This document shows positions 1-64,000 of a DNA stretch of 64,000 nt, piece after piece. The translations under genes and the position numbers were made by a program. Positions within the stretch are counted from its first letter, which is position 1, and each line of letters begins with the position of its first letter. The notes under the pieces were generated by a model. That model did no database searches. It saw only the letters and a list, made by a program, of their open reading frames with translations, and was not told the origin of the DNA. Source of the stretch: Actinomycetota bacterium (lineage in GTDB: Bacteria > Actinomycetota > JAHEXW01); assembly GCA_025355855.1 (NCBI GenBank), contig JANXYU010000003.1, forward strand, positions 24,713-88,712, read 5' to 3'.

Positions 1-160
1 CGTTTGGTAGCTTGCGGCTCGGCATGGCGACAAACAGCCCCTTCTGCCCTTCAATGATCCTTAGGTCGTGGACGACAAATTCGTCGTCCAGCGTGATCGA
101 GGCAAAGGCCTTCACCTTCTCTCGTTCAACGACCCTCATCGATACAGCTGTGACCATCAT
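1..160 (-). CDS. spoVG: SpoVG family septation regulator (truncated by window start)
   Basis: Minus-strand translation [53 protein letters not shown] matches the SpoVG N-terminal pattern ([31 protein letters not shown]). Confidence 0.92.
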
Positions 161-221
161 CGCCGTTCTCCCCTTCCGAAACACTCGTGGCCCGGACAAA
201 TAATTTGCGCGGACCCTTCCG

Positions 222-1004
222 CTACGCGGCAGACAACACCTTGGTCACCAAGTCTACGTCCGCCGGTTTATCAACGTCTATTCCCATTTCCGGGTAAGTG
301 GAAACAATCGCTTTAGCCCGGGCGTTCACCATTTCCGAGGCCCGGTTCTCGATTTCTGTGAGGCTAAGCGTGTGCAACAAAAGCTTGGTAATGAATTTTG
401 GCCCGAGAAAACGCATTAGCTTGGGCACGCTTTTACGCAGTGAGAAAGCTTCGTCTATCAGAGCCAGGTTCGCCATGACAGCCACCGGGTTCGCTAGGAT
501 AAGATTGCCGCCGGTGAAAGTGCCTTCTTTTAGTTTGGCGTAGGTCCGCTTCGTTTCGGGATAAGTGCCTTCCATTGTCTCGCGAGACATGACCGGGTAT
601 AGAATATCCGCTTCGAGGGGTTCCGCCTGGTTCAAGAAATCATCGATCGCCGCCGACGTAATTAAAGGAATATCACAGGTCATAAGGAGGACCTGGTCGC
701 TAATGCCCATCTGACTTTTTTGCAGATATCGGAAAGAGGCGACCATGTTATCTATCGCGTTGCCCTCGACAGGCAAAACCGCCTCGACACGCCCGGCCCA
801 TGATTCTGTCGCCGCTTCGGGAGGCGCGATAACGATGACCCGCCGCACCCGCCGCACTGCGTCCAGAGCATCAATTATGTACTCGATCATCTCACGTCCG
901 TCAAGCTTCAGAAAAGCTTTACCGCGTTGCTTTGTTGCGTCGCTCGGCTCTGTCATTTTTAGGTTGCCGCCGGCAACTATGACTGCGTCGAATGGTGCCT
1001 GCAT
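222..1004 (-). CDS. MobA-like nucleotidyltransferase family protein
   Basis: FDAVIVAGG...[20 protein letters not shown] and [11 protein letters not shown] motifs of NTP transferases. Confidence 0.75.
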
Positions 1005-1043
1005 CGCTTGTGCTCGCCTCGCCTCTTCTATGCGGCCGTTTAC

Positions 1044-1922
1044 CTAATCTACTGCTACGATGGGCTTGTTGCAAGGTTTTACGGAATAGACTGACGCGCC
1101 CATTTGTCGTCCCGCCCGGCTGACGTTGGCGGCCGCTTCCGCCGATCGCGTTAGCGCAAACACAGTCGAACCGCTGCCACTCATCAACGCCGCGTCGGCT
1201 CCCGCCGCCATGAGGATATCCTTTGTCTCTTGAATCTCGGGATGTTTGGCGAATATGGGCGGCTCGAATGAGTTGTGCAGATTCGCGCAAACACCCGCGT
1301 AGTCACTCGCCGCCATTGCGCCCAGCATTTTGGCCAGTGTGCCCGGTGGCGGGGCCGTGTCCCCGTCATAATCGTCAAAATCCTGGTAGGCCCGCGCCGT
1401 TGACACGTCAATGCCAGGTTTGACGATTACGATCTCACAATCTGGCAGAGGCGGGGCCGGTCTAAGAATCTCTCCGGCGCCCTCGGCGTGTTTGGTGCCA
1501 TCGCTTAAAAAGAATGGAACGTCGGCTCCGATACCGACGGCGAGTTCGGTCAGCCCGGCCGTTGTTAACCCCAAGTCGAACATCTTGTTTAAACCTATTA
1601 ATATCGCGGCGGCGTCGGCGCTGCCGCCTCCCAGGCCGGCGGCGACGGGGATCCGCTTGTTGACTGTCGCCGAGAAGTTCATGTCCTGGCCGGTCGCGTC
1701 GCGCAGCGCCTGCCAGGCACGCAGAATAATGTCGTCGTGGAAATCACAAGCGGGACGATTATGGTAGATGACTTCCGGCCCGGATTCGGTCGCGTCCAGG
1801 ATGATTTCGTCGGCTAAAGTAACGCACTGCATGATCGTGACGATTTGGTGATAGCCGTCAGGACGCTTGTCCAGGACCTCCAAAAAGAGGTTGACCTTTG
1901 CGTGAGCCGTGAACGTCAGCAT
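1044..1922 (-). CDS. ispE: 4-diphosphocytidyl-2-C-methyl-D-erythritol kinase
   Basis: GHMP kinase motifs: AHAKVNLFLEVLDKRPDGYH, PVAAGLGGGSADAAA, MSGSGSTVFAL. Confidence 0.95.
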   Translation of the reverse strand: MLTFTAHAKVNLFLEVLDKRPDGYHQIVTIMQCVTLADEIILDATESGPEVIYHNRPACDFHDDIILRAWQALRDATGQDMNFSATVNKRIPVAAGLGGGSADAAAILIGLNKMFDLGLTTAGLTELAVGIGADVPFFLSDGTKHAEGAGEILRPAPPLPDCEIVIVKPGIDVSTARAYQDFDDYDGDTAPPPGTLAKMLGAMAASDYAGVCANLHNSFEPPIFAKHPEIQETKDILMAAGADAALMSGSGSTVFALTRSAEAAANVSRAGRQMGASVYSVKPCNKPIVAVD

Positions 1923-1954
1923 ATGAACCCCGAATTATCTAGTGAGCGGTTCGC

Positions 1955-2248
1955 TTAGAAGCGATCGGGTAACCAGGGAAATAGATCTTCGCCGGTTTCG
2001 CAGCAGGTGAGTTTGATAGTCTTTGTAAACACGTCGGCATAGCTATAGGATATCTTGCGCCAGCCGGTTGGTTCTTCGATATCGACAATGAAGAGATTGG
2101 GATAGGTTTCTTCTAGACGGCCGACGCGCTCCCACAGAGCCCCGCGGCTTTTAATCGTTGTCAGCCTGACGGTATCGCCGATTTGGGCGCCAATTTCTTG
2201 CTTGATCCGGCAAATAGCGTCTTGCTGGGGGAGGGTCTGGATAACCAT
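1955..2248 (-). CDS. veg: Veg family protein
   Basis: 97 aa; basic N-terminus plus RGALWERVGRLEETYPNLFIVDIEE...KISYSYADVFTKTIKLTC as in Veg; located between ispE and rsmA. Confidence 0.85.
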   Translation of the reverse strand: MVIQTLPQQDAICRIKQEIGAQIGDTVRLTTIKSRGALWERVGRLEETYPNLFIVDIEEPTGWRKISYSYADVFTKTIKLTCCETGEDLFPWLPDRF

Positions 2249-2307
2249 TCGTATCCTTTCTTTCAGCGTCTAATTCTATGTGAATTCTATCACTGACCGC
2301 TAAAAAG

Positions 2308-3141
2308 TCAAGATTTTGGCGACAAAAGACCTGCATAAACGCGATAGATCTCCGCCGGGGCCAGAGTTTCGGCACGAATGCGTTCCTCAACACCCGCCGC
2401 GGCCAGCGCGCTTCGGATAAGCGCGGACCCATAACCAGCGTGGCCCAAGACTGAGACCAGGGTCTTTCGCCTGAGTGAAAATACCGTTTTTACGAATTGC
2501 AAGAAGGCGGGCGTTTGCGGCCCGAACAGCGGCGCCGGCAGTCGATTCATAACAACAACAGCCGAATCAACCTCCGGGGGCGGCAAAAACGAGGTCCGTT
2601 TAACGAAGCCAGCGGTGACAGCGGTAGCGTAGCAGGCAACCGTCACAGCCAACACGCCATAGTCTTTGGTTCCGGGAACAGCGACCAATCTTGCGGCAAC
2701 CTCCTTTTGCACCATTACAGTCAGACGCTCGATAGCGGGTGCCTCGATCAAAACCTTGACGATGAGAGCGGTCCCGATATTGTACGGAAGGTTGGCGACA
2801 AGACAATTAGCAGGCAGGGACGCATAGTCCACGGTCATTGCGTCTGTCTCTATGATTTCGACGTTTCGGGCGAGAGCCAGGGTCTCATTTAGGATAGGGG
2901 GAAACCTGGGATCGAATTCGATCGTTACGACCTGCCCTGCCAGAGCCGCCAAGGCTTGGGTTAAAGTACCGATGCCAGGACCGATTTCGATTACTGTGTC
3001 GTTTTTGGTTAAGGCGGCCGCGGTCAGCTCGTTTTCCAGGACATTCCCGTCAACCAGAAAGTGCTGCCCCAACCGCTTAGTCAGGCGAATACCGTGTTTA
3101 TGGAGAATCGCTTTTGTTTCCGAAGGGTTAACTATGGGCAT
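2308..3141 (-). CDS. rsmA: 16S rRNA (adenine1518/1519-N6)-dimethyltransferase
   Basis: LGQHFLVDGNVLE, VIEIGPGIGTLTQAL, LVANLPYNIGTALIVK motifs. Confidence 0.95.
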   Translation of the reverse strand: MPIVNPSETKAILHKHGIRLTKRLGQHFLVDGNVLENELTAAALTKNDTVIEIGPGIGTLTQALAALAGQVVTIEFDPRFPPILNETLALARNVEIIETDAMTVDYASLPANCLVANLPYNIGTALIVKVLIEAPAIERLTVMVQKEVAARLVAVPGTKDYGVLAVTVACYATAVTAGFVKRTSFLPPPEVDSAVVVMNRLPAPLFGPQTPAFLQFVKTVFSLRRKTLVSVLGHAGYGSALIRSALAAAGVEERIRAETLAPAEIYRVYAGLLSPKS

Positions 3142-3147
3142 TTTCTT

Positions 3148-4008
3148 CTACCATTCAAGCAGAACTGACACAACACCCGCACTGACATCCGCTATCTGAG
3201 CGAAAGCGGTTTCTTCCAAGTCGATAACCCGACCGGGGCCCCAGGGGCCGCGGTCAACTATCTCCACCCAGACCTGGGCGCCGTTGGCCAAGTTGGTTAC
3301 GCGCACCATCGTTCCTAAAGGCAAGGTGCGATGGGCCGCTGTATAGCCCCCGGTGAAGTTATAATAACTGGCCTCACCGCTTTCGCTGTGGCCGGTCAAC
3401 GTACCTCCGGCGGGCGGAGCCGGTGTGGGCGGCTCGTCCGGACTGCTCGCCGCCGCTTGGCTAGCGGTCTGCGCGCCGGCAAGTGCTTCCTCTTTCTGCT
3501 TTAGCTGGCTAATGATATCCTGTCGCGCCCCGCCGACAGACGTCAATTGAGCCTGGCGGCTGCTCTTCTCTTGCTCTAACTGAGCAACCAACTTCTTGAG
3601 ATTGTTTTGGTGCGATGCCTCTGCCTGCATCAACCTGATGTCTCCGTCGGCCAAACGCGTGAGCAGCGCCAACCGTTGTGTCAGGTCATTGAAGTCGCGG
3701 CTGCCCAGCATAAGTTCAAACATGCTAACGTCGCCGTATTTATAGATGGCCCGATAGCGAATATCCAGGGCTTGCGTGGTTTGGACATACTGCGCGTTGA
3801 GCGCGGCTATTTCCGCTTCGACCGCGGCGATCCTGGCGTCGGTCTTATCGACTGCGGCTACCAGGTCCTGGTATTGAGCCGTAGTTGAGTCTAGTTGGGC
3901 GTTCACGCTGCTCAACTCTGTCCGCGCTTCCGATTCAGTCATGGCTGAGGCGAACGTCGCGGATAGGAGAGCTATGGTAATGAGGGCAAAAAACGATATG
4001 AGCAGCAC
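3148..4008 (-). CDS. Exported coiled-coil protein with C-terminal RlpA-like double-psi beta-barrel domain
   Basis: Signal peptide, CwlO/PcsB-like coiled coil, Pro-rich linker, then [60 protein letters not shown]. Confidence 0.85.
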
Positions 4009-4089
4009 ACATTGTGTTTTTATTCGGATATGTGATCCCCCCTTGGATGAGGGACTTATTTTACGCTATAGACAGGGTCTAAGCAACTT

Positions 4090-5592
4090 CTACAGGCGCG
4101 GAAAAAGGGACTCGCCCTTCTTGACCTTGGTTTTGTCTTTAGTTTGCCCCCAGGCCGCCGGCCCGGGAAGTGGGCTGCCAAGCATGGCGCGGATCTTCAC
4201 CGCTGTCTCCGGCATGAACGGGTCGACGAGAGCCGAAATATGATGAACCGCTTCAACGCAGTTGTAGAGGACGGCGGTCAACCTTTCCGTTTCCCCGGCT
4301 TTATCAAGAGCCCAGGGCGCCGTCGCGTCGACGTAACGATTAGCCTTGCTAACCGCTTGCCAGACCGCGGCCAGCGCGTCATTGAACGAGACACGTTCGA
4401 GGGCGATGTCGCGTGTTGCGTAGGCGCCAAGCACGGTATCGCGCAGACTGCGGTCAATTTCTTCTTCAGCTGCAGCCGCCTCTACGATGCCATTCTGATA
4501 CTTCTCGACCATCGCCAAAACCCGGCTGACCAAATTACCCAAATCATTGGCGAGGTCTTTGTTATAGCGTTCATTCAAGCGCGCGACGGAAAAATCTCCG
4601 TCCTGGCCGAAGCCGAACTCGCGCAGGATGAAATAACGGAGGCCGTCGACCGTATAGGTCGTCGCCAAAGCGGCCGGGTCGATTGCGTTGCCCAAGCTTT
4701 TGCTCATCTTCTGCCCGTCGACGGTAAAGAAGCCGTGGATGACAAGGCGTTTGGGCAGCGGCAGTTCCAGCGCCATAAGCATGGCGGGCCAGATGGTAGC
4801 GTGGACCCGCAAAATATCCTTAGCCATCAACTCAACATCGGCCGGCCAAAACCGATTGAACATGCCCATATCCTCCGGCCAGCCGATACCGCTGACATAG
4901 TTAAACAGGGCGTCGACCCAGACGTAAGCAGTGTGAGCCGTGTCAAAGGGCAACGGGATGCCCCATTCGACCTTGCTGCGCGACATCGCCAAATCAGTCA
5001 GGCCCTCCAGTTTAAGGAAGCTAGTGATCTCATTCTTTCGTTCCTCTGGTTCTATGGACAGCTCGCCGGCTTCGATAGCCGCCAGAATCCGGCCGTTGAA
5101 TTCGCTCAACTTAAAAAAGTAGGTCTCTTCGCTGACGAGCTCCGGTTCCTTGTTGTGCAACGGACACTTGCCGTCGACCAGTTCGTCGCGTGAGTAATAG
5201 CGCTCGCAACCGACGCAATAGAGGCCGGTGTACTCGCCTTTGTATATATAGCCCCGGTCATTGAGCTCGGTGAGCATTTTGCTGACTGCGGCGACATGGG
5301 CCGGGTCTGTCGTTCGGATGAACTTATCGTTGGAGATGTTCAGCAGGCGCCAGACGTCCCGAAACCGACTTGATACTTCGTCACAGAATTGCTGCGGTGA
5401 TTTGCCGGCTTTCGCAGCCGACTCCGCTACCTTAGCCCCGTGCTCATCCGTCCCGGTCAGGAAGAAAACGTCGTCGCCCCGCGCTCGATGATGACGCGCC
5501 AGCACGTCCGCCGCGATGGTCGTATAACTATGCCCAATGTGAGGCACGTCGTTGACATAATAGATGGGGGTCGTAACGTAGAACTTGGCCAT
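4090..5592 (-). CDS. metG: Methionyl-tRNA synthetase
   Basis: [26 protein letters not shown] (HIGH-type) and [11 protein letters not shown] (KMSKS). Confidence 0.97.
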
Positions 5593-5689
5593 GCGGTCGT
5601 CCTTTGCCTAAGTTGAGCTGGAAAACTTTACCATCTGCCTGGTCATCTTGACTTTGATTCGCTATTAACCGTATACTCTGCCTAAATAA

Positions 5690-5962
5690 GTGTCAACCCC
5701 GCGAAAGGGTACGCCAGTGAAATCGACAGGGATTGTTCGCAAACTTGACGACCTTGGCCGTATCGTTATCCCCATGGAGATCCGCCGAGTCTACGGCATC
5801 ACGCCCGACGACAACCTCGAGATATTCGTTGAAGACGACAAAATCATCTTGCAGAAAGTCGAACCGAAATGTATCTTCTGCAAAACCGAGGATGACCTAA
5901 CGGAATACAAAGGCAAAAAGATCTGCCACCCTTGTAAAGACGAATTAAGCCAAGAGAGTTAG
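5690..5962 (+). CDS. abrB: AbrB/SpoVT family transcriptional regulator with C-terminal CxxC...CxxC
   Basis: STGIVRKLDDLGRIVIPMEIRRVYGITPDDNLEIFVEDDKIILQK swapped-hairpin domain; CIFCKTEDDLTEYKGKKICHPC tail. Confidence 0.9.
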   Translation: MSTPRKGTPVKSTGIVRKLDDLGRIVIPMEIRRVYGITPDDNLEIFVEDDKIILQKVEPKCIFCKTEDDLTEYKGKKICHPCKDELSQES

Positions 5963-6024
5963 CCCAGCTTCTCGCTCCATTACTTTCAATCATCGAAGTG
6001 CCCCGCTCAGATGCGCGCCGTGTA

Positions 6025-6151
6025 TACTTCACCACTACGTAGCGCTGAAGTGTTGCGCGTCGTGTACATACTTCACCACTACGTAGCGGTGAAGTATTGC
6101 CCATCCTTAGGATTATTTGCGCGTCGCGTTTTAGTGCTTTAAAGCACTAAA
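6025..6151. repeat. Paired-palindrome intergenic element, copy 1
   Basis: 6025-6055 TACTTCACCACTACGTAGCGCTGAAGTGTTGC; 6068-6097 ATACTTCACCACTACGTAGCGGTGAAGTAT (near-perfect palindrome); 6130-6151 TTTAGTGCTTTAAAGCACTAAA (perfect). Confidence 0.8.
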
Positions 6152-6208
6152 GTGTTTGTAATTAAAGCGGCCGCCGGAGCCTTGACTGTTTGGCTTTCCG
6201 AGGTCCCA

Positions 6209-6904
6209 TTATTTGGATTTGCGGGTTTTGCCGCCGACTATTAAGACGATTTCGCCTTTAACGGTCTTGTCGCCAAGTTGCTCCAGGATTTCGGCGGCGG
6301 TGCCGCGAACAGTCTCCTCAAACATCTTTGTCAGCTCGCGAGCTAGCGCCAAAGGACGATCGCCAAAGACGGCGGCGATGTCGGTCAGGGTTTGTTTGAC
6401 CCGGTGCGGGGATTCATACATGACAAGCGTGCCGCGTTCTTCCGCTAAATCCTCCAGCCACTTGCGCCGTCCTACGGTTTTCGGCGGGGGAAAACCGAGG
6501 AACAAAAACCGGTCAGTCGGGAGGCCGGAGGCGACGAGCGCGGTGATCGATGCGGTCGGGCCGGGAATTACCTCTACCTTTACATCCGCGTCCAAACAGG
6601 CCTTTATTAAGCGATAGCCCGGATCGGAAATGCCGGGCGTGCCGGCGTCTGAGACCTGAGCGACCGTCTGTCCCGCCTCGATCTTGCCGATCAGTTCGGG
6701 TATCCGGCCGCGCTCGTTTTGTTCGTACAAACTTACCAACGGCGTCTTTATCTCATAACGGTTGAGCAGCTTGCGCGTGACACGAGTATCTTCGGCGGCA
6801 ATCAAATCAGCTTCTTGCAGAATGCGTACGGCGCGGAAAGTGATGTCTTCCAAATTCCCGATCGGGGTTGCGATTACCGCCAGCCGGCCGGGCGCGGTTG
6901 CCAT
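6209..6904 (-). CDS. rsmI: 16S rRNA (cytidine1402-2'-O)-methyltransferase
   Basis: LAVIATPIGNLEDITFRAVRILQEADLIAAEDTRVTRKLL and QVSDAGTPGISDPGY motifs. Confidence 0.96.
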   Translation of the reverse strand: MATAPGRLAVIATPIGNLEDITFRAVRILQEADLIAAEDTRVTRKLLNRYEIKTPLVSLYEQNERGRIPELIGKIEAGQTVAQVSDAGTPGISDPGYRLIKACLDADVKVEVIPGPTASITALVASGLPTDRFLFLGFPPPKTVGRRKWLEDLAEERGTLVMYESPHRVKQTLTDIAAVFGDRPLALARELTKMFEETVRGTAAEILEQLGDKTVKGEIVLIVGGKTRKSK

Positions 6905-6907
6905 CAG

Positions 6908-7762
6908 CTAGTGGTTCAAGCCGACCTGGATAACGGCGATCTCGTCATAGAACTTGGCCACGTCATTCGCCCAGGACAGGTGATTCGGCGGGCAATAAAT
7001 CGGAGCGATCACATTGACATCAACGCGTCCCTTGGATATATATTCTTCGCCCAGCAGGCGAGTGTAGTTAAAGATGGCGTTCTCCCAATCAGTAAAACTG
7101 GCCTCGCCCCAGCCCCAGGCATTATAAGGAAGGAAACAATGCTTACCCCAGGAGCTTTCTTTGCCGGCGATAGCCACAACTAAGAAAGGGTCCACGCCGA
7201 AGGTCTTGCCGGCGCTGACAAAGGCGCGCCCGTAGCCCACTAAAGGCGATTCTTGCTCGGTTAGATAGACATCGATTGCTTGGGCCAGGGATTGGTCACC
7301 GGCCAAAAGAATATTGGCTGAAGGCATGGTAAGCGGCGGCGCGGCGGCGGCCGTTCGAGCGAGCGCTTCGGCTTCGGCGGCTTGCCTGGCTGTCTCTTTG
7401 GCCAGCGCCTCGCGGCGAGCCATTTCATCGCGCTGAACCTGTGACAGTTCACGGATGTGGCTTATCCAAAGTTGTTCTTGTTCAGCTATCGCCGCGTCTT
7501 CAGCGTGCTTTTGCTGATCGGAATAACGTTCGGTTGCGGCGGTTCCAATGCTTTGAAAAGCGATTTTAGGGGTCGCGGCCGGGCCGGGCGCGGTGGCACG
7601 GAAAACGATTCCGGTTATCGCCAGCGCAATCATAAAGGTCGCTAGGCTGGTTGCGGTCACCACATGCCAAGAGCGAATGACAACGGGCGGCCGATGATGC
7701 TTGCCGCTCTGGCCGGATTTCCCACGTTTATTTTGACGACCGGAAAATGTTACATCTGACAT
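6908..7762 (-). CDS. Membrane-anchored lysozyme/glucosaminidase-like protein
   Basis: N-terminal TM; C-terminal FGVDPFLVVAIAGKESSWGKHCFLPYNAWGWG resembling lysozyme-like folds. Confidence 0.65.
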   Translation of the reverse strand: MSDVTFSGRQNKRGKSGQSGKHHRPPVVIRSWHVVTATSLATFMIALAITGIVFRATAPGPAATPKIAFQSIGTAATERYSDQQKHAEDAAIAEQEQLWISHIRELSQVQRDEMARREALAKETARQAAEAEALARTAAAAPPLTMPSANILLAGDQSLAQAIDVYLTEQESPLVGYGRAFVSAGKTFGVDPFLVVAIAGKESSWGKHCFLPYNAWGWGEASFTDWENAIFNYTRLLGEEYISKGRVDVNVIAPIYCPPNHLSWANDVAKFYDEIAVIQVGLNH

Positions 7763-7825
7763 CTTATGACCTCTAAATGCCCCCTTATTTGCCGGGACTC
7801 TATCGTTATCGGCTTAGGCAAGTGC

Positions 7826-8914
7826 TCACTTTAATCCCGCTACATTGTCCAGCCTGACTAAATCGTAATCACGCTCGCCCAAACCGATCTCTTCGCCATA
7901 CTTCAGCTGGACTTCCCAATCGACGTGCTCGTGCACGCCACGGAAGACATCACGATCGGCCGCCTGATTCACCAGTTCAACGCACGCTTGATCCAACGCG
8001 ACGGGGTCAGTTGAGGCAGCTATGCCGATATCGGGCAACAGGGCCTCCGCGGAGTAACCCCAGCAATCGCAATCAGGCGTAATGTTCATAATAAAACTGA
8101 TAAACCCCACCTTCCCGGCCTTGTCTTTGATCGCGCCCAGCGCGTACTCGGCAATTTTTTCCTGCAAAGCGCCCGAGTCTCGGCCCCAATCAATCGCAAT
8201 CGCCTGTTCGGGACACGTAACAATGCATTCGCCGCAGCCCTGGCATTTGCTCAAGTCGATTTCAGCTCGCTCCCCGACAACTTTGATTGCGTGGGTCGCG
8301 CACCAACGGCTGCATTTACCGCAAGCGACGCACTTGGCCGCGTCGACGCGAGGTTTGACGTCCGCGTGCATCTGCTGCTTTCCGCTGCGGCAGCCCAGCC
8401 CCATACCGATATTTTTGATAGCGCCGCCGAAGCCGGTCATTTCATGTCCTTTGAAATGAGTTAAGGCTATCATCGCGTCAGCATGAACCGCGGCGCTGGC
8501 CACCCGCACCTCCTTAAAATGCTTCTGAGCTATTTCGATTTCCTCAAAATCCTTACCCGTTAAGCCGTCGGCGATGATCACAGGGGCTTCGACGGTAGCA
8601 TAGGAGAATCCATTCTGGACTGCCGTAGCCATATGGCTGACCGCGTTGCTCCGGCCGCCTACGTAGAGAGTGTTCGCGTCGGTCAGAAACGGACGGCCGC
8701 CGGCCGCCTTCACGTTTTCGACAACGCGGCGCGCGTAGATGGGAGGAATAAACGCGGTGTTGCCGCGCTCGCCGAAATGAATCTTTAACGCAACTAGATC
8801 GCGTTCCTTGATTAAGCCGGCGAAACCGGCCTGGCGAAATAGTGTCTCCGTTTTGTGCAGCAACCCGGCTCCCGGTGCGGCATGCGTCGTTGTGAAATAT
8901 ACCTTCGAACCCAC
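7826..8914 (-). CDS. DUF362 domain-containing 4Fe-4S protein
   Basis: VALKIHFGERGNTAFIPP and two CxxCxxCxxxC motifs (CVACGKCSRWC, CQGCGECIVTCP). Confidence 0.9.
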   Translation of the reverse strand: MGSKVYFTTTHAAPGAGLLHKTETLFRQAGFAGLIKERDLVALKIHFGERGNTAFIPPIYARRVVENVKAAGGRPFLTDANTLYVGGRSNAVSHMATAVQNGFSYATVEAPVIIADGLTGKDFEEIEIAQKHFKEVRVASAAVHADAMIALTHFKGHEMTGFGGAIKNIGMGLGCRSGKQQMHADVKPRVDAAKCVACGKCSRWCATHAIKVVGERAEIDLSKCQGCGECIVTCPEQAIAIDWGRDSGALQEKIAEYALGAIKDKAGKVGFISFIMNITPDCDCWGYSAEALLPDIGIAASTDPVALDQACVELVNQAADRDVFRGVHEHVDWEVQLKYGEEIGLGERDYDLVRLDNVAGLK

Positions 8915-8997
8915 AATTACCTCCCTATTCCGACTTTCCTATCTGACGGCCAGCCGTTTCCGTGCTTTCCCGCGTGGAAGCGTGGCGAGCGTTTTTC

Positions 8998-9939
8998 TTA
9001 TTTGAGGTAAAGCGACATGGCGCCGAGCAGGCCCGCGTTGCCGCCTAAGGCCGCCGCCACGATCGACACGTCGCGATTGGGGGCAAGCGTGGCAGCGCGC
9101 ACGACGCGGCGGACAGTTTCTAAGATGATTTTGTCGCCCGTCATGACCCCGCCGCCCAGGATTATTACGGACGGATTAAGCAAATTGGCGACATTGGCGG
9201 CTGCTATGCCGATAATTTCGCCCGCGGCACGCCAAATCTCTTGCGCCAGATCGTCGCCGGCGACCGCTGCGCGACTTACTGTCTCGGCCGTTATGGCGGA
9301 CACATCGCCGCCCGCCATTTCCAACATAACTGTGTTTTGGTTTTTCTTAACCGCGGCGCGCGCTTGCGCCGCGATAGCCGGTCCGGCCGCCAGAGCTTCC
9401 AGACAGCCTTGTCTTCCGCAGGCGCACAGCGGTCCGGCGGGCTCAATCATCATATGGCCTATCTCACCGGCTCCGCCGCCCGCGCCGCGATATGGGCGGC
9501 CGTTGATAACTATGCCGCCGCCAATGCCGGTACCTATTGTTAACATCATTACGTCGCGCGCGCCGCGCGCCGCGCCGAATCTTGTTTCTCCCAGGGCCGC
9601 CGCCAAAGCGTCGTTCTCGATCATGACCGGCCGGCCAAGGGCCGAGCTGAGGCTATCCTGGAAGGCGGTATCAGCTAACGGGAGGTTTGGCGAGGTAACT
9701 ACAGTGCCAGCGCTGACGTTGACCGTACCCGCGACGGCGATTGCGATGCCGTCCAGCCCCCCGATTCCCGGACCCTTTTCAGTCGCGATACCGATTATCA
9801 CACGGGCGACACTTGCAATAAGATCGTCGGCCGAAGATAGGGCAGTGGATTGGGTTACCTGAGAATGGATACGACCGTTTTCATCGATCAAGGCCGCGCG
9901 AGTATTCGTGCCGCCCAGATCGCAGGCGGCGAATATCAT
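8998..9939 (-). CDS. ROK family sugar kinase/glucokinase-like
   Basis: CDLGGTNTRAALID; ROK zinc motif CACGRQGCLEALAAGPAI. Confidence 0.9.
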   Translation of the reverse strand: MIFAACDLGGTNTRAALIDENGRIHSQVTQSTALSSADDLIASVARVIIGIATEKGPGIGGLDGIAIAVAGTVNVSAGTVVTSPNLPLADTAFQDSLSSALGRPVMIENDALAAALGETRFGAARGARDVMMLTIGTGIGGGIVINGRPYRGAGGGAGEIGHMMIEPAGPLCACGRQGCLEALAAGPAIAAQARAAVKKNQNTVMLEMAGGDVSAITAETVSRAAVAGDDLAQEIWRAAGEIIGIAAANVANLLNPSVIILGGGVMTGDKIILETVRRVVRAATLAPNRDVSIVAAALGGNAGLLGAMSLYLK

Positions 9940-10775
9940 GTTTTATCGTAGACGACGACCTTGTTGCGCCCGGCTTCCTTGGCTTCATTGAGCGCCTTAT
10001 CGGCGCAATCGATAAGCTCGAGTTCGTTTTCGCAGGCGTTGGGGAAAACCGCGACCCCTACACTGACAGTCATTTTGACGACAGGTTCGTCTTTGTCGCC
10101 TTCAAAGCCTGCGGACGCAACGGCGGTCCGGACTCGTTCCGCCACGGTTGTCGCCTCGTCTTCTGTGTTCGGCAGGATGACCGCAAACTCTTCGCCTCCA
10201 TACCGCGAAACGATATCGATGTCACGAACGTTTTCTTGCATGATCTCGGCTAATTTCTTAAGTAGAAGATTGCCGGACGCGTGACCGAATCGATCGTTAA
10301 AGTTCTTAAAGCCATCGACGTCGACCATCATCAGAGCCAACCGGCTGCCAAAGCGGTCGGCCCGCTTGCGCTCTTCTTCCAAACGCTCGGAAAAATAGCC
10401 GTAGTTGTGCAATCCGGTGAGGCGATCCAACATTGTTCCGTCGCTCAATTCGGCAACGCGTTTTTTCTGGGTCTGAAACATCCAGCCAAAGAAGAGACCA
10501 GTAGCGATCATGGTTCCGCTGGCGACGCTGAATTCGATTGACGCGGCTCCTTGCGTCTCGCCGGTCGCGCTCAAAAGATACAGTGACCCAAATAAGCATA
10601 AGCTGGCTAAAACGCCGACAACGCCGCCGCCGACCTGGCCGTAAAACAATGAGGCCAAAAAGAGTGGAACAAAATAGAGAGGCCAGAAAAGGTTGGGTCC
10701 GTGGGAGAAGATAATCACCAGCGTGATTACAATAAATATAAGGGAAATTATTATGAGGTTCTTATACCGTTCCAT
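9936..10775 (-). CDS. Membrane GGDEF diguanylate cyclase
   Basis: N-terminal TM helices; DRLTGLHNYGYF...RYGGEEFAVILP. Confidence 0.93.
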   Translation of the reverse strand: MERYKNLIIISLIFIVITLVIIFSHGPNLFWPLYFVPLFLASLFYGQVGGGVVGVLASLCLFGSLYLLSATGETQGAASIEFSVASGTMIATGLFFGWMFQTQKKRVAELSDGTMLDRLTGLHNYGYFSERLEEERKRADRFGSRLALMMVDVDGFKNFNDRFGHASGNLLLKKLAEIMQENVRDIDIVSRYGGEEFAVILPNTEDEATTVAERVRTAVASAGFEGDKDEPVVKMTVSVGVAVFPNACENELELIDCADKALNEAKEAGRNKVVVYDKT

Positions 10776-10836
10776 AGCCGTCTATCTCCCCTTTATGTGT
10801 CGCCGATGACGCGCTTTTAGCAAATGCAGTCTATCA

Positions 10837-12990
10837 TTAACCGCGGCGGTCTTTCAAGGCGTCCAGTAGCCCGGCAAGCGCTGTTTGAGCTGCCCCGGCT
10901 TGCTCTTCGTCAACCGCCCGGCGCCCGTACAAAACCGCCTCGAAGAGCTGGGTTAGACTCTTGATTTCCACCGCTCCGGGATTCCTCGTTTGAGCCGCCG
11001 CGAATTCGGATGGTGTTTCCGGCAGACGTCGCGGTCGTCCGGCCGCCGCCAGAATCGTCAGCATTTCTTGATAGGCGGCGATGACCGCGTCCTGCGCCTC
11101 GCCCGCTGGGTTTATCGGCATACGATCGCGTCGCCGAACGCGCGCCAGCATCAGGCCGCCAGCCAGTGCGCCTATTAACAACAGGACGGCCAGGCCGTAG
11201 ACGTTTAAGAACGTTCCCCGGATGACCGCCAGCCACCTTTGGATAAGACGCAGTTGGGGTCCGAAGTTTGCCTTCGCGTAGTCGGATAATCGCTGCATAA
11301 TGAACGAGTCAGACCCAAAAACGGCGGGTTCAGGCAAAGCGAATCCGGGAGTCGGGTCGAAGGCGATCCAACCGTAATTGGGGAAATAGGCTTCCGCCCA
11401 AGAGTGAGCCTGCTCCGCCCTAACCTCGTAGTAACCAGTTAAGGGATTGTAGTCGCCGGGCGCGTATCCTGTCACTAAACGCGCCGGGATCCCATTTAGA
11501 CGGGCCAGCACAACGAAAGCGCTGGCAAACTGGTCGCAGCTGCCGCGCCGGCTATTGAATAAGAAGAAGTCCACGGCGTCCTGGTCCTCGCGTTGGAACG
11601 GGGCATTCAAGCTGTAGCCGCATCTTTGCCGCAAGGCGGTTTGAATCGCAGCCAGTTTACCATAAGGCTTGTCGAGGCCGGCGGTAATCTCAGACGCGAG
11701 TCGCACATCGCGGGCTGGCAGCGATGGGAGCCTCAGGTAAGCAATTACGTCTTTATTTTTGTAGATGCCCGGTATTTTCGCCAAGCGGGCAGGGTCGGCC
11801 TGGTCATAATGCGAGACGGTGCTGTACACGACACCGCTGTCGAGAGAAAAAGAACTGGTCAAAGCGGAATCTTTGTCCTGCCAGACGGCTGCGGCCGGAA
11901 AATAGAGGAGGCTAGCTTGATAGGGAGCGAAAACGATGTTTGGTTGATCGGCCACTATATAGTAAGAGGCGATCGTCTCGCGCGCGCCCACCGCCCCTTC
12001 GATATCCAGCTGGGGCAACGCGAGCGGTGGCCGGTCGGTCGGCGCCGTCTTGTGCGGCTTACCGCCGCCCTGCTGCCAGCCCTTGCCCGTATAGGTATCA
12101 AAGACTTGGGCGCGGTGATAAACGGGATTGGTCGCCTTGACCCTCATCATCAGATCGCGCGACAGCCGGCCGCGCACCCGCAAGTCTAGCGCTTCACTGA
12201 AGCCAGGGTATGCTTGACCGGAAAATGTCGCCCGGCTCATCGGTAGGCGCTCGTTTAAATTAACGTGACCGCCGTTCAATAGCCCGCCGCGAAACGCCGC
12301 TTGCAGCGCCCTTTCCGCGCTGAAGGGCAAGCTTTGCACCCGCATGCCTGGCAGGCGCGGGGTAACAATATAAATGATCGCCGATATGCCGAGCAGAATC
12401 AGTGAGAGGCCCGCCAACGCCGCTGCCGTTGGGCCCACAGGAATCTGTCGAGACAATGCCCGGGGCTGCAGGCCAAGCTCTGACACGTGGGTCAAAAAGA
12501 GCGCCGCCAGTGCAAACATCATGAATAGAGCGAGATAGATTATAAATGACACGTCCAACGCTAAAGTCCCGGCCATGCTTATCAGCACTAAACCAGCGAC
12601 GAGAGAAAAATATAAATCTCGCCGCGCCGGGACGTCAAAACTATGCAGAACCTGTATCCATAGAAACAGCTCCGCTAGCGGTACTCGTGTATCGTACGGT
12701 TCCGCGACCATTATGTAGAAGAAATAGAACGTGACGAACAGAAGAGCGAACGAGAGCATTATCTTCAGCCCTACATTGGCGTTGTCGCGCTTTCGCCAGC
12801 TGTAGACAAAACCCAAGATGATGCCGGTGGGTGCGATCGCGTTGGTAACAGCGCCGAAGTAACCCTGGCTAATCACGGCAGCCGTACCGGTAAGGATAGC
12901 CGCCAAAACAGCAACCCGCGCAGCGATACTATTTTCTGACGGGAGCTTCTTGTTTATCGCGCGGTAGCGCGCCAGGGCTCGCTTAAACAT
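10837..12990 (-). CDS. TgpA-like transmembrane transglutaminase-domain protein
   Basis: N-terminal TM block; GSCDQFASAFVVLARLNGIPARLVTGYAPG...HSWAEAYFPNYGWIAFDPTPG (Cys-His-Asp triad). Confidence 0.9.
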   Translation of the reverse strand: MFKRALARYRAINKKLPSENSIAARVAVLAAILTGTAAVISQGYFGAVTNAIAPTGIILGFVYSWRKRDNANVGLKIMLSFALLFVTFYFFYIMVAEPYDTRVPLAELFLWIQVLHSFDVPARRDLYFSLVAGLVLISMAGTLALDVSFIIYLALFMMFALAALFLTHVSELGLQPRALSRQIPVGPTAAALAGLSLILLGISAIIYIVTPRLPGMRVQSLPFSAERALQAAFRGGLLNGGHVNLNERLPMSRATFSGQAYPGFSEALDLRVRGRLSRDLMMRVKATNPVYHRAQVFDTYTGKGWQQGGGKPHKTAPTDRPPLALPQLDIEGAVGARETIASYYIVADQPNIVFAPYQASLLYFPAAAVWQDKDSALTSSFSLDSGVVYSTVSHYDQADPARLAKIPGIYKNKDVIAYLRLPSLPARDVRLASEITAGLDKPYGKLAAIQTALRQRCGYSLNAPFQREDQDAVDFFLFNSRRGSCDQFASAFVVLARLNGIPARLVTGYAPGDYNPLTGYYEVRAEQAHSWAEAYFPNYGWIAFDPTPGFALPEPAVFGSDSFIMQRLSDYAKANFGPQLRLIQRWLAVIRGTFLNVYGLAVLLLIGALAGGLMLARVRRRDRMPINPAGEAQDAVIAAYQEMLTILAAAGRPRRLPETPSEFAAAQTRNPGAVEIKSLTQLFEAVLYGRRAVDEEQAGAAQTALAGLLDALKDRRG

Positions 12991-14174
12991 GCGGTTATCG
13001 ATTCATCCTTTCGGTAAATATAGACGGTGGCTCTTGATTGGGCGAGCGCCGTCGCCGCAGAGGTATCGGCCGGACTAGGTTTTTTGCCCGCGGCGAAACT
13101 GGCGCGGTCGACCAGAACCGTCAGCAACCGGACCCGCCTTGATTCAACCGCCGCCGCGACACCGCGCCAATCAGCGTTCACGTCCGCCGTCACCATAATC
13201 ACGGTCGACCGGGCGCCTACCCAAACAGCCGTCTCTTCCGCCAGGCGTTCCGGAGTTCCGCCGGCGGCCGGTTTTAGAGCGGCCAGCCATTCCAGAGCTT
13301 GCGCCAGGTTGGGTCTATCCAACGACAATGGCCCCGCCGTGTCGTCCCAGCCGATAAGTCGCAGAGGGTGGCCAGAGGTAAGACAATAGTTGGCGATTGT
13401 CGCGGCTAAGCGCGCCGCCGCGTCCAGCGTTGTGTTGCCCGTCTCCCCCGCCACCCCCGCGCTGACGACGGTGACGGTAACCGGCGAGGCGATCTCTTCC
13501 TCGAATTCCTTTACTACCAGCTCACCCCGACGGGCGGAGCTGCGCCAATGAACAACACGCAGACTATCACCCCGGCGATAATCGCGAATGCCGAGGTAGT
13601 CATATCCCGCGCCGGCACCGCGCCGCTCATGAAGTGTTTCGGCCGGGCTGGACATCGCTTCCAGAATAGGCAGGGTTGGAATGTCTTCAAACAAAGGGAG
13701 CACGGTCAACGCCGCGTCAGCCGTAAACGTACGCCGGGCCGTCCAGATTCCAAAAGGCGCGGCGCAGGATACGGTGAATGAAGCATAATTATAGATACCG
13801 CGCGGTAGTGTTGTTTCATACCATTTTGAGACGGCGCGCCGCCCGGGTAGCCAAGCCAGCGCCGGCTTGACGCAAGGCGCCAAGTCATCTTGGAGGGACA
13901 GCAAGGCACGGGGCCAGCGGCCGCCGTTGTGAACGACGGCCTCCAACGTCAAAGGCACGTGCTCGAACGCCTCCGCCGGCGCGCGGCGCGCGGCGCTTAG
14001 ACCGCGCACCGACCACAGCGCGACCGCGTAGGAGATGACAACTAGAGCCGCCAAAGCCGAGCTGACCAGGTATAGCAGTGCTGCCTGAACGTTCGTGGCA
14101 ATCAAAAACATGGCCAAGGCTAACGATAGGAGGGTTATGACCTTCTGGTTTATAAGGCGGGATAGACGCGCCAT
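12954..14174 (-). CDS. DUF58 domain-containing protein
   Basis: DYLGIRDYRRGDSLRVVHWRSSARRGELVVKEFEEE; adjacent to MoxR and TgpA-like genes. Confidence 0.9.
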   Translation of the reverse strand: MARLSRLINQKVITLLSLALAMFLIATNVQAALLYLVSSALAALVVISYAVALWSVRGLSAARRAPAEAFEHVPLTLEAVVHNGGRWPRALLSLQDDLAPCVKPALAWLPGRRAVSKWYETTLPRGIYNYASFTVSCAAPFGIWTARRTFTADAALTVLPLFEDIPTLPILEAMSSPAETLHERRGAGAGYDYLGIRDYRRGDSLRVVHWRSSARRGELVVKEFEEEIASPVTVTVVSAGVAGETGNTTLDAAARLAATIANYCLTSGHPLRLIGWDDTAGPLSLDRPNLAQALEWLAALKPAAGGTPERLAEETAVWVGARSTVIMVTADVNADWRGVAAAVESRRVRLLTVLVDRASFAAGKKPSPADTSAATALAQSRATVYIYRKDESITACLSEPWRATAR

Positions 14175-14181
14175 GATGTCT

Positions 14182-15168
14182 CTAGCTGACCGGCACAGGA
14201 ATGGCGTCGAGAATGGCTTGGATGACGGCTCGCGCCGGCGCCTCGCCGGTCCTTAGTTTTGGCTTAACGTATACCCGATGAGCCAGTACCGCCGCAGCCA
14301 CTGCCTTTATGTCGTCCGGCAAAACATAGTCGCGTCCCCGGACGGCCGCTAGACCCTGCGCCGTATGGGTGAGCGCCAGGGTGCCGCGCGGGCTGGCGCC
14401 CAGAACCAAGTCGGCCGATTGACGGGTCGCCTCCACGATTCCTATTGCGTAATCAAGTATCGCGTCGCTTAGTGTGACGCTGCGCACCGCCGCCTGCGCG
14501 GCTAAAACGTCATCGGTATGCATCACGGGCTCTAGCGTATCAACCGGGTGGTTTAGCTGCTGGCTGAGAATAATGTCGCGTTCGTCCTCGCGACCGGGGT
14601 AGCCCAGCCCTAGGCTCATCAAGAACCTGTCCAGCTGGCCCTCGGGCAGCGGATAGGTGCCGTGATAGTCCACCGGGTTCTGGGTGGCAATAACAAAGAA
14701 CGGTTCCGGCAGCGCCCGGGTGACGCCATCTATCGTCACCTGCCGTTCGTCCATAGCCTCTAACAGAGCCGATTGCGTGCGAGGCGTTGTTCGATTGATC
14801 TCGTCCGCCAGGACGATGTTGGCAAATATCGGGCCCGGCTGCCATTCGAAATCCGCCTTCTTTTGATTAAACAAGCTCGTTCCCGTTATGTCGGACGGTA
14901 AAAGGTCCGGAGTGAACTGGATGCGCTTGAATACTCCGTCAACTGAACGGGCAATCGATTTAGCCAGCATCGTTTTGCCGACTCCCGGCACGTCCTCGAT
15001 CAATAGATGTCCCTGGCAAAGAAGAGCCGTAACCGCTAATTCTACGGCGCTTCGCTTGCCCCGTATGACCTTTTCGATGTTGGCGACCAGTCGGGCGGCG
15101 GCCGCTGAAATTTCGTCGCGTTTCATGTCAGCACCCCTTTTGATTAGGCGTAATATTCTATACAGCAA
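14182..15168 (-). CDS. MoxR family AAA+ ATPase
   Basis: LLIEDVPGVGKTMLAKSIA Walker A; FANIVLADEINRTTPRTQSALLEAMDERQVTIDG. Confidence 0.95.
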   Translation of the reverse strand: MLYRILRLIKRGADMKRDEISAAAARLVANIEKVIRGKRSAVELAVTALLCQGHLLIEDVPGVGKTMLAKSIARSVDGVFKRIQFTPDLLPSDITGTSLFNQKKADFEWQPGPIFANIVLADEINRTTPRTQSALLEAMDERQVTIDGVTRALPEPFFVIATQNPVDYHGTYPLPEGQLDRFLMSLGLGYPGREDERDIILSQQLNHPVDTLEPVMHTDDVLAAQAAVRSVTLSDAILDYAIGIVEATRQSADLVLGASPRGTLALTHTAQGLAAVRGRDYVLPDDIKAVAAAVLAHRVYVKPKLRTGEAPARAVIQAILDAIPVPVS

Positions 15169-15255
15169 TCTCTATTATACATCTGGATTCCTGTGTTATA
15201 CTTGAAATACTATTGCCTAGTAACAAGCGCTACAAGCGCCCTATCGGAGGTCTCA

Positions 15256-17229
15256 ATGGACGACACCACCAAGAAAGCGCCCCGTAAGAAAACCATTGAT
15301 CCTGCCGCCGAACAACTGCTTAAAAAAGCGGAGAAAGACGGCGTATCAACGGCTTTTTCGCGGGTCGATGAAATGAAAGCGTGTTCTATCGGTCTTTCCG
15401 GCATCTGCTGCAAGAACTGCTGGATGGGTCCGTGCAGGTTGATTAAGGAAGACAGCCGCGGCATCTGCGGCGCTACACCGGCAACCGTCGCTGCCCGCAA
15501 TATGGCGCGGGCCGTTGCGGGGGGCTCGGCGGCGCACTCGGACCATGGCCGCGACGTTGCTCTCATGCTCCGCGGCATAGCGGACGGCAGCATCTCCGGA
15601 TTTCAAATCGCGGACGAAACTAAACTTAATAACGTTGCTGCCGACCTCGGTATTGAGACCGAGGGGCGCGCGGTCAACGACATCGCCCTCGACGTGGCCA
15701 ACGAAGCGGTCGCCAACTTCGGCCGCCAGGAAGGCGAACTCTCACTTTTGAACAGAGCGCCGGCTAAGCGGCAAGAGATATGGAAGAAGTTCGATATCGC
15801 GCCGCGCGGGGTTGACCGTGAAATCGTTGAGATGATGCACCGAACCACGATGGGGGTCGACACAGACCCGGAACACGTGTTGATGCAGTCGCTCAAGACG
15901 GCGCTAGGCGATGGTTGGGGCGGCAGCATGCTAGCCACCGATCTGCAGGATATTATCTTCGGAACACCCTGGGCGCGGCGCGGTCAGGTAAACCTGGGCG
16001 TTTTGAAAGAAGATGAAGTCAATATCGTCATGCACGGCCACGAAGCTTTGCTAGCGGAAATGATTGTCGCCGCCAGCCGCGACCCCGAGATACTCGCCTA
16101 TGCGAAATCCAAGGGCGCCAAGGGAATCAACTTGTCGGGCATCTGCTGCTCCTCCAATGAAACCTTGGCTCGGCAAGGCGTGCCGCCGGCGGGCAACTTC
16201 CTGCATCAAGAGCTCGCCATCGTCACCGGCGTTGTCGACGCGATGGTGGTCGACGTACAGTGCATCTTCCAGGCGCTGGCAGACGTCGCTTCCAGTTACC
16301 ACACCAAGTTGGTCGCTACGAGCCATAAAGCCAAAATTCCCGGAGCTGAGTACATCCCGCTAGACAAATCAGCTCCGATTGAGACAGCCAAGCAGATCGT
16401 CCGGCTGGCCATCGACAACTATCCGAACCGTAAGGACTACGAGATTCCGGCTCATGTGAGCGAGCTTATTGCCGGGTTCAGTCATGAATACATCCGGTAT
16501 ATGCTGGGCGGGGAATTCCGCAACACCCTGCGCCCCTTGAATGACGCGATCATGGAAGGGCGAATCATGGGTCTGGCCGGCGTTGTCGGCTGTAACAACC
16601 CCCGCGCGACCCAAGACGCGGCGCACACTTATATTGTGCGCGAATTGATCAAGAACGACGTCTTGGTCGTCCAGACGGGTTGCGGCGCCATTGCCAGCGC
16701 CAAGTACGGCCTGCTGCTGCCGGAAGCCATGGCGGAAGCTGGTCCGGGACTCCAGGAGATCGGCGAGACTGTCGGCATACCCCCGGTTCTACACATGGGT
16801 TCGTGTGTCGACAACTCGAGGATCCTGACGATCTTGTCCGACGTTGTCGCCGAGGGCGGCCTGGGGGACGATATCAGCGATCTGCCGGCCGTCGGTATCG
16901 CGCCCGAGTGGATGAGCGAAAAGGCCTTGGCGATCGGTGAGTACTTCGTGGCCAGCGGCGCCTATGTCATCTTCGGAGTTCTGAATCCGATTAGCGGCAG
17001 CCCCGTTGTTGAGGATATAATGAAGAATAAGTGGCAAGACCAACTTCAGGGACGTCTCGAGTTCGAAGCTGATCCTGCCGAGATAGTCAAGAAGACGCTG
17101 GCGCACATCAAAGAACGCCGCGCCGCGCTCGGATTGACCGAATACAAACCCGGAAAGTATGTGAGAATCGGAGCGCCGACCGCGTTCGACGCGAATTCTA
17201 AGTCGCTCCAGACGCCGCACGGCGCGTAA
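15256..17229 (+). CDS. cooS: Anaerobic Ni-CO dehydrogenase catalytic subunit
   Basis: CSIGLSGICCKNCWMGPCRL...GICGATPATVAARN, NLSGICCSSNETLARQGVPPAGNFLHQELAIVTGVVDAMVVDVQC; ggagg RBS at 15246-15250 before ATG 15256. Confidence 0.96.
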   Translation: MDDTTKKAPRKKTIDPAAEQLLKKAEKDGVSTAFSRVDEMKACSIGLSGICCKNCWMGPCRLIKEDSRGICGATPATVAARNMARAVAGGSAAHSDHGRDVALMLRGIADGSISGFQIADETKLNNVAADLGIETEGRAVNDIALDVANEAVANFGRQEGELSLLNRAPAKRQEIWKKFDIAPRGVDREIVEMMHRTTMGVDTDPEHVLMQSLKTALGDGWGGSMLATDLQDIIFGTPWARRGQVNLGVLKEDEVNIVMHGHEALLAEMIVAASRDPEILAYAKSKGAKGINLSGICCSSNETLARQGVPPAGNFLHQELAIVTGVVDAMVVDVQCIFQALADVASSYHTKLVATSHKAKIPGAEYIPLDKSAPIETAKQIVRLAIDNYPNRKDYEIPAHVSELIAGFSHEYIRYMLGGEFRNTLRPLNDAIMEGRIMGLAGVVGCNNPRATQDAAHTYIVRELIKNDVLVVQTGCGAIASAKYGLLLPEAMAEAGPGLQEIGETVGIPPVLHMGSCVDNSRILTILSDVVAEGGLGDDISDLPAVGIAPEWMSEKALAIGEYFVASGAYVIFGVLNPISGSPVVEDIMKNKWQDQLQGRLEFEADPAEIVKKTLAHIKERRAALGLTEYKPGKYVRIGAPTAFDANSKSLQTPHGA

Positions 17230-17262
17230 TAAATAAACCATCACGAAAGGAGGAAGAAACAG

Positions 17263-17463
17263 ATGCCGCCAAAAGTAGATCAAGGAAAATGCACCGGCTG
17301 CGGAACGTGTTATGACGTCTGCCCGGCCGATCCTGTCGTCTTCAACGAACCGGATACCGACGATGATAACTGGAAGAGCACGGTCATTAACCCGGACGAC
17401 TGCCAGGAATGTTACGCCTGTGTTGAGAATTGTCCGGAAGAAGCCATTACCTTTGAGGACTGA
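17263..17463 (+). CDS. 2[4Fe-4S] ferredoxin
   Basis: CTGCGTCYDVCPAD and CQECYACVENCPEE (two CxxCxxCxxxC motifs). Confidence 0.93.
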   Translation: MPPKVDQGKCTGCGTCYDVCPADPVVFNEPDTDDDNWKSTVINPDDCQECYACVENCPEEAITFED

Positions 17464-17466
17464 TTT

Positions 17467-17664
17467 ATGACAATAACTAAAGACCTTACCATCAGTCAGG
17501 TATTAGAGATGAAACCCGAGGCCGCACAGGTGCTGACCAAGAACGGGATGCACTGTTTGGGCTGTTTTATTGCCAGCGGTGAAACCGTTGCGCAAGCTGC
17601 CGAGGCCCACGGGATCAACATTGATACCCTGATGGAAGAGCTGAACGCCGTAGCTTCAGCTTAA
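17467..17664 (+). CDS. DUF1858 domain-containing protein
   Basis: ITKDLTISQVLEMKPEAAQVLTKNGMHCLGCFIASGETVAQAAEAHGID pattern. Confidence 0.9.
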   Translation: MTITKDLTISQVLEMKPEAAQVLTKNGMHCLGCFIASGETVAQAAEAHGINIDTLMEELNAVASA

Positions 17665-17689
17665 TTCAAATAGAAATAAGAACGACTTT

Positions 17690-17738
17690 AAGCCGTTCGA
17701 TTCAGGCCTCTGATTTTGCCTGAAGCGGGCGGCTTTTT
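17690..17738 (+). terminator. Rho-independent terminator downstream of the cooS operon
   Basis: AAGCCG-ttcga-TTCAGGC ... GCCTGAA-gcggg-CGGCTT followed by a T-run. Confidence 0.85.
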
Positions 17739-17796
17739 GTTAGAATAGTAACGGTGCCGACAGTCCGGTACGCTTTCTTTCAACCTAGGGGGCGAT

Positions 17797-19149
17797 ATGA
17801 GACGCAGAGCTACGCTATTCCTGTGCTTAACGACAACGGCCATCGTCATGCTCTGCTTGAACGGTCCGGCGTCGGGCGCCGATGTCTCACCCGCCGCTTG
17901 GCAACTTGATTCCTATTGCCGCGGCTGTCACACCACCCTGCATACCCAATGGAAGACCTCTATGCATGCCCAGGCGTTTGAGGACGAAATCTATCAAAAG
18001 ACCCTGAATCTAGCGATTACCGATCTCGGGGGACCAACCAACGCGGACGCCAAAGACCTGCAAGTATTCTGTCTAAGCTGCCATGTTCCAATCGGCAAAC
18101 TAGCCAACGACTTGCCGCCGACGACGGCCTCGTCCGCAACGGCGGTCAGCTGTGATTTTTGCCACACGGTTAGCGGAACGAACGGCATCGGTAACGCGTC
18201 CTTTATAAATACCCCCGGTGACGTCAAACGCGGTCCATATTTTGACGCCATATCGCCGGCTCACGACACAACTCTGTCAACCCTGCACACGCAATCTGAG
18301 TTTTGCGGTATGTGCCATGACGTTTACCACCCGACCAACGGAATACCGCTGGAACAGACCTATACGGAGTGGAAGAACAGTCCCTACGCAGCCAAGAATA
18401 TCCAATGCCAGCACTGCATGATGGGGGAGATGAGAGACACCCAGGCTGCCGATTCCGGACCCAAGCGCAAAGTGGTGTTCGCCCACTTCTTTGCCGGCGG
18501 GAACTTCATCAAAGGCAATAAGGACGAGTCGCTAAAGAGCCTGAAAAGCGCCGCTACCATCAAGCTGATCACCGACAAAGGTAACGCCAAGCCTGGAGAC
18601 GCCGTCAAGGTTGACGTTACCCTGACTAACTCCGGCGCCGGTCACAAGATCCCCACTGGGTTGACCGAAACACGCGATATGCGCCTGATTATTATGGCCA
18701 TTAGTGCTACGGGACAACAAACAAAGGTGTTCGAGGAGAAATTCGGAACCGTCATGGAGGACGCGGCCGGCAAACACGACGGCACCGTTCCCGTCTGGCG
18801 AGCGGTCAAGATATTCTCCGACAACCGTCTCGCGCCTGAGGAAACACGCGCCTACAACAAGACATTTACGATTCCTGCAGGAGCCAAAGCCTCCTATCGC
18901 TTTGAAGCGGCGTTGAAATACAGTCCCGCCAACCAAGAGTCGACAGACGCGATCGGCATGAAGCGCTTGCCGTTCGCTGTAATGGCATCGGCCGCCCAAA
19001 CTGTTTTGTTGCCGGGAAAGATACCGACCGCCGCCTCGGCTGTCAAATCAAGCCGAGTCGTTCCGTGGTTTATATGGGTCGGCATCGCCGCGGTGATCGC
19101 TATCTTTTTGGCTGGCACCTGGATGATCAGACGTAAACCGCAAGCCTAG
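17797..19149 (+). CDS. Membrane-anchored multiheme c-type cytochrome (c554-like)
   Basis: Signal peptide; four CxxCH (CRGCH, CLSCH, CDFCH, CGMCH) plus CQHCM; C-terminal TM with RRKPQA tail. Confidence 0.9.
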   Translation: MRRRATLFLCLTTTAIVMLCLNGPASGADVSPAAWQLDSYCRGCHTTLHTQWKTSMHAQAFEDEIYQKTLNLAITDLGGPTNADAKDLQVFCLSCHVPIGKLANDLPPTTASSATAVSCDFCHTVSGTNGIGNASFINTPGDVKRGPYFDAISPAHDTTLSTLHTQSEFCGMCHDVYHPTNGIPLEQTYTEWKNSPYAAKNIQCQHCMMGEMRDTQAADSGPKRKVVFAHFFAGGNFIKGNKDESLKSLKSAATIKLITDKGNAKPGDAVKVDVTLTNSGAGHKIPTGLTETRDMRLIIMAISATGQQTKVFEEKFGTVMEDAAGKHDGTVPVWRAVKIFSDNRLAPEETRAYNKTFTIPAGAKASYRFEAALKYSPANQESTDAIGMKRLPFAVMASAAQTVLLPGKIPTAASAVKSSRVVPWFIWVGIAAVIAIFLAGTWMIRRKPQA

Positions 19150-19186
19150 GTAATCTTGGAAACCACAACCTAGAGAGGAGACTTAC

Positions 19187-20512
19187 ATGAAGTTCCGGCA
19201 ACGTATCGAATATCTTCTACCGGCGGTATTGTTGGGCATAATCCTGGTATTCGGCGGCAGCGCGAAGGCCGGGTCGGCTTTTCAAGAACCGGCGCTCTGC
19301 GGCCAGTGCCACACGGACAATATGGCCGAATGGGCCACCTCAATGCACTCTAAAGCCTTCACCAGCACGATCTTCCAGGCGGCTGCCGCCAGACTCGGTA
19401 TAGAGCAAGCCGGAGATCCAAATGTAAGCAATGCGTCCATCCGGAGCGGATGCTATGGTTGCCATTCGCCGGCTAAAGCGCTAACCCAGGCGTCGAGCAT
19501 TTCCGCGACTGATCCCGGGAGCGGAGTGACGTGCGATTTTTGTCATACGGTAAAGGGATATAGCCGCCTCTTCAATGCTGGCTATATCAGCAATGTCGGA
19601 GAGATCAAATACGGACCTTTCGCTGACTCGAAATCCCCCGCGCATAAGGCCGCCAAACTGCCGCTTGTCACCTCATCCGAGTTTTGCGGTATGTGTCATA
19701 ACGTCAAGTTCGGTATGCATAAATTACCCTTTTTGGATACATACACCGAGTGGAAGGCCGGTCCCTACGCCAAGCAGAACATCAAATGCCAGCATTGCAT
19801 GATGGGCGAGAGTAAAAACAAGCGAGCCGCGACCTCGGGTCCCGTGCGCGCCACTGTGTATGGCCATGCGTTTGCCGGCGGCAATGTATTCCAAGGCAAC
19901 ACCGCCGTGGCGACAAAACGACTGAGAAACGCCGCGACTCTGACCTTGACGACTGATTCCGATATGGCCAGACCAGGCGACGAGCTTGGCCTCACCATTA
20001 AGGTCAAGAATTCCGGCGCCGGTCATAAACTCCCGACAGGAATAACGTTCGTACGCGAGATGCGCCTGGAAGTAACCGCCGAGGACGCACACGGCGCAAT
20101 CACAAAAGTGTTCACGGAACGATACGGGACCGTGCTCCAAGACGACAAAGGAAATCATAATAGGGCAGTGGCCTTCTGGAAAGCCGTGAAGATCTACTCC
20201 GATAACAGAATCAAGCCGTTAGAAACGCGCGTTTATGATAAAACGTTTAAGATTCCAGCCACGGCCAAGACGGGCTATAAGATCAACGCCGTACTGACGT
20301 ATCGCTCCGTGAACCCTGATTCGGTTAAGCCGTATGGGCTACCGGAGACAAAACCCGTGACCATGGCCGTCGCCCAAAAAATAGTAACGGTGTCTAATAA
20401 CGCGCCGGGACGATACTCGATTTTGTGGTTGTGGCTCCTCGGCGGCCTGGCCGCTATCGCCGCAATCAGCACTACCGTCTACCTGGTCATCAGGCGGAAG
20501 CCAGAAGCCTAA
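19187..20512 (+). CDS. Membrane-anchored multiheme c-type cytochrome, paralogue of the previous gene
   Basis: Same architecture: CGQCH, CYGCH, CDFCH, CGMCH plus CQHCM; C-terminal TM with RRKPEA tail. Confidence 0.9.
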   Translation: MKFRQRIEYLLPAVLLGIILVFGGSAKAGSAFQEPALCGQCHTDNMAEWATSMHSKAFTSTIFQAAAARLGIEQAGDPNVSNASIRSGCYGCHSPAKALTQASSISATDPGSGVTCDFCHTVKGYSRLFNAGYISNVGEIKYGPFADSKSPAHKAAKLPLVTSSEFCGMCHNVKFGMHKLPFLDTYTEWKAGPYAKQNIKCQHCMMGESKNKRAATSGPVRATVYGHAFAGGNVFQGNTAVATKRLRNAATLTLTTDSDMARPGDELGLTIKVKNSGAGHKLPTGITFVREMRLEVTAEDAHGAITKVFTERYGTVLQDDKGNHNRAVAFWKAVKIYSDNRIKPLETRVYDKTFKIPATAKTGYKINAVLTYRSVNPDSVKPYGLPETKPVTMAVAQKIVTVSNNAPGRYSILWLWLLGGLAAIAAISTTVYLVIRRKPEA

Positions 20513-21417
20513 TGGACTGGCCGGATACCCGTGTCGTCAAGGTCATCGTTAACCCACAGGCCAATCACGGCCAGGCCGCGGCGTTGCTACCAGCCGTGCG
20601 ACAAGCGGCCATGCGTTGGAATAACGCCGAGGTTTTGGTGACCACGCGCTACGGGCAAGCGACCGAAATGGCGGCCGGATTTACCGGCGTTGACGGCGTC
20701 ATCGTGGTCGGCGGCGACGGCTCGATTTTCGAGGCAGTAAACGGCTTAGCCGACGCGGGCCGCCTTAATACTGTGCTCGGGGTTGTCCCGGCCGGTTCCG
20801 GTAATGATTTCGCCAAAGCGCTCGGGCTGCCGCGTGATTTCAAAAGCGCTGTCTCCCTTATCGATCAATGGCGGGTCCGAACCATCGACTTGGGAACCGC
20901 GGATGGCCGGGTCTTTACAAACTCGTTGGCCGTCGGTTTCGACGCGAGAGTCGCGCATTTGGCTAATGAGATCAAAAGAGATACGAAGAAGTCCGGCCTA
21001 AGTCTATATCTGACGGCCCTGTGGCGAATCATGTTCGCGGACTATTACTGCCACGACGTTCGTCTGCGGCTGAACGGCGGCGAATGGATTGATAAGAAGA
21101 TACTGCTGGCGGCCATCAATAATGGCTCAACGTATGGCGGCGGCTTCAAGATCACACCGGATGCCGACAACACCGACGGTTGGCTGGATGTCTGCGTCAT
21201 CGACGCTCTACCGCGCTGGCAGGTATTCTGGCGACTGCCTTTTGCCATTGCCGGAAGGCATAAATGGATGAAACAAGCCTCGTTCTATCGGGTCACTAGA
21301 GTCGACATTGAGTCGGACGCGCCGCTGCCCGCCGCTTTAGACGGGGAGCTCATTCTGAACAGAACATTTCGGGTCGAAATCAAACCCGGCGCCCTGCAGG
21401 CGCTCGTTAAAGATTAG
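20512..21417 (+). CDS. Diacylglycerol/lipid kinase family protein
   Basis: VIVNPQANHGQA, VIVVGGDGSIFEAVNGL, VVPAGSGNDFAKALGLP; TAATG overlap with the upstream gene. Confidence 0.92.
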   Translation: MDWPDTRVVKVIVNPQANHGQAAALLPAVRQAAMRWNNAEVLVTTRYGQATEMAAGFTGVDGVIVVGGDGSIFEAVNGLADAGRLNTVLGVVPAGSGNDFAKALGLPRDFKSAVSLIDQWRVRTIDLGTADGRVFTNSLAVGFDARVAHLANEIKRDTKKSGLSLYLTALWRIMFADYYCHDVRLRLNGGEWIDKKILLAAINNGSTYGGGFKITPDADNTDGWLDVCVIDALPRWQVFWRLPFAIAGRHKWMKQASFYRVTRVDIESDAPLPAALDGELILNRTFRVEIKPGALQALVKD

Positions 21418-23360
21418 TCTCCGAGCACTTTAGCGAACCCGGCACTGCCGGCGTCGCCGGAACGTTTGATCTTCATGCCCGCCAGAATGGTCAGTAATCT
21501 TCCCTGCATGCTCGCGCTCCAGTAACCGCCCAAGGCGTCTAGTTTTTCGGCCGGGCCGCCCTCGCGTTTGACCTTCGCGCCCTCGTAGTCGATGATTGCC
21601 AGCACTGGGATAGCGCCGGCGCTCTTAGCCGCGTTAATGTTTTCCTTGGCGGTTGTCTCGCCGAAGTCCAACATGTTGATCATCGCTTTTTCGAAGGGAA
21701 TGCTCGTGATGTTGCCGCTGGCGTTGGTTTCCACCTGTAGCGAGTAGTATTTCGCGATCAATTCGCTCGATAATGTAAACGAAACCAGCGAATTACCGAG
21801 AACGGCGATGGCGCGCGCTTCAGTATTACCTAGCTTGTCTTTAAGTTCCTGGGCCCCGATGATTGACGAGACAGCGAAACCGTAATTGAACTCGTTGGAC
21901 TCGAAGTTATTCTTCGCTGTATCCAAACTCATGCCTTCCTGGTCGGCCAGCCCCTGCAAGACTACGGTGTCGAAGTAGTCCAAGTTGGCTTCCGCCGCTT
22001 TCCGCAGAGCTTCGCTAAGCGCCGTCACCTGTTCCTTGGTGGCCGGTTTGGCCGTTCCAGCGCCAAAACCGACCTCGACCGAATCTTTAGCCCAGTCGAT
22101 GGCATAGTCCGCGAGCACATAATAGTTAGTGGCCAGAATCACACTCGCCGCCGCCTCCTCGGCGGAAGCCGGGTCTGTTTTCAGCAAAGCATCCGCTTGC
22201 GTGATCAAACCATCGGCCATACTAAGACGGCCGAAAGCGTCCGCTAAGACGATAGTGTCAGCCAAGGTCGTCGGTTTCTTCAACTTCAATTCGTCAAAAA
22301 CGTTGTCCATCTTGTTGCCGGAAGGATTGATTGTAGAGAGGTAGTTGTCGGCCCCCGACACCCCGCCCTGGGTCAGGTAGGCCTGCAACGCTCGCTTGGT
22401 GTGGTAAGCCATCGCCGAATACATATAGGCGCTCGTTTCCTGATCGTAGGCGCTGGCAATCAGACCTTGCTTAAGATAGCCGGCGCCTTTGGCGGCCATA
22501 GCGTCCGCCTGTGCCATCCAGGCGTCTTCCGTATCAGTACCTACGGTTAGGCTAAACGTATTATACATGTCAGAATTCTCCTGGTATTTGGCATACCAGG
22601 CCTTTGTCCGGCTTTTGACCTTGTCAAAAATGGCTTGAGGCAACTCTACCGCTGCAAGTGTCGCGCCCGACGCTTTAGGGATCTCCTTACCGGTTAGTTC
22701 CTTATACGCCTCGTAGACGGTCGCCACCTCTTTAACCTTGATACCGGCGGCTCGCCCTTTTTCTACAAGATCAACCGTGGCGCCCGTAGACGCGTCTTCT
22801 TCATACCGCAACCCTGCGGGTATCAACATCCGCGTCTTCTTGGCTTTCTTCACCCCGTCGATTTTTTGGGCGATGCCGCCGACCGGGCCGATCGTCCCGT
22901 CGGGGTTAATAGTGCCGGTCATCGTAATATTATTTTGGATGGTGTCACCCAACATCGCCGCCAGGACGGCGGAAGTCATCAGGCCGCCGGCACTCGGGCC
23001 GTCGACATAGCCTGCGATCTCATAGGTAAACTTGTAGTCGGAGACGTCTCGCCCGAGCAAAAAACTGCCCATTATCGCAGCCATCCAACCGGCTGAGCGC
23101 CACTGACTGCCGCTGCCCGCGACCTCCGACTCAAAAAAACCGACCTCAGGTTGACCGCTTTTGTTAACCTCGACCGTTATCTTGCAGTTGCTGAAATCAC
23201 CGCTGGGGCCGCTACTGGTTTCTTTATAGAACAGTGGTTGAACGGTAACTGTCCGCTTGGTAACAGTCTGCGTCGTGGGGTTAAGATTACATACGGTACA
23301 GGCCAGCGTAGTTGTTAGAAATACGGCTGTGGCGGCCAGAGCGGCCAGGCTGCGTCGCAT
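21414..23360 (-). CDS. Exported S16 (Lon-type) protease-domain protein without AAA+ module
   Basis: Signal peptide MRRSLAALAATAVFLTTTLAC; VDGPSAGGLMTSAVLAAM (Ser) and GTINPDGTIGPVGGIAQKIDGVKKA (Lys) of the Lon catalytic dyad; long helical C-terminus. Confidence 0.85.
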   Translation of the reverse strand: MRRSLAALAATAVFLTTTLACTVCNLNPTTQTVTKRTVTVQPLFYKETSSGPSGDFSNCKITVEVNKSGQPEVGFFESEVAGSGSQWRSAGWMAAIMGSFLLGRDVSDYKFTYEIAGYVDGPSAGGLMTSAVLAAMLGDTIQNNITMTGTINPDGTIGPVGGIAQKIDGVKKAKKTRMLIPAGLRYEEDASTGATVDLVEKGRAAGIKVKEVATVYEAYKELTGKEIPKASGATLAAVELPQAIFDKVKSRTKAWYAKYQENSDMYNTFSLTVGTDTEDAWMAQADAMAAKGAGYLKQGLIASAYDQETSAYMYSAMAYHTKRALQAYLTQGGVSGADNYLSTINPSGNKMDNVFDELKLKKPTTLADTIVLADAFGRLSMADGLITQADALLKTDPASAEEAAASVILATNYYVLADYAIDWAKDSVEVGFGAGTAKPATKEQVTALSEALRKAAEANLDYFDTVVLQGLADQEGMSLDTAKNNFESNEFNYGFAVSSIIGAQELKDKLGNTEARAIAVLGNSLVSFTLSSELIAKYYSLQVETNASGNITSIPFEKAMINMLDFGETTAKENINAAKSAGAIPVLAIIDYEGAKVKREGGPAEKLDALGGYWSASMQGRLLTILAGMKIKRSGDAGSAGFAKVLGD

Positions 23361-23494
23361 CACGATCAGTCTCCTTTTTAGCTTGGATGAGCTGGGTAAA
23401 TTATCACTCACAACAGAGCTTGAGCGCAAGACAAAAAGGTATAATATGAGAGGTAGATGCGCCGTCAATTAAACTGACAATGGAAGGATGGACT

Positions 23495-24040
23495 ATGGTT
23501 GTAACGAAACGCGGTTGGCGAGTTTTTGCTATCTTTGTCGTCGCCCTTGTCCTGCTTGCGCTCATCGCGGGAGCCGCTCTAATGCTAAAACGAGGCGCTG
23601 GCCAACAAGCCTCCACTAGCGCCGCGACCGGCGCGACAGTCTCTCTTGGGACTGTGAAGTGGCATGTCAATGGGGCGTTTAGAGCGCAAGAACTTAACGG
23701 TCCGGAGGGGCCGATTAAGGCTAAAGGCAGTTTCATTGTTATTGATATGTCGTTAACAAATACAGCGAACAGCAAAACCACCATTGATCCCGCCGCGGTC
23801 GCTATAGTCGATAAAGACAAGCACGTTTGGCAAGCCGATAAGATAGCAACGGCCAGCCAGGCCAGAGTCTACAACGGTGAGCCGATTCTATCCCTGTTCC
23901 AAGCCACCCTGGCGCCCAAACAGGCAGCCCGCGTAACTGCTGTTTTCCCGATTGGCGCCGCCTCGTCAGGCCTAACACTCAAGATTGCGGGAGCCAAAGT
24001 GGGCGCGAAACAAGACCTGTTGATCAGTATAGGTTTCTAG
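23495..24040 (+). CDS. Membrane-anchored DUF4352-like protein
   Basis: N-terminal TM; KAKGSFIVIDMSLTNTANSKTTIDPAAVAIVDKDKHVW resembling the DUF4352/telomere-binding-like fold. Confidence 0.65.
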   Translation: MVVTKRGWRVFAIFVVALVLLALIAGAALMLKRGAGQQASTSAATGATVSLGTVKWHVNGAFRAQELNGPEGPIKAKGSFIVIDMSLTNTANSKTTIDPAAVAIVDKDKHVWQADKIATASQARVYNGEPILSLFQATLAPKQAARVTAVFPIGAASSGLTLKIAGAKVGAKQDLLISIGF

Positions 24041-24067
24041 GAGAATGTGGCTGAGGGGTCCTGTTAA

Positions 24068-24143
24068 TGGTGGCGGGACCCAGAATCGAACTGGGGACGC
24101 CGGGATTTTCAGTCCCGCGCTCTACCAACTGAGCTATCCCGCC
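24068..24143 (-). tRNA. tRNA-Phe (GAA), CCA encoded
   Basis: Reverse complement GGCGGGATAGCTCAGTTGGTAGAGCGCGGGACTGAAAATCCCGGCGTCCCCAGTTCGATTCTGGGTCCCGCCACCA. Confidence 0.97.
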
Positions 24144-24156
24144 ACGTTGGTGTGCC

Positions 24157-24206
24157 GCCCCGAACAAGAGAACGTCCGGGGCATTTTGCCAGCAAACAGG
24201 CAAAAT
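24157..24206 (-). other. Two consecutive hairpins between tRNA-Asp and tRNA-Phe
   Basis: GCCCCG 24157-24162 / CGGGGC 24177-24182; ATTTTGCC 24183-24190 / GGCAAAAT 24199-24206. Confidence 0.7.
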
Positions 24207-24284
24207 GGCGGAGCCGACGGGATTTGAACCCGCGATCTTCTGCGTGACAGGCAGATGTGTTGGACCAGGCTACACCACGGCTCC
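24206..24284 (-). tRNA. tRNA-Asp (GTC), CCA encoded
   Basis: Reverse complement GGAGCCGTGGTGTAGCCTGGTCCAACACATCTGCCTGTCACGCAGAAGATCGCGGGTTCAAATCCCGTCGGCTCCGCCA. Confidence 0.97.
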
Positions 24285-24323
24285 GTGGTAACTTATCTAC
24301 TATATCAAATTGACATTTGCTTT

Positions 24324-24466
24324 GTCCGACTTCGCGGTCAGCCTCACTAAAACCATCGGCTTCCTGTTGCTTCGCCGGACAGCCTTCGCCAAAGCAACTA
24401 GCTGGCCTGCCAGCCGTAGCCCTTTAGGGCGGAAGCTCCTGCTGGAGCCCAGCCATGGCGAAGGCT
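24324..24466 (-). repeat. tRNA 3'-flanking structured repeat, copy 1 (after tRNA-Val)
   Basis: ~143 bp nearly identical to 25733-25873; outer stem 24380-24390/24458-24468 enclosing three hairpins. Confidence 0.9.
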
Positions 24467-24540
24467 GGTGGGCGATGAGGGATTTGAACCCCCGACCCTC
24501 TCGGTGTAAACGAGACGCTCTCCCACTGAGCTAATCGCCC
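24467..24540 (-). tRNA. tRNA-Val (TAC), CCA encoded
   Basis: Reverse complement GGGCGATTAGCTCAGTGGGAGAGCGTCTCGTTTACACCGAGAGGGTCGGGGGTTCAAATCCCTCATCGCCCACCA. Confidence 0.97.
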
Positions 24541-24685
24541 CAAGAAAGATTAATTATACCAGGGGTTAACGGCGCTGTCTTCAATCGTTCAGTCTCGAAA
24601 CGGAGCTGCCGGGATAGATTGCTTCACAGCATCTTCATATGCGTACGCTAAAGTTATACTGTTGCCCGCGACTGAGAGGAGATGC

Positions 24686-25603
24686 TTGAGGCGCCTACAT
24701 ACCCTGAAAATATCAGCCGTCATATGTTTGCTATGTTTAGGCTTCTTCCTATCTAAGGCGCCTGCCGCTTCGGCGACGTCGGTTGTCATCCAAGCTGGTC
24801 ATGGCGGTTCCGACCCTGGTGCGATTGGTTACGATGGAACTTACGAATCGACAATTAATTTGGCAATTGCGCAGAAACTAAACGCCCTTCTTACCAGACA
24901 TGGCGTTCAAACGATTATGACGCGCACGGACGATACCGATCAGGATCCTGACGCGAACATGGCCATGGCGAATAGCCGCGGTGCAGACGCGTATATTGAC
25001 ATCCACAATGAGGGCAGCGATAACGCTGACGATTCCGGCGATGAAATGTGGTTCGCGCCGAAGAGCGCAGCGGATTTTAAGTTCGCAACCGTAGTTCACG
25101 CCTCGGTAATGCAAGCCATCCGAACCTACGGTTACACAGATGTAATCGATGGTGGTCTGACGCAAGCTGATCCGTCCGATAACTGGATGATTGAACGCGC
25201 CAAGATGCCCGCGCTGATCATTGAATGCCTATATGTCTCGAATGAACGCGAAGAACAACTTGTGCAAACCGACTCATTCCAGCAAGCCTTGGCACGAGGG
25301 ATTTACGACGGAATCGCTGAGTACTTTGGCTTACAGAAAGAAAACACCAGGCAACCGACGGTTCCGAGACCGGCCCGGGCCCGCACTGCCGTTGCCGATC
25401 AAATCGCCAAGCACAGCAGTAACGGGAGTCTCTGGTACGCGCTTGGCGCAACGTTGTCTAAAAATGGGTTCCTGCTTGCAGCCAGCCTATGTTTCTTGGG
25501 CATAATGGGGACCGCAAGCTATTTCGTGGTCAAGAGATATGGCCGTCCGGGGAAAAAGAAGCGAACCTTGACGCGCGGTTATAAAGGCCGCCACAGAAAG
25601 TAG
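24686..25603 (+). CDS. N-acetylmuramoyl-L-alanine amidase (Amidase_3)
   Basis: VVIQAGHGGSDPGAIGYDGTYESTINLAIAQKLNALL, DAYIDIHNEGSDN, ALIIECLYVSNEREEQ; TTG start after gagagga; C-terminal TM. Confidence 0.88.
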   Translation: MRRLHTLKISAVICLLCLGFFLSKAPAASATSVVIQAGHGGSDPGAIGYDGTYESTINLAIAQKLNALLTRHGVQTIMTRTDDTDQDPDANMAMANSRGADAYIDIHNEGSDNADDSGDEMWFAPKSAADFKFATVVHASVMQAIRTYGYTDVIDGGLTQADPSDNWMIERAKMPALIIECLYVSNEREEQLVQTDSFQQALARGIYDGIAEYFGLQKENTRQPTVPRPARARTAVADQIAKHSSNGSLWYALGATLSKNGFLLAASLCFLGIMGTASYFVVKRYGRPGKKKRTLTRGYKGRHRK

Positions 25604-25627
25604 CTCGTGGTCAGCTAGCCAAAGTTG

Positions 25628-25703
25628 TGGTACCCCCAAGGGGACTCGAACCCCTGTCGCCGCCGTGAAAGGGCGGTGTCCTAGGCCACTAGACGATGGG
25701 GGC
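25628..25703 (-). tRNA. tRNA-Glu (TTC), CCA encoded
   Basis: Reverse complement GCCCCCATCGTCTAGTGGCCTAGGACACCGCCCTTTCACGGCGGCGACAGGGGTTCGAGTCCCCTTGGGGGTACCA. Confidence 0.97.
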
Positions 25704-25732
25704 CTAGCGTGTACATAAGCAAATGATTATTC

Positions 25733-25873
25733 GTCCGACTTCGCGGTCAGCCTCACTAAAACCATCGGCTTTCTGTTGCTTCGCCGGACAGCCTTCGCCA
25801 AAATTACTGGCTGGCCTGCCAGCCGAAGCCCATTGGGGCGGAAGTTCCTGCTGGAGCCCAGCCAGGCGAAGGC
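25733..25873 (-). repeat. tRNA 3'-flanking structured repeat, copy 2 (after tRNA-Lys)
   Basis: ~141 bp nearly identical to 24324-24466; outer stem 25789-25799/25865-25875. Confidence 0.9.
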
Positions 25874-25949
25874 TGGTGGGCCGTGAAGGACTCGAACCTT
25901 CCACCCTCGGATTAAAAGTCCGATGCTCTACCAGATGAGCTAACGGCCC
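25874..25949 (-). tRNA. tRNA-Lys (TTT), CCA encoded
   Basis: Reverse complement GGGCCGTTAGCTCATCTGGTAGAGCATCGGACTTTTAATCCGAGGGTGGAAGGTTCGAGTCCTTCACGGCCCACCA. Confidence 0.97.
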
Positions 25950-26004
25950 AGAAGATATATTCTACACGATTCGTGTCGCCCGCGCCTGGTGCTACAATTA
26001 CCCT

Positions 26005-26688
26005 ATGTCCTTAGAACCGATTATTTCCGTCACCGATCTATACAAGACTTACGTTACCGACGAGGTGAAAGTCGAGGCCCTTAAAGGTGTTTGCCTTGAC
26101 ATCGCGCGCGGCGACTTCTTCATCATCACCGGGCGCAACGGCAGCGGGAAATCGACCCTGCTCCATCAGTTAGGCCTACTGGACAGACCGACGTCAGGCG
26201 CGCTTATTTTGAACGGCCAAGACGTTAACACGATGAGCGAGAAAGAGCGTGCCGCGATTCGAGTCCGAGAATTAGGCTATATCTTTCAGGAGTACGCTTT
26301 GATGGCAGAGCTTACCGCGCTTGAAAACGTAATGTTGCCGGCCATGATGACCCGGCCGATGGCCGAATGCCGCGCCAGTGCCAAGGACTTTTTGGAGAGA
26401 GTGGGCGTATCGCACCGCATGTATAATCTGCCCCGCCAGTGTTCGGGCGGCGAACAGCAGAAAATAGCCATCGCTAGGTCGTTGGTAAACGGGCCGGCCG
26501 TTATTTTTGCGGACGAACCGACAGCCAACCTGGATTCCATCGCCGCGCAAGAAATCATGAAACTGTTCCGATCTCTTAACGAAGACGAGAGCCACACAAT
26601 CGTAATGATCACCCATGAACAAGACGAGACAACATATGCAAGCAAACTGCTTAATCTGGCAGACGGGCAGGTGGAATCCAATGCCTGA
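26005..26688 (+). CDS. ABC transporter ATP-binding protein (LolD/MacB type)
   Basis: ITGRNGSGKSTLLHQLGLLDRPTSG Walker A, CSGGEQQKIAIARSL signature, VIFADEPTANLDS Walker B. Confidence 0.95.
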   Translation: MSLEPIISVTDLYKTYVTDEVKVEALKGVCLDIARGDFFIITGRNGSGKSTLLHQLGLLDRPTSGALILNGQDVNTMSEKERAAIRVRELGYIFQEYALMAELTALENVMLPAMMTRPMAECRASAKDFLERVGVSHRMYNLPRQCSGGEQQKIAIARSLVNGPAVIFADEPTANLDSIAAQEIMKLFRSLNEDESHTIVMITHEQDETTYASKLLNLADGQVESNA

Positions 26689-27880
26689 GTGGCGGATTCC
26701 GTTCTTTCTTATTTTTCGGCACTTGCGGCGCGGCAGCAAATGGACGCTGGCTTTGATCATTTTCCTTATGGCCATCGCGTTCGTTAATATGGTATTCGCG
26801 TCTTCGCTATTCAATGGCATCATCGCCACATCCAATGCCAACGTTATCGAGACCTACGCCGGTAACATAACAATCTATCCGAACGCCAAGGACGATTTTA
26901 TTGCCCGCACCGATAAAGAGCTGACCAAGATCCGAGCGGTCGACGGCGTCAAGGCCGCCACGGCTCATTATCAGTTGCCGGCCGCCTCGATGAAGTTCAA
27001 GAACATCAAATCGACGTTTCGTCTGATCGCCATCGACCCGAGCAACGAAATCCAGGTTACCAATATCAGCCAGAAGTTAATATCGGGACGCTATTTAGAA
27101 GCGAATGATAGTGACGGAATCTTGCTTGGCGCTCAGGTTACGGGTAACGAAGAAGCCGCTACCAGGTCATTCAAGGGCATCAAAGTGGGTGACATCGTCA
27201 AAGTAACATTGCAGAACAATACGGAAAAGAACTTCATTGTTCGCGGTATCTTCTATAGCAACTACATCGAGGCTGACTACCAAACCTTCACGACTATCAA
27301 AGCGATGCAGGATGTCGCGCCGTACCTGCGCAACCAGGCGTCCAGTATTCTGGTGACTGTCGACACCCCCGGCACGGAGCCAAAGGTAATAGACGGACTT
27401 AAAGCTCGGGGCGTTAACGGCGACATTCACCCTTGGCAAGACTCGGCCGGTCTGATGAAAGACGTTACCAAGAGTTTCGTCAGCATCGATGTGATTCTAA
27501 GCCTGGTCGCCACCCTGATTGCCGCGGTCACGATTTTCATCGTTATCTTTGTCGACATAACCGATAAGCGCAGCCAGATCGGGATTATGCGCGCTTTGGG
27601 AGTACGACCATACCTGATCCACGCAGTATACGTTCTACAGAGTGTCGTTTACTCGGTAGCAGGTGTGTTACTGGGGGCCGCTATGTTCTTTGGTCTGCTG
27701 GTGCCCTATTTTGTCTCTCACCCCTTCGCTTTGCCGATGGGGAACGCGCATCTGGTCGTTAATGTGGGCAATTTTGTCCTGCGTGCCGAAACCATCCTCT
27801 GGGTCGCTATATTTTCCGGCTTGATCCCGGCAGTCATGGTCACCCGGATAAATATGCTGGATGAAATCCGCGGCAAATAA
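26681..27880 (+). CDS. ABC transporter permease (FtsX/MacB-like)
   Basis: Overlaps the ATPase gene; N-terminal TM, large extracytoplasmic domain, three C-terminal TMs, DKRSQIGIMRALGVRPYLI. Confidence 0.9.
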   Translation: MPEWRIPFFLIFRHLRRGSKWTLALIIFLMAIAFVNMVFASSLFNGIIATSNANVIETYAGNITIYPNAKDDFIARTDKELTKIRAVDGVKAATAHYQLPAASMKFKNIKSTFRLIAIDPSNEIQVTNISQKLISGRYLEANDSDGILLGAQVTGNEEAATRSFKGIKVGDIVKVTLQNNTEKNFIVRGIFYSNYIEADYQTFTTIKAMQDVAPYLRNQASSILVTVDTPGTEPKVIDGLKARGVNGDIHPWQDSAGLMKDVTKSFVSIDVILSLVATLIAAVTIFIVIFVDITDKRSQIGIMRALGVRPYLIHAVYVLQSVVYSVAGVLLGAAMFFGLLVPYFVSHPFALPMGNAHLVVNVGNFVLRAETILWVAIFSGLIPAVMVTRINMLDEIRGK

Positions 27881-27883
27881 GTT

Positions 27884-29119
27884 CTACTTTTGATATGGCC
27901 AATGACACGTCGCGTAGAAATTAGCTCCTCCGTTTTTGCCTTTATAAGACCAGTTGTAGCTAACCGCGGCCGTCGGTTCTGAATCCCCATCATTTAGTGC
28001 CTGGCTAAGCATCTTGAGGCCGGTGCCGTCCGGCTTAACCGACCAAATCGTCGTGTTGTCGACGTCCAGACCTACGCTCTTCCCGATCTGCAAAAATATC
28101 ATTTGATATGAATTGTCGCACGCCACATGACTGATTACGTTTTCAGTGCCCTCTTGGCTGACTAAAACAGTCGTCTTCGCGCCATCGATCCGGTACTTTT
28201 CTAAGGTGTTGACAGGTTGCGCCGGCGCGGCCGGATAAGTTGTCTTACCGTAAATAACAGTCGGCCATTCTTTAATCTCTTCATAGGTCGTTATGAATAT
28301 AGGGTCGTAGGTATTGCAGAGGGGCGCCGCTGACGAGACAGGCAACACGTCCGCCAGTGCCCCTCCAGTTGCATTAACCCGGCCCACGCCCATAGTGTCC
28401 GAACGCGCACCTGTTGTTACGGCGACACTGGTTCCATAACCGTCGAACGACGGTTGGTCAGCGCCGGTTACCAAAATCTTTCGTTCCGTGCCATCGGAGT
28501 TGGCTAGGTAAACCACCTTGGTGGAAATGCCAAGTGAGGAGCTGGTGTCCGGTTTGTAGGTAAACGCGATCTTCATGGTCGCTGGCGACCACGCGGCGTA
28601 GGTCGAACCCTCTCGACCGCCGATGGCCGACGTGCGCAAGTCGCCGGTCAGATTGTCATGAATGGACGACATCGAGAGTTTGATCCCGGCGGCGTCGACC
28701 ACCCACATATCGGCGGTTTCTCCGATATTGCCGGTTCCGGACGCGTCCGGCATAACAGTGGCTACTGAAATGGCCAGCCTTTTGCCATCCGGCGATACAA
28801 CCGCGAACTTTACCTTCAGCCCCTTGGTAACCTGTTTGAGATCCTGGCCGCCATAGTCGCAGGAGTAAACATCGCCATACCTCATGGTCTCAGGCGTATC
28901 GCCGGCTGCGCGGATAAACCAGATTCGTTCTTTCTGATAGCTGGCCGACAAGCCGAATTCACGAGCTGGGTCTGAGGTTAGCCGCTTCTTGTTTTTGCCA
29001 TCATTATCCATGATCCAAATATCGCCTCCATGAGAGTAGGCGACAAACATTTTGGGGGGGCAGCGGTACGGCCTGTTTGCCTGGGCCCGCCGCGGCATAT
29101 TGCGGCCGACCGCAGCCAT
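27884..29119 (-). CDS. TolB/WD40-like beta-propeller protein (apparent N-terminus interrupted by frameshift)
   Basis: KMFVAYSHGGDIWIMDNDGKNKKRLTSDPAREFG and VVSPDGKRLAISV repeats; an upstream alternate-frame leader (29246 down to ~29055) encodes a signal sequence. Confidence 0.75.
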   Translation of the reverse strand: MAAVGRNMPRRAQANRPYRCPPKMFVAYSHGGDIWIMDNDGKNKKRLTSDPAREFGLSASYQKERIWFIRAAGDTPETMRYGDVYSCDYGGQDLKQVTKGLKVKFAVVSPDGKRLAISVATVMPDASGTGNIGETADMWVVDAAGIKLSMSSIHDNLTGDLRTSAIGGREGSTYAAWSPATMKIAFTYKPDTSSSLGISTKVVYLANSDGTERKILVTGADQPSFDGYGTSVAVTTGARSDTMGVGRVNATGGALADVLPVSSAAPLCNTYDPIFITTYEEIKEWPTVIYGKTTYPAAPAQPVNTLEKYRIDGAKTTVLVSQEGTENVISHVACDNSYQMIFLQIGKSVGLDVDNTTIWSVKPDGTGLKMLSQALNDGDSEPTAAVSYNWSYKGKNGGANFYATCHWPYQK

Positions 29120-29289
29120 CTTGATGAACGAGCGCGGGCAATGACGGCCAGCACGAACAAGCTGTCGGAAACAACATCAATATAATAGCTAGAATGAAGA
29201 GATCGATTGGACGGAGTTGGCGCGAGTGGCTGGCCTGGTTCATCACAACCTCTAATCACTTAACCTAAAACCGATGTTAATAGCTTATG

Positions 29290-29862
29290 CTAGATGTCGG
29301 TTTTTGTTAATAGCGTCGCCATACTTAGCCGGACGGAGCGGTCTTCAACGCGAATCAAACCCACCGCCTCGGCCAGTTTCAGGCTTAACGCATATGATTC
29401 TTGTGAGACATGCCATTTGGGTTCGACCAGCAGGAAACGAGCGCCGGGCTTCATGGCTGCCGCTATCTCACCCAAAAGCCGGTCTTTGTCCGGAACTTCA
29501 TGTAGCATCCAAAAAGCGAGGACGAAATCAACGCGCGTGTCGACATTCAGAACGTCGGGAGAGCCAACGACAGTCTCTATCGAATCCGTGACGCCGACGC
29601 GGATTGCCCGGCGGCGGAGGACTTTTAGCATATGTTCTTGAAGGTCGACCGCTATTACCCTGCCCGTTGGGCCGACCAGGCGCGCCATGTCGATGGTGAA
29701 GTAACCTTCACCGCACCCGAGGTCAAGACCGGTATCGCCCGGCTCGACTAAGTCCTTAAGTAATTGGTCAGAGTTATGCACCAACTGTCGCAATGGATTG
29801 TCGAAAGACCAACATATCCACCACGGACACCCGACATCCTCAAGAATCCCCTTCTTAACCAC
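29290..29862 (-). CDS. Class I SAM-dependent methyltransferase
   Basis: GLDLGCGEGYFTIDMARLVGPTGRVIAVDLQEHMLK. Confidence 0.92.
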   Translation of the reverse strand: MVKKGILEDVGCPWWICWSFDNPLRQLVHNSDQLLKDLVEPGDTGLDLGCGEGYFTIDMARLVGPTGRVIAVDLQEHMLKVLRRRAIRVGVTDSIETVVGSPDVLNVDTRVDFVLAFWMLHEVPDKDRLLGEIAAAMKPGARFLLVEPKWHVSQESYALSLKLAEAVGLIRVEDRSVRLSMATLLTKTDI

Positions 29863-29912
29863 CTAAAAACCCCTTCTTTATCTGAACTTTTATCGTCAAA
29901 AGTCCCAAACAA

Positions 29913-29995
29913 GGCTGGAGGAAACCGAGGTTTGCTCGCCGCTGCGACTTAAGCTCTTAGGAGCGAGGCGAGTCAACGGAGGTCGGCCTCCAGCC
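29913..29995 (-). other. Nested stem-loop element between purH stop and methyltransferase
   Basis: GGCTGGAGG/CCTCCAGCC (29913-29921/29987-29995), TTGCTCGCC/GGCGAGTCAA (29932-29940/29967-29976), GCTC/GAGC (29953-29956/29961-29964). Confidence 0.7.
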
Positions 29996-29999
29996 GGTA

Positions 30000-31556
30000 T
30001 TAATGCCTAAAGTGACGATAACCAGTAAAGACCATCGCCATATTAAACTCATTCGCCGCCGCGATAACTTCCTCGTCGCGAATACTGCCGCCCGGCTGGA
30101 TAACCGCGGCCGCGCCGACTTTGGCGGCTTCCTCGATCCCATCCCGGAATGGGAAGTAGGCGTCGCTCGAAAGAGCGCTGCCTTGCCCGCGTTCACCCGC
30201 CTTGATGCCGGCGATGGTGGCGCTTATGACCCGGCTCATCTGCCCCGCGCCGATGCCGACGGTGACCATGTCTTTAGCCAGAATGATGGTGTTGGACTTG
30301 ACGCGCTTGCCGACCCTCCAGGCAAACAACAAGTCTTCCCATTCTTGTTCGCTCGGGTGGCGTTTCGTAACAATTTTCATGTCTTCGCGGTCCTCGGTAG
30401 AGACGTCCATGTCCTGGACCAATAGGCCGCCGTCGACCTTTTTAAAATCCTTCTCGCCGACATGAGTGTTGTGCTTCTGATCCATGGTCAACAGCCGGAT
30501 ATCCTTCTTCTGAGTCAAGATGGCCAGAGCGTCGGCGTCGTAACCCGGCGCGATGACGACTTCGATGAAGACCGTTTTCATGTGCTCGGCGATTTTCTTA
30601 TTAACCGGCCGGTTGAGGGCCACGACCCCGCCAAAAGCGCTCAAGGAATCGGCGTCCCATGCCTTCTGATAGGCATCGGCGATATCTCCAGCAAGGGCCA
30701 CGCCGCAAGGGTTGTTGTGCTTGACGACAACCACGCAAGGGACATTGAATTCCTCCGTCGTGCCCCAGGCCGCGTTCATGTCCAACACATTGTTGAACGA
30801 CAATTCCTTGCCATGCATCTTTTGCGCATTGACCAAGGCATGCGCCGGCGGCGCGAGTTCACTGTAGTAGGCGGCGCGTTGGTGCGGATTCTCGCCGTAC
30901 CGACAATCCTGGATTTTCTTAAATTGCATCGAGATCCATTCGGGGAAACCGCTCTCGTCCGTCTGCTCGCCCAAATATTTAGCGATGGCAGCGTCGTAAG
31001 CGGCCGTGGTTTGAAAGACCTCTTTCTGCAGTTCGGTTCGGGTCGCTAGCGTTAAAGCGCCTTCGTTGGCTTTGAGTTCTTCGATGACGGCGCCGTAGCG
31101 TGTCGGGTTGACTACGACGGCCACCGCGTCCGCGTTCTTGGCCGCGCTGCGCAGCATGCTGGGTCCGCCGATATCGATGTTCTCGATGGCGTCTTCCCGT
31201 TTGACGTCGGGCTTGGCGACCGTCGCCTCGAAGGGATACAGGTTGACGACGACCATGTCGATCGGCACGATGCCGTGTTCGGCGATGGTTTTCATATGGC
31301 TTTCCAGGTCGCGTCGGGCCAGGAGACCCCCGTGCACCGCCGGGTGGAGAGTTTTCACGCGTCCGTCCAGCATTTCCGGAAATTCCGTCACGTCCGAGAT
31401 GTTGATAGTTTTGATGCCCTCGGCCTCCAGCGCGTTCGCCGTCCCGCCGGTTGAGATTATCTCAGTCCCGAACGACTGGAGCGTCTTCGCCAGTTCCAAC
31501 AGTCCGCTCTTGTCAGAAACACTTATCAATGCCCGTTTGATCTTAACCTTATCCAT
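30000..31556 (-). CDS. purH: Bifunctional AICAR transformylase/IMP cyclohydrolase
   Basis: [66 protein letters not shown]. Confidence 0.97.
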
Positions 31557-31567
31557 GATTCCTCCCG

Positions 31568-32608
31568 TTACCCAACCTCGCCGGCCGCACCTCGAATGCT
31601 TCTCCGCACGGTTTCACTTTCCTTAACTATCATTTCCCTGTTGGCGCTGCTAATAAAATGCGCGCCGCGCAGCTTGATTTCATTCATTATATTGATGCTC
31701 ATGTCTCGCAACAATACCTTGACGCCATCTTTCCCGCCCGCCGCGAACGCGTCGGCAATCAATCCCAGAATCGTCGCGTCTTCTCCGTATACCGCCAAAT
31801 CGGCGGCCGCGATCGCGTAGCGATTACCGTTGAACGAGACCGCCAACCCGCCGCCTTGCTTTACGGCTTCAAGCGCCTGAATATCGGTAATGCTGTCACC
31901 TGCGTAGATAACGTCGGAGATGGTGGCGCCGGTGCGCTCGAGGCTGGTTAACAGCGCTCTTGCCTTGCCGACGCCGCCGACCGGATCAACGACACTTAAC
32001 AGAGCGCCAGCTTGTGTCCCCGTCATTTCCTCCCAAAACAGCGAATCGAAACGGTTAACGACGGCTCGCGCCTCCGGCGTCAGATCGGCCATTCCGTCAC
32101 CGGCGACCGGTAGATCGTAGCTTGGCAAAGCATCGATTTCCTCTTTGACGGTCCGCAGCCAGGCGGCTTGCTCGGATCCCAGGCTGTAGCCATCTATATC
32201 GATCGAGGTACAAAATGTGTTCCCGATTGGAAACCCGATCGTCTCGCATAATGCTTTTATATAGGGCCGATAGCTGGTAGAGATAATAAATGCCTTCATT
32301 AACGTCTGAATATGCCGCAACGCGTCAGCCGCTCCCGGAACCAAAACGACGTGCCCGCGCGAGAATTCATCCATCATGTCGGCGGTAATGCCGAACGCCT
32401 TGAAAAATGGAATCAGCAAACGGAGCGTGTCGCCCGCTTTATAGCCCGGCTTCTTAACAATATCTGCCAGATAATCGTCGTAGCGGCTGAGTTTGATGAA
32501 GAAGTCTTCACCGTTTGGAATAAACGCCGCTGTCATTTCCAAGGCGTTGTCGTTTAGGGATAGAGGACCTTCGCAATCAGTCACGTATTGTTTCATCTCT
32601 TGAGCCAC
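31568..32608 (-). CDS. HAD-superfamily hydrolase-like protein
   Basis: VTDCEGPLSLNDNA (motif I-like), IISTSYRPYIKALCE, DVIYAGDSITDIQALEAV (motif IV-like). Confidence 0.75.
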   Translation of the reverse strand: MAQEMKQYVTDCEGPLSLNDNALEMTAAFIPNGEDFFIKLSRYDDYLADIVKKPGYKAGDTLRLLIPFFKAFGITADMMDEFSRGHVVLVPGAADALRHIQTLMKAFIISTSYRPYIKALCETIGFPIGNTFCTSIDIDGYSLGSEQAAWLRTVKEEIDALPSYDLPVAGDGMADLTPEARAVVNRFDSLFWEEMTGTQAGALLSVVDPVGGVGKARALLTSLERTGATISDVIYAGDSITDIQALEAVKQGGGLAVSFNGNRYAIAAADLAVYGEDATILGLIADAFAAGGKDGVKVLLRDMSINIMNEIKLRGAHFISSANREMIVKESETVRRSIRGAAGEVG

Positions 32609-33330
32609 TCTTCTACCTGGCCGGTAAGATCGCAGCCGCCGGGAAGTTCCACGCCGTCGGCAAAAACGCGCCCGTGCCGGATCGTCAGATGGCCGTTCGC
32701 TAACTCTTGCAGCGTTGTCAGGACGAGCGGCAGCTCGCGCGCCGCCTCGGCTGCCCGTACATCGTCGAAATCTCCCACAACCGGGAAAGAGAAATACCCG
32801 ATGGCCGGCCCTCTATCAAGCTCCGGCGTCACCAAATGAATCATTGCGCCGGTGCTCTCTATCCCGCTTTTTATTACCTCGCGGATGACTTGTTGCCAGG
32901 TGCCTGTCGGACCCCCGGGTAAGGCGGGATGCAGGTTGATCATGTCGTAGCGAGCGCACAATTCCGGACCGACGATCAGCATATAGCCGGCCAAAACAAT
33001 AAGATCGACTTGCCATTCGCTCAGTTTCTTCATGACGGCGCGGTCATAAGCCAGACGCCAATCATTCTGCGTAGCCGGATCGGCTGCGCCGGCCGCCCGA
33101 GCCTCAGGCTGGAAAGTATTTGAGCTTAGCGTGATTAACGGAACATCGGCGGCCTCGACGGCGGAGAAGAAAGCGTCACTGGCCGGCGATTCGCCAGGCG
33201 CACGGTTTGAGAAGCAGAAAACGACCTCGACATCCAATCTACCGTCGCTAATAGCTTCGTTTACGACCTGCCACAAATCGATCGCCGCGTGGTCACGGCC
33301 GGTAGAAAACCAGCCTAACCGCAACCGCAT
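32593..33330 (-). CDS. purN: Phosphoribosylglycinamide formyltransferase-like
   Basis: DLIVLAGYMLIVGPELCARYDMINLHPALPGG...GAMIHLVTPELDRGPAIG; start ATG at 33330 overlapping the pfkB stop. Confidence 0.88.
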   Translation of the reverse strand: MRLRLGWFSTGRDHAAIDLWQVVNEAISDGRLDVEVVFCFSNRAPGESPASDAFFSAVEAADVPLITLSSNTFQPEARAAGAADPATQNDWRLAYDRAVMKKLSEWQVDLIVLAGYMLIVGPELCARYDMINLHPALPGGPTGTWQQVIREVIKSGIESTGAMIHLVTPELDRGPAIGYFSFPVVGDFDDVRAAEAARELPLVLTTLQELANGHLTIRHGRVFADGVELPGGCDLTGQVEEWLKR

Positions 33331-34295
33331 CAGGCCCGTTCCTGAAAAATAGTCGCGTCCGGATAACTCTCCCGGCCCCAGCCGGTAATACTGTAGGCGG
33401 CGGCCCGGCTGGCCACATGCGCGCACCGAGCCAAGGATATTTTTTTCAGTAACCCGCCGATAAAACCGGCCGCGTAAACATCGCCGGCTCCCGTCTTGTC
33501 GACAGGCACAACGTCCATCGAAGGTTCTCTGATCTCCTCTTCACGGGTCAGTACATATGAACCCATGCTGCCAAGCTTAGCCACGACTATTTCCGGGCCG
33601 TAATTAATTATTTCGCGCGCGCCGTCAACATAGTCCTCACCCGTCAACAACCTGATTTCACGATCCGTTATAAAGACAACACGGCTGCCGTTGAACACCG
33701 GCATCATTTTGACGAGGCCTTTTTGGGTGCTTATCTCGCCCGGATCAAAGCTTATCTTTACTTGGCCGTTCAGTCTTTCAACCAAATCTGTCTGCGCCTG
33801 GGTCGGGATATCGCCGGCGAAAGAGGTCAAGTGCAACCATTTGGTATCGCCGGCATAGTCCATGTCGATGTCCTTGGCGCTAAATTCGTCATTGGCATTC
33901 GGCAAAACAACAATCGTGCGCTCACCAGCGCCATTAAGCAAGACGATGGTCACGCCCGTTATGCCGCCGCGTTTTACGCGACTCAAATCGACGCCGTGCA
34001 TGCTGTCCAATAGGAAAGCACCGTTTTCGTCAGCTCCTACCCGGCCCATATAGCCGGTGCGAAATCCCATGCGCGCAAGGGCAACGGCGGTGTTGGCCGC
34101 GCTGCCGCCGGCGCTGCGGCCTCGCGGTTTGCCATGTTTCTTGAGGAGCTCTTGGACCTCGGCGAACTGAGACGCGTCGCTAAACATTTCGGCCCCGGGC
34201 TCGCAAGCACGGCCGCCGACTGTTATATTGGCAAGATCATCGACCTCATAGACCATGTCAACGTTTAAAGCTCCGAAACCGACAAGATCCAGCAT
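33330..34295 (-). CDS. PfkB family carbohydrate/nucleoside kinase
   Basis: GGSAANTAVALARMGFRTGYMGRVGADENG; VVPVDKTGAGDVYAAGFIGGLL. Confidence 0.93.
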   Translation of the reverse strand: MLDLVGFGALNVDMVYEVDDLANITVGGRACEPGAEMFSDASQFAEVQELLKKHGKPRGRSAGGSAANTAVALARMGFRTGYMGRVGADENGAFLLDSMHGVDLSRVKRGGITGVTIVLLNGAGERTIVVLPNANDEFSAKDIDMDYAGDTKWLHLTSFAGDIPTQAQTDLVERLNGQVKISFDPGEISTQKGLVKMMPVFNGSRVVFITDREIRLLTGEDYVDGAREIINYGPEIVVAKLGSMGSYVLTREEEIREPSMDVVPVDKTGAGDVYAAGFIGGLLKKISLARCAHVASRAAAYSITGWGRESYPDATIFQERA

Positions 34296-34310
34296 AATTA
34301 AAGCCTCCTG

Positions 34311-35315
34311 TTACGGATTGATGACCACGTTCCCATGGCCCGGCTCGATGGTCCCGACAATTCGATAAGGCTGGCACAGCGCGTCCAGCGTCTCCCGGGC
34401 CGGGTCGAGATCGGCTTCGGCCACAACAATGACCATGCCCAACCCCATATTGAAAACAGTAAACATTTCTTGGTTTTCAATGTTGCCTTGGCGTCGTAAT
34501 TTCTCAAACACGGGAGGCGCCGTCCAGGCGGACGTATCGAACACGGCCGCCACATTGTCAGGCAGTATCCGGGCGACGTTGTCGATCAAACCGCCTCCGG
34601 TGATATGGGCTAAGCCGTGCGCCGCGACGTCTTTTAGGAGACCCAGAACGGGTTTAACGTAAAGTTTGGTTGGCGCGAGAAGCTCGTCGGCCAAAGCCGC
34701 GTTCGGCTCAGGGAACAGTTTCCGCACCAAAGAATAGCCGTTGCTGTGAACACCGCTCGAGGGCAGCCCTATAATCGCATCGCCGGCCTTAATCAATGAT
34801 CCGTCGATGATTTTCGCCTTCTCCACCACGCCGACTGTAAAGCCCGCTAAATCATATTCGCCCGGTTTATAAAGATCCGGCATTTCCGCCGTCTCGCCGC
34901 CCAACAGAGCGCAGCCCGCCTCCACGCAAGCCAGGCTGATCCCGGTTACCAGCTTGTCGACCAACGATACATCCAGATTGCCGCAGGCGATATAGTCTAA
35001 GAAGAAAAGCGGTTCGGCCCCCATGACCACGATATCGTTAACACACATCGCTACCAGGTCGATTCCAATCGTGTCGTGCAGACCGGCAGCCTGGGCAATT
35101 TTAACTTTCGTACCAACCCCGTCAGTGGAAGAAACGAGAACAGGTTCTTTGTACTTGCCCGGCTGAATCTCAAAAAGACCGCCAAAGCCTCCGATGCCCG
35201 ATAGGACTCCCGGACGATTGGTCTTCTTGACCAACTCTTTAATGACATCTACAGCGGCGGAACCGGCCTCAATATCGACGCCAGCTTGCTTGTAGGTCCA
35301 GGATTCTTGGGGCAC
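34311..35315 (-). CDS. purM: Phosphoribosylformylglycinamidine cyclo-ligase
   Basis: YKQAGVDIEAGSAAVDVIKELVKKTNRPGVLSGIGGFGG; VSSTDGVGTKVKIA; CALLGGETAEMPDLY; GAGGAGG RBS precedes GTG at 35315. Confidence 0.95.
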   Translation of the reverse strand: MPQESWTYKQAGVDIEAGSAAVDVIKELVKKTNRPGVLSGIGGFGGLFEIQPGKYKEPVLVSSTDGVGTKVKIAQAAGLHDTIGIDLVAMCVNDIVVMGAEPLFFLDYIACGNLDVSLVDKLVTGISLACVEAGCALLGGETAEMPDLYKPGEYDLAGFTVGVVEKAKIIDGSLIKAGDAIIGLPSSGVHSNGYSLVRKLFPEPNAALADELLAPTKLYVKPVLGLLKDVAAHGLAHITGGGLIDNVARILPDNVAAVFDTSAWTAPPVFEKLRRQGNIENQEMFTVFNMGLGMVIVVAEADLDPARETLDALCQPYRIVGTIEPGHGNVVINP

Positions 35316-35349
35316 GAACACCTCCTCGCGGGGGGACATGGATAATTGT

Positions 35350-35355
35350 ATTATA
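35350..35355 (-). promoter_or_regulatory. Putative -10 box (TATAAT) for purM-purH cluster
   Basis: Reverse complement of attata at 35350-35355, upstream of the purM RBS. Confidence 0.4.
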
Positions 35356-35445
35356 CACAAACGTGCCCAGGTGGTATCATAGATAAAATGAGTTTCGCAA
35401 GATAAGTTCCTGCACGCACGGCACTTAGTCAAGGGAGCTAATAAA

Positions 35446-35805
35446 ATGGCAGACCAAGAATACGGCAGATGGTGCCCCAATCCTTCCGACGTCTCAAATC
35501 CAACCCCCCAGAAGGTCAGATCACTAATGGTTGAATGTTTTTTTGAGGCGCAGAAGGCGACGATGGTCCAAGCCGGTCAGTCAATCGGCACCAAAACCGA
35601 CGAAGAGTCCCTGCGCAGTAATGTCGAGGGTGTCATCAGGATGGCTTTTAAAGAAATAGGTGGCGATTTCGCTAATCCGACCAAAGCGGATTTTATTAAT
35701 ATCCTTGACGTTTTGTCCCGCAAGGCTTCTGCCTGGGGCACGCCGAAAGATATTATTGAGCACCACAAAAAAACATTGAGCGAAATCATCAAGATGCTGC
35801 CGTAG
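35446..35805 (+). CDS. Conserved-looking hypothetical protein, 119 aa
   Basis: ATG preceded by gggagctaataaa; no antisense CDS; soluble helical composition; family not recognised. Confidence 0.65.
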   Translation: MADQEYGRWCPNPSDVSNPTPQKVRSLMVECFFEAQKATMVQAGQSIGTKTDEESLRSNVEGVIRMAFKEIGGDFANPTKADFINILDVLSRKASAWGTPKDIIEHHKKTLSEIIKMLP

Positions 35806-35845
35806 CTTGTCTTTGGGCTCCCTTTTTTGGCTCCCGGACTTAAGC

Positions 35846-37240
35846 CTACTTCGCGATTGTCGTACGGAAAAGAACCTTGTCATCAGCGCCTCTAAACGCG
35901 ACCGTCGCGGAACTGCCTTGAATTGTCACATCGGCAAACCCTAACGCGCCCTGTTTAAGCCAATGGCTGGCCGGTGACTTGTAAGTCAAAATGGTATCAG
36001 GGCGACCGCCCAGCGTCCCAGCCACCACATATGTGACGCCATCGTTCTGCAAAATCTCCGCCTGATGCTTGTGGCCCGAAATCACCAAATCGACGTCATA
36101 TTTTTTGAACAGAGGAGTCAACTCGGCGATGACCGATTTGTTGTCGTACCAGGGCCAGCCGTCTTCCTGACCGCCTGAAGCATAAAAGAAAGTGTGGCAA
36201 AGAACAATCGTCCAGTCCCTCTGCGGAATGGACTTCAGTTGTGCTTCCAGCCAAGCTTTTTGAGCCGGTACGTATGTTCCCAGTTCCCATTCCAGATCTA
36301 GCAATATGAAGTGGACGCCGCTGCAATCAATTCGCCGCCATAGCGGCGCCTCTTCGCCGTCGCTTGACGGCACGCCCAAATAGCGCTGGTATAAGTCCAA
36401 GCCGCCCAACATTGTATCGTGATTACCGGCGACGTAGGCGGTCGGTATCGAATCCGTGTAGGGCGAAAATGTTGCGCCCGCCGTTTGCCACATACCGTTA
36501 TCGAAGCCTAGTTGCGCCGTATCACCCAGATCAAAAAATAATGAGTAGCCATTGGTCGGTTTAGAGATGCTCTTTAAGATGCGCTCAGTGGCCGCCGGAT
36601 CACTGGTCTTGTTCCCGACATGCGCGTCACCAGCTGCGGCGAACCAAAAAGTCTCTCCGGCGGCCGGCGGCGTCCGAAATCGTACCGCGGGGGAATCGTT
36701 AAGCGTGTACATATATTGCGTGTCCGGCTTAAGCCCAGCCAGCTCGAACCAATGTTTACGAACGGCGGATCGCTCCGTTACCGCCTTTAATCTGCCGTCG
36801 GCCTCGCCCCACAATAGAGTGTTCTTCGACGCGGCGGCCGTATAGAATGACACGGCCAGATTGGGGACGGAACGGCCTGCCGGCGTGTCCAGCAGAATGA
36901 GCTGCGGCGGGACATCGCCGCCGCCTGTATATTTAGGAACAAGTATATAGCTGGCAAACCCGACTGTTAGAAAAATGGCCGCAACTGGCATTAACCAGGT
37001 GAAACCAATCGCGGCCGCGCCGGCTCGACCCGACTTGTTACGCCACAGGACATCAATCGCCAGACCCGCCCAAGCCAACACGCCTGCCATTACCAGGTAT
37101 AACAGGCTACGTTGAAGTGGCCCATAGTCATTGATATAATCCGTCATCCCGTGAAGTCGGTAAGCATAGAAAGCAAATACCAGGGGGAATGTCCCGCCAA
37201 TGATACTGATTGCGCGCCTGCCTGTCACCCTTCCAGTCAT
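35846..37240 (-). CDS. Membrane-anchored calcineurin-like metallophosphoesterase
   Basis: AAGDAHVG, DLGDTAQLG, AYVAGNHDT, CHTFFY, ISGHKHQAE motifs; N-terminal TMs. Confidence 0.92.
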   Translation of the reverse strand: MTGRVTGRRAISIIGGTFPLVFAFYAYRLHGMTDYINDYGPLQRSLLYLVMAGVLAWAGLAIDVLWRNKSGRAGAAAIGFTWLMPVAAIFLTVGFASYILVPKYTGGGDVPPQLILLDTPAGRSVPNLAVSFYTAAASKNTLLWGEADGRLKAVTERSAVRKHWFELAGLKPDTQYMYTLNDSPAVRFRTPPAAGETFWFAAAGDAHVGNKTSDPAATERILKSISKPTNGYSLFFDLGDTAQLGFDNGMWQTAGATFSPYTDSIPTAYVAGNHDTMLGGLDLYQRYLGVPSSDGEEAPLWRRIDCSGVHFILLDLEWELGTYVPAQKAWLEAQLKSIPQRDWTIVLCHTFFYASGGQEDGWPWYDNKSVIAELTPLFKKYDVDLVISGHKHQAEILQNDGVTYVVAGTLGGRPDTILTYKSPASHWLKQGALGFADVTIQGSSATVAFRGADDKVLFRTTIAK

Positions 37241-37397
37241 CTGGCTCCTTTTTTGACCTCATGTTACGCTTCTTCTTGACATCTTCACATTTTCTGGATA
37301 AACGCCACACACTCACCATATATCATATGTCGTATATAATTAATATACTGGCGTCGATCAGAAACGCCGTTACCGGTCTAGTGATAGGATCAGTCTC

Positions 37398-37943
37398 TTG
37401 CGGGCATTCAAAATATTTGGACTACAGTTACGGGCGCTGAACTCTCTCTTACTTATCTTCTTGGCAATCCCGGTCGCCGTCTCCAGTGTCTTTTTGTACA
37501 TCGCTCCCTATGAAGTCGCCTGGCGAAAGACGTGGAGCAATGTCCATATATTCCTCGGTTTTGTGCTCATAGCTTCGGCAATTCTGCACGTCGCCATGAA
37601 CTGGCGCGCCTTACGAGCATATTTGCGCCGCAAGCTCCATGAGGTCATCGAACCGCGTCCTGAGGGGGCTGTCGCATTCGCGGCCGCGATCATCCTGCTC
37701 TGCGGTGTAATCGCCTACCCGGCAGCTATCAACGGTCTTGTCAATATGGGCTGGGTAGCGTCTGACTCTCGGCTGGTAACGGCCTCGGCAACCGATTCCA
37801 GCTGTAGCCGATGCCCCTACCTATATAGCTATGGCGGTTGCCATAGCGGTGTCTCTTTTAAGTTCGGTGACAAAACGTACTATGGCTACGACACCGTGCC
37901 AAGCTTAGACGGCACCACCGGCTCAACCGGTTATTACAACTAG
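37398..37943 (+). CDS. DUF4405-like membrane protein with Cys-containing C-terminal tail
   Basis: TTG start; LNSLLLIFLAIPVAVSSVFLYIAPYE...WSNVHIFLGFVLIASAILHVAMNWRAL; tail CSRCPYLYSYGGCHSGVSF. Confidence 0.75.
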   Translation: MRAFKIFGLQLRALNSLLLIFLAIPVAVSSVFLYIAPYEVAWRKTWSNVHIFLGFVLIASAILHVAMNWRALRAYLRRKLHEVIEPRPEGAVAFAAAIILLCGVIAYPAAINGLVNMGWVASDSRLVTASATDSSCSRCPYLYSYGGCHSGVSFKFGDKTYYGYDTVPSLDGTTGSTGYYN

Positions 37944-38040
37944 GTCTTAGCACCTTCTAAAGCTGTCCACCATCGGCTGTCGTATACCGCGTCTTCGGCC
38001 ATTCTTGTTCAAAACAACTTTTCGATTCGTTAGAACGTTG

Positions 38041-38427
38041 TTATTGAGCCAAAAACGCGTAAGCCGCGATGGCGATATTTATCACGACCGCGGCGATGAA
38101 CCATTTATCCCACGAGGCCAGCAAGACCAACATTGATGACGCGGCGCTCGCGATCGCGATCGTTTGCCAGTATGTCGCCACCCAAGGAACCCCGAGAACG
38201 CCTAGGCCGGCGGCGACAAACCCGATGCAAGCCAGCGACGCCGCCGCATAGCCGACAACGTTAACCGCGCCCGCGTGAATTCCGAGATAACTAATCAGCC
38301 AGGAGTGACCAAAACTAAACTCAGGCGGTTGCGCTTTGCCCGCGGCGGCCGCGGGAATCGCCGGAGCAAAATAGCCAGCGTGAATTAAACCGTGCAGGAT
38401 TAGAAAAACGCCGAAAACATAAATCAA
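38041..38427 (-). CDS. Small hydrophobic membrane protein, 128 aa
   Basis: Four hydrophobic segments; no named family recognised. Confidence 0.65.
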   Translation of the reverse strand: MIYVFGVFLILHGLIHAGYFAPAIPAAAAGKAQPPEFSFGHSWLISYLGIHAGAVNVVGYAAASLACIGFVAAGLGVLGVPWVATYWQTIAIASAASSMLVLLASWDKWFIAAVVINIAIAAYAFLAQ

Positions 38428-38513
38428 GTTGACCGCCTCTCGCTTTCTTTTAGCAAAAGTACCATCACCGCCAGTATATCGAACAACCAGCTTGGGGTAT
38501 ACTTATTTGTGCT

Positions 38514-39374
38514 ATGCAGCCCCGCTCAAACTCTGCGAACATCATACGCCGCGCCGCCTGGATCTCGTTGGGCGTATTTCTGGTCGCTTATTTGTTCGTC
38601 GCGTTTTACGGCGGGATTCGTCATAACGCGGCCGCTCGCGACCTCTTTTATGTGCCAATCGGAGCTGTAACAGTTCTAACTTTGATTCTGATTGCAATCC
38701 GCTCGCGCGGGACAGACCGTGCGGTCTGGACGTTTTTGGCTGTTACCGGTACCGGTTGGGCCTGTGGTGATATCTGGCTCCGCTTAAAGGACCTTTCAGG
38801 AGTGGCCGGCGATCCACGACCTCTCGGCGTACCGGACATTCTCTACGTCATCGCGTATATCAGTTTGATAATCGCTGTTTATCGATTATCCCTTTTGACC
38901 GGTCGGCCGGGACGTCGAGGCGCCGGTTTTGCTTGGCACCCCCTGTTCATTGTCGTTTTTGTAGGCGCGCTAACCGCGTTATTCGCGATATTTATGCCGC
39001 ACGGCCTATCTCCGTTCGAGCCCGGCACAAGTGTCAACTTACCTATGATTATTGACTATCTGTATCCGGCTTTAGATATCGTCGTCTTGCTCGGATTATT
39101 GCTCGCTCTGTTTATGTCTGTTTTGCCTTGGCGAAAGTCTTGGCAGGAAATGATCATGTTCGGACTGGCCTTATTTATGGTTGCTGATCTAACCTTTAGC
39201 TTCTCAATGCCGGCAGGCGTTTATGAACCTAGTAATCTGCCATCACGCCTCGTCATCGCCCTGTGGATTATCGGTTATTCCTTAATACTTATGGCTGCTA
39301 TTTATAAACTAACGGACCCGGAAACGACGCCGGCATCGACCACACGCTACGTCGATTCCCAAACGGAGGCTTAA
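38514..39374 (+). CDS. Polytopic membrane protein
   Basis: Many hydrophobic segments; 7TM/GGDEF-sensor-like but no catalytic domain; TAATG junction to the next ORF. Confidence 0.75.
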   Translation: MQPRSNSANIIRRAAWISLGVFLVAYLFVAFYGGIRHNAAARDLFYVPIGAVTVLTLILIAIRSRGTDRAVWTFLAVTGTGWACGDIWLRLKDLSGVAGDPRPLGVPDILYVIAYISLIIAVYRLSLLTGRPGRRGAGFAWHPLFIVVFVGALTALFAIFMPHGLSPFEPGTSVNLPMIIDYLYPALDIVVLLGLLLALFMSVLPWRKSWQEMIMFGLALFMVADLTFSFSMPAGVYEPSNLPSRLVIALWIIGYSLILMAAIYKLTDPETTPASTTRYVDSQTEA

Positions 39375-39532
39375 TGCATCAGCATGCGCGGCCCGAACCT
39401 GGCGCTTTCTGGAGAAACCTCAAACAGCCCATGCCACTTCGTCGCAAGCTGGAATTGGTCTGGCAAAACACGTGGAGGAAGATCATCCGGCGTCAGCCAT
39501 GTTGCGACCATCCGGGTGAACCCGGGTGCTGA
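39374..39532 (+). CDS. 52-aa small protein with CCDHPGEPGC tail (absent from supplied ORF track)
   Basis: MHQHARPEPGAFWRNLKQPMPLRRKLELVWQNTWRKIIRRQPCCDHPGEPGC; acggaggctta RBS; ATG overlaps preceding TAA. Confidence 0.75.
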   Translation: MHQHARPEPGAFWRNLKQPMPLRRKLELVWQNTWRKIIRRQPCCDHPGEPGC

Positions 39533-39573
39533 ATGTAGTCTAGCGGGCCGGTCGGCCCATAGAGCGCTCTCGC

Positions 39574-39771
39574 TTATCGCTTGGTAGATATATGAAACAT
39601 CATGTACAGCGGGCAAAAACCCAACATCGAGGTAAACAAGAGGATTGCGGCAATTACTAACAATACGATCGCCAGGATCCCGCTGATATAGCCGGCCGCC
39701 CATGCAAACGCGATGCCAATCGCGACGACAATTCTAATGAACTTATCCCATGCTCCCATATTCTGCTTCAT
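39574..39771 (-). CDS. DUF2892 (YgaP-like transmembrane) protein
   Basis: MKQNMGAWDKFIRIVVAIGIAFAWAAGYISGILAIVLLVIAAILLFTSMLGFCPLYMMF. Confidence 0.9.
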   Translation of the reverse strand: MKQNMGAWDKFIRIVVAIGIAFAWAAGYISGILAIVLLVIAAILLFTSMLGFCPLYMMFHISTKR

Positions 39772-39816
39772 CCGCGCGCTCCTTTTTCATCTAGCCAAGG
39801 CCATTAAAACGATTAT

Positions 39817-39880
39817 GAGCATAAAGCAAAAGTATTGCCAGAGGTTTCGGCCAAGCGCTGCTACCATTTGCTTTATGCTC
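39817..39880. promoter_or_regulatory. 14-bp perfect inverted repeat upstream of typA
   Basis: GAGCATAAAGCAAA 39817-39830 / TTTGCTTTATGCTC 39867-39880. Confidence 0.75.
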
Positions 39881-39905
39881 CTAATCCCCGTAAGATTAGA
39901 GGTCT

Positions 39906-41711
39906 ATGAAACTACGGAATGTTGCTATTATCGCTCACGTCGACCACGGCAAAACCACTCTGGTCGACGGTCTGCTGAAGCAATCCAAAACTTTTCGCTC
40001 CAATGAAGCTGCGTTTTCTCAGACGTTGATCATGGACTCTAATGATCAAGAGAAAGAGCGCGGCATAACTATCCTTGCCAAAAATACGGCCGTCATCTAC
40101 AAGGACACCAAGATTAACATCATCGATACGCCTGGCCACGCCGATTTTGGCGGTGAAGTGGAGCGCACTCTGAATATGGCCGATGGGGCCATTCTGGTAA
40201 TCGACGCGCAGGAAGGCCCGATGCCCCAAACCAAATTCGTTTTAAAGAAAGCGCTCGAGATCGGCCTGCAGTTAATTGTCGTAATCAATAAAATCGACAA
40301 ACGCGACGCGCGGGTCGCCGAGGTGATCGAGAAAACCCATGACCTGTTTCTTGATCTGGCGACAGAGTCGGATCATCTCGATTTTCCCGTCTATTACGCC
40401 ATCGCGCGGGAAGGCAAGTCGTGGGCTGAGATGCCGACTGACTTCACCGAACCGGCCACATTAACACCGATTTTCGAAGCGATCATTAAATACGTGCCGG
40501 CCCCGCAGGCCGAGATCGATAAACACTTTCAGATGTTGGTTGCCGCGTTAGACAGCGATACCTTCCAAGGAAAATACGCCATTGGGCGTATCAGCCGTGG
40601 CCAGATAAGTCCCGGCACGACTGTCTCGCTGCTCAAGAAGGACGGGACGGAAGAGCAAGCTCGCATCGACAAGGTTTACGTCAGCCAGGGTCTGCATAGG
40701 GTCGAGGTCGACAAAGCTGTCGCCGGTGACATCGTCTCTTTGACCGGCGTGAAGAACGCTAGCATCGGAGAGACGCTGGCCTGCGTCAACCAGCCGGAAG
40801 CATTGCCGGTAATCGAGATTGAAGAGCCGACCTTAAAGATCAGCGTTGCTGCCAACACCTCGCCTTTCGCCGGTCAAGACGGCAAGTTTGTTACCAGTCG
40901 CCAGATTCTGCAGCGCATCGAACGCGAACTGGAGACAAACGTCTCCTTGCGGCTGGAAATGGGGAACTCCGGCAACTTTATTGTTTCCGGACGAGGCGAG
41001 TTGCATCTGTCTGTGTTTTTGGAAACCTTAAGACGCGAGGGCTATGAATTCCAGGTAGGCAAACCTCAGGTCATAACCAAGATGATTGACGGTAAAGAAT
41101 ACGAGCCGGTTGAAGAGCTGGTCGTTGATGTCGACACGGCCTACAGCGGTGCTGTAATTAGCGAAATCGGCCGCCGAAAAGGAGTTCTGCAGGCTCAAGA
41201 AGATAATTCCGACTCAACTGTCCGTCTCACGTTCGAGATCACGACCCGGGGGCTGCTCGGTTTGCGCAGCGAACTGTTGACCCAGTCGCGCGGTACGGCG
41301 GTAATGAACTCGATGTTCTTGCGCTATCAACCGCTAGGCGCCGGCCTGGTGCAGCTGCGCAACGGCGCTTTGGTTGCCTCGGAGAGCGGAAAAACGGTCA
41401 CCTACGGATTGGGCAACGCCCAAGAACGCGGTGTCTTGTTCCTTAATCCCCAGACCCCAATCTACAAGGGCATGATCGTCGGACTGCATGCGAAAGCTAA
41501 CGACCTATGGGTTAACGCCGCGAAAGAAAAGAAACAGACTAATATGCGGGCATCCGGCGCGGATGATTCCATAATGTTGACGCCGCCCACGATTTTGACT
41601 CTTGAACAGAGTCTGGACTTTTTGGAAGATGACGAGCTGCTCGAGGTAACACCCCATAATCTTCGTCTAAGAAAACTCTACCTAGACCAGAAACAGGCTA
41701 AACGCCAATAG
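39906..41711 (+). CDS. typA: Ribosome-associated GTPase TypA/BipA
   Basis: [56 protein letters not shown]. Confidence 0.97.
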
Positions 41712-41819
41712 CAAACTCTCGCTCGTCATCTTCCCATCAGATATTCACAGCTTCTGCATAGCTTTGCGCCACCCGTCCTCCGATAATTAATATATGACCC
41801 TCAGCCTAAAGGAATTAAA

Positions 41820-42722
41820 TTGACCAGCCAAAATACGAGCTTCAACATAAGCGGAGATACTGACACGTCAAGTTTCGAGAGCGTAACGGCTCAGGTCGGA
41901 GTCGGCGACCCAGTAAAGATGTACCTGAAAGAGATCGGGCGAGTGCCTCTGCTGACGCGAGCTGAAGAAGTCGATTTGGCCAAACGCATCGAGGCGGGAG
42001 ACGAGCGAGCCCGAGAACACCTCCTGGAAGCGAACCTGCGCCTTGTCGTATCCATCGCCCGCAAGCACATTGGGCGAGGTTTGTCTCTGCTCGATTTGAT
42101 CCAAGAAGGCAATCTCGGTTTGATCCGCGCGGTAGAGAAATTCGACTACACCAGGGGCTTTAAATTCTCCACCTATGCGACCTGGTGGATCCGACAAGCG
42201 GTAACGAGAGCCATAGCCGACCAGGCGCGCACTATTCGCGTCCCGGTGCACATGGTTGAAACCATCAATAAGGTAACGCGTACCAAACGTCAACTTCTGC
42301 AGGACTTGGGGCGGGAACCGAGCGAGGACGAAGTGGCGGCGGTCATGGAGATTTCAGTTGAGAAAGTTAAGGAAGCGCAAAAGGCCAACATCGACCCGAT
42401 GTCGCTAGAATCTCCCGTCGGTGACGACGCCAACCGGATGGGTGACTTCATCGAGGATCGCGATGCTGTGGTTCCCCTGGAGGCCGCTTCGTTTACCCTA
42501 ATGCAAGAGCATCTGCGGCGCGTTTTGGAAACCCTGGAAGAGCGCGAGCGCCGCATAATCGAGTACCGATTCGGCATTCTGGACGGCGAACCGCGCACCC
42601 TGTCGGATGTCGGCCGGGAATTCGGGGTATCTAGAGAACGCATTCGCCAGATTGAATCACTGGCGCTAGAGAAACTGAAGCACCCTTTACTCAGCCGGAA
42701 ACTGCGGGAGTATTTGGACTAA
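41820..42722 (+). CDS. Sigma-70 family RNA polymerase sigma factor (primary/RpoD-like)
   Basis: [90 protein letters not shown] start. Confidence 0.95.
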
Positions 42723-42734
42723 CGAAATCTCTCC

Positions 42735-43439
42735 CTAAATATTCGCTCTCGGTCGGCCGGACGCAAGTCTGGCCTGGATTTTGTCGCTTTCCAGCTCACG
42801 TATAGCGTCAGCCGCGATCCAGCGCGCCGCTTTATTATCAAGCTTTTTGATTTCGCGAGCGGTAGCCAGCGCAGCCCCATTCAACTCCATGGTCCGTTTA
42901 CCGATATTTCGCAGCGCCCAGTTGACCGCTTTCTTAACAAAATTGCGGTCGTCGGTGGCTGCCGCTTTGATTAGCTTCAGATACTTCAGGAACCGGACGT
43001 CCGGCAATGTTTTGTCATGCCAAGCCAGGCCGGCGATTATCGCGAACGCGGCGCGCTTGACGAATTCCTCGTCGCGCCGGGCCCACTCTTCTATCAGCTC
43101 GTTTACAAAAGGTAACTCCTCAAACTTACCGCACACCTGATCGCAGACATCCCAAGAATCGAAATCCAACACCCAAGCTTCTGTCTGCGGCCGGGTCATC
43201 ATCGTCGGGTCATCGATCAACCCCGCCAGGATCATCGCGTCCGGGATTTTTGTCTCCCACAACTTAATTGCCAAGCCGTGGTCCAGACCGATATCTTTGG
43301 CCAAGCCGCGGAGGGCTGGCATTGATAAACCAAGACGTCCTTCTCCCGTGATTGCGAACCGCGCCATACCTTCCAGTTGGTCCGGACGGGCCATGGCTCG
43401 CAGCTTCTGCATAGTTTGATCGAGAGTTAATTTGTTCAT
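42735..43439 (-). CDS. DNA alkylation repair protein (AlkD-like HEAT repeat)
   Basis: IPALRGLAKDIG-like and SWDVCDQVCGKFEELPF...EEFVKRAAFAIIAGLAWHDK...NFVKKAVNWALRNIGKR. Confidence 0.9.
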   Translation of the reverse strand: MNKLTLDQTMQKLRAMARPDQLEGMARFAITGEGRLGLSMPALRGLAKDIGLDHGLAIKLWETKIPDAMILAGLIDDPTMMTRPQTEAWVLDFDSWDVCDQVCGKFEELPFVNELIEEWARRDEEFVKRAAFAIIAGLAWHDKTLPDVRFLKYLKLIKAAATDDRNFVKKAVNWALRNIGKRTMELNGAALATAREIKKLDNKAARWIAADAIRELESDKIQARLASGRPRANI

Positions 43440-43581
43440 GTAGTCAGTATAGCGGTATTCATTTGAACTATGAAACTAGCCAGACTAGGCGGATTACTAG
43501 GTGTTTTGCTGCACGAATTCAAATATGCTACCCATGCTGGGAACAGAAAGTAATCTTGTTGGAGCGCGAAAGGAGAGAACT

Positions 43582-43848
43582 ATGGATTGGTTGGTTCTAA
43601 TTATTGTCGGAGCCATTATTGGTTGGCTCGCCGGGTTAATCATGAAAACGAATATGGGCATCATTGTCGACATCATCGTCGGAATCGTCGGGTCACTTTT
43701 AGGGAAATGGATTTTTTCCGATCTTCTTGGTATCGGTGGAGCGAGCGCTGCCGGCAGCTTCAGCATAATGGGTATTATCTGGGGCGTGATCGGAGCGGTA
43801 GTCCTACTGGCTATCCTGCGCGCAATTGGCGCTTTCTCCAATAATTAG
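43582..43848 (+). CDS. GlsB/YeaQ/YmgE family stress-response membrane protein
   Basis: LVLIIVGAIIGWLAGLIMKTNMGIIVDIIVGIVGSLLGKWIF; aggagag RBS. Confidence 0.93.
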   Translation: MDWLVLIIVGAIIGWLAGLIMKTNMGIIVDIIVGIVGSLLGKWIFSDLLGIGGASAAGSFSIMGIIWGVIGAVVLLAILRAIGAFSNN

Positions 43849-43884
43849 ACACTTTAGATATTGGTAGATAAGGGAGTGGTTTAA

Positions 43885-44280
43885 ATGGCAGGCACAACCT
43901 TGAAGCACCGCACGACGGTAGATGAGACACCAAGAGAACCAGTTGACGTCGCTCCGGCGCCGGCCCGGGAAGTTCGCCATTTCAAGGCAGTGAACATTGT
44001 GTACTATATCGTCGGCGTAATCGATGCCCTGCTGGCGTTCCGTTTTCTATTCCGTCTGTTCGCCGCCAACCCCGCCTCCGGTTTGGTTTCGTTTGTCGAC
44101 AACGTCTCGGCGCCGTTCATGGCGCCCTTTAACGCGATCTTCCCCACGTCAACAGTCGGTGCAGGCGGAATAGAATGGGCCGCCTTGCTGGCCGTCCTTG
44201 TTTATACTTTGGTAGCCTATGGCATAGTGCAGCTAATCAATGTCTTCGTTGCCCGAGCGCCTGAGGAAGAAATCTCGTAA
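43885..44280 (+). CDS. YggT family membrane protein
   Basis: VVYYIVGVIDALLAFRFLFRLFAANPASGLVSFVDNVSAPFMAPF. Confidence 0.85.
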   Translation: MAGTTLKHRTTVDETPREPVDVAPAPAREVRHFKAVNIVYYIVGVIDALLAFRFLFRLFAANPASGLVSFVDNVSAPFMAPFNAIFPTSTVGAGGIEWAALLAVLVYTLVAYGIVQLINVFVARAPEEEIS

Positions 44281-44315
44281 CCATGTCATAAAAAGAAACC
44301 TCAATACACTTTCTT

Positions 44316-44616
44316 CAGCAACACTTCAGCGCTACGTAGCGCTGAAGTGTTGCTGTTTTATGTGGCGTTGTAGTAATTTAACGCACTAAGGCGGTTTAGT
44401 TAGGTAAAGCGCTCATATTACTTGCCCCGGCCCTGCACTGTTCCCGAAACTCCGCCAACGCGATCTTGGCGATGCGCTACGACACTGGTGATATCTGTCA
44501 ATTAATGAACGAAGTTGCCGCCTATGGCACCGCCGTCAAAATCAAAAAGAAGAGTTAGGCTGATTAGAAAGTCGTTACATAAAAGATTCCGCTTTAGCGC
44601 TTTGCAGCGCTAAAGC
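44316..44616. repeat. Paired-palindrome intergenic element, copy 2
   Basis: 44316-44355 perfect 40-nt palindrome CAGCAACACTTCAGCGCTAC/GTAGCGCTGAAGTGTTGCTG; 44591-44616 GCTTTAGCGCT-TTGC-AGCGCTAAAGC. Confidence 0.85.
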
Positions 44617-44619
44617 ACT

Positions 44620-46086
44620 TTAAAACAGTGTTTCGGCTTTTTTGGCTTTTTCGAGGGAGAGCTTTGTCATCTTCAGACGGGACGGGATCGGAATCGGGTA
44701 AACACCGTCGAAACAGGCCATGCAGAACGCTGCTCCATTAGTCGAGCCGTCTCCAATAATGTCGCTGACCGCGCTAACCAATCCTTTTTGTGAGATGTAT
44801 TGTAGAGAATCGGCGCTTAAAAAGGTCCGGATTCGGTCCACGGTCAGGTTGGCGGCAATCAGGTCTTTACGTTCGGCGGTATCGATGCCGTAGAAACACG
44901 GCCACTCGATCGGCGGGCTGGAAATCCTCATGTGTACCTCTTTGGCCCCGGCCTTGCGCAGCATCTGGACGATTTTCTTGCTGGTGTTGCCTCGCACTAT
45001 GGAATCGTCTACGACGACAAGACGCTTGCCTTCAATGACGTCGCGCAGCGGATTAAGTTTTAAACGGATACCAAGCTGACGGATCGTTTGAGAAGGCTGA
45101 ATAAACGTCCGGCCGATGTACCTATTCTTGACAAAACCTTCACCGTAAGGGATCCCACTGGCTTCCGCGTAACCTTGAGCGGCCGGGTTGCCGGAGTCGG
45201 GTACTGGAATGACCAGGTCTGCCTCAACCGGCGCTTCGCGGGCCAGCTGACGACCCATATTTTTACGCGCCTCCGCGACATTCCGACCATAGATGCTAGA
45301 ATCGGGCCGCGCTAGATAGACGAACTCAAAAATGCAGAGGGAGGGATTGGTCTTCTCAATTAGCTGGTAAGACGACAAACCCTTGCCATCGATAACGACC
45401 ATCTCACCCGGAAGAACTTCGCGCAGGAAGTCGGCGCCGATCACGTCGAGGCCGCACGTCTCTGAGCTGAGCACGTAGTGCCCGTTCATGATCCCGAGCG
45501 CCAAAGGCCGCACACCGTTAGCGTCGCGCACACCGATCAACTTGTCTTCGGTCATCATGACGATGGAGAAAGCACCCTTAATGTGCCGGACAGCGTCCCG
45601 GACGGAAGCCTCGATAGTCTTACGGCCGGCTCGGACAACCAGCTCGGCGATTACCTCCGAGTCTGATGTCGACTGGAATTCGCTGCCGCGACGCTCCAAG
45701 CGGCGGCGCAGTTCGTTGGTGTTGATGAGGTTGCCGTTGTGGGCCAGACTTAACGACCAGTATTCGTTAGCCTTGTGGATGGGCTGGGCGTTTTCCCAAT
45801 TGGTCGAGCCGGTCGTCGAGTAACGTACGTGGCCGATGGCGATGTGTCCCTGCAAGGTGGTCAAGTCGCGTTCGGTAAACACCTGGCTGACCAAACCCAT
45901 GTCTTTAAAAACCATGGTGTTGTCGCCGTCGGAAACGGCGATGCCGGCGCTTTCCTGACCGCGATGCTGCAAAGCATAGAGTCCATAATAGGTAAGCTTA
46001 GCTACCGCCTCGCCGGGGGCATAAATGCCGAAGACGCCACATTCGTCGTAGACGGTATCGGAGAAGATGTCTAACTGATCAAGCAC
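44620..46086 (-). CDS. purF: Amidophosphoribosyltransferase
   Basis: DECGVFGIYAPGE; LQHRGQESAGIAVSDG; VVVDDSIVRGNTSKKIV. Confidence 0.97.
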   Translation of the reverse strand: MLDQLDIFSDTVYDECGVFGIYAPGEAVAKLTYYGLYALQHRGQESAGIAVSDGDNTMVFKDMGLVSQVFTERDLTTLQGHIAIGHVRYSTTGSTNWENAQPIHKANEYWSLSLAHNGNLINTNELRRRLERRGSEFQSTSDSEVIAELVVRAGRKTIEASVRDAVRHIKGAFSIVMMTEDKLIGVRDANGVRPLALGIMNGHYVLSSETCGLDVIGADFLREVLPGEMVVIDGKGLSSYQLIEKTNPSLCIFEFVYLARPDSSIYGRNVAEARKNMGRQLAREAPVEADLVIPVPDSGNPAAQGYAEASGIPYGEGFVKNRYIGRTFIQPSQTIRQLGIRLKLNPLRDVIEGKRLVVVDDSIVRGNTSKKIVQMLRKAGAKEVHMRISSPPIEWPCFYGIDTAERKDLIAANLTVDRIRTFLSADSLQYISQKGLVSAVSDIIGDGSTNGAAFCMACFDGVYPIPIPSRLKMTKLSLEKAKKAETLF

Positions 46087-48269
46087 TCAAGAGTTCCTCG
46101 CCAGGCTTTAGTCATCTCTAGTATCGATATATTCAGTATATCATCTATGACCAGGTCATCGCCACCGACGCGGCCGATGTAGGCGTGTTTGACCCGGCTG
46201 TTGTGGATGATTCTATCGAACAGAAACATGCTTTTCTCGGGCAAACTGACCAGCATCCGCGACTGTGATTCAGAGAACAACCACTCGTTGACCTCTAAAT
46301 CGCTCCTCTCGGCGCTGTCTGGACTGACGCGTGCGCCGAGACCGGAAAGCATGCATGACTCCGCCAAAGCCATCGCCAAACCACCCTCCGAAAGGTCATG
46401 TGCCGAGACAATCAAACCGAGCTTGATTGCCTCCAGAACAACCGCATGCATGTGGCGTTCTTTGTTCAAATCTAGCGCCGGGCAACGCCCGGCGACTTTC
46501 TTGTGGATGACCTTTAGATATTCGCTTCCGCCCAGTTCCGGCAATGTCTCCCCGATCACAGCGATAACATGGCCTTCCTTTTTGAAACCGGCGGTCATGC
46601 GTTTGTTGACGTCGTCGATCAGACCCAGCATGCCAACGACTGGGGTCGGGTAAATCGCGCCCTTTTGCCATTCGTTATAGAAAGAAACGTTTCCTCCTGT
46701 GACAGGCGTACCGAATGCCGTGCAAGCCGCGCCCATGCCGCGTACCGCCTCTTTGAATTGCCAGAAATTCTCCGGTTTTTCAGGATTACCGAAATTCAGG
46801 CAATCAGTAATGGCTAGCGGAACGGCCCCGGAAGCAACAACGTTGCGGGCTGCTTCGGCGACCGCTATCTGCGCCCCGACAAACGGATCGAGATAGCAGT
46901 AACGCCCGTTACCGTCGACGGTTAGCGCGATTGCTTTTTTGCTGTCTTTGAGGCGCAATACGCCGGCGTCTGAACCGGGCAAAACAGCCGTGTTTGTTTG
47001 GACCATGTGGTCGTATTGTTCGTAGACCCAATGTCGGCTGCACAAGTTGGGACTAGTGACTAGTCTCATGAGACTTTTGCCGATATCCTTTGGATGTTTC
47101 ACGGCTCGGGCGTCAAAACCCTGAACCTCGGCGAGGTAGGCCGGTTTCTTCGCCGGGCGGTTGTATAATATTGCCTCGTCGGCCAGGGAATGCGCCGGCA
47201 TCTCGCCGACGACGACACCGTTGTCCTTGACGCGCAACAGGCCGTCGCCCGTGACATGTCCGATTACCCCTGCGTCCAACCCCCAGCGGCGGCATACTGC
47301 CAATACCCTTTCGCGGTTTTCAGGGGTACAGATGGCCAGCATGCGTTCCTGGCTCTCACTAACCATGATCTCGAAGGCTTCCATGTTCGGCTCGCGTTGT
47401 TCGACAAGGCGTACATCGATCTCCATGCCCATATCGGCACGTGACGCTGTTTCACACGTCGCGCAGGTCAAACCAGCGCCGCCAAAGTCCTGCAGACCCA
47501 CCACTAGATCGTTGTCTATTAGTTCGAGCGACGCCTCGATGCATAATTTCTCCGTAAACGGGTCGCCAACCTGAACGGATGGCCGCTTGGCCGCCGATTT
47601 AGCGGTAAATTCCTGGCTGGCCAGGACGGATACCCCGCCGATGCCGTCACGTCCGGTCTTGTTGCCGAAAACAATGACGACATTGCCTTCACCCGACGCG
47701 ATACCCTTGGTAATCTTGTCTTGACGCATCAGACCGACCGCCATTACGTTTACCAGTGGATTTCCTTCGTAGCATTCCTCGAAGTTCACAGAGCCCGCGA
47801 TGGTCGGAACACCGGTGCAATTCCCGTATCCGGCTATACCCTCAACGACGCCCTCAAATATGTGCTTGACCCGGTCGTTTTTGAGCTCGCCGAAATACAG
47901 CGGGTCGAGCAGCGCGATCGGCCGCGCGCCCATGGTAAAGATGTCACGCAGGATGCCGCCGACACCGGTTGCCGCGCCCTGGTAAGGCTCGATAGCCGAG
48001 GGGTGGTTATGGCTTTCGATCTTCATCGCGATAGCCATCCCGTCGCCGATGTCGATGATCCCCGCGTTCTCACCCGGGCCCTGGAGAATGCGAGGACCTT
48101 TTGTCGGAAAACCTTTTAAGACCGGACGACTGCTTTTATAAGAACAATGTTCGCTCCACATGACCGAGTACATTGAAAGCTCGACATCCGTCGGTTCTCG
48201 TTTCAGAATCGATTTGATCTTCTTGTATTCTTCTGTGGTTAAGCCTAGCTCTTCGTAAAGTGCTGCCAT
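46071..48269 (-). CDS. purL: Phosphoribosylformylglycinamidine synthase subunit PurL
   Basis: MYSVMWSEHCSYKSSRPVLK; KIESHNHPSAIEPYQGAATGVGGI; start [11 protein letters not shown] at 48269. Confidence 0.97.
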   Translation of the reverse strand: MAALYEELGLTTEEYKKIKSILKREPTDVELSMYSVMWSEHCSYKSSRPVLKGFPTKGPRILQGPGENAGIIDIGDGMAIAMKIESHNHPSAIEPYQGAATGVGGILRDIFTMGARPIALLDPLYFGELKNDRVKHIFEGVVEGIAGYGNCTGVPTIAGSVNFEECYEGNPLVNVMAVGLMRQDKITKGIASGEGNVVIVFGNKTGRDGIGGVSVLASQEFTAKSAAKRPSVQVGDPFTEKLCIEASLELIDNDLVVGLQDFGGAGLTCATCETASRADMGMEIDVRLVEQREPNMEAFEIMVSESQERMLAICTPENRERVLAVCRRWGLDAGVIGHVTGDGLLRVKDNGVVVGEMPAHSLADEAILYNRPAKKPAYLAEVQGFDARAVKHPKDIGKSLMRLVTSPNLCSRHWVYEQYDHMVQTNTAVLPGSDAGVLRLKDSKKAIALTVDGNGRYCYLDPFVGAQIAVAEAARNVVASGAVPLAITDCLNFGNPEKPENFWQFKEAVRGMGAACTAFGTPVTGGNVSFYNEWQKGAIYPTPVVGMLGLIDDVNKRMTAGFKKEGHVIAVIGETLPELGGSEYLKVIHKKVAGRCPALDLNKERHMHAVVLEAIKLGLIVSAHDLSEGGLAMALAESCMLSGLGARVSPDSAERSDLEVNEWLFSESQSRMLVSLPEKSMFLFDRIIHNSRVKHAYIGRVGGDDLVIDDILNISILEMTKAWRGTLECLIS

Positions 48270-48964
48270 TATTTGCTCACCGCGCTTATCATGCTCTTGA
48301 AAATCATCTGTCCGTCGGAGCTGCCCAGGACGTCCTCGATGGCGCGTTCCGGGTGCGGCATTAACCCGAAGACGTTGCCTTGCCTGTTGACGATACCGGC
48401 GATGTTCTGCAGGCTGCCATTGGGGTTGGCATCGTCGTTGACCGTGCCGCGGGCGTCGCAATAGCGCAATACGACCTGGCCGTTGGCCGCCATCTCGCCC
48501 AGTGCCTCTTCATCGGCATAGTAGTTGCCCTCGTTGTGCGCGATAGGCAAACGAATAAGTTCGCCGCTCAGAGCCTTGTTGGTGAAATTGGTTTGATTGT
48601 TCTCAACCACGAGGTCAGTGTAACGGCAAATGAATTTAAGATCCCGGTTACGCAGCATGGCGCCGGGCAAAAGGCCCGCCTCAAGGAGTATCTGGAAACC
48701 GTTACAGATACCGATAACCAGCCCGCCTTTGTCCACGAAGTCGAGGATCGCGTCCATGACCGGGCTGAATTTAGCAACCGCCCCCGTGCGCAGGTAATCG
48801 CCGTAGGAAAAACCGCCGGGCAGAATAATCGCGTCGTATTTGCTGACGTCTGTATCCTGGTGCCATATGTACGCGGCTTGGGCACCCACTAAGCGAGCCG
48901 CATAGTGACAATCTTGTTCGCAGTTGGAACCCGGGAATACGACGACTCCGAACCGTGCCGGCAT
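48269..48964 (-). CDS. purQ: Phosphoribosylformylglycinamidine synthase subunit PurQ
   Basis: [52 protein letters not shown]. Confidence 0.97.
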
Positions 48965-48967
48965 GTC

Positions 48968-49219
48968 TTAAGCCTCTTCCTGAATGTCGAAGGTATAGCT
49001 CTCAATGACCGGGTTACTCAACAGATCGTGGGAGATTTTGTCGACCTGTTTCTTAAGTTTTTCTGGCGTTTCGCCGGCTAGGTCCAGCTCGATGAACTTG
49101 CCAACCCTGACCCGGCTGACGTTATCGTAACCTTGCGTCTTCAAGGCCTTCCCGATAATCTGGCCTTGCGGATCCAAGATGCCGTCTTTCAATGTTACAT
49201 ATACTTTTGCGACTGCCAT
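48968..49219 (-). CDS. purS: Phosphoribosylformylglycinamidine synthase subunit PurS
   Basis: VYVTLKDGILDPQGQIIGKALKTQGYDNVSRVRVGKFIEL. Confidence 0.96.
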   Translation of the reverse strand: MAVAKVYVTLKDGILDPQGQIIGKALKTQGYDNVSRVRVGKFIELDLAGETPEKLKKQVDKISHDLLSNPVIESYTFDIQEEA

Positions 49220-49929
49220 TAGGCGGTGACCCTCCTCAATACTTCTACGTAGGCTTCTTCTACTCCACCGAGGTCGCGGCGAAACCGGTCTTTGTCCAGT
49301 TTCTCGCCGGTGGCCGTATCCCAGAATCGACAGGTGTCAGGCGAGATCTCGTCGCCCAACACTAATTGTCCGTCTTTGTCCCAACCGAACTCAAGCTTCA
49401 TGTCGATTAAGTCCAAACCGCGTTCATTGAAAAACCTACCCAACACATCGTTGACCTTAAACGACAGGTCGCGGATGGTTTTGAACTCGTCTTCATTTAC
49501 AAGCCCTAGTTCTTGCACGTGTTGACAGGTGATGATGGGATCACCCAGGTCGTCTCGCTTGTAATAGAACTCGACGACTGGTTTCTTTAGCACTACGCCC
49601 TCTTCGTAGCCGAGGCGTTTAGCTAAACTGCCGGCCGCGATATTGCGCGCCACGGCCTCGAGCTGAATCATCTTAAGGTTGTCGATGAGCATATCCCGGT
49701 CATTCAACATCTCGTGGAAGTGCGTTTTGATACCGGCCGCTTCCAGAACGCCGAACAACGTCGCGGCAATGGCCGCGTTAGCAACGCCTTTCTCTTTGAT
49801 TTCACCCTTTTTCTTGCCGTCGAAGGCGGTAGCGGAGTCCTTGAAGTGTTGGATCAGCAGGTTTGGATCGTCCGTTTTATAGACGATCTTTGCCTTGCCT
49901 TCGTACATCTGTTCCATTTGCTGAACCAT
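49219..49929 (-). CDS. purC: SAICAR synthetase
   Basis: MYEGKAKIVYKTDDPNLLIQHFKDSATAFDG; DMKLEFGWDKDGQLVLGDEISPDTCRFWD. Confidence 0.97.
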   Translation of the reverse strand: MVQQMEQMYEGKAKIVYKTDDPNLLIQHFKDSATAFDGKKKGEIKEKGVANAAIAATLFGVLEAAGIKTHFHEMLNDRDMLIDNLKMIQLEAVARNIAAGSLAKRLGYEEGVVLKKPVVEFYYKRDDLGDPIITCQHVQELGLVNEDEFKTIRDLSFKVNDVLGRFFNERGLDLIDMKLEFGWDKDGQLVLGDEISPDTCRFWDTATGEKLDKDRFRRDLGGVEEAYVEVLRRVTA

Positions 49930-51218
49930 TAGGCTCCTCTCTCGAATATCTCGTCGACGTGTCTGGTGTAATAAGACGACTCGAACAGTTCCGTCAATTC
50001 GTCCTCTAGAATACTCTCTGCTACTTCTGGGTCCTTTAGCAGTAAGGTCAGGAAATCGTCAGGTCCGTCCCAGACACGCATGGCGTTGCGTTGAACAATT
50101 TTATAGGCGTCTTCCCGGCTAAAGCCTTTTTCAACCAGAGCGAGAAGCACACGCTGAGAATAGATCAAGCCTTTCGTCGCATACAGGTTACGCTCCATGT
50201 TCTCCGGATAAACAACCAACTCTTTCATGACGAAGGCGAATTTGTCCAGCATGTAGAACAAAGCCAGCGTGGTGTCGGGAATGATGATCCGTTCGACCGA
50301 TGAGTGGCTGATGTCGCGTTCGTGCCATAGCGCCACATTTTCCAGCGCCGCCAAAGCGTTCGTCCGAACCAGACGGGCCAGTCCGCAAACGCGCTCACAA
50401 ATAACCGGGTTTTTCTTGTGAGGCATGGCTGAACTGCCTTTCTGTCCTTTGCCAAACGGCTCCTCGACCTCGCGCGCCTCGGTCTTCTGCAGGGCTCTGA
50501 TCTCAGTGGCGAATTTCTCCAAGCTGGCCGCGGTCAAGGCCATGGCCGACATGTATTCGGCGTGGCGGTCGCGTTGTATAACCTGATTGGAGGCAATTTC
50601 CGGCTCCAAACCAAGTTGTTTGCAGACCATCTGTTCAACCTGGGGATCGATGTTGGCGTAGGTGCCGACGGCGCCTGATATCATGCCGACGCTGATCACC
50701 TGTCGAGCGGCGTGAAGCCGCTTTAGGTTCCGCTCCATCTCGTTGTGCCAAATGAGCAACTTTAACCCGAATGTGATGGGCTCCGCATGAATGCCGTGCG
50801 TCCGACCGATCATAGTTGTGTGCTTATGTTTCTCCGCCTGGTCCCGCAGGATACGCCTGAACGACTCAGTCTTCTCAATCAACAAGTCCATCGCCTGGCG
50901 CATCTGGAGAGACAGGCCGGTATCCACGACATCAGAGCTGGTCATACCGAAATGAACGAATTTTCCGGCCGGTCCTACATACTCGTTAACACAGGTCAAG
51001 AAGGCAATCACGTCGTGCTGAACCTCTTCTTCAATTTCCAGGATGCGGCTGACGTCAAAAGCGGCGTTTTTCTTAATCTCAGCCAAAGCGTCGGCCGGAA
51101 TGACGCCCAACTTCGCGTGAGCCTCACATGCGGCCAGCTCAACGTCCAACCACGCTTGATATTTGTTTTGTTCACCCCAAACGTCGCGCATCGGGGACAG
51201 ACTGTAGCGCTCAATCAT
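49929..51218 (-). CDS. purB: Adenylosuccinate lyase
   Basis: YVGPAGKFVHFGMTSSDVVDTGLSLQM; QKGSSAMPHKKNPVICERVCGLAR. Confidence 0.97.
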   Translation of the reverse strand: MIERYSLSPMRDVWGEQNKYQAWLDVELAACEAHAKLGVIPADALAEIKKNAAFDVSRILEIEEEVQHDVIAFLTCVNEYVGPAGKFVHFGMTSSDVVDTGLSLQMRQAMDLLIEKTESFRRILRDQAEKHKHTTMIGRTHGIHAEPITFGLKLLIWHNEMERNLKRLHAARQVISVGMISGAVGTYANIDPQVEQMVCKQLGLEPEIASNQVIQRDRHAEYMSAMALTAASLEKFATEIRALQKTEAREVEEPFGKGQKGSSAMPHKKNPVICERVCGLARLVRTNALAALENVALWHERDISHSSVERIIIPDTTLALFYMLDKFAFVMKELVVYPENMERNLYATKGLIYSQRVLLALVEKGFSREDAYKIVQRNAMRVWDGPDDFLTLLLKDPEVAESILEDELTELFESSYYTRHVDEIFERGA

Positions 51219-51680
51219 TTAGCTGTCTCCCGCCATTGTTTCTCGCATTTCATCCAATTTTTCCCTCAGTTCGGGGTGGCTGTTGGCAACTATTTGCGCC
51301 GCCAGATAAGCCGCGTTCTTAGCGCCATCGATAGCGACTGTCGCCACCGGCACACCCGTCGGCATCATAACGGTCGACAGAAGCGCGTCCATGCCGTCCA
51401 GCGCGCCCGACTTGATCGGCACCCCGATCACGGGGAGCGTGGTTCCCGCCGCCACCGCGCCGGCCAAGTGCGCCGCCATCCCCGCGCCGCAGATGATTGC
51501 CAATAAGCCGCGATCCTGGGCGCCGCCGGCATAGGCCCGAACCATTTCCGGCTGGCGATGGGCGCTCATTACCTTAACTTCGTTTCCGATGCCCAACTCG
51601 TCTAGGATGTCGCGCGCTTTATCCATGACAGGCATATCTGACTTAGAACCCATAAGAATTCCAACCAATACTACAGACAT
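51219..51680 (-). CDS. purE: N5-carboxyaminoimidazole ribonucleotide mutase/AIR carboxylase
   Basis: [47 protein letters not shown]. Confidence 0.96.
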
Positions 51681-51752
51681 TCGACCTCCTCTAAAAACTA
51701 AAAAGTAGAAAATAAATGGTAGACCAAAACCCGACGGTCCCCATTTTACCTT

Positions 51753-53021
51753 TTACTTTATAGCTTTGAGCGCGATATCCTTCCGATAATGGGCCCCGTC
51801 AAAGTTTATACGCTCGACACCGGCATACGCCCGCTCGCGCGCTTCATGCACATCCCGGCCCAATCCGACAACGTTCAAAACGCGGCCGCCGGCTGTAACG
51901 ATCTTGTCGCCGACCCGCTTTGTGCCCGCGTGAAAGACGATCAGATCCGGGATGTCACCCAGATTGTCCAGACCGGTTATCTCGGCACCACTCTGATAAT
52001 CGCCCGGATAACCACCGCTGGCCATGACGACTGCGACGCACATCTTGTCGGACCAATTCAATTTATAGTCTTTTAGATTCCCTTCGGCCGTTGCCATCAT
52101 TATTTCGACTACGTCCGATTCCAGCAAGGGCAGGATAACTTGCGCTTCCGGGTCGCCGAAACGGCAATTGAACTCCAGCACGACGGGCCCCTTATCCGTT
52201 AGGATCAGACCCGCGTAGAGTACGCCGCGGTAGTTGATCCCCTCAGCGGTAAGTTGGTCAACGGTCGGTCTTAAAACGTTGTCCGCGATCCATTCGTAGG
52301 TTGCCGGACTAACCTTAGGTACTGGTGAATAAGCCCCCATGCCGCCTGTATTCGGGCCTTTGTCGCCGTCGAGCGCTGGTTTATGGTCTTGCGCCGGCAA
52401 CATCGGCAGAACTGTCTCACCATCCGTAAACGCCATAACAGTCAGCTCTGGACCAGACAGGAATTCCTCAATCATGCAGGTGTCTCCCGCGGTGCCAAAA
52501 CGTTTATCCACCAAACACTCTTTGACCGCGGCTTGGGCGGAGGCAATATCCTCGCAGACGGTGACGCCTTTACCAGCCGCTAACCCGTCCGCTTTAACGA
52601 CCACCGGAGCGCCGACGCGATCCAAATAGGCCAGCGCGGCCCGGTAATCCGTAAACGTTTCAGAGGCGGCCGCGATCACGCCTGCTTGGCGCATGATATC
52701 CTTAGCGAACTTCTTACTGCCTTCCATCCGCGCCGCTTCCCGGCCGGGACCAAAGACTCGCAGTCCGTGCGCGTTAAAGACATCGGCGATTCCAGCGGTT
52801 AACGGTGCTTCCGGCCCGACAACCGTCAGATCGATCTGGTTATCCTCGGCAAAACGGGCCATAGCTTCGCTGTCATTAACGTCAACGTCAACGCATTCGG
52901 CAAGCGAACAAGAGCCGGCGTTGCCCGGCGCGGCGTAGATTTTGCTGATGGAAGAGTTGCGGCTGATTTTCCAGATGAGCGCGTGTTCTCTGGCGCCGCC
53001 TCCGACGACCATTACTCTCAT
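51753..53021 (-). CDS. purD: Phosphoribosylamine-glycine ligase
   Basis: MRVMVVGGGAREHALIWKI; VKADGLAAGKGV; VLEFNCRFGDPEAQVILPLL. Confidence 0.97.
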   Translation of the reverse strand: MRVMVVGGGAREHALIWKISRNSSISKIYAAPGNAGSCSLAECVDVDVNDSEAMARFAEDNQIDLTVVGPEAPLTAGIADVFNAHGLRVFGPGREAARMEGSKKFAKDIMRQAGVIAAASETFTDYRAALAYLDRVGAPVVVKADGLAAGKGVTVCEDIASAQAAVKECLVDKRFGTAGDTCMIEEFLSGPELTVMAFTDGETVLPMLPAQDHKPALDGDKGPNTGGMGAYSPVPKVSPATYEWIADNVLRPTVDQLTAEGINYRGVLYAGLILTDKGPVVLEFNCRFGDPEAQVILPLLESDVVEIMMATAEGNLKDYKLNWSDKMCVAVVMASGGYPGDYQSGAEITGLDNLGDIPDLIVFHAGTKRVGDKIVTAGGRVLNVVGLGRDVHEARERAYAGVERINFDGAHYRKDIALKAIK

Positions 53022-53051
53022 ACCGGTTCAACCACCTTTCAAAGTTAAGCT

Positions 53052-54332
53052 TTACGAAACGAAAATAGTCTGGTCCCTCTGGGGACCGACCGAAATGATG
53101 TCGAAGGGCACCCCGGTTATCTCTTGGAGCCTCTCGATATAGGCGCGGCAATTGGGTGGCAGACCAGCATAGGTTTTAACATCTGAGATGTCGCTTTGCC
53201 AGCCCGGCAATTTTTCGTAGACCGGCACCGCTTTGTGGAAGATGCTTTGGTGCGGCGGAAAGACGTCGTATATTTGGCCCTCGTGTTCATATTTCGTACA
53301 GACCTTAATGGTCTCGAAATCGCTCAATACATCAAGCTTCGTCATGGCCAGCGAACTGATGCCGTTCAAACGAATCGCGTATCGCGCCAAAACACCGTCG
53401 AACCAGCCGCAGCGACGGGGCCGGCCGGTGGTCGTGCCGTATTCTTGACCGCGATCACGAATCATCTCGCCGTCCGCGCCGAAGTCCTCCGTCGGGAACG
53501 GTCCGGAGCCGACCCTAGTCGTATAGGCTTTTATGACGCCTAAGACGGCGTCTATCTTGAGCGGACCAACCCCGGCTCCGCAACAGGCGCCGCCCGCGAC
53601 GGTTTGTGAAGACGTAACAAACGGATATGTGCCGTGATCAATATCAAGAAGAGTGCCCTGCGCGCCCTCGAAGAGGACGTTCTGACCGGCGTCTAAAGCA
53701 TCGTTTATGACCAAATAGCCGTCGATGATATGGCTTTTTAGCTGCTCGGTGTAGGCAGCGTATTCCTCAAGGATGTCGTCGGCCTGCATTGGAGCGACGT
53801 TATATATCTTGGTTAGCATAATGTTCTTTTCTTCCAGCGCAGCAACAACTTTCTTTTCGAATATGCTCGGATCAAGCAGGTCCTGCATGCGAATTCCGAT
53901 GCGGGTCGTCTTGTCGGCATAGGCCGGACCGATGCCTTTGCGGGTAGTCCCGATTTTGCTGGAGCCCAGACGTATCTCGCCTTCTCGATCCAGCACGAGG
54001 TGATAAGGCATGATCAGATGGGCATTGGAGCTAATAAACAGATTCTCGGTGCCGATGCCCTTGTCCTCGAGATAGCGTATTTCTTCCAAGATAACGCTGG
54101 GGTTAATGAGAGCGCCGTCGCCAATAATACATTTGACCTTGGGATATAGGATGCCGGAGGGAATATGGTGTAGCTTTAGCGCGATATCGCCAACCTCAAC
54201 GGTATGGCCCGCGTTGTCGCCGCCCTGGAAGCGGACGACCATATCCATGTCCTTGGTGAGGAGATCGCAGATCTTTCCTTTACCTTCGTCTCCCCACTGG
54301 GTGCCAAGCAAGATGGTACCGGCCAAAATCAC
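53052..54332 (-). CDS. purA: Adenylosuccinate synthetase
   Basis: LLGTQWGDEGKGKICDLLTKD; VRFQGGDNAGHTV; FEGAQGTLLDIDHGTYPFVTSS. Confidence 0.97.
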   Translation of the reverse strand: MILAGTILLGTQWGDEGKGKICDLLTKDMDMVVRFQGGDNAGHTVEVGDIALKLHHIPSGILYPKVKCIIGDGALINPSVILEEIRYLEDKGIGTENLFISSNAHLIMPYHLVLDREGEIRLGSSKIGTTRKGIGPAYADKTTRIGIRMQDLLDPSIFEKKVVAALEEKNIMLTKIYNVAPMQADDILEEYAAYTEQLKSHIIDGYLVINDALDAGQNVLFEGAQGTLLDIDHGTYPFVTSSQTVAGGACCGAGVGPLKIDAVLGVIKAYTTRVGSGPFPTEDFGADGEMIRDRGQEYGTTTGRPRRCGWFDGVLARYAIRLNGISSLAMTKLDVLSDFETIKVCTKYEHEGQIYDVFPPHQSIFHKAVPVYEKLPGWQSDISDVKTYAGLPPNCRAYIERLQEITGVPFDIISVGPQRDQTIFVS

Positions 54333-54352
54333 TCCATTGTAGTCGTTTGGTG

Positions 54353-55711
54353 TTAGCAGTTACTGGCTTTTGTAATGGCTCGCGCGGCGACAACCCCGGC
54401 CGCCGAGGCCTGAATCAAACCGCGAGTGATACCCGCTCCGTCACCGACTGCGTAAAGTCCCGGCAAATCGGTTTCTAAACCGGCGGACATCTTCATGCGT
54501 TGAGAATAAAACTTCACTTCAACGCCATAAAGCAATGTGTTCCGAGAGTAAACCCCGGGAGCGATTTTGTCCATCGCGGCAAGCATTTCCAGTATATCAG
54601 AAATATACCGGTACGGAAGGACAAAACTTAGGTCGCCGGGGGTCGCGTCACCTAAAGTCGGACGGACAGTACCGCGGGCCAAACGCGCCGGCGTCGACCG
54701 GTGGCCGCGCATCAAGTCGCCCAACCGCTGGACGATGATTCCTTCGCCCAGGAGATTCGCCAAACGCGCGATGTACTCGCCATACGCGATCGGTTCCGTG
54801 AACGGTTCCGTAAACGTTGTTGACACCAACAAAGCGAAATTGGTATTGGCGGTTCGCCGGTCGGCATAGCTATGGCCGTTCACGGTCTCAATATGATCAT
54901 GATATCGCTCTTTGGTGACCTCGCCATATGGATTAACACAGAAGGTGCGGACCCGGTCCTCGAATCGTTTGGACCGGTAGACCAGCTTGGCCTCGTAAAA
55001 GTCGTCGGTCAGTGGCTCCATGACCGGCGCGGGGACTTCGACTCGGACGCCCAAGTCGACTTGATTGGCATGTTTGGCCAGCCCCAGACGCGTCGCTTCC
55101 GCGGCCAGCCAACGAGCGCCGGCCCGTCCCGGCGCGGCGATAACCGCACCGGCCCCAATAACGGTACCGTCGGCAAGTCTTACTCCGGTGGCCCGTCCCT
55201 CCTCAGCGACAACCTCAGCCACCGTCGTATCGGTGGCGATGTCTATTTTAGAATTTAGGTACTGCCGCATGTTCTTCAAAACGGTCAAGCAGATATCCGT
55301 GCCTAAATGGCGAACAATAACGGGAACAAGCTCCAGGTCGGCCAACGTCGCCGCCCGTTTCATTTTCTTGATTTTGTCCGGCTTGTCGCCGAACCGCTCC
55401 GCCACGCCTCCAAATTCCAAATAGACACCGTCGACGTACTCGATTAGGTTATTTAGGTCTTTGGCAGGAACGTAGTCAGCCAGCCAACCCCCGACCTGGG
55501 TCGAGAGGATAAGCTTGCCGTCAGAAAAGGCGCCGGAGCCGCCCCATCCCCGGGTAAGTTGGTCTCTATCCCGAACATCGATATCTTGGCCCTGTTCAAG
55601 CAGGAGAACGGTCGGCGCAGTAACGGAGGGGTTATCCTTAGTCAGCTCGATGGCGGCGAATATGCCGGCCGGACCGGCCCCTATGATCACGACATCATAT
55701 GATTGGCGCAT
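54353..55711 (-). CDS. NAD(P)/FAD-dependent oxidoreductase
   Basis: YDVVIIGAGPAGIFAAIEL; GRAGARWLA; C-terminal GLYAVGDGAGITRGLIQASAAGVVAARAI. Confidence 0.92.
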   Translation of the reverse strand: MRQSYDVVIIGAGPAGIFAAIELTKDNPSVTAPTVLLLEQGQDIDVRDRDQLTRGWGGSGAFSDGKLILSTQVGGWLADYVPAKDLNNLIEYVDGVYLEFGGVAERFGDKPDKIKKMKRAATLADLELVPVIVRHLGTDICLTVLKNMRQYLNSKIDIATDTTVAEVVAEEGRATGVRLADGTVIGAGAVIAAPGRAGARWLAAEATRLGLAKHANQVDLGVRVEVPAPVMEPLTDDFYEAKLVYRSKRFEDRVRTFCVNPYGEVTKERYHDHIETVNGHSYADRRTANTNFALLVSTTFTEPFTEPIAYGEYIARLANLLGEGIIVQRLGDLMRGHRSTPARLARGTVRPTLGDATPGDLSFVLPYRYISDILEMLAAMDKIAPGVYSRNTLLYGVEVKFYSQRMKMSAGLETDLPGLYAVGDGAGITRGLIQASAAGVVAARAITKASNC

Positions 55712-55715
55712 GCGA

Positions 55716-57197
55716 TCAGTCGTCCGCGGCTGCCAGGTTGCTGAGGTAGGCGGTGACCGCCGCGGTTACCGCGGCCGCCTTGCGGTCGTCTTTAAAGATG
55801 CCGATCAATTTTTCTTGCAGAGACTTTGTCTCCTCAATGACCCGGCGCATCTCCTCGGACAGATGTTTCTGCTCTTCGATGTAATGCGTCGACAGCTCGC
55901 CGCGTACGAACATGGGGTCTTGCATTACCGCTTTATGGAAGGGGATATTGGTGGTCACGCCTAAGATAATGTACTCGAAAAGCGCGCGTTTCATGCGCGC
56001 GATCGCTTCATTACGGTCCCGACCGTGCACGACTAGCTTGGAAATCATGCTGTCGTAGAAAGGAGGAATCGTGTATTGGGCGTGGACGCCCGAGTCAACG
56101 CGCACGCCAATGCCGCCCGGCGAACGGTAACCCCGCAATTTCCCGGCCATCGGCGCGAAGTTGTTCAGCGGGTCTTCCGCGTTGATCCGGCATTCGATCG
56201 CCCAGCCGTTAATTCGAATGTCGGCTTGCTTAAAATCGAGAGGCAGTCCGCTGGCGACGCGAATCTGTTCTTTGACGATGTCGATATCGGTGACCATCTC
56301 TGTAATCGGATGTTCCACCTGGATCCGGGTATTCATCTCCAGGAAATAGAACTTACCCTCGCTGAAAATAAACTCGATCGTACCGGCGTTGTAGTAGTTG
56401 ATCGCTTCGGCGGCCTTGATGGCCACATCGCCCATTGTCTGCCTTAGCTCTGGTGTAACCACCGGTGACGGGGATTCTTCGATCAGTTTCTGGTGCCGGC
56501 GCTGGATACTGCACTCCCGTTCGCCTAGAAACACCGTGTGGCCTTGTTTGTCGGCTAGGATTTGAATCTCTATGTGGCGCGGATGTTCCAGGTACTTCTC
56601 AATAAAAATGCTGGGGTTGCCGAACGCCGACCCCGCCATGTTGCGCGTAATTTCCAGCGCGGCTTCCAGCTCAGCGTCTTCCCGGACAATGCGCATACCG
56701 ATACCGCCGCCGCCGCCCGCGGCTTTGATGATAACAGGATAGCCGATTTTGGCGACGATCTTTTGTGCCTGGCCCAGTTCAGTGATCTCGCTGGTGCTGC
56801 CGGGCACGACCGGCACACCGGCCTGCTGCATCAGAGACCGGGCGACGATTTTGTCACCCATCTTCTCAATCGAGTCGGCCGAGGGACCGATAAATTCTAT
56901 CCCGGCTTCGCGAACCGCCGTCGCGAACTTCGCGTTTTCGGCTAGGAAACCATAACCCGGATGAATGCCGTCACAGCCGGTGGCTTTGGCAACGGCAACG
57001 ATTTTATCGATGTTTAAGTAACTTTTATGGGGCGGGCCTTCACCGATCAGGTAGCTTTCGTCCGCGTATTTGGCAAAAAGAGCATCTTGGTCCGCATCCG
57101 AGTAGACGCCAACCGTGTCGATTCCAAGCTCGCGGCAAGCGCGCATGACCCGAATGGCGATTTCACCACGATTGGCGACTAAGATTTTTTTAAGCAT
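55716..57197 (-). CDS. Pyruvate carboxylase subunit A/biotin carboxylase
   Basis: MLKKILVANRGEIAIRVMRACRELGI; KAAGGGGGIGMR; FLEMNTRIQVEHPITEMVTDIDIVKEQI; followed by a carboxyltransferase-BCCP gene. Confidence 0.93.
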   Translation of the reverse strand: MLKKILVANRGEIAIRVMRACRELGIDTVGVYSDADQDALFAKYADESYLIGEGPPHKSYLNIDKIVAVAKATGCDGIHPGYGFLAENAKFATAVREAGIEFIGPSADSIEKMGDKIVARSLMQQAGVPVVPGSTSEITELGQAQKIVAKIGYPVIIKAAGGGGGIGMRIVREDAELEAALEITRNMAGSAFGNPSIFIEKYLEHPRHIEIQILADKQGHTVFLGERECSIQRRHQKLIEESPSPVVTPELRQTMGDVAIKAAEAINYYNAGTIEFIFSEGKFYFLEMNTRIQVEHPITEMVTDIDIVKEQIRVASGLPLDFKQADIRINGWAIECRINAEDPLNNFAPMAGKLRGYRSPGGIGVRVDSGVHAQYTIPPFYDSMISKLVVHGRDRNEAIARMKRALFEYIILGVTTNIPFHKAVMQDPMFVRGELSTHYIEEQKHLSEEMRRVIEETKSLQEKLIGIFKDDRKAAAVTAAVTAYLSNLAAADD

Positions 57198-57208
57198 TAG
57201 CCTCTCCG

Positions 57209-58945
57209 TCACTCAACCACCAAAAGCAGGTCACCGTTGCCGACCGTTTCGCTTTTGAAAGTGTAGAGCTTGACGACCTTGCCGTCTTTGTCCGCGTGGA
57301 CCTCGGTCTGCATCTTCATAGCTTCCAGAACGACTAGAACGTCGCCCTCTTTGACTGCGTCGCCCTCTTTGACCTTCACGTCCAGCACTAGTCCCTGGAG
57401 CGGCGCCACGATTCCACCAGCGGGCGCCACCCGCGGCCGCGCCCCTTCTTTTGATTCCGGCGCGACACCCAAGCCCATCGCGTTAACTGTGACATGAAAT
57501 TCTTCGCCGTCGACCGTTACTTCGAATTCGTTCGGTACTTCACGGATGACCGCGCCGGCGGCTGCTTCCGGCTTAGGAGGCGTCAATGTCTCCGCCTTTA
57601 TTTCTCCCTTGAGGAATCGGGGGGCGACATTCGGAAACAAAGCGTACGTCATGACGTCTTCATCATTGTTGGCCAAGCCGATCTCGTCCGCTTCTTGACG
57701 CAGCTTGTCCAAAGCCGGAGCGAGAAGATCGGCCGGGCGCACGCTGATAGGCTGCTCATTACCGATAACAAGCTTGAGAATCTCTTTGTCGATCGGCGCC
57801 GGGGGCCGCCCGTATAATCCCAGACAATAATCTTTGACTTCTTGACTGACGCGGCCGTACCGTTTGCCCATAAGCACGTTGAAAATGGCCTGGGTCCCAA
57901 CAACTTGGCTGGACGGTGTGACCAAAGGCGGGTAGCCGAGCTCCTTGCGGACCAGCGGCACTTCCGCCAGAACTTCCTGATAGCGGTCGAGAGCGTTTTG
58001 CTCTTTCAGTTGCGAATGGAGATTGGACAGCATGCCGCCTGGAACTTGATGCAGCAGCACAGAGACGTCCGGCTTTTCCATCACCGGGCTGATCAGGCTG
58101 TCGTATTTCTGGCGGACGCCCAAGAAGTAATAGCCGACATCGACTAAGTTGCCCAAGTCCAGGCCGGTATCGTAGTCGCCGCCGTTTAGGCTGGCCACCA
58201 TCGGTTCCGTCGGCGGTTGGGACGTCCCCCAGCCCCACGGTGAGATGGCCGTGTCGAGAACATCGGCGCCGGCTTCGACGCCCGCGTAGTAAGCCAGCGG
58301 CGCCATGCCGCTCGTGCAATGAGAGTGGATAACGACGGGAAGTTTTACTTTCGTCTTGATCGCCTTGACGAGTTCATAACATTCTCGGGGAGAGATTAAG
58401 CCAGCCATGTCTTTGATACATATGCTGTCGCAGCCTCGCTCGACCAACTTCAATGTGAATTGGACGAATTTCTCGTTTGTGTGTACCGGGCTGGTTGTAT
58501 AGCAGATACATCCCTGGACATGTTTGCCGGTTGCTTTGGCAGCCGCTAGCGGCACCTCCAAGTTACGAATGTCATTGAGCGCGTCAAAGACGCGGAACAA
58601 GTCCAGGCCATTCTTAGCGCTCAGTTTGATGAACGCCTCCGCCACGTCGTCCGGATAGTTGCGATAGCCGACCAAATTCTGGCCGCGCAACAACATCTGG
58701 ACCATCGTGTTCGGAAGGCCCTGCTTTAGTTGACGCAGGCGCTCCCATGGATCTTCGTTTAAATACCGGATCATGGTGTCGAACGTCGCGCCGCCCCAGG
58801 CGTCCAGGCTATAAAAACCAAGCGAATCCAGTTTATCCAGGATAGGCAACATGTCTGCGGTTCGCATCCGCGTTGCCGCCAGCGATTGGTGCGCGTCTCT
58901 TAGAACAGTCTCGGTGATTCCTATTTTATGGGCCATGGGCGCCAC
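57209..58945 (-). CDS. Pyruvate carboxylase subunit B/oxaloacetate decarboxylase alpha (carboxyltransferase + biotinyl domain)
   Basis: ITETVLRDAHQSLAATRMRTADML; DAWGGATFDTMIRYLNEDPWERLR; C-terminal VLEAMKMQTEV biotin site. Confidence 0.94.
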   Translation of the reverse strand: MAPMAHKIGITETVLRDAHQSLAATRMRTADMLPILDKLDSLGFYSLDAWGGATFDTMIRYLNEDPWERLRQLKQGLPNTMVQMLLRGQNLVGYRNYPDDVAEAFIKLSAKNGLDLFRVFDALNDIRNLEVPLAAAKATGKHVQGCICYTTSPVHTNEKFVQFTLKLVERGCDSICIKDMAGLISPRECYELVKAIKTKVKLPVVIHSHCTSGMAPLAYYAGVEAGADVLDTAISPWGWGTSQPPTEPMVASLNGGDYDTGLDLGNLVDVGYYFLGVRQKYDSLISPVMEKPDVSVLLHQVPGGMLSNLHSQLKEQNALDRYQEVLAEVPLVRKELGYPPLVTPSSQVVGTQAIFNVLMGKRYGRVSQEVKDYCLGLYGRPPAPIDKEILKLVIGNEQPISVRPADLLAPALDKLRQEADEIGLANNDEDVMTYALFPNVAPRFLKGEIKAETLTPPKPEAAAGAVIREVPNEFEVTVDGEEFHVTVNAMGLGVAPESKEGARPRVAPAGGIVAPLQGLVLDVKVKEGDAVKEGDVLVVLEAMKMQTEVHADKDGKVVKLYTFKSETVGNGDLLLVVE

Positions 58946-59076
58946 ATCCCCCTTACATCAGATATGGGAAAACAAAGGTCAGTTACGTGATTAACTATAA
59001 CTAATTTACACTAGCGAGGCATAAATCTACAAGCGTAAAATGCCCGCTAAATGCCGTAAACGCTTTTTTTCTAATG

Positions 59077-59583
59077 CTAAGCGAACCGGCTAAAACGGTC
59101 CTTCTTGGCGCCGCAAATGGGACAGATCTCCGGCGCCTCGTCACGAGCGGCCAGATAGCCACACACGTCGCACCGCCAAACTGGATATGCCAGGTCGGCG
59201 CTGGTATCACCGGTAGCCTTCATCGATTCGGTTTTCGTTTCCGCCATAATTTTTTGCCTCACTTCCCGGGGCAGCCGGCGCTCAGGAATCGGCCGGATCT
59301 CACCGCCGGAGTTAATCAGGGCTTGCGAAACATACAACCCGCAATAGCAGGTTTCATATTCGTTGAGATCCGGGTCGCGATAGTCGCAGGGGCAAATAAT
59401 GTCCCGGTCGTCTGCCTGAATGCCCGTCGCTAAACGGCAAGGGCAAGCTTGATAACCGTAGCGGCGCTCGTTTATGAGCAGGCCGTCCAGCAGGCTATCG
59501 GTAAACCCCCGATCCGGGTTGAGATGATAACCGCGCGTGTCATAGAGCTCCAGCTGTTGCCGCAGCGCCTCACGGTCACTCAT
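59077..59583 (-). CDS. Ferredoxin:thioredoxin/disulfide reductase catalytic subunit fused to rubredoxin domain
   Basis: CPCR...CPCDYRDPDLNEYETCYCGLYV (FTR cluster/disulfide cysteines) and WRCDVCGYLAARDEAPEICPICGAKKDRF (rubredoxin). Confidence 0.92.
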   Translation of the reverse strand: MSDREALRQQLELYDTRGYHLNPDRGFTDSLLDGLLINERRYGYQACPCRLATGIQADDRDIICPCDYRDPDLNEYETCYCGLYVSQALINSGGEIRPIPERRLPREVRQKIMAETKTESMKATGDTSADLAYPVWRCDVCGYLAARDEAPEICPICGAKKDRFSRFA

Positions 59584-59887
59584 TTTCCGTTACTTCTCGC
59601 ACCAGCCCGCGGAGCTCTCCCTCGTCAAAGCCAAGTATTACCTGACGGCCGTCATTAACCACGATAGTTGGAAAGGACGTGCTCTGGTTGTACTTCCACA
59701 TATCTTGGTAGGCGGCGTCCTGTTCGGCGCCGCTTAAGAGGTCGACATCGACATAGCTGTAGGCTAGACCAAGGTCCTGCAACATCGTCTTCGTCTTCTT
59801 ACACCAAACACAAGTGCTCAAGGTAAACAGCATGATGTCTTTGTCCTCCGAACCGGGAACCGATTCGATGTGAGTCTCGTAGCCCAT
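59576..59887 (-). CDS. Glutaredoxin/NrdH-like family protein
   Basis: MLFTLSTCVWCKKTKTMLQDLGLAYSYVDVDLL; STSFPTIVVNDGRQVILGFDE. Confidence 0.92.
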   Translation of the reverse strand: MGYETHIESVPGSEDKDIMLFTLSTCVWCKKTKTMLQDLGLAYSYVDVDLLSGAEQDAAYQDMWKYNQSTSFPTIVVNDGRQVILGFDEGELRGLVREVTENE

Positions 59888-59898
59888 TTTGTCCTCCC

Positions 59899-60750
59899 TT
59901 AGTAGGCTCCTCGAGCCATTAACTTAAAAGCCTTCACGATGCGCGCTGTCTGATTTCCCGGCGCGCCGGACCCGACCGGGTGGCCGTCAATCGCGGCTAC
60001 CGGCATGACCTCCATTAGCGTTCCGGTCAGAAATATCTCTTCGGCGTCGCCGATCTCGTCGTTAAGGATTGCGTCTTCTTTGCACGAGATTCCTTCGCGG
60101 CGACTAATCTCTAAAACCGCCTCGCGGGTGATACCGGGCGGCACGCGCTCGCCGACCGGCGGCGTCAACAGTATTCCATCCAGAACAGCGAAAATGTTGC
60201 TTTGGGACCCGCTCATCACGAATCCCTTTTTGGTTACCAGTAGCGCCTCGAAAGCGCGTTTAGCCTCCGCTTCCTTCTTGGCCATGACGTTGGGCAAGCA
60301 ATTAAGGGTATTGATCATCGCTAGATCGCTACGCCCGTCGATCACGTTGACGACGTCGACGCCGCGGTCGTAAAAGCTGTCCGGATAACCGGTGAACTCG
60401 TCGCAGGTGACAATCACACTTGGCTTGGCCGTAGCGGAGACGCGCTGCGGGTCGGCAAAATCACCCCGCGTGACGATCAAGCGAATCGTCGCTTCTTTGG
60501 ATTCGTTCGCGGCCAGGGTATCCAGGCAGGCCCGACGAAGGGTATCAAGCGATACCCCGAGTTCGAAACCGATCTTGCGCGCGCCCCAACCAAGCCTTTC
60601 GACATGGGCGTTTAGCTGAAACGGACGCCCTCCGTATACTCGGATGATTTCGTACAGGCCGTCGCCAAATAAGAGACCTCTGTCGGCCACGGAGACATGA
60701 GCGTCGTCCGGCGCTACTAGTTGGCCGTTAACAAAAGAAACCTCACCCAC
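59899..60750 (-). CDS. Class IV aminotransferase (IlvE/Dat-like)
   Basis: VSVADRGLLFGDGLYEIIRVYGGRPF; PPVGERVPPGITREAVLEI; EIFLTGTLMEVMPVAAIDG. Confidence 0.92.
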   Translation of the reverse strand: MGEVSFVNGQLVAPDDAHVSVADRGLLFGDGLYEIIRVYGGRPFQLNAHVERLGWGARKIGFELGVSLDTLRRACLDTLAANESKEATIRLIVTRGDFADPQRVSATAKPSVIVTCDEFTGYPDSFYDRGVDVVNVIDGRSDLAMINTLNCLPNVMAKKEAEAKRAFEALLVTKKGFVMSGSQSNIFAVLDGILLTPPVGERVPPGITREAVLEISRREGISCKEDAILNDEIGDAEEIFLTGTLMEVMPVAAIDGHPVGSGAPGNQTARIVKAFKLMARGAY

Positions 60751-60765
60751 ACCTCGCCCCTTCTC

Positions 60766-62118
60766 TTAGTAGTCCGGCGTATGTCTGGTATCTAGGTTGT
60801 CGAACTTCGCGAAATGATCGATGAACGCCAATCTGATCTCGCCCGTTGGTCCGTGCCGGTGTTTACGAACGAGTATCTCGGCGACACCCTTTTCGTCGGT
60901 GTGCTTATCGTATTCTTCGTCGCGGTAAATGAACGCGACAAGATCGGCGTCTTGCTCGATAGCCCCCGATTCACGGAGGTCGGAAAGTTGAGGGCGCTTG
61001 TCTGTGCGGCTTTCAACCGCCCGCGACAATTGGCTCAAAGCCAGGATCGGCACGTTTAGTTCCCGGCCCAGCAGCTTCATTGAACGAGAGATGTCACTCA
61101 CTTCCTGCTGACGGTTCTCGGTGCGGCTGTCGCCCTGCATCAGCTGCAGATAATCCACGATAATCAGTCCGAGAGGAGTTTTGCTATCCAAGCGGCGAGC
61201 TGTGCTGCGAATCGACAACATCGAGATGTTGGCGGTGTCGTTAATAAATATCGGTGCCTCGCTCAGACGGTTCATGGCGGAATTAACGCGCCGCCACTCC
61301 TCGTCTTTTAGCGTACTTTCCCGAAGATTGGCGCTGCTCACTCTGGCTTCGGAACACAACATGCGCATCGTAAGTTGAATCTTGCTCATTTCCAGGCTGA
61401 ATATCGCGACCGGTTTCTCTTGATTGAACGCGACATTCTGGGCAATGGATAAGGCGAATGACGTTTTCCCCATGCCCGGCCGGCCGGCGACAACTATGAA
61501 GTCAGAGGGCTGAAAACCGCCCGTCAGCTTGTCGAGATCACGGAAACCACTGGCGGCCCCGGTGACATGTCCCTTAGCCTGGCTAATGCGTTCCAATTCA
61601 TCGTATGTCTCGTTAAGGAGTGAGCCGATCGATTCCAGAGAGCCGGCAATACGGCGTTTGGAGACATCGAATATCAACCCTTCGGCTTGATCGATGACGT
61701 GTCTGATGTCTTCCGGCACTGAGTATCCCAGCGCCGTTATCTGGCTGGCGGCGTTTATTAGACGGCGCAAGATGGCGTTCTGGCTGACAATCTCGGCGTA
61801 ATAAAGAGCATGAGCGGCGGTTGGCACCAGGTTCACCAATGTGTGAATATAGGCTTTGCCGCCGACGTCGGTCAACCAGCCTTTACGGTTCAATAGCTCG
61901 GCCAGGGTAATGGCGTCGACCGGTTCACCTGAACCGTAGAGCTCGATGACAGTCTGAAATATCTTCTGATTGGCCTCGCGGTAGAAATCGGTCTGCTCGA
62001 CAATCTCGTGCACCTCGCCGATCGCGTCCCGGCTGAGCAACATCGCTCCCAGCAGGGACTCCTCCGCCTCCAAGTTATGAGGCGGAATCCGGTCGGGCGC
62101 TATCCTTGAGATGGCCAT
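60766..62118 (-). CDS. dnaB: Replicative DNA helicase
   Basis: PPHNLEAEESLLGAMLLS; FIVVAGRPGMGKTSFALSIAQNVA; LIIVDYLQLMQGDSRTENRQQEVSDISR. Confidence 0.97.
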   Translation of the reverse strand: MAISRIAPDRIPPHNLEAEESLLGAMLLSRDAIGEVHEIVEQTDFYREANQKIFQTVIELYGSGEPVDAITLAELLNRKGWLTDVGGKAYIHTLVNLVPTAAHALYYAEIVSQNAILRRLINAASQITALGYSVPEDIRHVIDQAEGLIFDVSKRRIAGSLESIGSLLNETYDELERISQAKGHVTGAASGFRDLDKLTGGFQPSDFIVVAGRPGMGKTSFALSIAQNVAFNQEKPVAIFSLEMSKIQLTMRMLCSEARVSSANLRESTLKDEEWRRVNSAMNRLSEAPIFINDTANISMLSIRSTARRLDSKTPLGLIIVDYLQLMQGDSRTENRQQEVSDISRSMKLLGRELNVPILALSQLSRAVESRTDKRPQLSDLRESGAIEQDADLVAFIYRDEEYDKHTDEKGVAEILVRKHRHGPTGEIRLAFIDHFAKFDNLDTRHTPDY

Positions 62119-62147
62119 TCTTTCTACCTCTGATTCGCTCGTGTTAC

Positions 62148-62780
62148 CTAGGATTTGTCTGCTTCGGTCGTTTCGTCGGTAATGTCTGCGTCGGCTTCTG
62201 TTTCAGTTAGATCTTTCGCTTCATCTCGCGACTCCGCCTGCGGCGCTTCAGCTTCGAGCGTAACCTCAGTGATTGAGGCGGTTTCCGGAGTCTCGGCGGC
62301 GGCCGCGGCTAGTTCCGCTTCTGTCGGCGTGCCCGCCAGCGGAGTGACTTCGATTTCCTGCTCTACGACGACGCCGGGATAGACGGTGATCCTAATCGCG
62401 TGTTTGCCCAGTGTCTTAATACCGCCGGCCGTGTTGATTTTTTTCTTGTCGAGCGACAAGTCCAGAGCGGCGTTGACGAAGTCGGCGATGTCCTGCCCGG
62501 TTACGGAACCGAACAGCCGGTTCTTCTCGCCGGCTCGCGCCTCGATCTTGATGGTCAGCGCGGCGATCTTGTCAGCCAGCTTCTGGGCGTCCTCGCGCTC
62601 GGCGACGCGCTTCTTCTCCGCCGACGCGATGAAATCACGCAGGTTGCGCATATTGCCGGCTGTCGCGGCGACTGCCAGATCGCGGGGGATAAGAAAATTT
62701 CGGGCATAGCCCGGCGCCACACGGATAACTTCGCCTTTTTGGCCGAGGCTATCAACATCTTGCTTTAAGATTACTTCCAT
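62148..62780 (-). CDS. rplI: 50S ribosomal protein L9 with acidic C-terminal extension
   Basis: MEVILKQDVDSLGQKGEVIRVAPGYARNFLIPRDLA; ~56-residue Ala/Glu/Thr-rich tail. Confidence 0.96.
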   Translation of the reverse strand: MEVILKQDVDSLGQKGEVIRVAPGYARNFLIPRDLAVAATAGNMRNLRDFIASAEKKRVAEREDAQKLADKIAALTIKIEARAGEKNRLFGSVTGQDIADFVNAALDLSLDKKKINTAGGIKTLGKHAIRITVYPGVVVEQEIEVTPLAGTPTEAELAAAAAETPETASITEVTLEAEAPQAESRDEAKDLTETEADADITDETTEADKS

Positions 62781-62857
62781 ACTGACTCCTTTAAATCGGT
62801 CTCTAAGGGACTTTTCATTATGTCATTTCACGGCGTAGAACGCCATAGGATCAAAGG

Positions 62858-63997
62858 TTATTCTTTTCTGGCCGGTTCTTTTTTATGCCTGGTGGAGGCC
62901 CGTTTAGCGATTATTTGCCCGGCTCGAACAACCGTGCGCGCCGGTGACTTGTTCTGGCTGCAGATGTCGTCCAGCGCGCTCACAAGATTATCAAGTTCCG
63001 CGTATTCGATCGTTAGCGGCGGCTCAAAACGCAGTACGTTCGGGTTATTCAGAGTAAACGCCGTAATGATGCCGTGTTTGTTGACCAACTGGCTGGCGAC
63101 CAAGCTGGCGAAATACTCGTGATAGAGCTTGTTTAAAGCGCCCTTAGTTATTTTATCCAGATAACCTTTGAACGGCTCGGTGAACTCCAGCCCGATCAAC
63201 AGGCCACGCCCCCGGACCTCTTTAATCATCGGATGATCGGCGCTCAAGGCAATCAGCTTCCCGAGCAGGTAAGCGCCTTTCTCCCGGGCTTGCCCGGTCA
63301 GATCATGCTCGACGATGTAGTTTACTGACGCCAGTCCGGCCGCGCAAGCCCGCGCGTTTCCCCCGAAGGTTGAGGTATGCAACAATGCCCGATCAAAGGT
63401 TCCGTAAGCCTTCTGCCAGTGGGCCGCGGTGGTCATTATCGCGCCGATTGGCATCAACCCGCCCCCTAGGGACTTGCTCAGCAACATAATGTCCGGATCG
63501 ACGTTTTCATATTCGCAGGCAAATAGGTTGCCCGTTCGGCCGAGACCGGTCTGTATCTCATCGGCTATGAATAAGGTTCCATGTTTTCGGCAAAGTGCCG
63601 CGGCTGACTTCAGGTAGCCATCCGGCGGAATAATGACGCCCGCCTCACCCTGAATCGGTTCAACTATAAAGGCGGCCACGTCGCCGCCTGCCAGCGCTGT
63701 CTCTAGAGTCGCTATGTCTCCAAACAATACATTCGAGCAGCCGTCCAAGAGCGGCAGGAAATGCTTCTTGTATTTCTCCCGTCCGGACACCGATAGGGAA
63801 CCCAGGGACTTGCCATGAAAAGCGCCGGTGGCGCTGACTATTTTGTATCGCCCAGTGACCAAGCGCGCCAGCTTTAGTCCGCCTTCTACGGCTTCAGTGC
63901 CGCTGTTACAGAAAAAGGTATGTTGCAGCTCCCCCGGCGCCAGTTGGGCCAGGTTACGGGCCAGGGCGGCAGGCAAAGCGCCCAGAGCGGCCTGCAA
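62858..63997 (-). CDS. Class III aminotransferase (putrescine/acetylornithine type), 5' end truncated by window
   Basis: FFCNSGTEAVEGGLKLAR; LFIADEIQTGLGRTGNLFACEYENVDPDIMLLSKSLGGGLMPIGA; coding runs to the window edge. Confidence 0.88.
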   Translation of the reverse strand: MQAALGALPAALARNLAQLAPGELQHTFFCNSGTEAVEGGLKLARLVTGRYKIVSATGAFHGKSLGSLSVSGREKYKKHFLPLLDGCSNVLFGDIATLETALAGGDVAAFIVEPIQGEAGVIIPPDGYLKSAAALCRKHGTLFIADEIQTGLGRTGNLFACEYENVDPDIMLLSKSLGGGLMPIGAIMTTAAHWQKAYGTFDRALLHTSTFGGNARACAAGLASVNYIVEHDLTGQAREKGAYLLGKLIALSADHPMIKEVRGRGLLIGLEFTEPFKGYLDKITKGALNKLYHEYFASLVASQLVNKHGIITAFTLNNPNVLRFEPPLTIEYAELDNLVSALDDICSQNKSPARTVVRAGQIIAKRASTRHKKEPARKE

Positions 63998-64000
63998 AAT

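Follow-up and report, generated by a model that had tools for sequence, protein, structure and literature searches.

Known elements that target tRNA genes are, for the most part, large and dedicated to a single tRNA gene, and REP-like elements are, to our knowledge, not tied to tRNAs. REPINs/BIMEs are doublets of REP sequences that are moved by RAYTs (PMC3116915, PMC3733652, PMC6006769). In the IS200/IS605 group, the enzymes use a short guide beside a hairpin, which pairs with the flanking target and with the last letters of the element and fixes the cut sites; the known guides are tetranucleotides located 5' of the hairpin (PMC6006769). Here we describe E1, a real, tightly positioned and structured repeat family of 46–150 bp that carries no genes and whose host clade is a little-known actinobacterial group.

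The window (the whole stretch of 64,000 nucleotides analyzed) holds two E1 copies of ~142 bp each, which share 93% identity across 144 nt (E 7e-57). As a sequence-only reading had claimed, these near-identical repeats begin at the CCA encoded in the genes for tRNA-Val and tRNA-Lys, and reading of the 3' flanks of tRNA-Phe, -Asp and -Glu in the window confirmed that these lack E1. Above the Rfam gathering score the window gave tRNAs only, and no family matches E1. Each full copy consists of two modules, module 2 lying about 30–40 nt downstream of module 1. Three models were used: R1 for both modules combined, R2 for module 2 alone and R3 for module 1 alone, the single-module models being built to avoid circularity. 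Features and model scores were as follows:

24466–24540, minus strand: tRNA-Val(TAC), encoded CCA at 24466–24468 (ARAGORN, Rfam).
24324–24465, minus strand: E1 copy 1, from the first base after the CCA to the end of module 2.
24410–24468, plus strand: module 1 of copy 1, a palindromic unit with its GTAG orientation on the plus strand and the tRNA CCA as outer arm; R1 60.1 bits, R3 66.0 bits, module-2-only model R2 37.6 bits on the plus strand.
24457–24468, minus strand: arm a of copy 1, CCAGCCTTCGCC, beginning with the tRNA CCA.
24410–24421, minus strand: arm b of copy 1, GGCTACGGCTGG, whose TGG complements the tRNA CCA.
24403–24412, minus strand: conserved palindromic junction of copy 1, TGGCAGGCCA, the same word in nearly all copies.
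24380–24390, minus strand: arm c of copy 1, GGCGAAGGCTG, complement of arm a.
24324–24380, minus strand: module 2 of copy 1, the module 1 unit in opposite orientation; R2 55.6 bits, R1 47.7 bits.
25874–25949, minus strand: tRNA-Lys(TTT), encoded CCA at 25874–25876 (ARAGORN, Rfam).
25733–25873, minus strand: E1 copy 2.
25819–25876, plus strand: module 1 of copy 2, tRNA CCA included; R1 48.0 bits, R3 59.0 bits, R2 30.0 bits on the plus strand.
25865–25876, minus strand: arm a of copy 2, CCAGCCTTCGCC.
25819–25830, minus strand: arm b of copy 2, GGCTTCGGCTGG.
25789–25799, minus strand: arm c of copy 2, GGCGAAGGCTG.
25733–25789, minus strand: module 2 of copy 2; R2 57.5 bits, R1 49.3 bits.

The long arms CAGCCTTCGCC/GGCGAAGGCTG that had been described are present in copy 2 where they had been placed (25789–25799/25865–25875); in copy 1 the second arm had been put one position off, the pair being 24380–24390/24457–24467. 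The RNA strand of the two copies folds better than shuffles (z −3.2 and −3.7). The proposed three-hairpin cloverleaf is not supported: the minimum-energy folds of copies 1 and 2 are not alike and the family conserves other parts. A count of two copies was also too low: a third close copy (83% identity) sits directly at the CCA of tRNA-Thr(GGT) on another contig of the same genome (C11:37990–38132), and there are many divergent ones. Two similar copies spaced 1.4 kb could suggest that a whole tRNA gene was duplicated with its flank, or that the assembly contains a duplication. This is practically inconceivable, since the tRNAs are unlike, the genes between them are single-copy, the third copy belongs to a different contig and other genomes contain dozens of divergent ones; the earlier judgement that whole-gene duplication was unlikely stands. 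An intrinsic terminator is not supported: on the transcribed strand, neither of the window copies is followed by a T-run. A T-box-like reading of the UGG was dropped because the next C mismatches the tRNA discriminator bases, as was an integron attC, the core sequences of which are lacking by eye. The window also contains three good copies of a palindromic repeat, ACTTCAGCGCTACGTAGCGCTGAAGT (6024–6105, 44318–44358), with one more in locus L165, and direct repeats at a spacing of 1381 bp (18294–20068) that suggest a tandem gene duplication.

To locate E1, every tRNA with its flanks was read in three genomes: the host's own (G000; 1.34 Mb, 35 contigs), one of the same genus (G001) and one of the same order (G002). 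E1 directly follows the CCA of eight tRNAs in G000 and of about ten in G002; G001 has fewer copies, which are decayed. Altogether, the family stands behind about 20 different tRNAs and tmRNA, in the three genomes of the class, all of them E1-positive, and in four genomes of another family in the phylum. In the latter family short versions occur in four of five genomes, behind tRNA-Val(CAC) and tRNA-Ala, and two genomes carry a short version behind tmRNA. Left ends were searched with a pattern that did not demand CCA, in a set of loci including every listed genome-wide R1 match in three genomes, the genome-wide counts resting on 150 scored candidates out of about 800. The suspected association with tRNA 3' ends extended to copies elsewhere: among the matches listed, 29 of 35 left ends lie at distance zero from a recognisable tRNA or tmRNA 3' end, two follow apparent decayed tRNA-Met ends (L159:1277 and L180:1501) and four are located elsewhere (L163, L164, L166 and L087). 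Seemingly orphan copies were found behind a tRNA end duplicated by another element (Met, Thr, Tyr), and another behind the 3' exon of a split tmRNA.

In the phylum sample, just 5 of 297 genomes gave E1 matches under the stricter filters used for large searches. In IMG/VR, exact-pattern scans with the E1 left end gave no match, and the shorter unit CCTTCGTAGC...GCGAAGGAGG was found there in 6 viral contigs, none with tRNA adjacency; BLAST of copy 1 against phages and plasmids found nothing. A pattern scan of genome contigs returned a sister MAG (JAHEXW01) and one betaproteobacterial match, which was taken as chance because no tRNA lies beside it. In the literature searched, no description was found of such a site preference for any tRNA end.

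Conserved across the family are an imperfect hairpin (the CCA arm with GGCTACGGCTGG), a long arm and a second, inverted hairpin module, with the consensus CCA-TTCTTCGCC (or TCC, GCC) ... GGCTACGAATGG-CAGGCCA ... GGCGAAGAATG ... GTCCTTCGTAGCC ... GGCGAAGAAGGAC. The outer arm of module 1 begins with the tRNA CCA and its partner strand finishes in TGG. Units are ordered as arm X, GTA, GC, an inner hairpin with a GGA/GGA mismatch, GC, GAA and arm X'. The REP signature is a GT[AG]G tetranucleotide placed 0–2 nt 5' of a hairpin foot; in most E1 units GTAG (GAAG in some) lies directly at the inner GC:GC stem, yet inside the outer arm pair. The junction between modules, TGGCAGGCCA, is almost invariant; in the Tyr copy it is TGGTAAACCA, and a different family has TGGCAAGCCA. 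When module 1 is read on the opposite strand and module 2 on that of the tRNA, both show one common unit: the module-2-only model recovered module 1 solely on the opposite strand, with up to 38 bits, and the module-1-only model recovered module 2 solely in the matching orientation. E1 is one GTAG-bearing palindrome present in two copies of inverted orientation.

The R1 structure shows covariation: 89.9% of its cells are paired, versus 71.4% in shuffles, and 73 cells carry double changes, versus 27.7, while structures slid along the R1 alignment drop to 26–46% pairing. In 28 copies, the arm letters TTC/TCC/GCC are accompanied by matching changes in strand b (TGG-bearing) and strand c (GGCGAAGRRTG), a count to which the CCA:TGG pairs contribute no information, because TGG served to locate the strand.

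Two pairs of orthologous tRNAs provided filled and empty sites (slashes mark the borders). At tRNA-Ser(GCT), G000 is filled, CCA/TCCTTCG...GGCAGGCCA/CCTTGTAAA, with 46 nt from the CCA to CCTTGTAAATACATG, and G001 is empty, CCA/CTTTGTAAA, the CCA being followed by CTTTGTAAACACATG. At tRNA-Pro(CGG), G001 is filled, CCA/TCTTTCG...GTGGCCA/TCCTTCC, with 89 nt from the CCA to TCCTTCCACTTCGG, and G000 is empty, CCA/TCCTTCC, the CCA being followed by TCCTTCCATTTCGG. Both inserts begin directly after the CCA and end in GGCCA. These two clean cases concern short inserts, the right end of full-length copies not being among them, and each taken alone may also be read as a precise deletion. Similarity is higher among the copies of one genome than between copies at the same tRNA in different genomes: the Val, Lys and Thr copies of G000 are 83–92% alike, versus 69–72% to the tRNA-Lys(TTT) copy of G002, whose own pairs are 86–90% alike (Pro/Leu 90%). 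At tRNA-Val(TAC) of G001, a decayed E1 is kept behind a later insertion; some copies are old. Judged from these comparisons, insertion and within-genome spread are the simplest reading. The exact position at the CCA of about 20 tRNAs and tmRNA, the filled and empty sites and the spread within genomes all favor the mobile palindromic element at tRNA 3' ends that the sequence-only reading had put forward.

Mobility at tRNA 3' ends, the classic sites of integrative elements, raises the question of whether E1 derives, as a remnant or satellite, from elements relying on tyrosine integrases and on attachment sites in tRNA genes, the more so as a second family of these genomes, E2, carries direct repeats of the tRNA 3' end. 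We consider this very improbable: CCA is all of the tRNA end that recurs at the far boundary in the two E1 empty-site cases, and a single E1 family occupies about 20 tRNAs, while the usual range of an integrase is one.

E2 itself lies behind tRNAs at L072, L078, L079, L081, L084 and L087 in G001 and at L051 in G000, with empty sites at Gly(TCC) and Arg(ACG) of G000. It often runs from a hairpin starting at the CCA through an antisense copy of the T-arm of the host tRNA and a conserved G-rich core (GAGGGGG...GGAAGGGG...GGGGAAACC) to the direct repeat, which corresponds to the tRNA 3' part, T-arm through CCA; Rfam gave no support to a group I intron reading of E2. A ~210-bp insert stands behind tRNA-Thr(TGT), and after it comes a 21-bp direct repeat of that tRNA's 3' end, CGACTCCCTCCACCGGCTCCA (L003:1040–1267). 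Tandem arrays with E1 fragments were observed at L018:4466–4803 and L019:1–300 (G001) and at L165:1–300 (G000, contig C22), with units of 236 bp behind tRNA-Val(CAC), where the assembly breaks, and of 147 bp at a contig start. The T-loop of tmRNA is split by an insertion in G002 (L193:1817–2100) and G000 (L194). For that of G002 the group I intron score is slightly under the Rfam cut-off (45.6 vs 50 bits; E 1.3e-10), and that of G000 resembles it by eye; the tmRNA of G001 is intact, with a second 3' part and an intron-like flank downstream.

E1 could alternatively be a functional 3' trailer RNA, in which a helix sequestering the CCA (arms a/b) and an alternative one (a/c) would control maturation, access of RNase P or RNase Z, or quality control, its spread being due to gene conversion. 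Such a switch would be feasible, as arm a starts with the CCA and is matched by two strands; the folds are more stable than shuffles, and all E1 copies lie on the transcribed side of tRNAs. Nevertheless, we regard this account as unlikely. Most tRNAs of G000 have no E1, orthologous tRNAs of the sister genome lack it or are followed by unrelated sequence, module 2 is, as DNA, module 1 in reverse complement, so that the internal loops of the two RNA hairpins differ, and gene conversion breaking exactly at the CCA between unlike tRNAs is itself improbable. The trailer RNA for processing or termination that had been offered as a second option is weakened likewise, because there is no U-tract, E1-less orthologues exist and an RNA has no need of inverted DNA modules. 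Its patchy distribution among orthologous tRNAs speaks against E1 being required. As a 3' trailer, E1 could still sequester the CCA, and an effect on tRNA processing is plausible, because pairing of a 5' leader with the 3' RCCA is reported to inhibit RNase P complex formation (PMC9433436). Whether hairpins sequestering the CCA affect pre-tRNA processing is a testable question raised by E1.

Spread might also have involved an RNA step, the trailer RNA being joined, or reverse transcription jumping, to the mature CCA end of another tRNA or tmRNA, followed by recombination of the cDNA. This would explain insertion exactly after the CCA and a site common to tRNAs and tmRNA, though the mature 3' end and the T-arm are all that these have in common. 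A pair of conserved inverted modules is, however, typical of DNA-transposon ends, and dispersed repeats remote from tRNAs contain E1-like units as well, making an RNA step quite unlikely. The dispersed repeat (L181 and L183, genome G148) is 154 bp long and 96% identical between copies, with a hairpin, CCCACGGCTAAAGCCGTGG, joined to the E1-like unit CCTCCTTCGCTAAAGCTACGGAGG.

On balance, we think it rather probable that E1 is a mobile DNA element, small, non-autonomous and similar to REPINs, which consists of an inverted pair of palindromes and inserts immediately 3' of the encoded CCA; by analogy, it is probably moved by Y1/RAYT transposases. Insertion behind the CCA of tRNA or tmRNA genes would be harmless because the gene product is complete at that point. 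We infer that E1 would move as single-stranded DNA, with a Y1 transposase (RAYT or IS200/IS605-like) acting in trans. The UGG beside each hairpin could pair with two CCAs, that of the tRNA at the left end and the one with which the insert finishes (GGCCA), and might act as a guide fixing both cut sites. The guide idea alone does not explain the restriction to tRNAs: CCA being far too common, a further feature, such as the T-arm or transcription or structure there, would have to confine E1 to tRNA-like ends. Candidate enzymes exist, G000 encoding two RAYT proteins above the NCBIfam NF047646 cut-off (97.2 and 81.7 vs 80); the host RAYTs are a 152-aa protein of contig C1 and a 292-aa protein of contig C4. 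Y1 genes are present in five of five E1-positive genomes, which represent two lineages only and make for weak statistics, versus 93 of 297 overall. No E1 units were found flanking the RAYT genes of G000; in G002, one IS200 gene lies ~0.6 kb from the E1 at tRNA-Arg.

More tentatively, the element might recognise tRNA-ness as such, its own UGG pairing with CCA and allowing entry at the 3' end of any RNA gene ending in CCA, with all tRNA families and tmRNA included, possibly through an RNA step; we hold this to be doubtful. If true, E1 would exemplify, in nature, how tRNA ends can be recognised in general by a protein-free element that uses the CCA of about 20 tRNAs and tmRNA; it would also provide a defined safe-harbour insertion site, and one such element could use dozens of essential genes as safe harbours.

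Among described systems, the group I introns of the tmRNA T-loop (PMC11915505) resemble E1 in invading tmRNA close to the 3' end, and the two share genomes; those introns, however, insert in the T-loop, splice and are unrelated to E1 in sequence. Like integrative elements of tRNA genes, E1 inserts at tRNA and tmRNA 3' ends, but it has neither integrase nor tRNA-end duplication, measures only 46–150 bp and serves about 20 tRNAs with one family. The subterminal hairpins, the short fixed target echoed at the right end (CCA ... GGCCA) and a complementary short word beside the hairpin, a possible guide, recall IS200/IS605 elements and their non-autonomous derivatives, whereas the TGG of E1 is located 3' of module 1 on the tRNA strand and members of that group are not known to be confined to tRNA ends. 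The likeness to REPINs comprises two inverted short imperfect palindromes, in most units with a GTAG close to the hairpin foot though inside an outer arm pair, the inverted doublet with spacer revealed by the single-module models, the non-autonomous nature and the presence of RAYT genes in the host genome. By contrast, REPINs are high-copy, randomly dispersed in intergenic space and often clustered at RAYT genes; E1 has a low copy number, is found almost solely at position +1 behind the CCA of tRNA or tmRNA, adjoins no RAYT gene of its host and has an outer arm pair beyond the GTAG, which is not terminal as in classical REPs. Since two features of REPINs, dispersal and RAYT flanking, fail, E1 is not filed here as a REP or REPIN.
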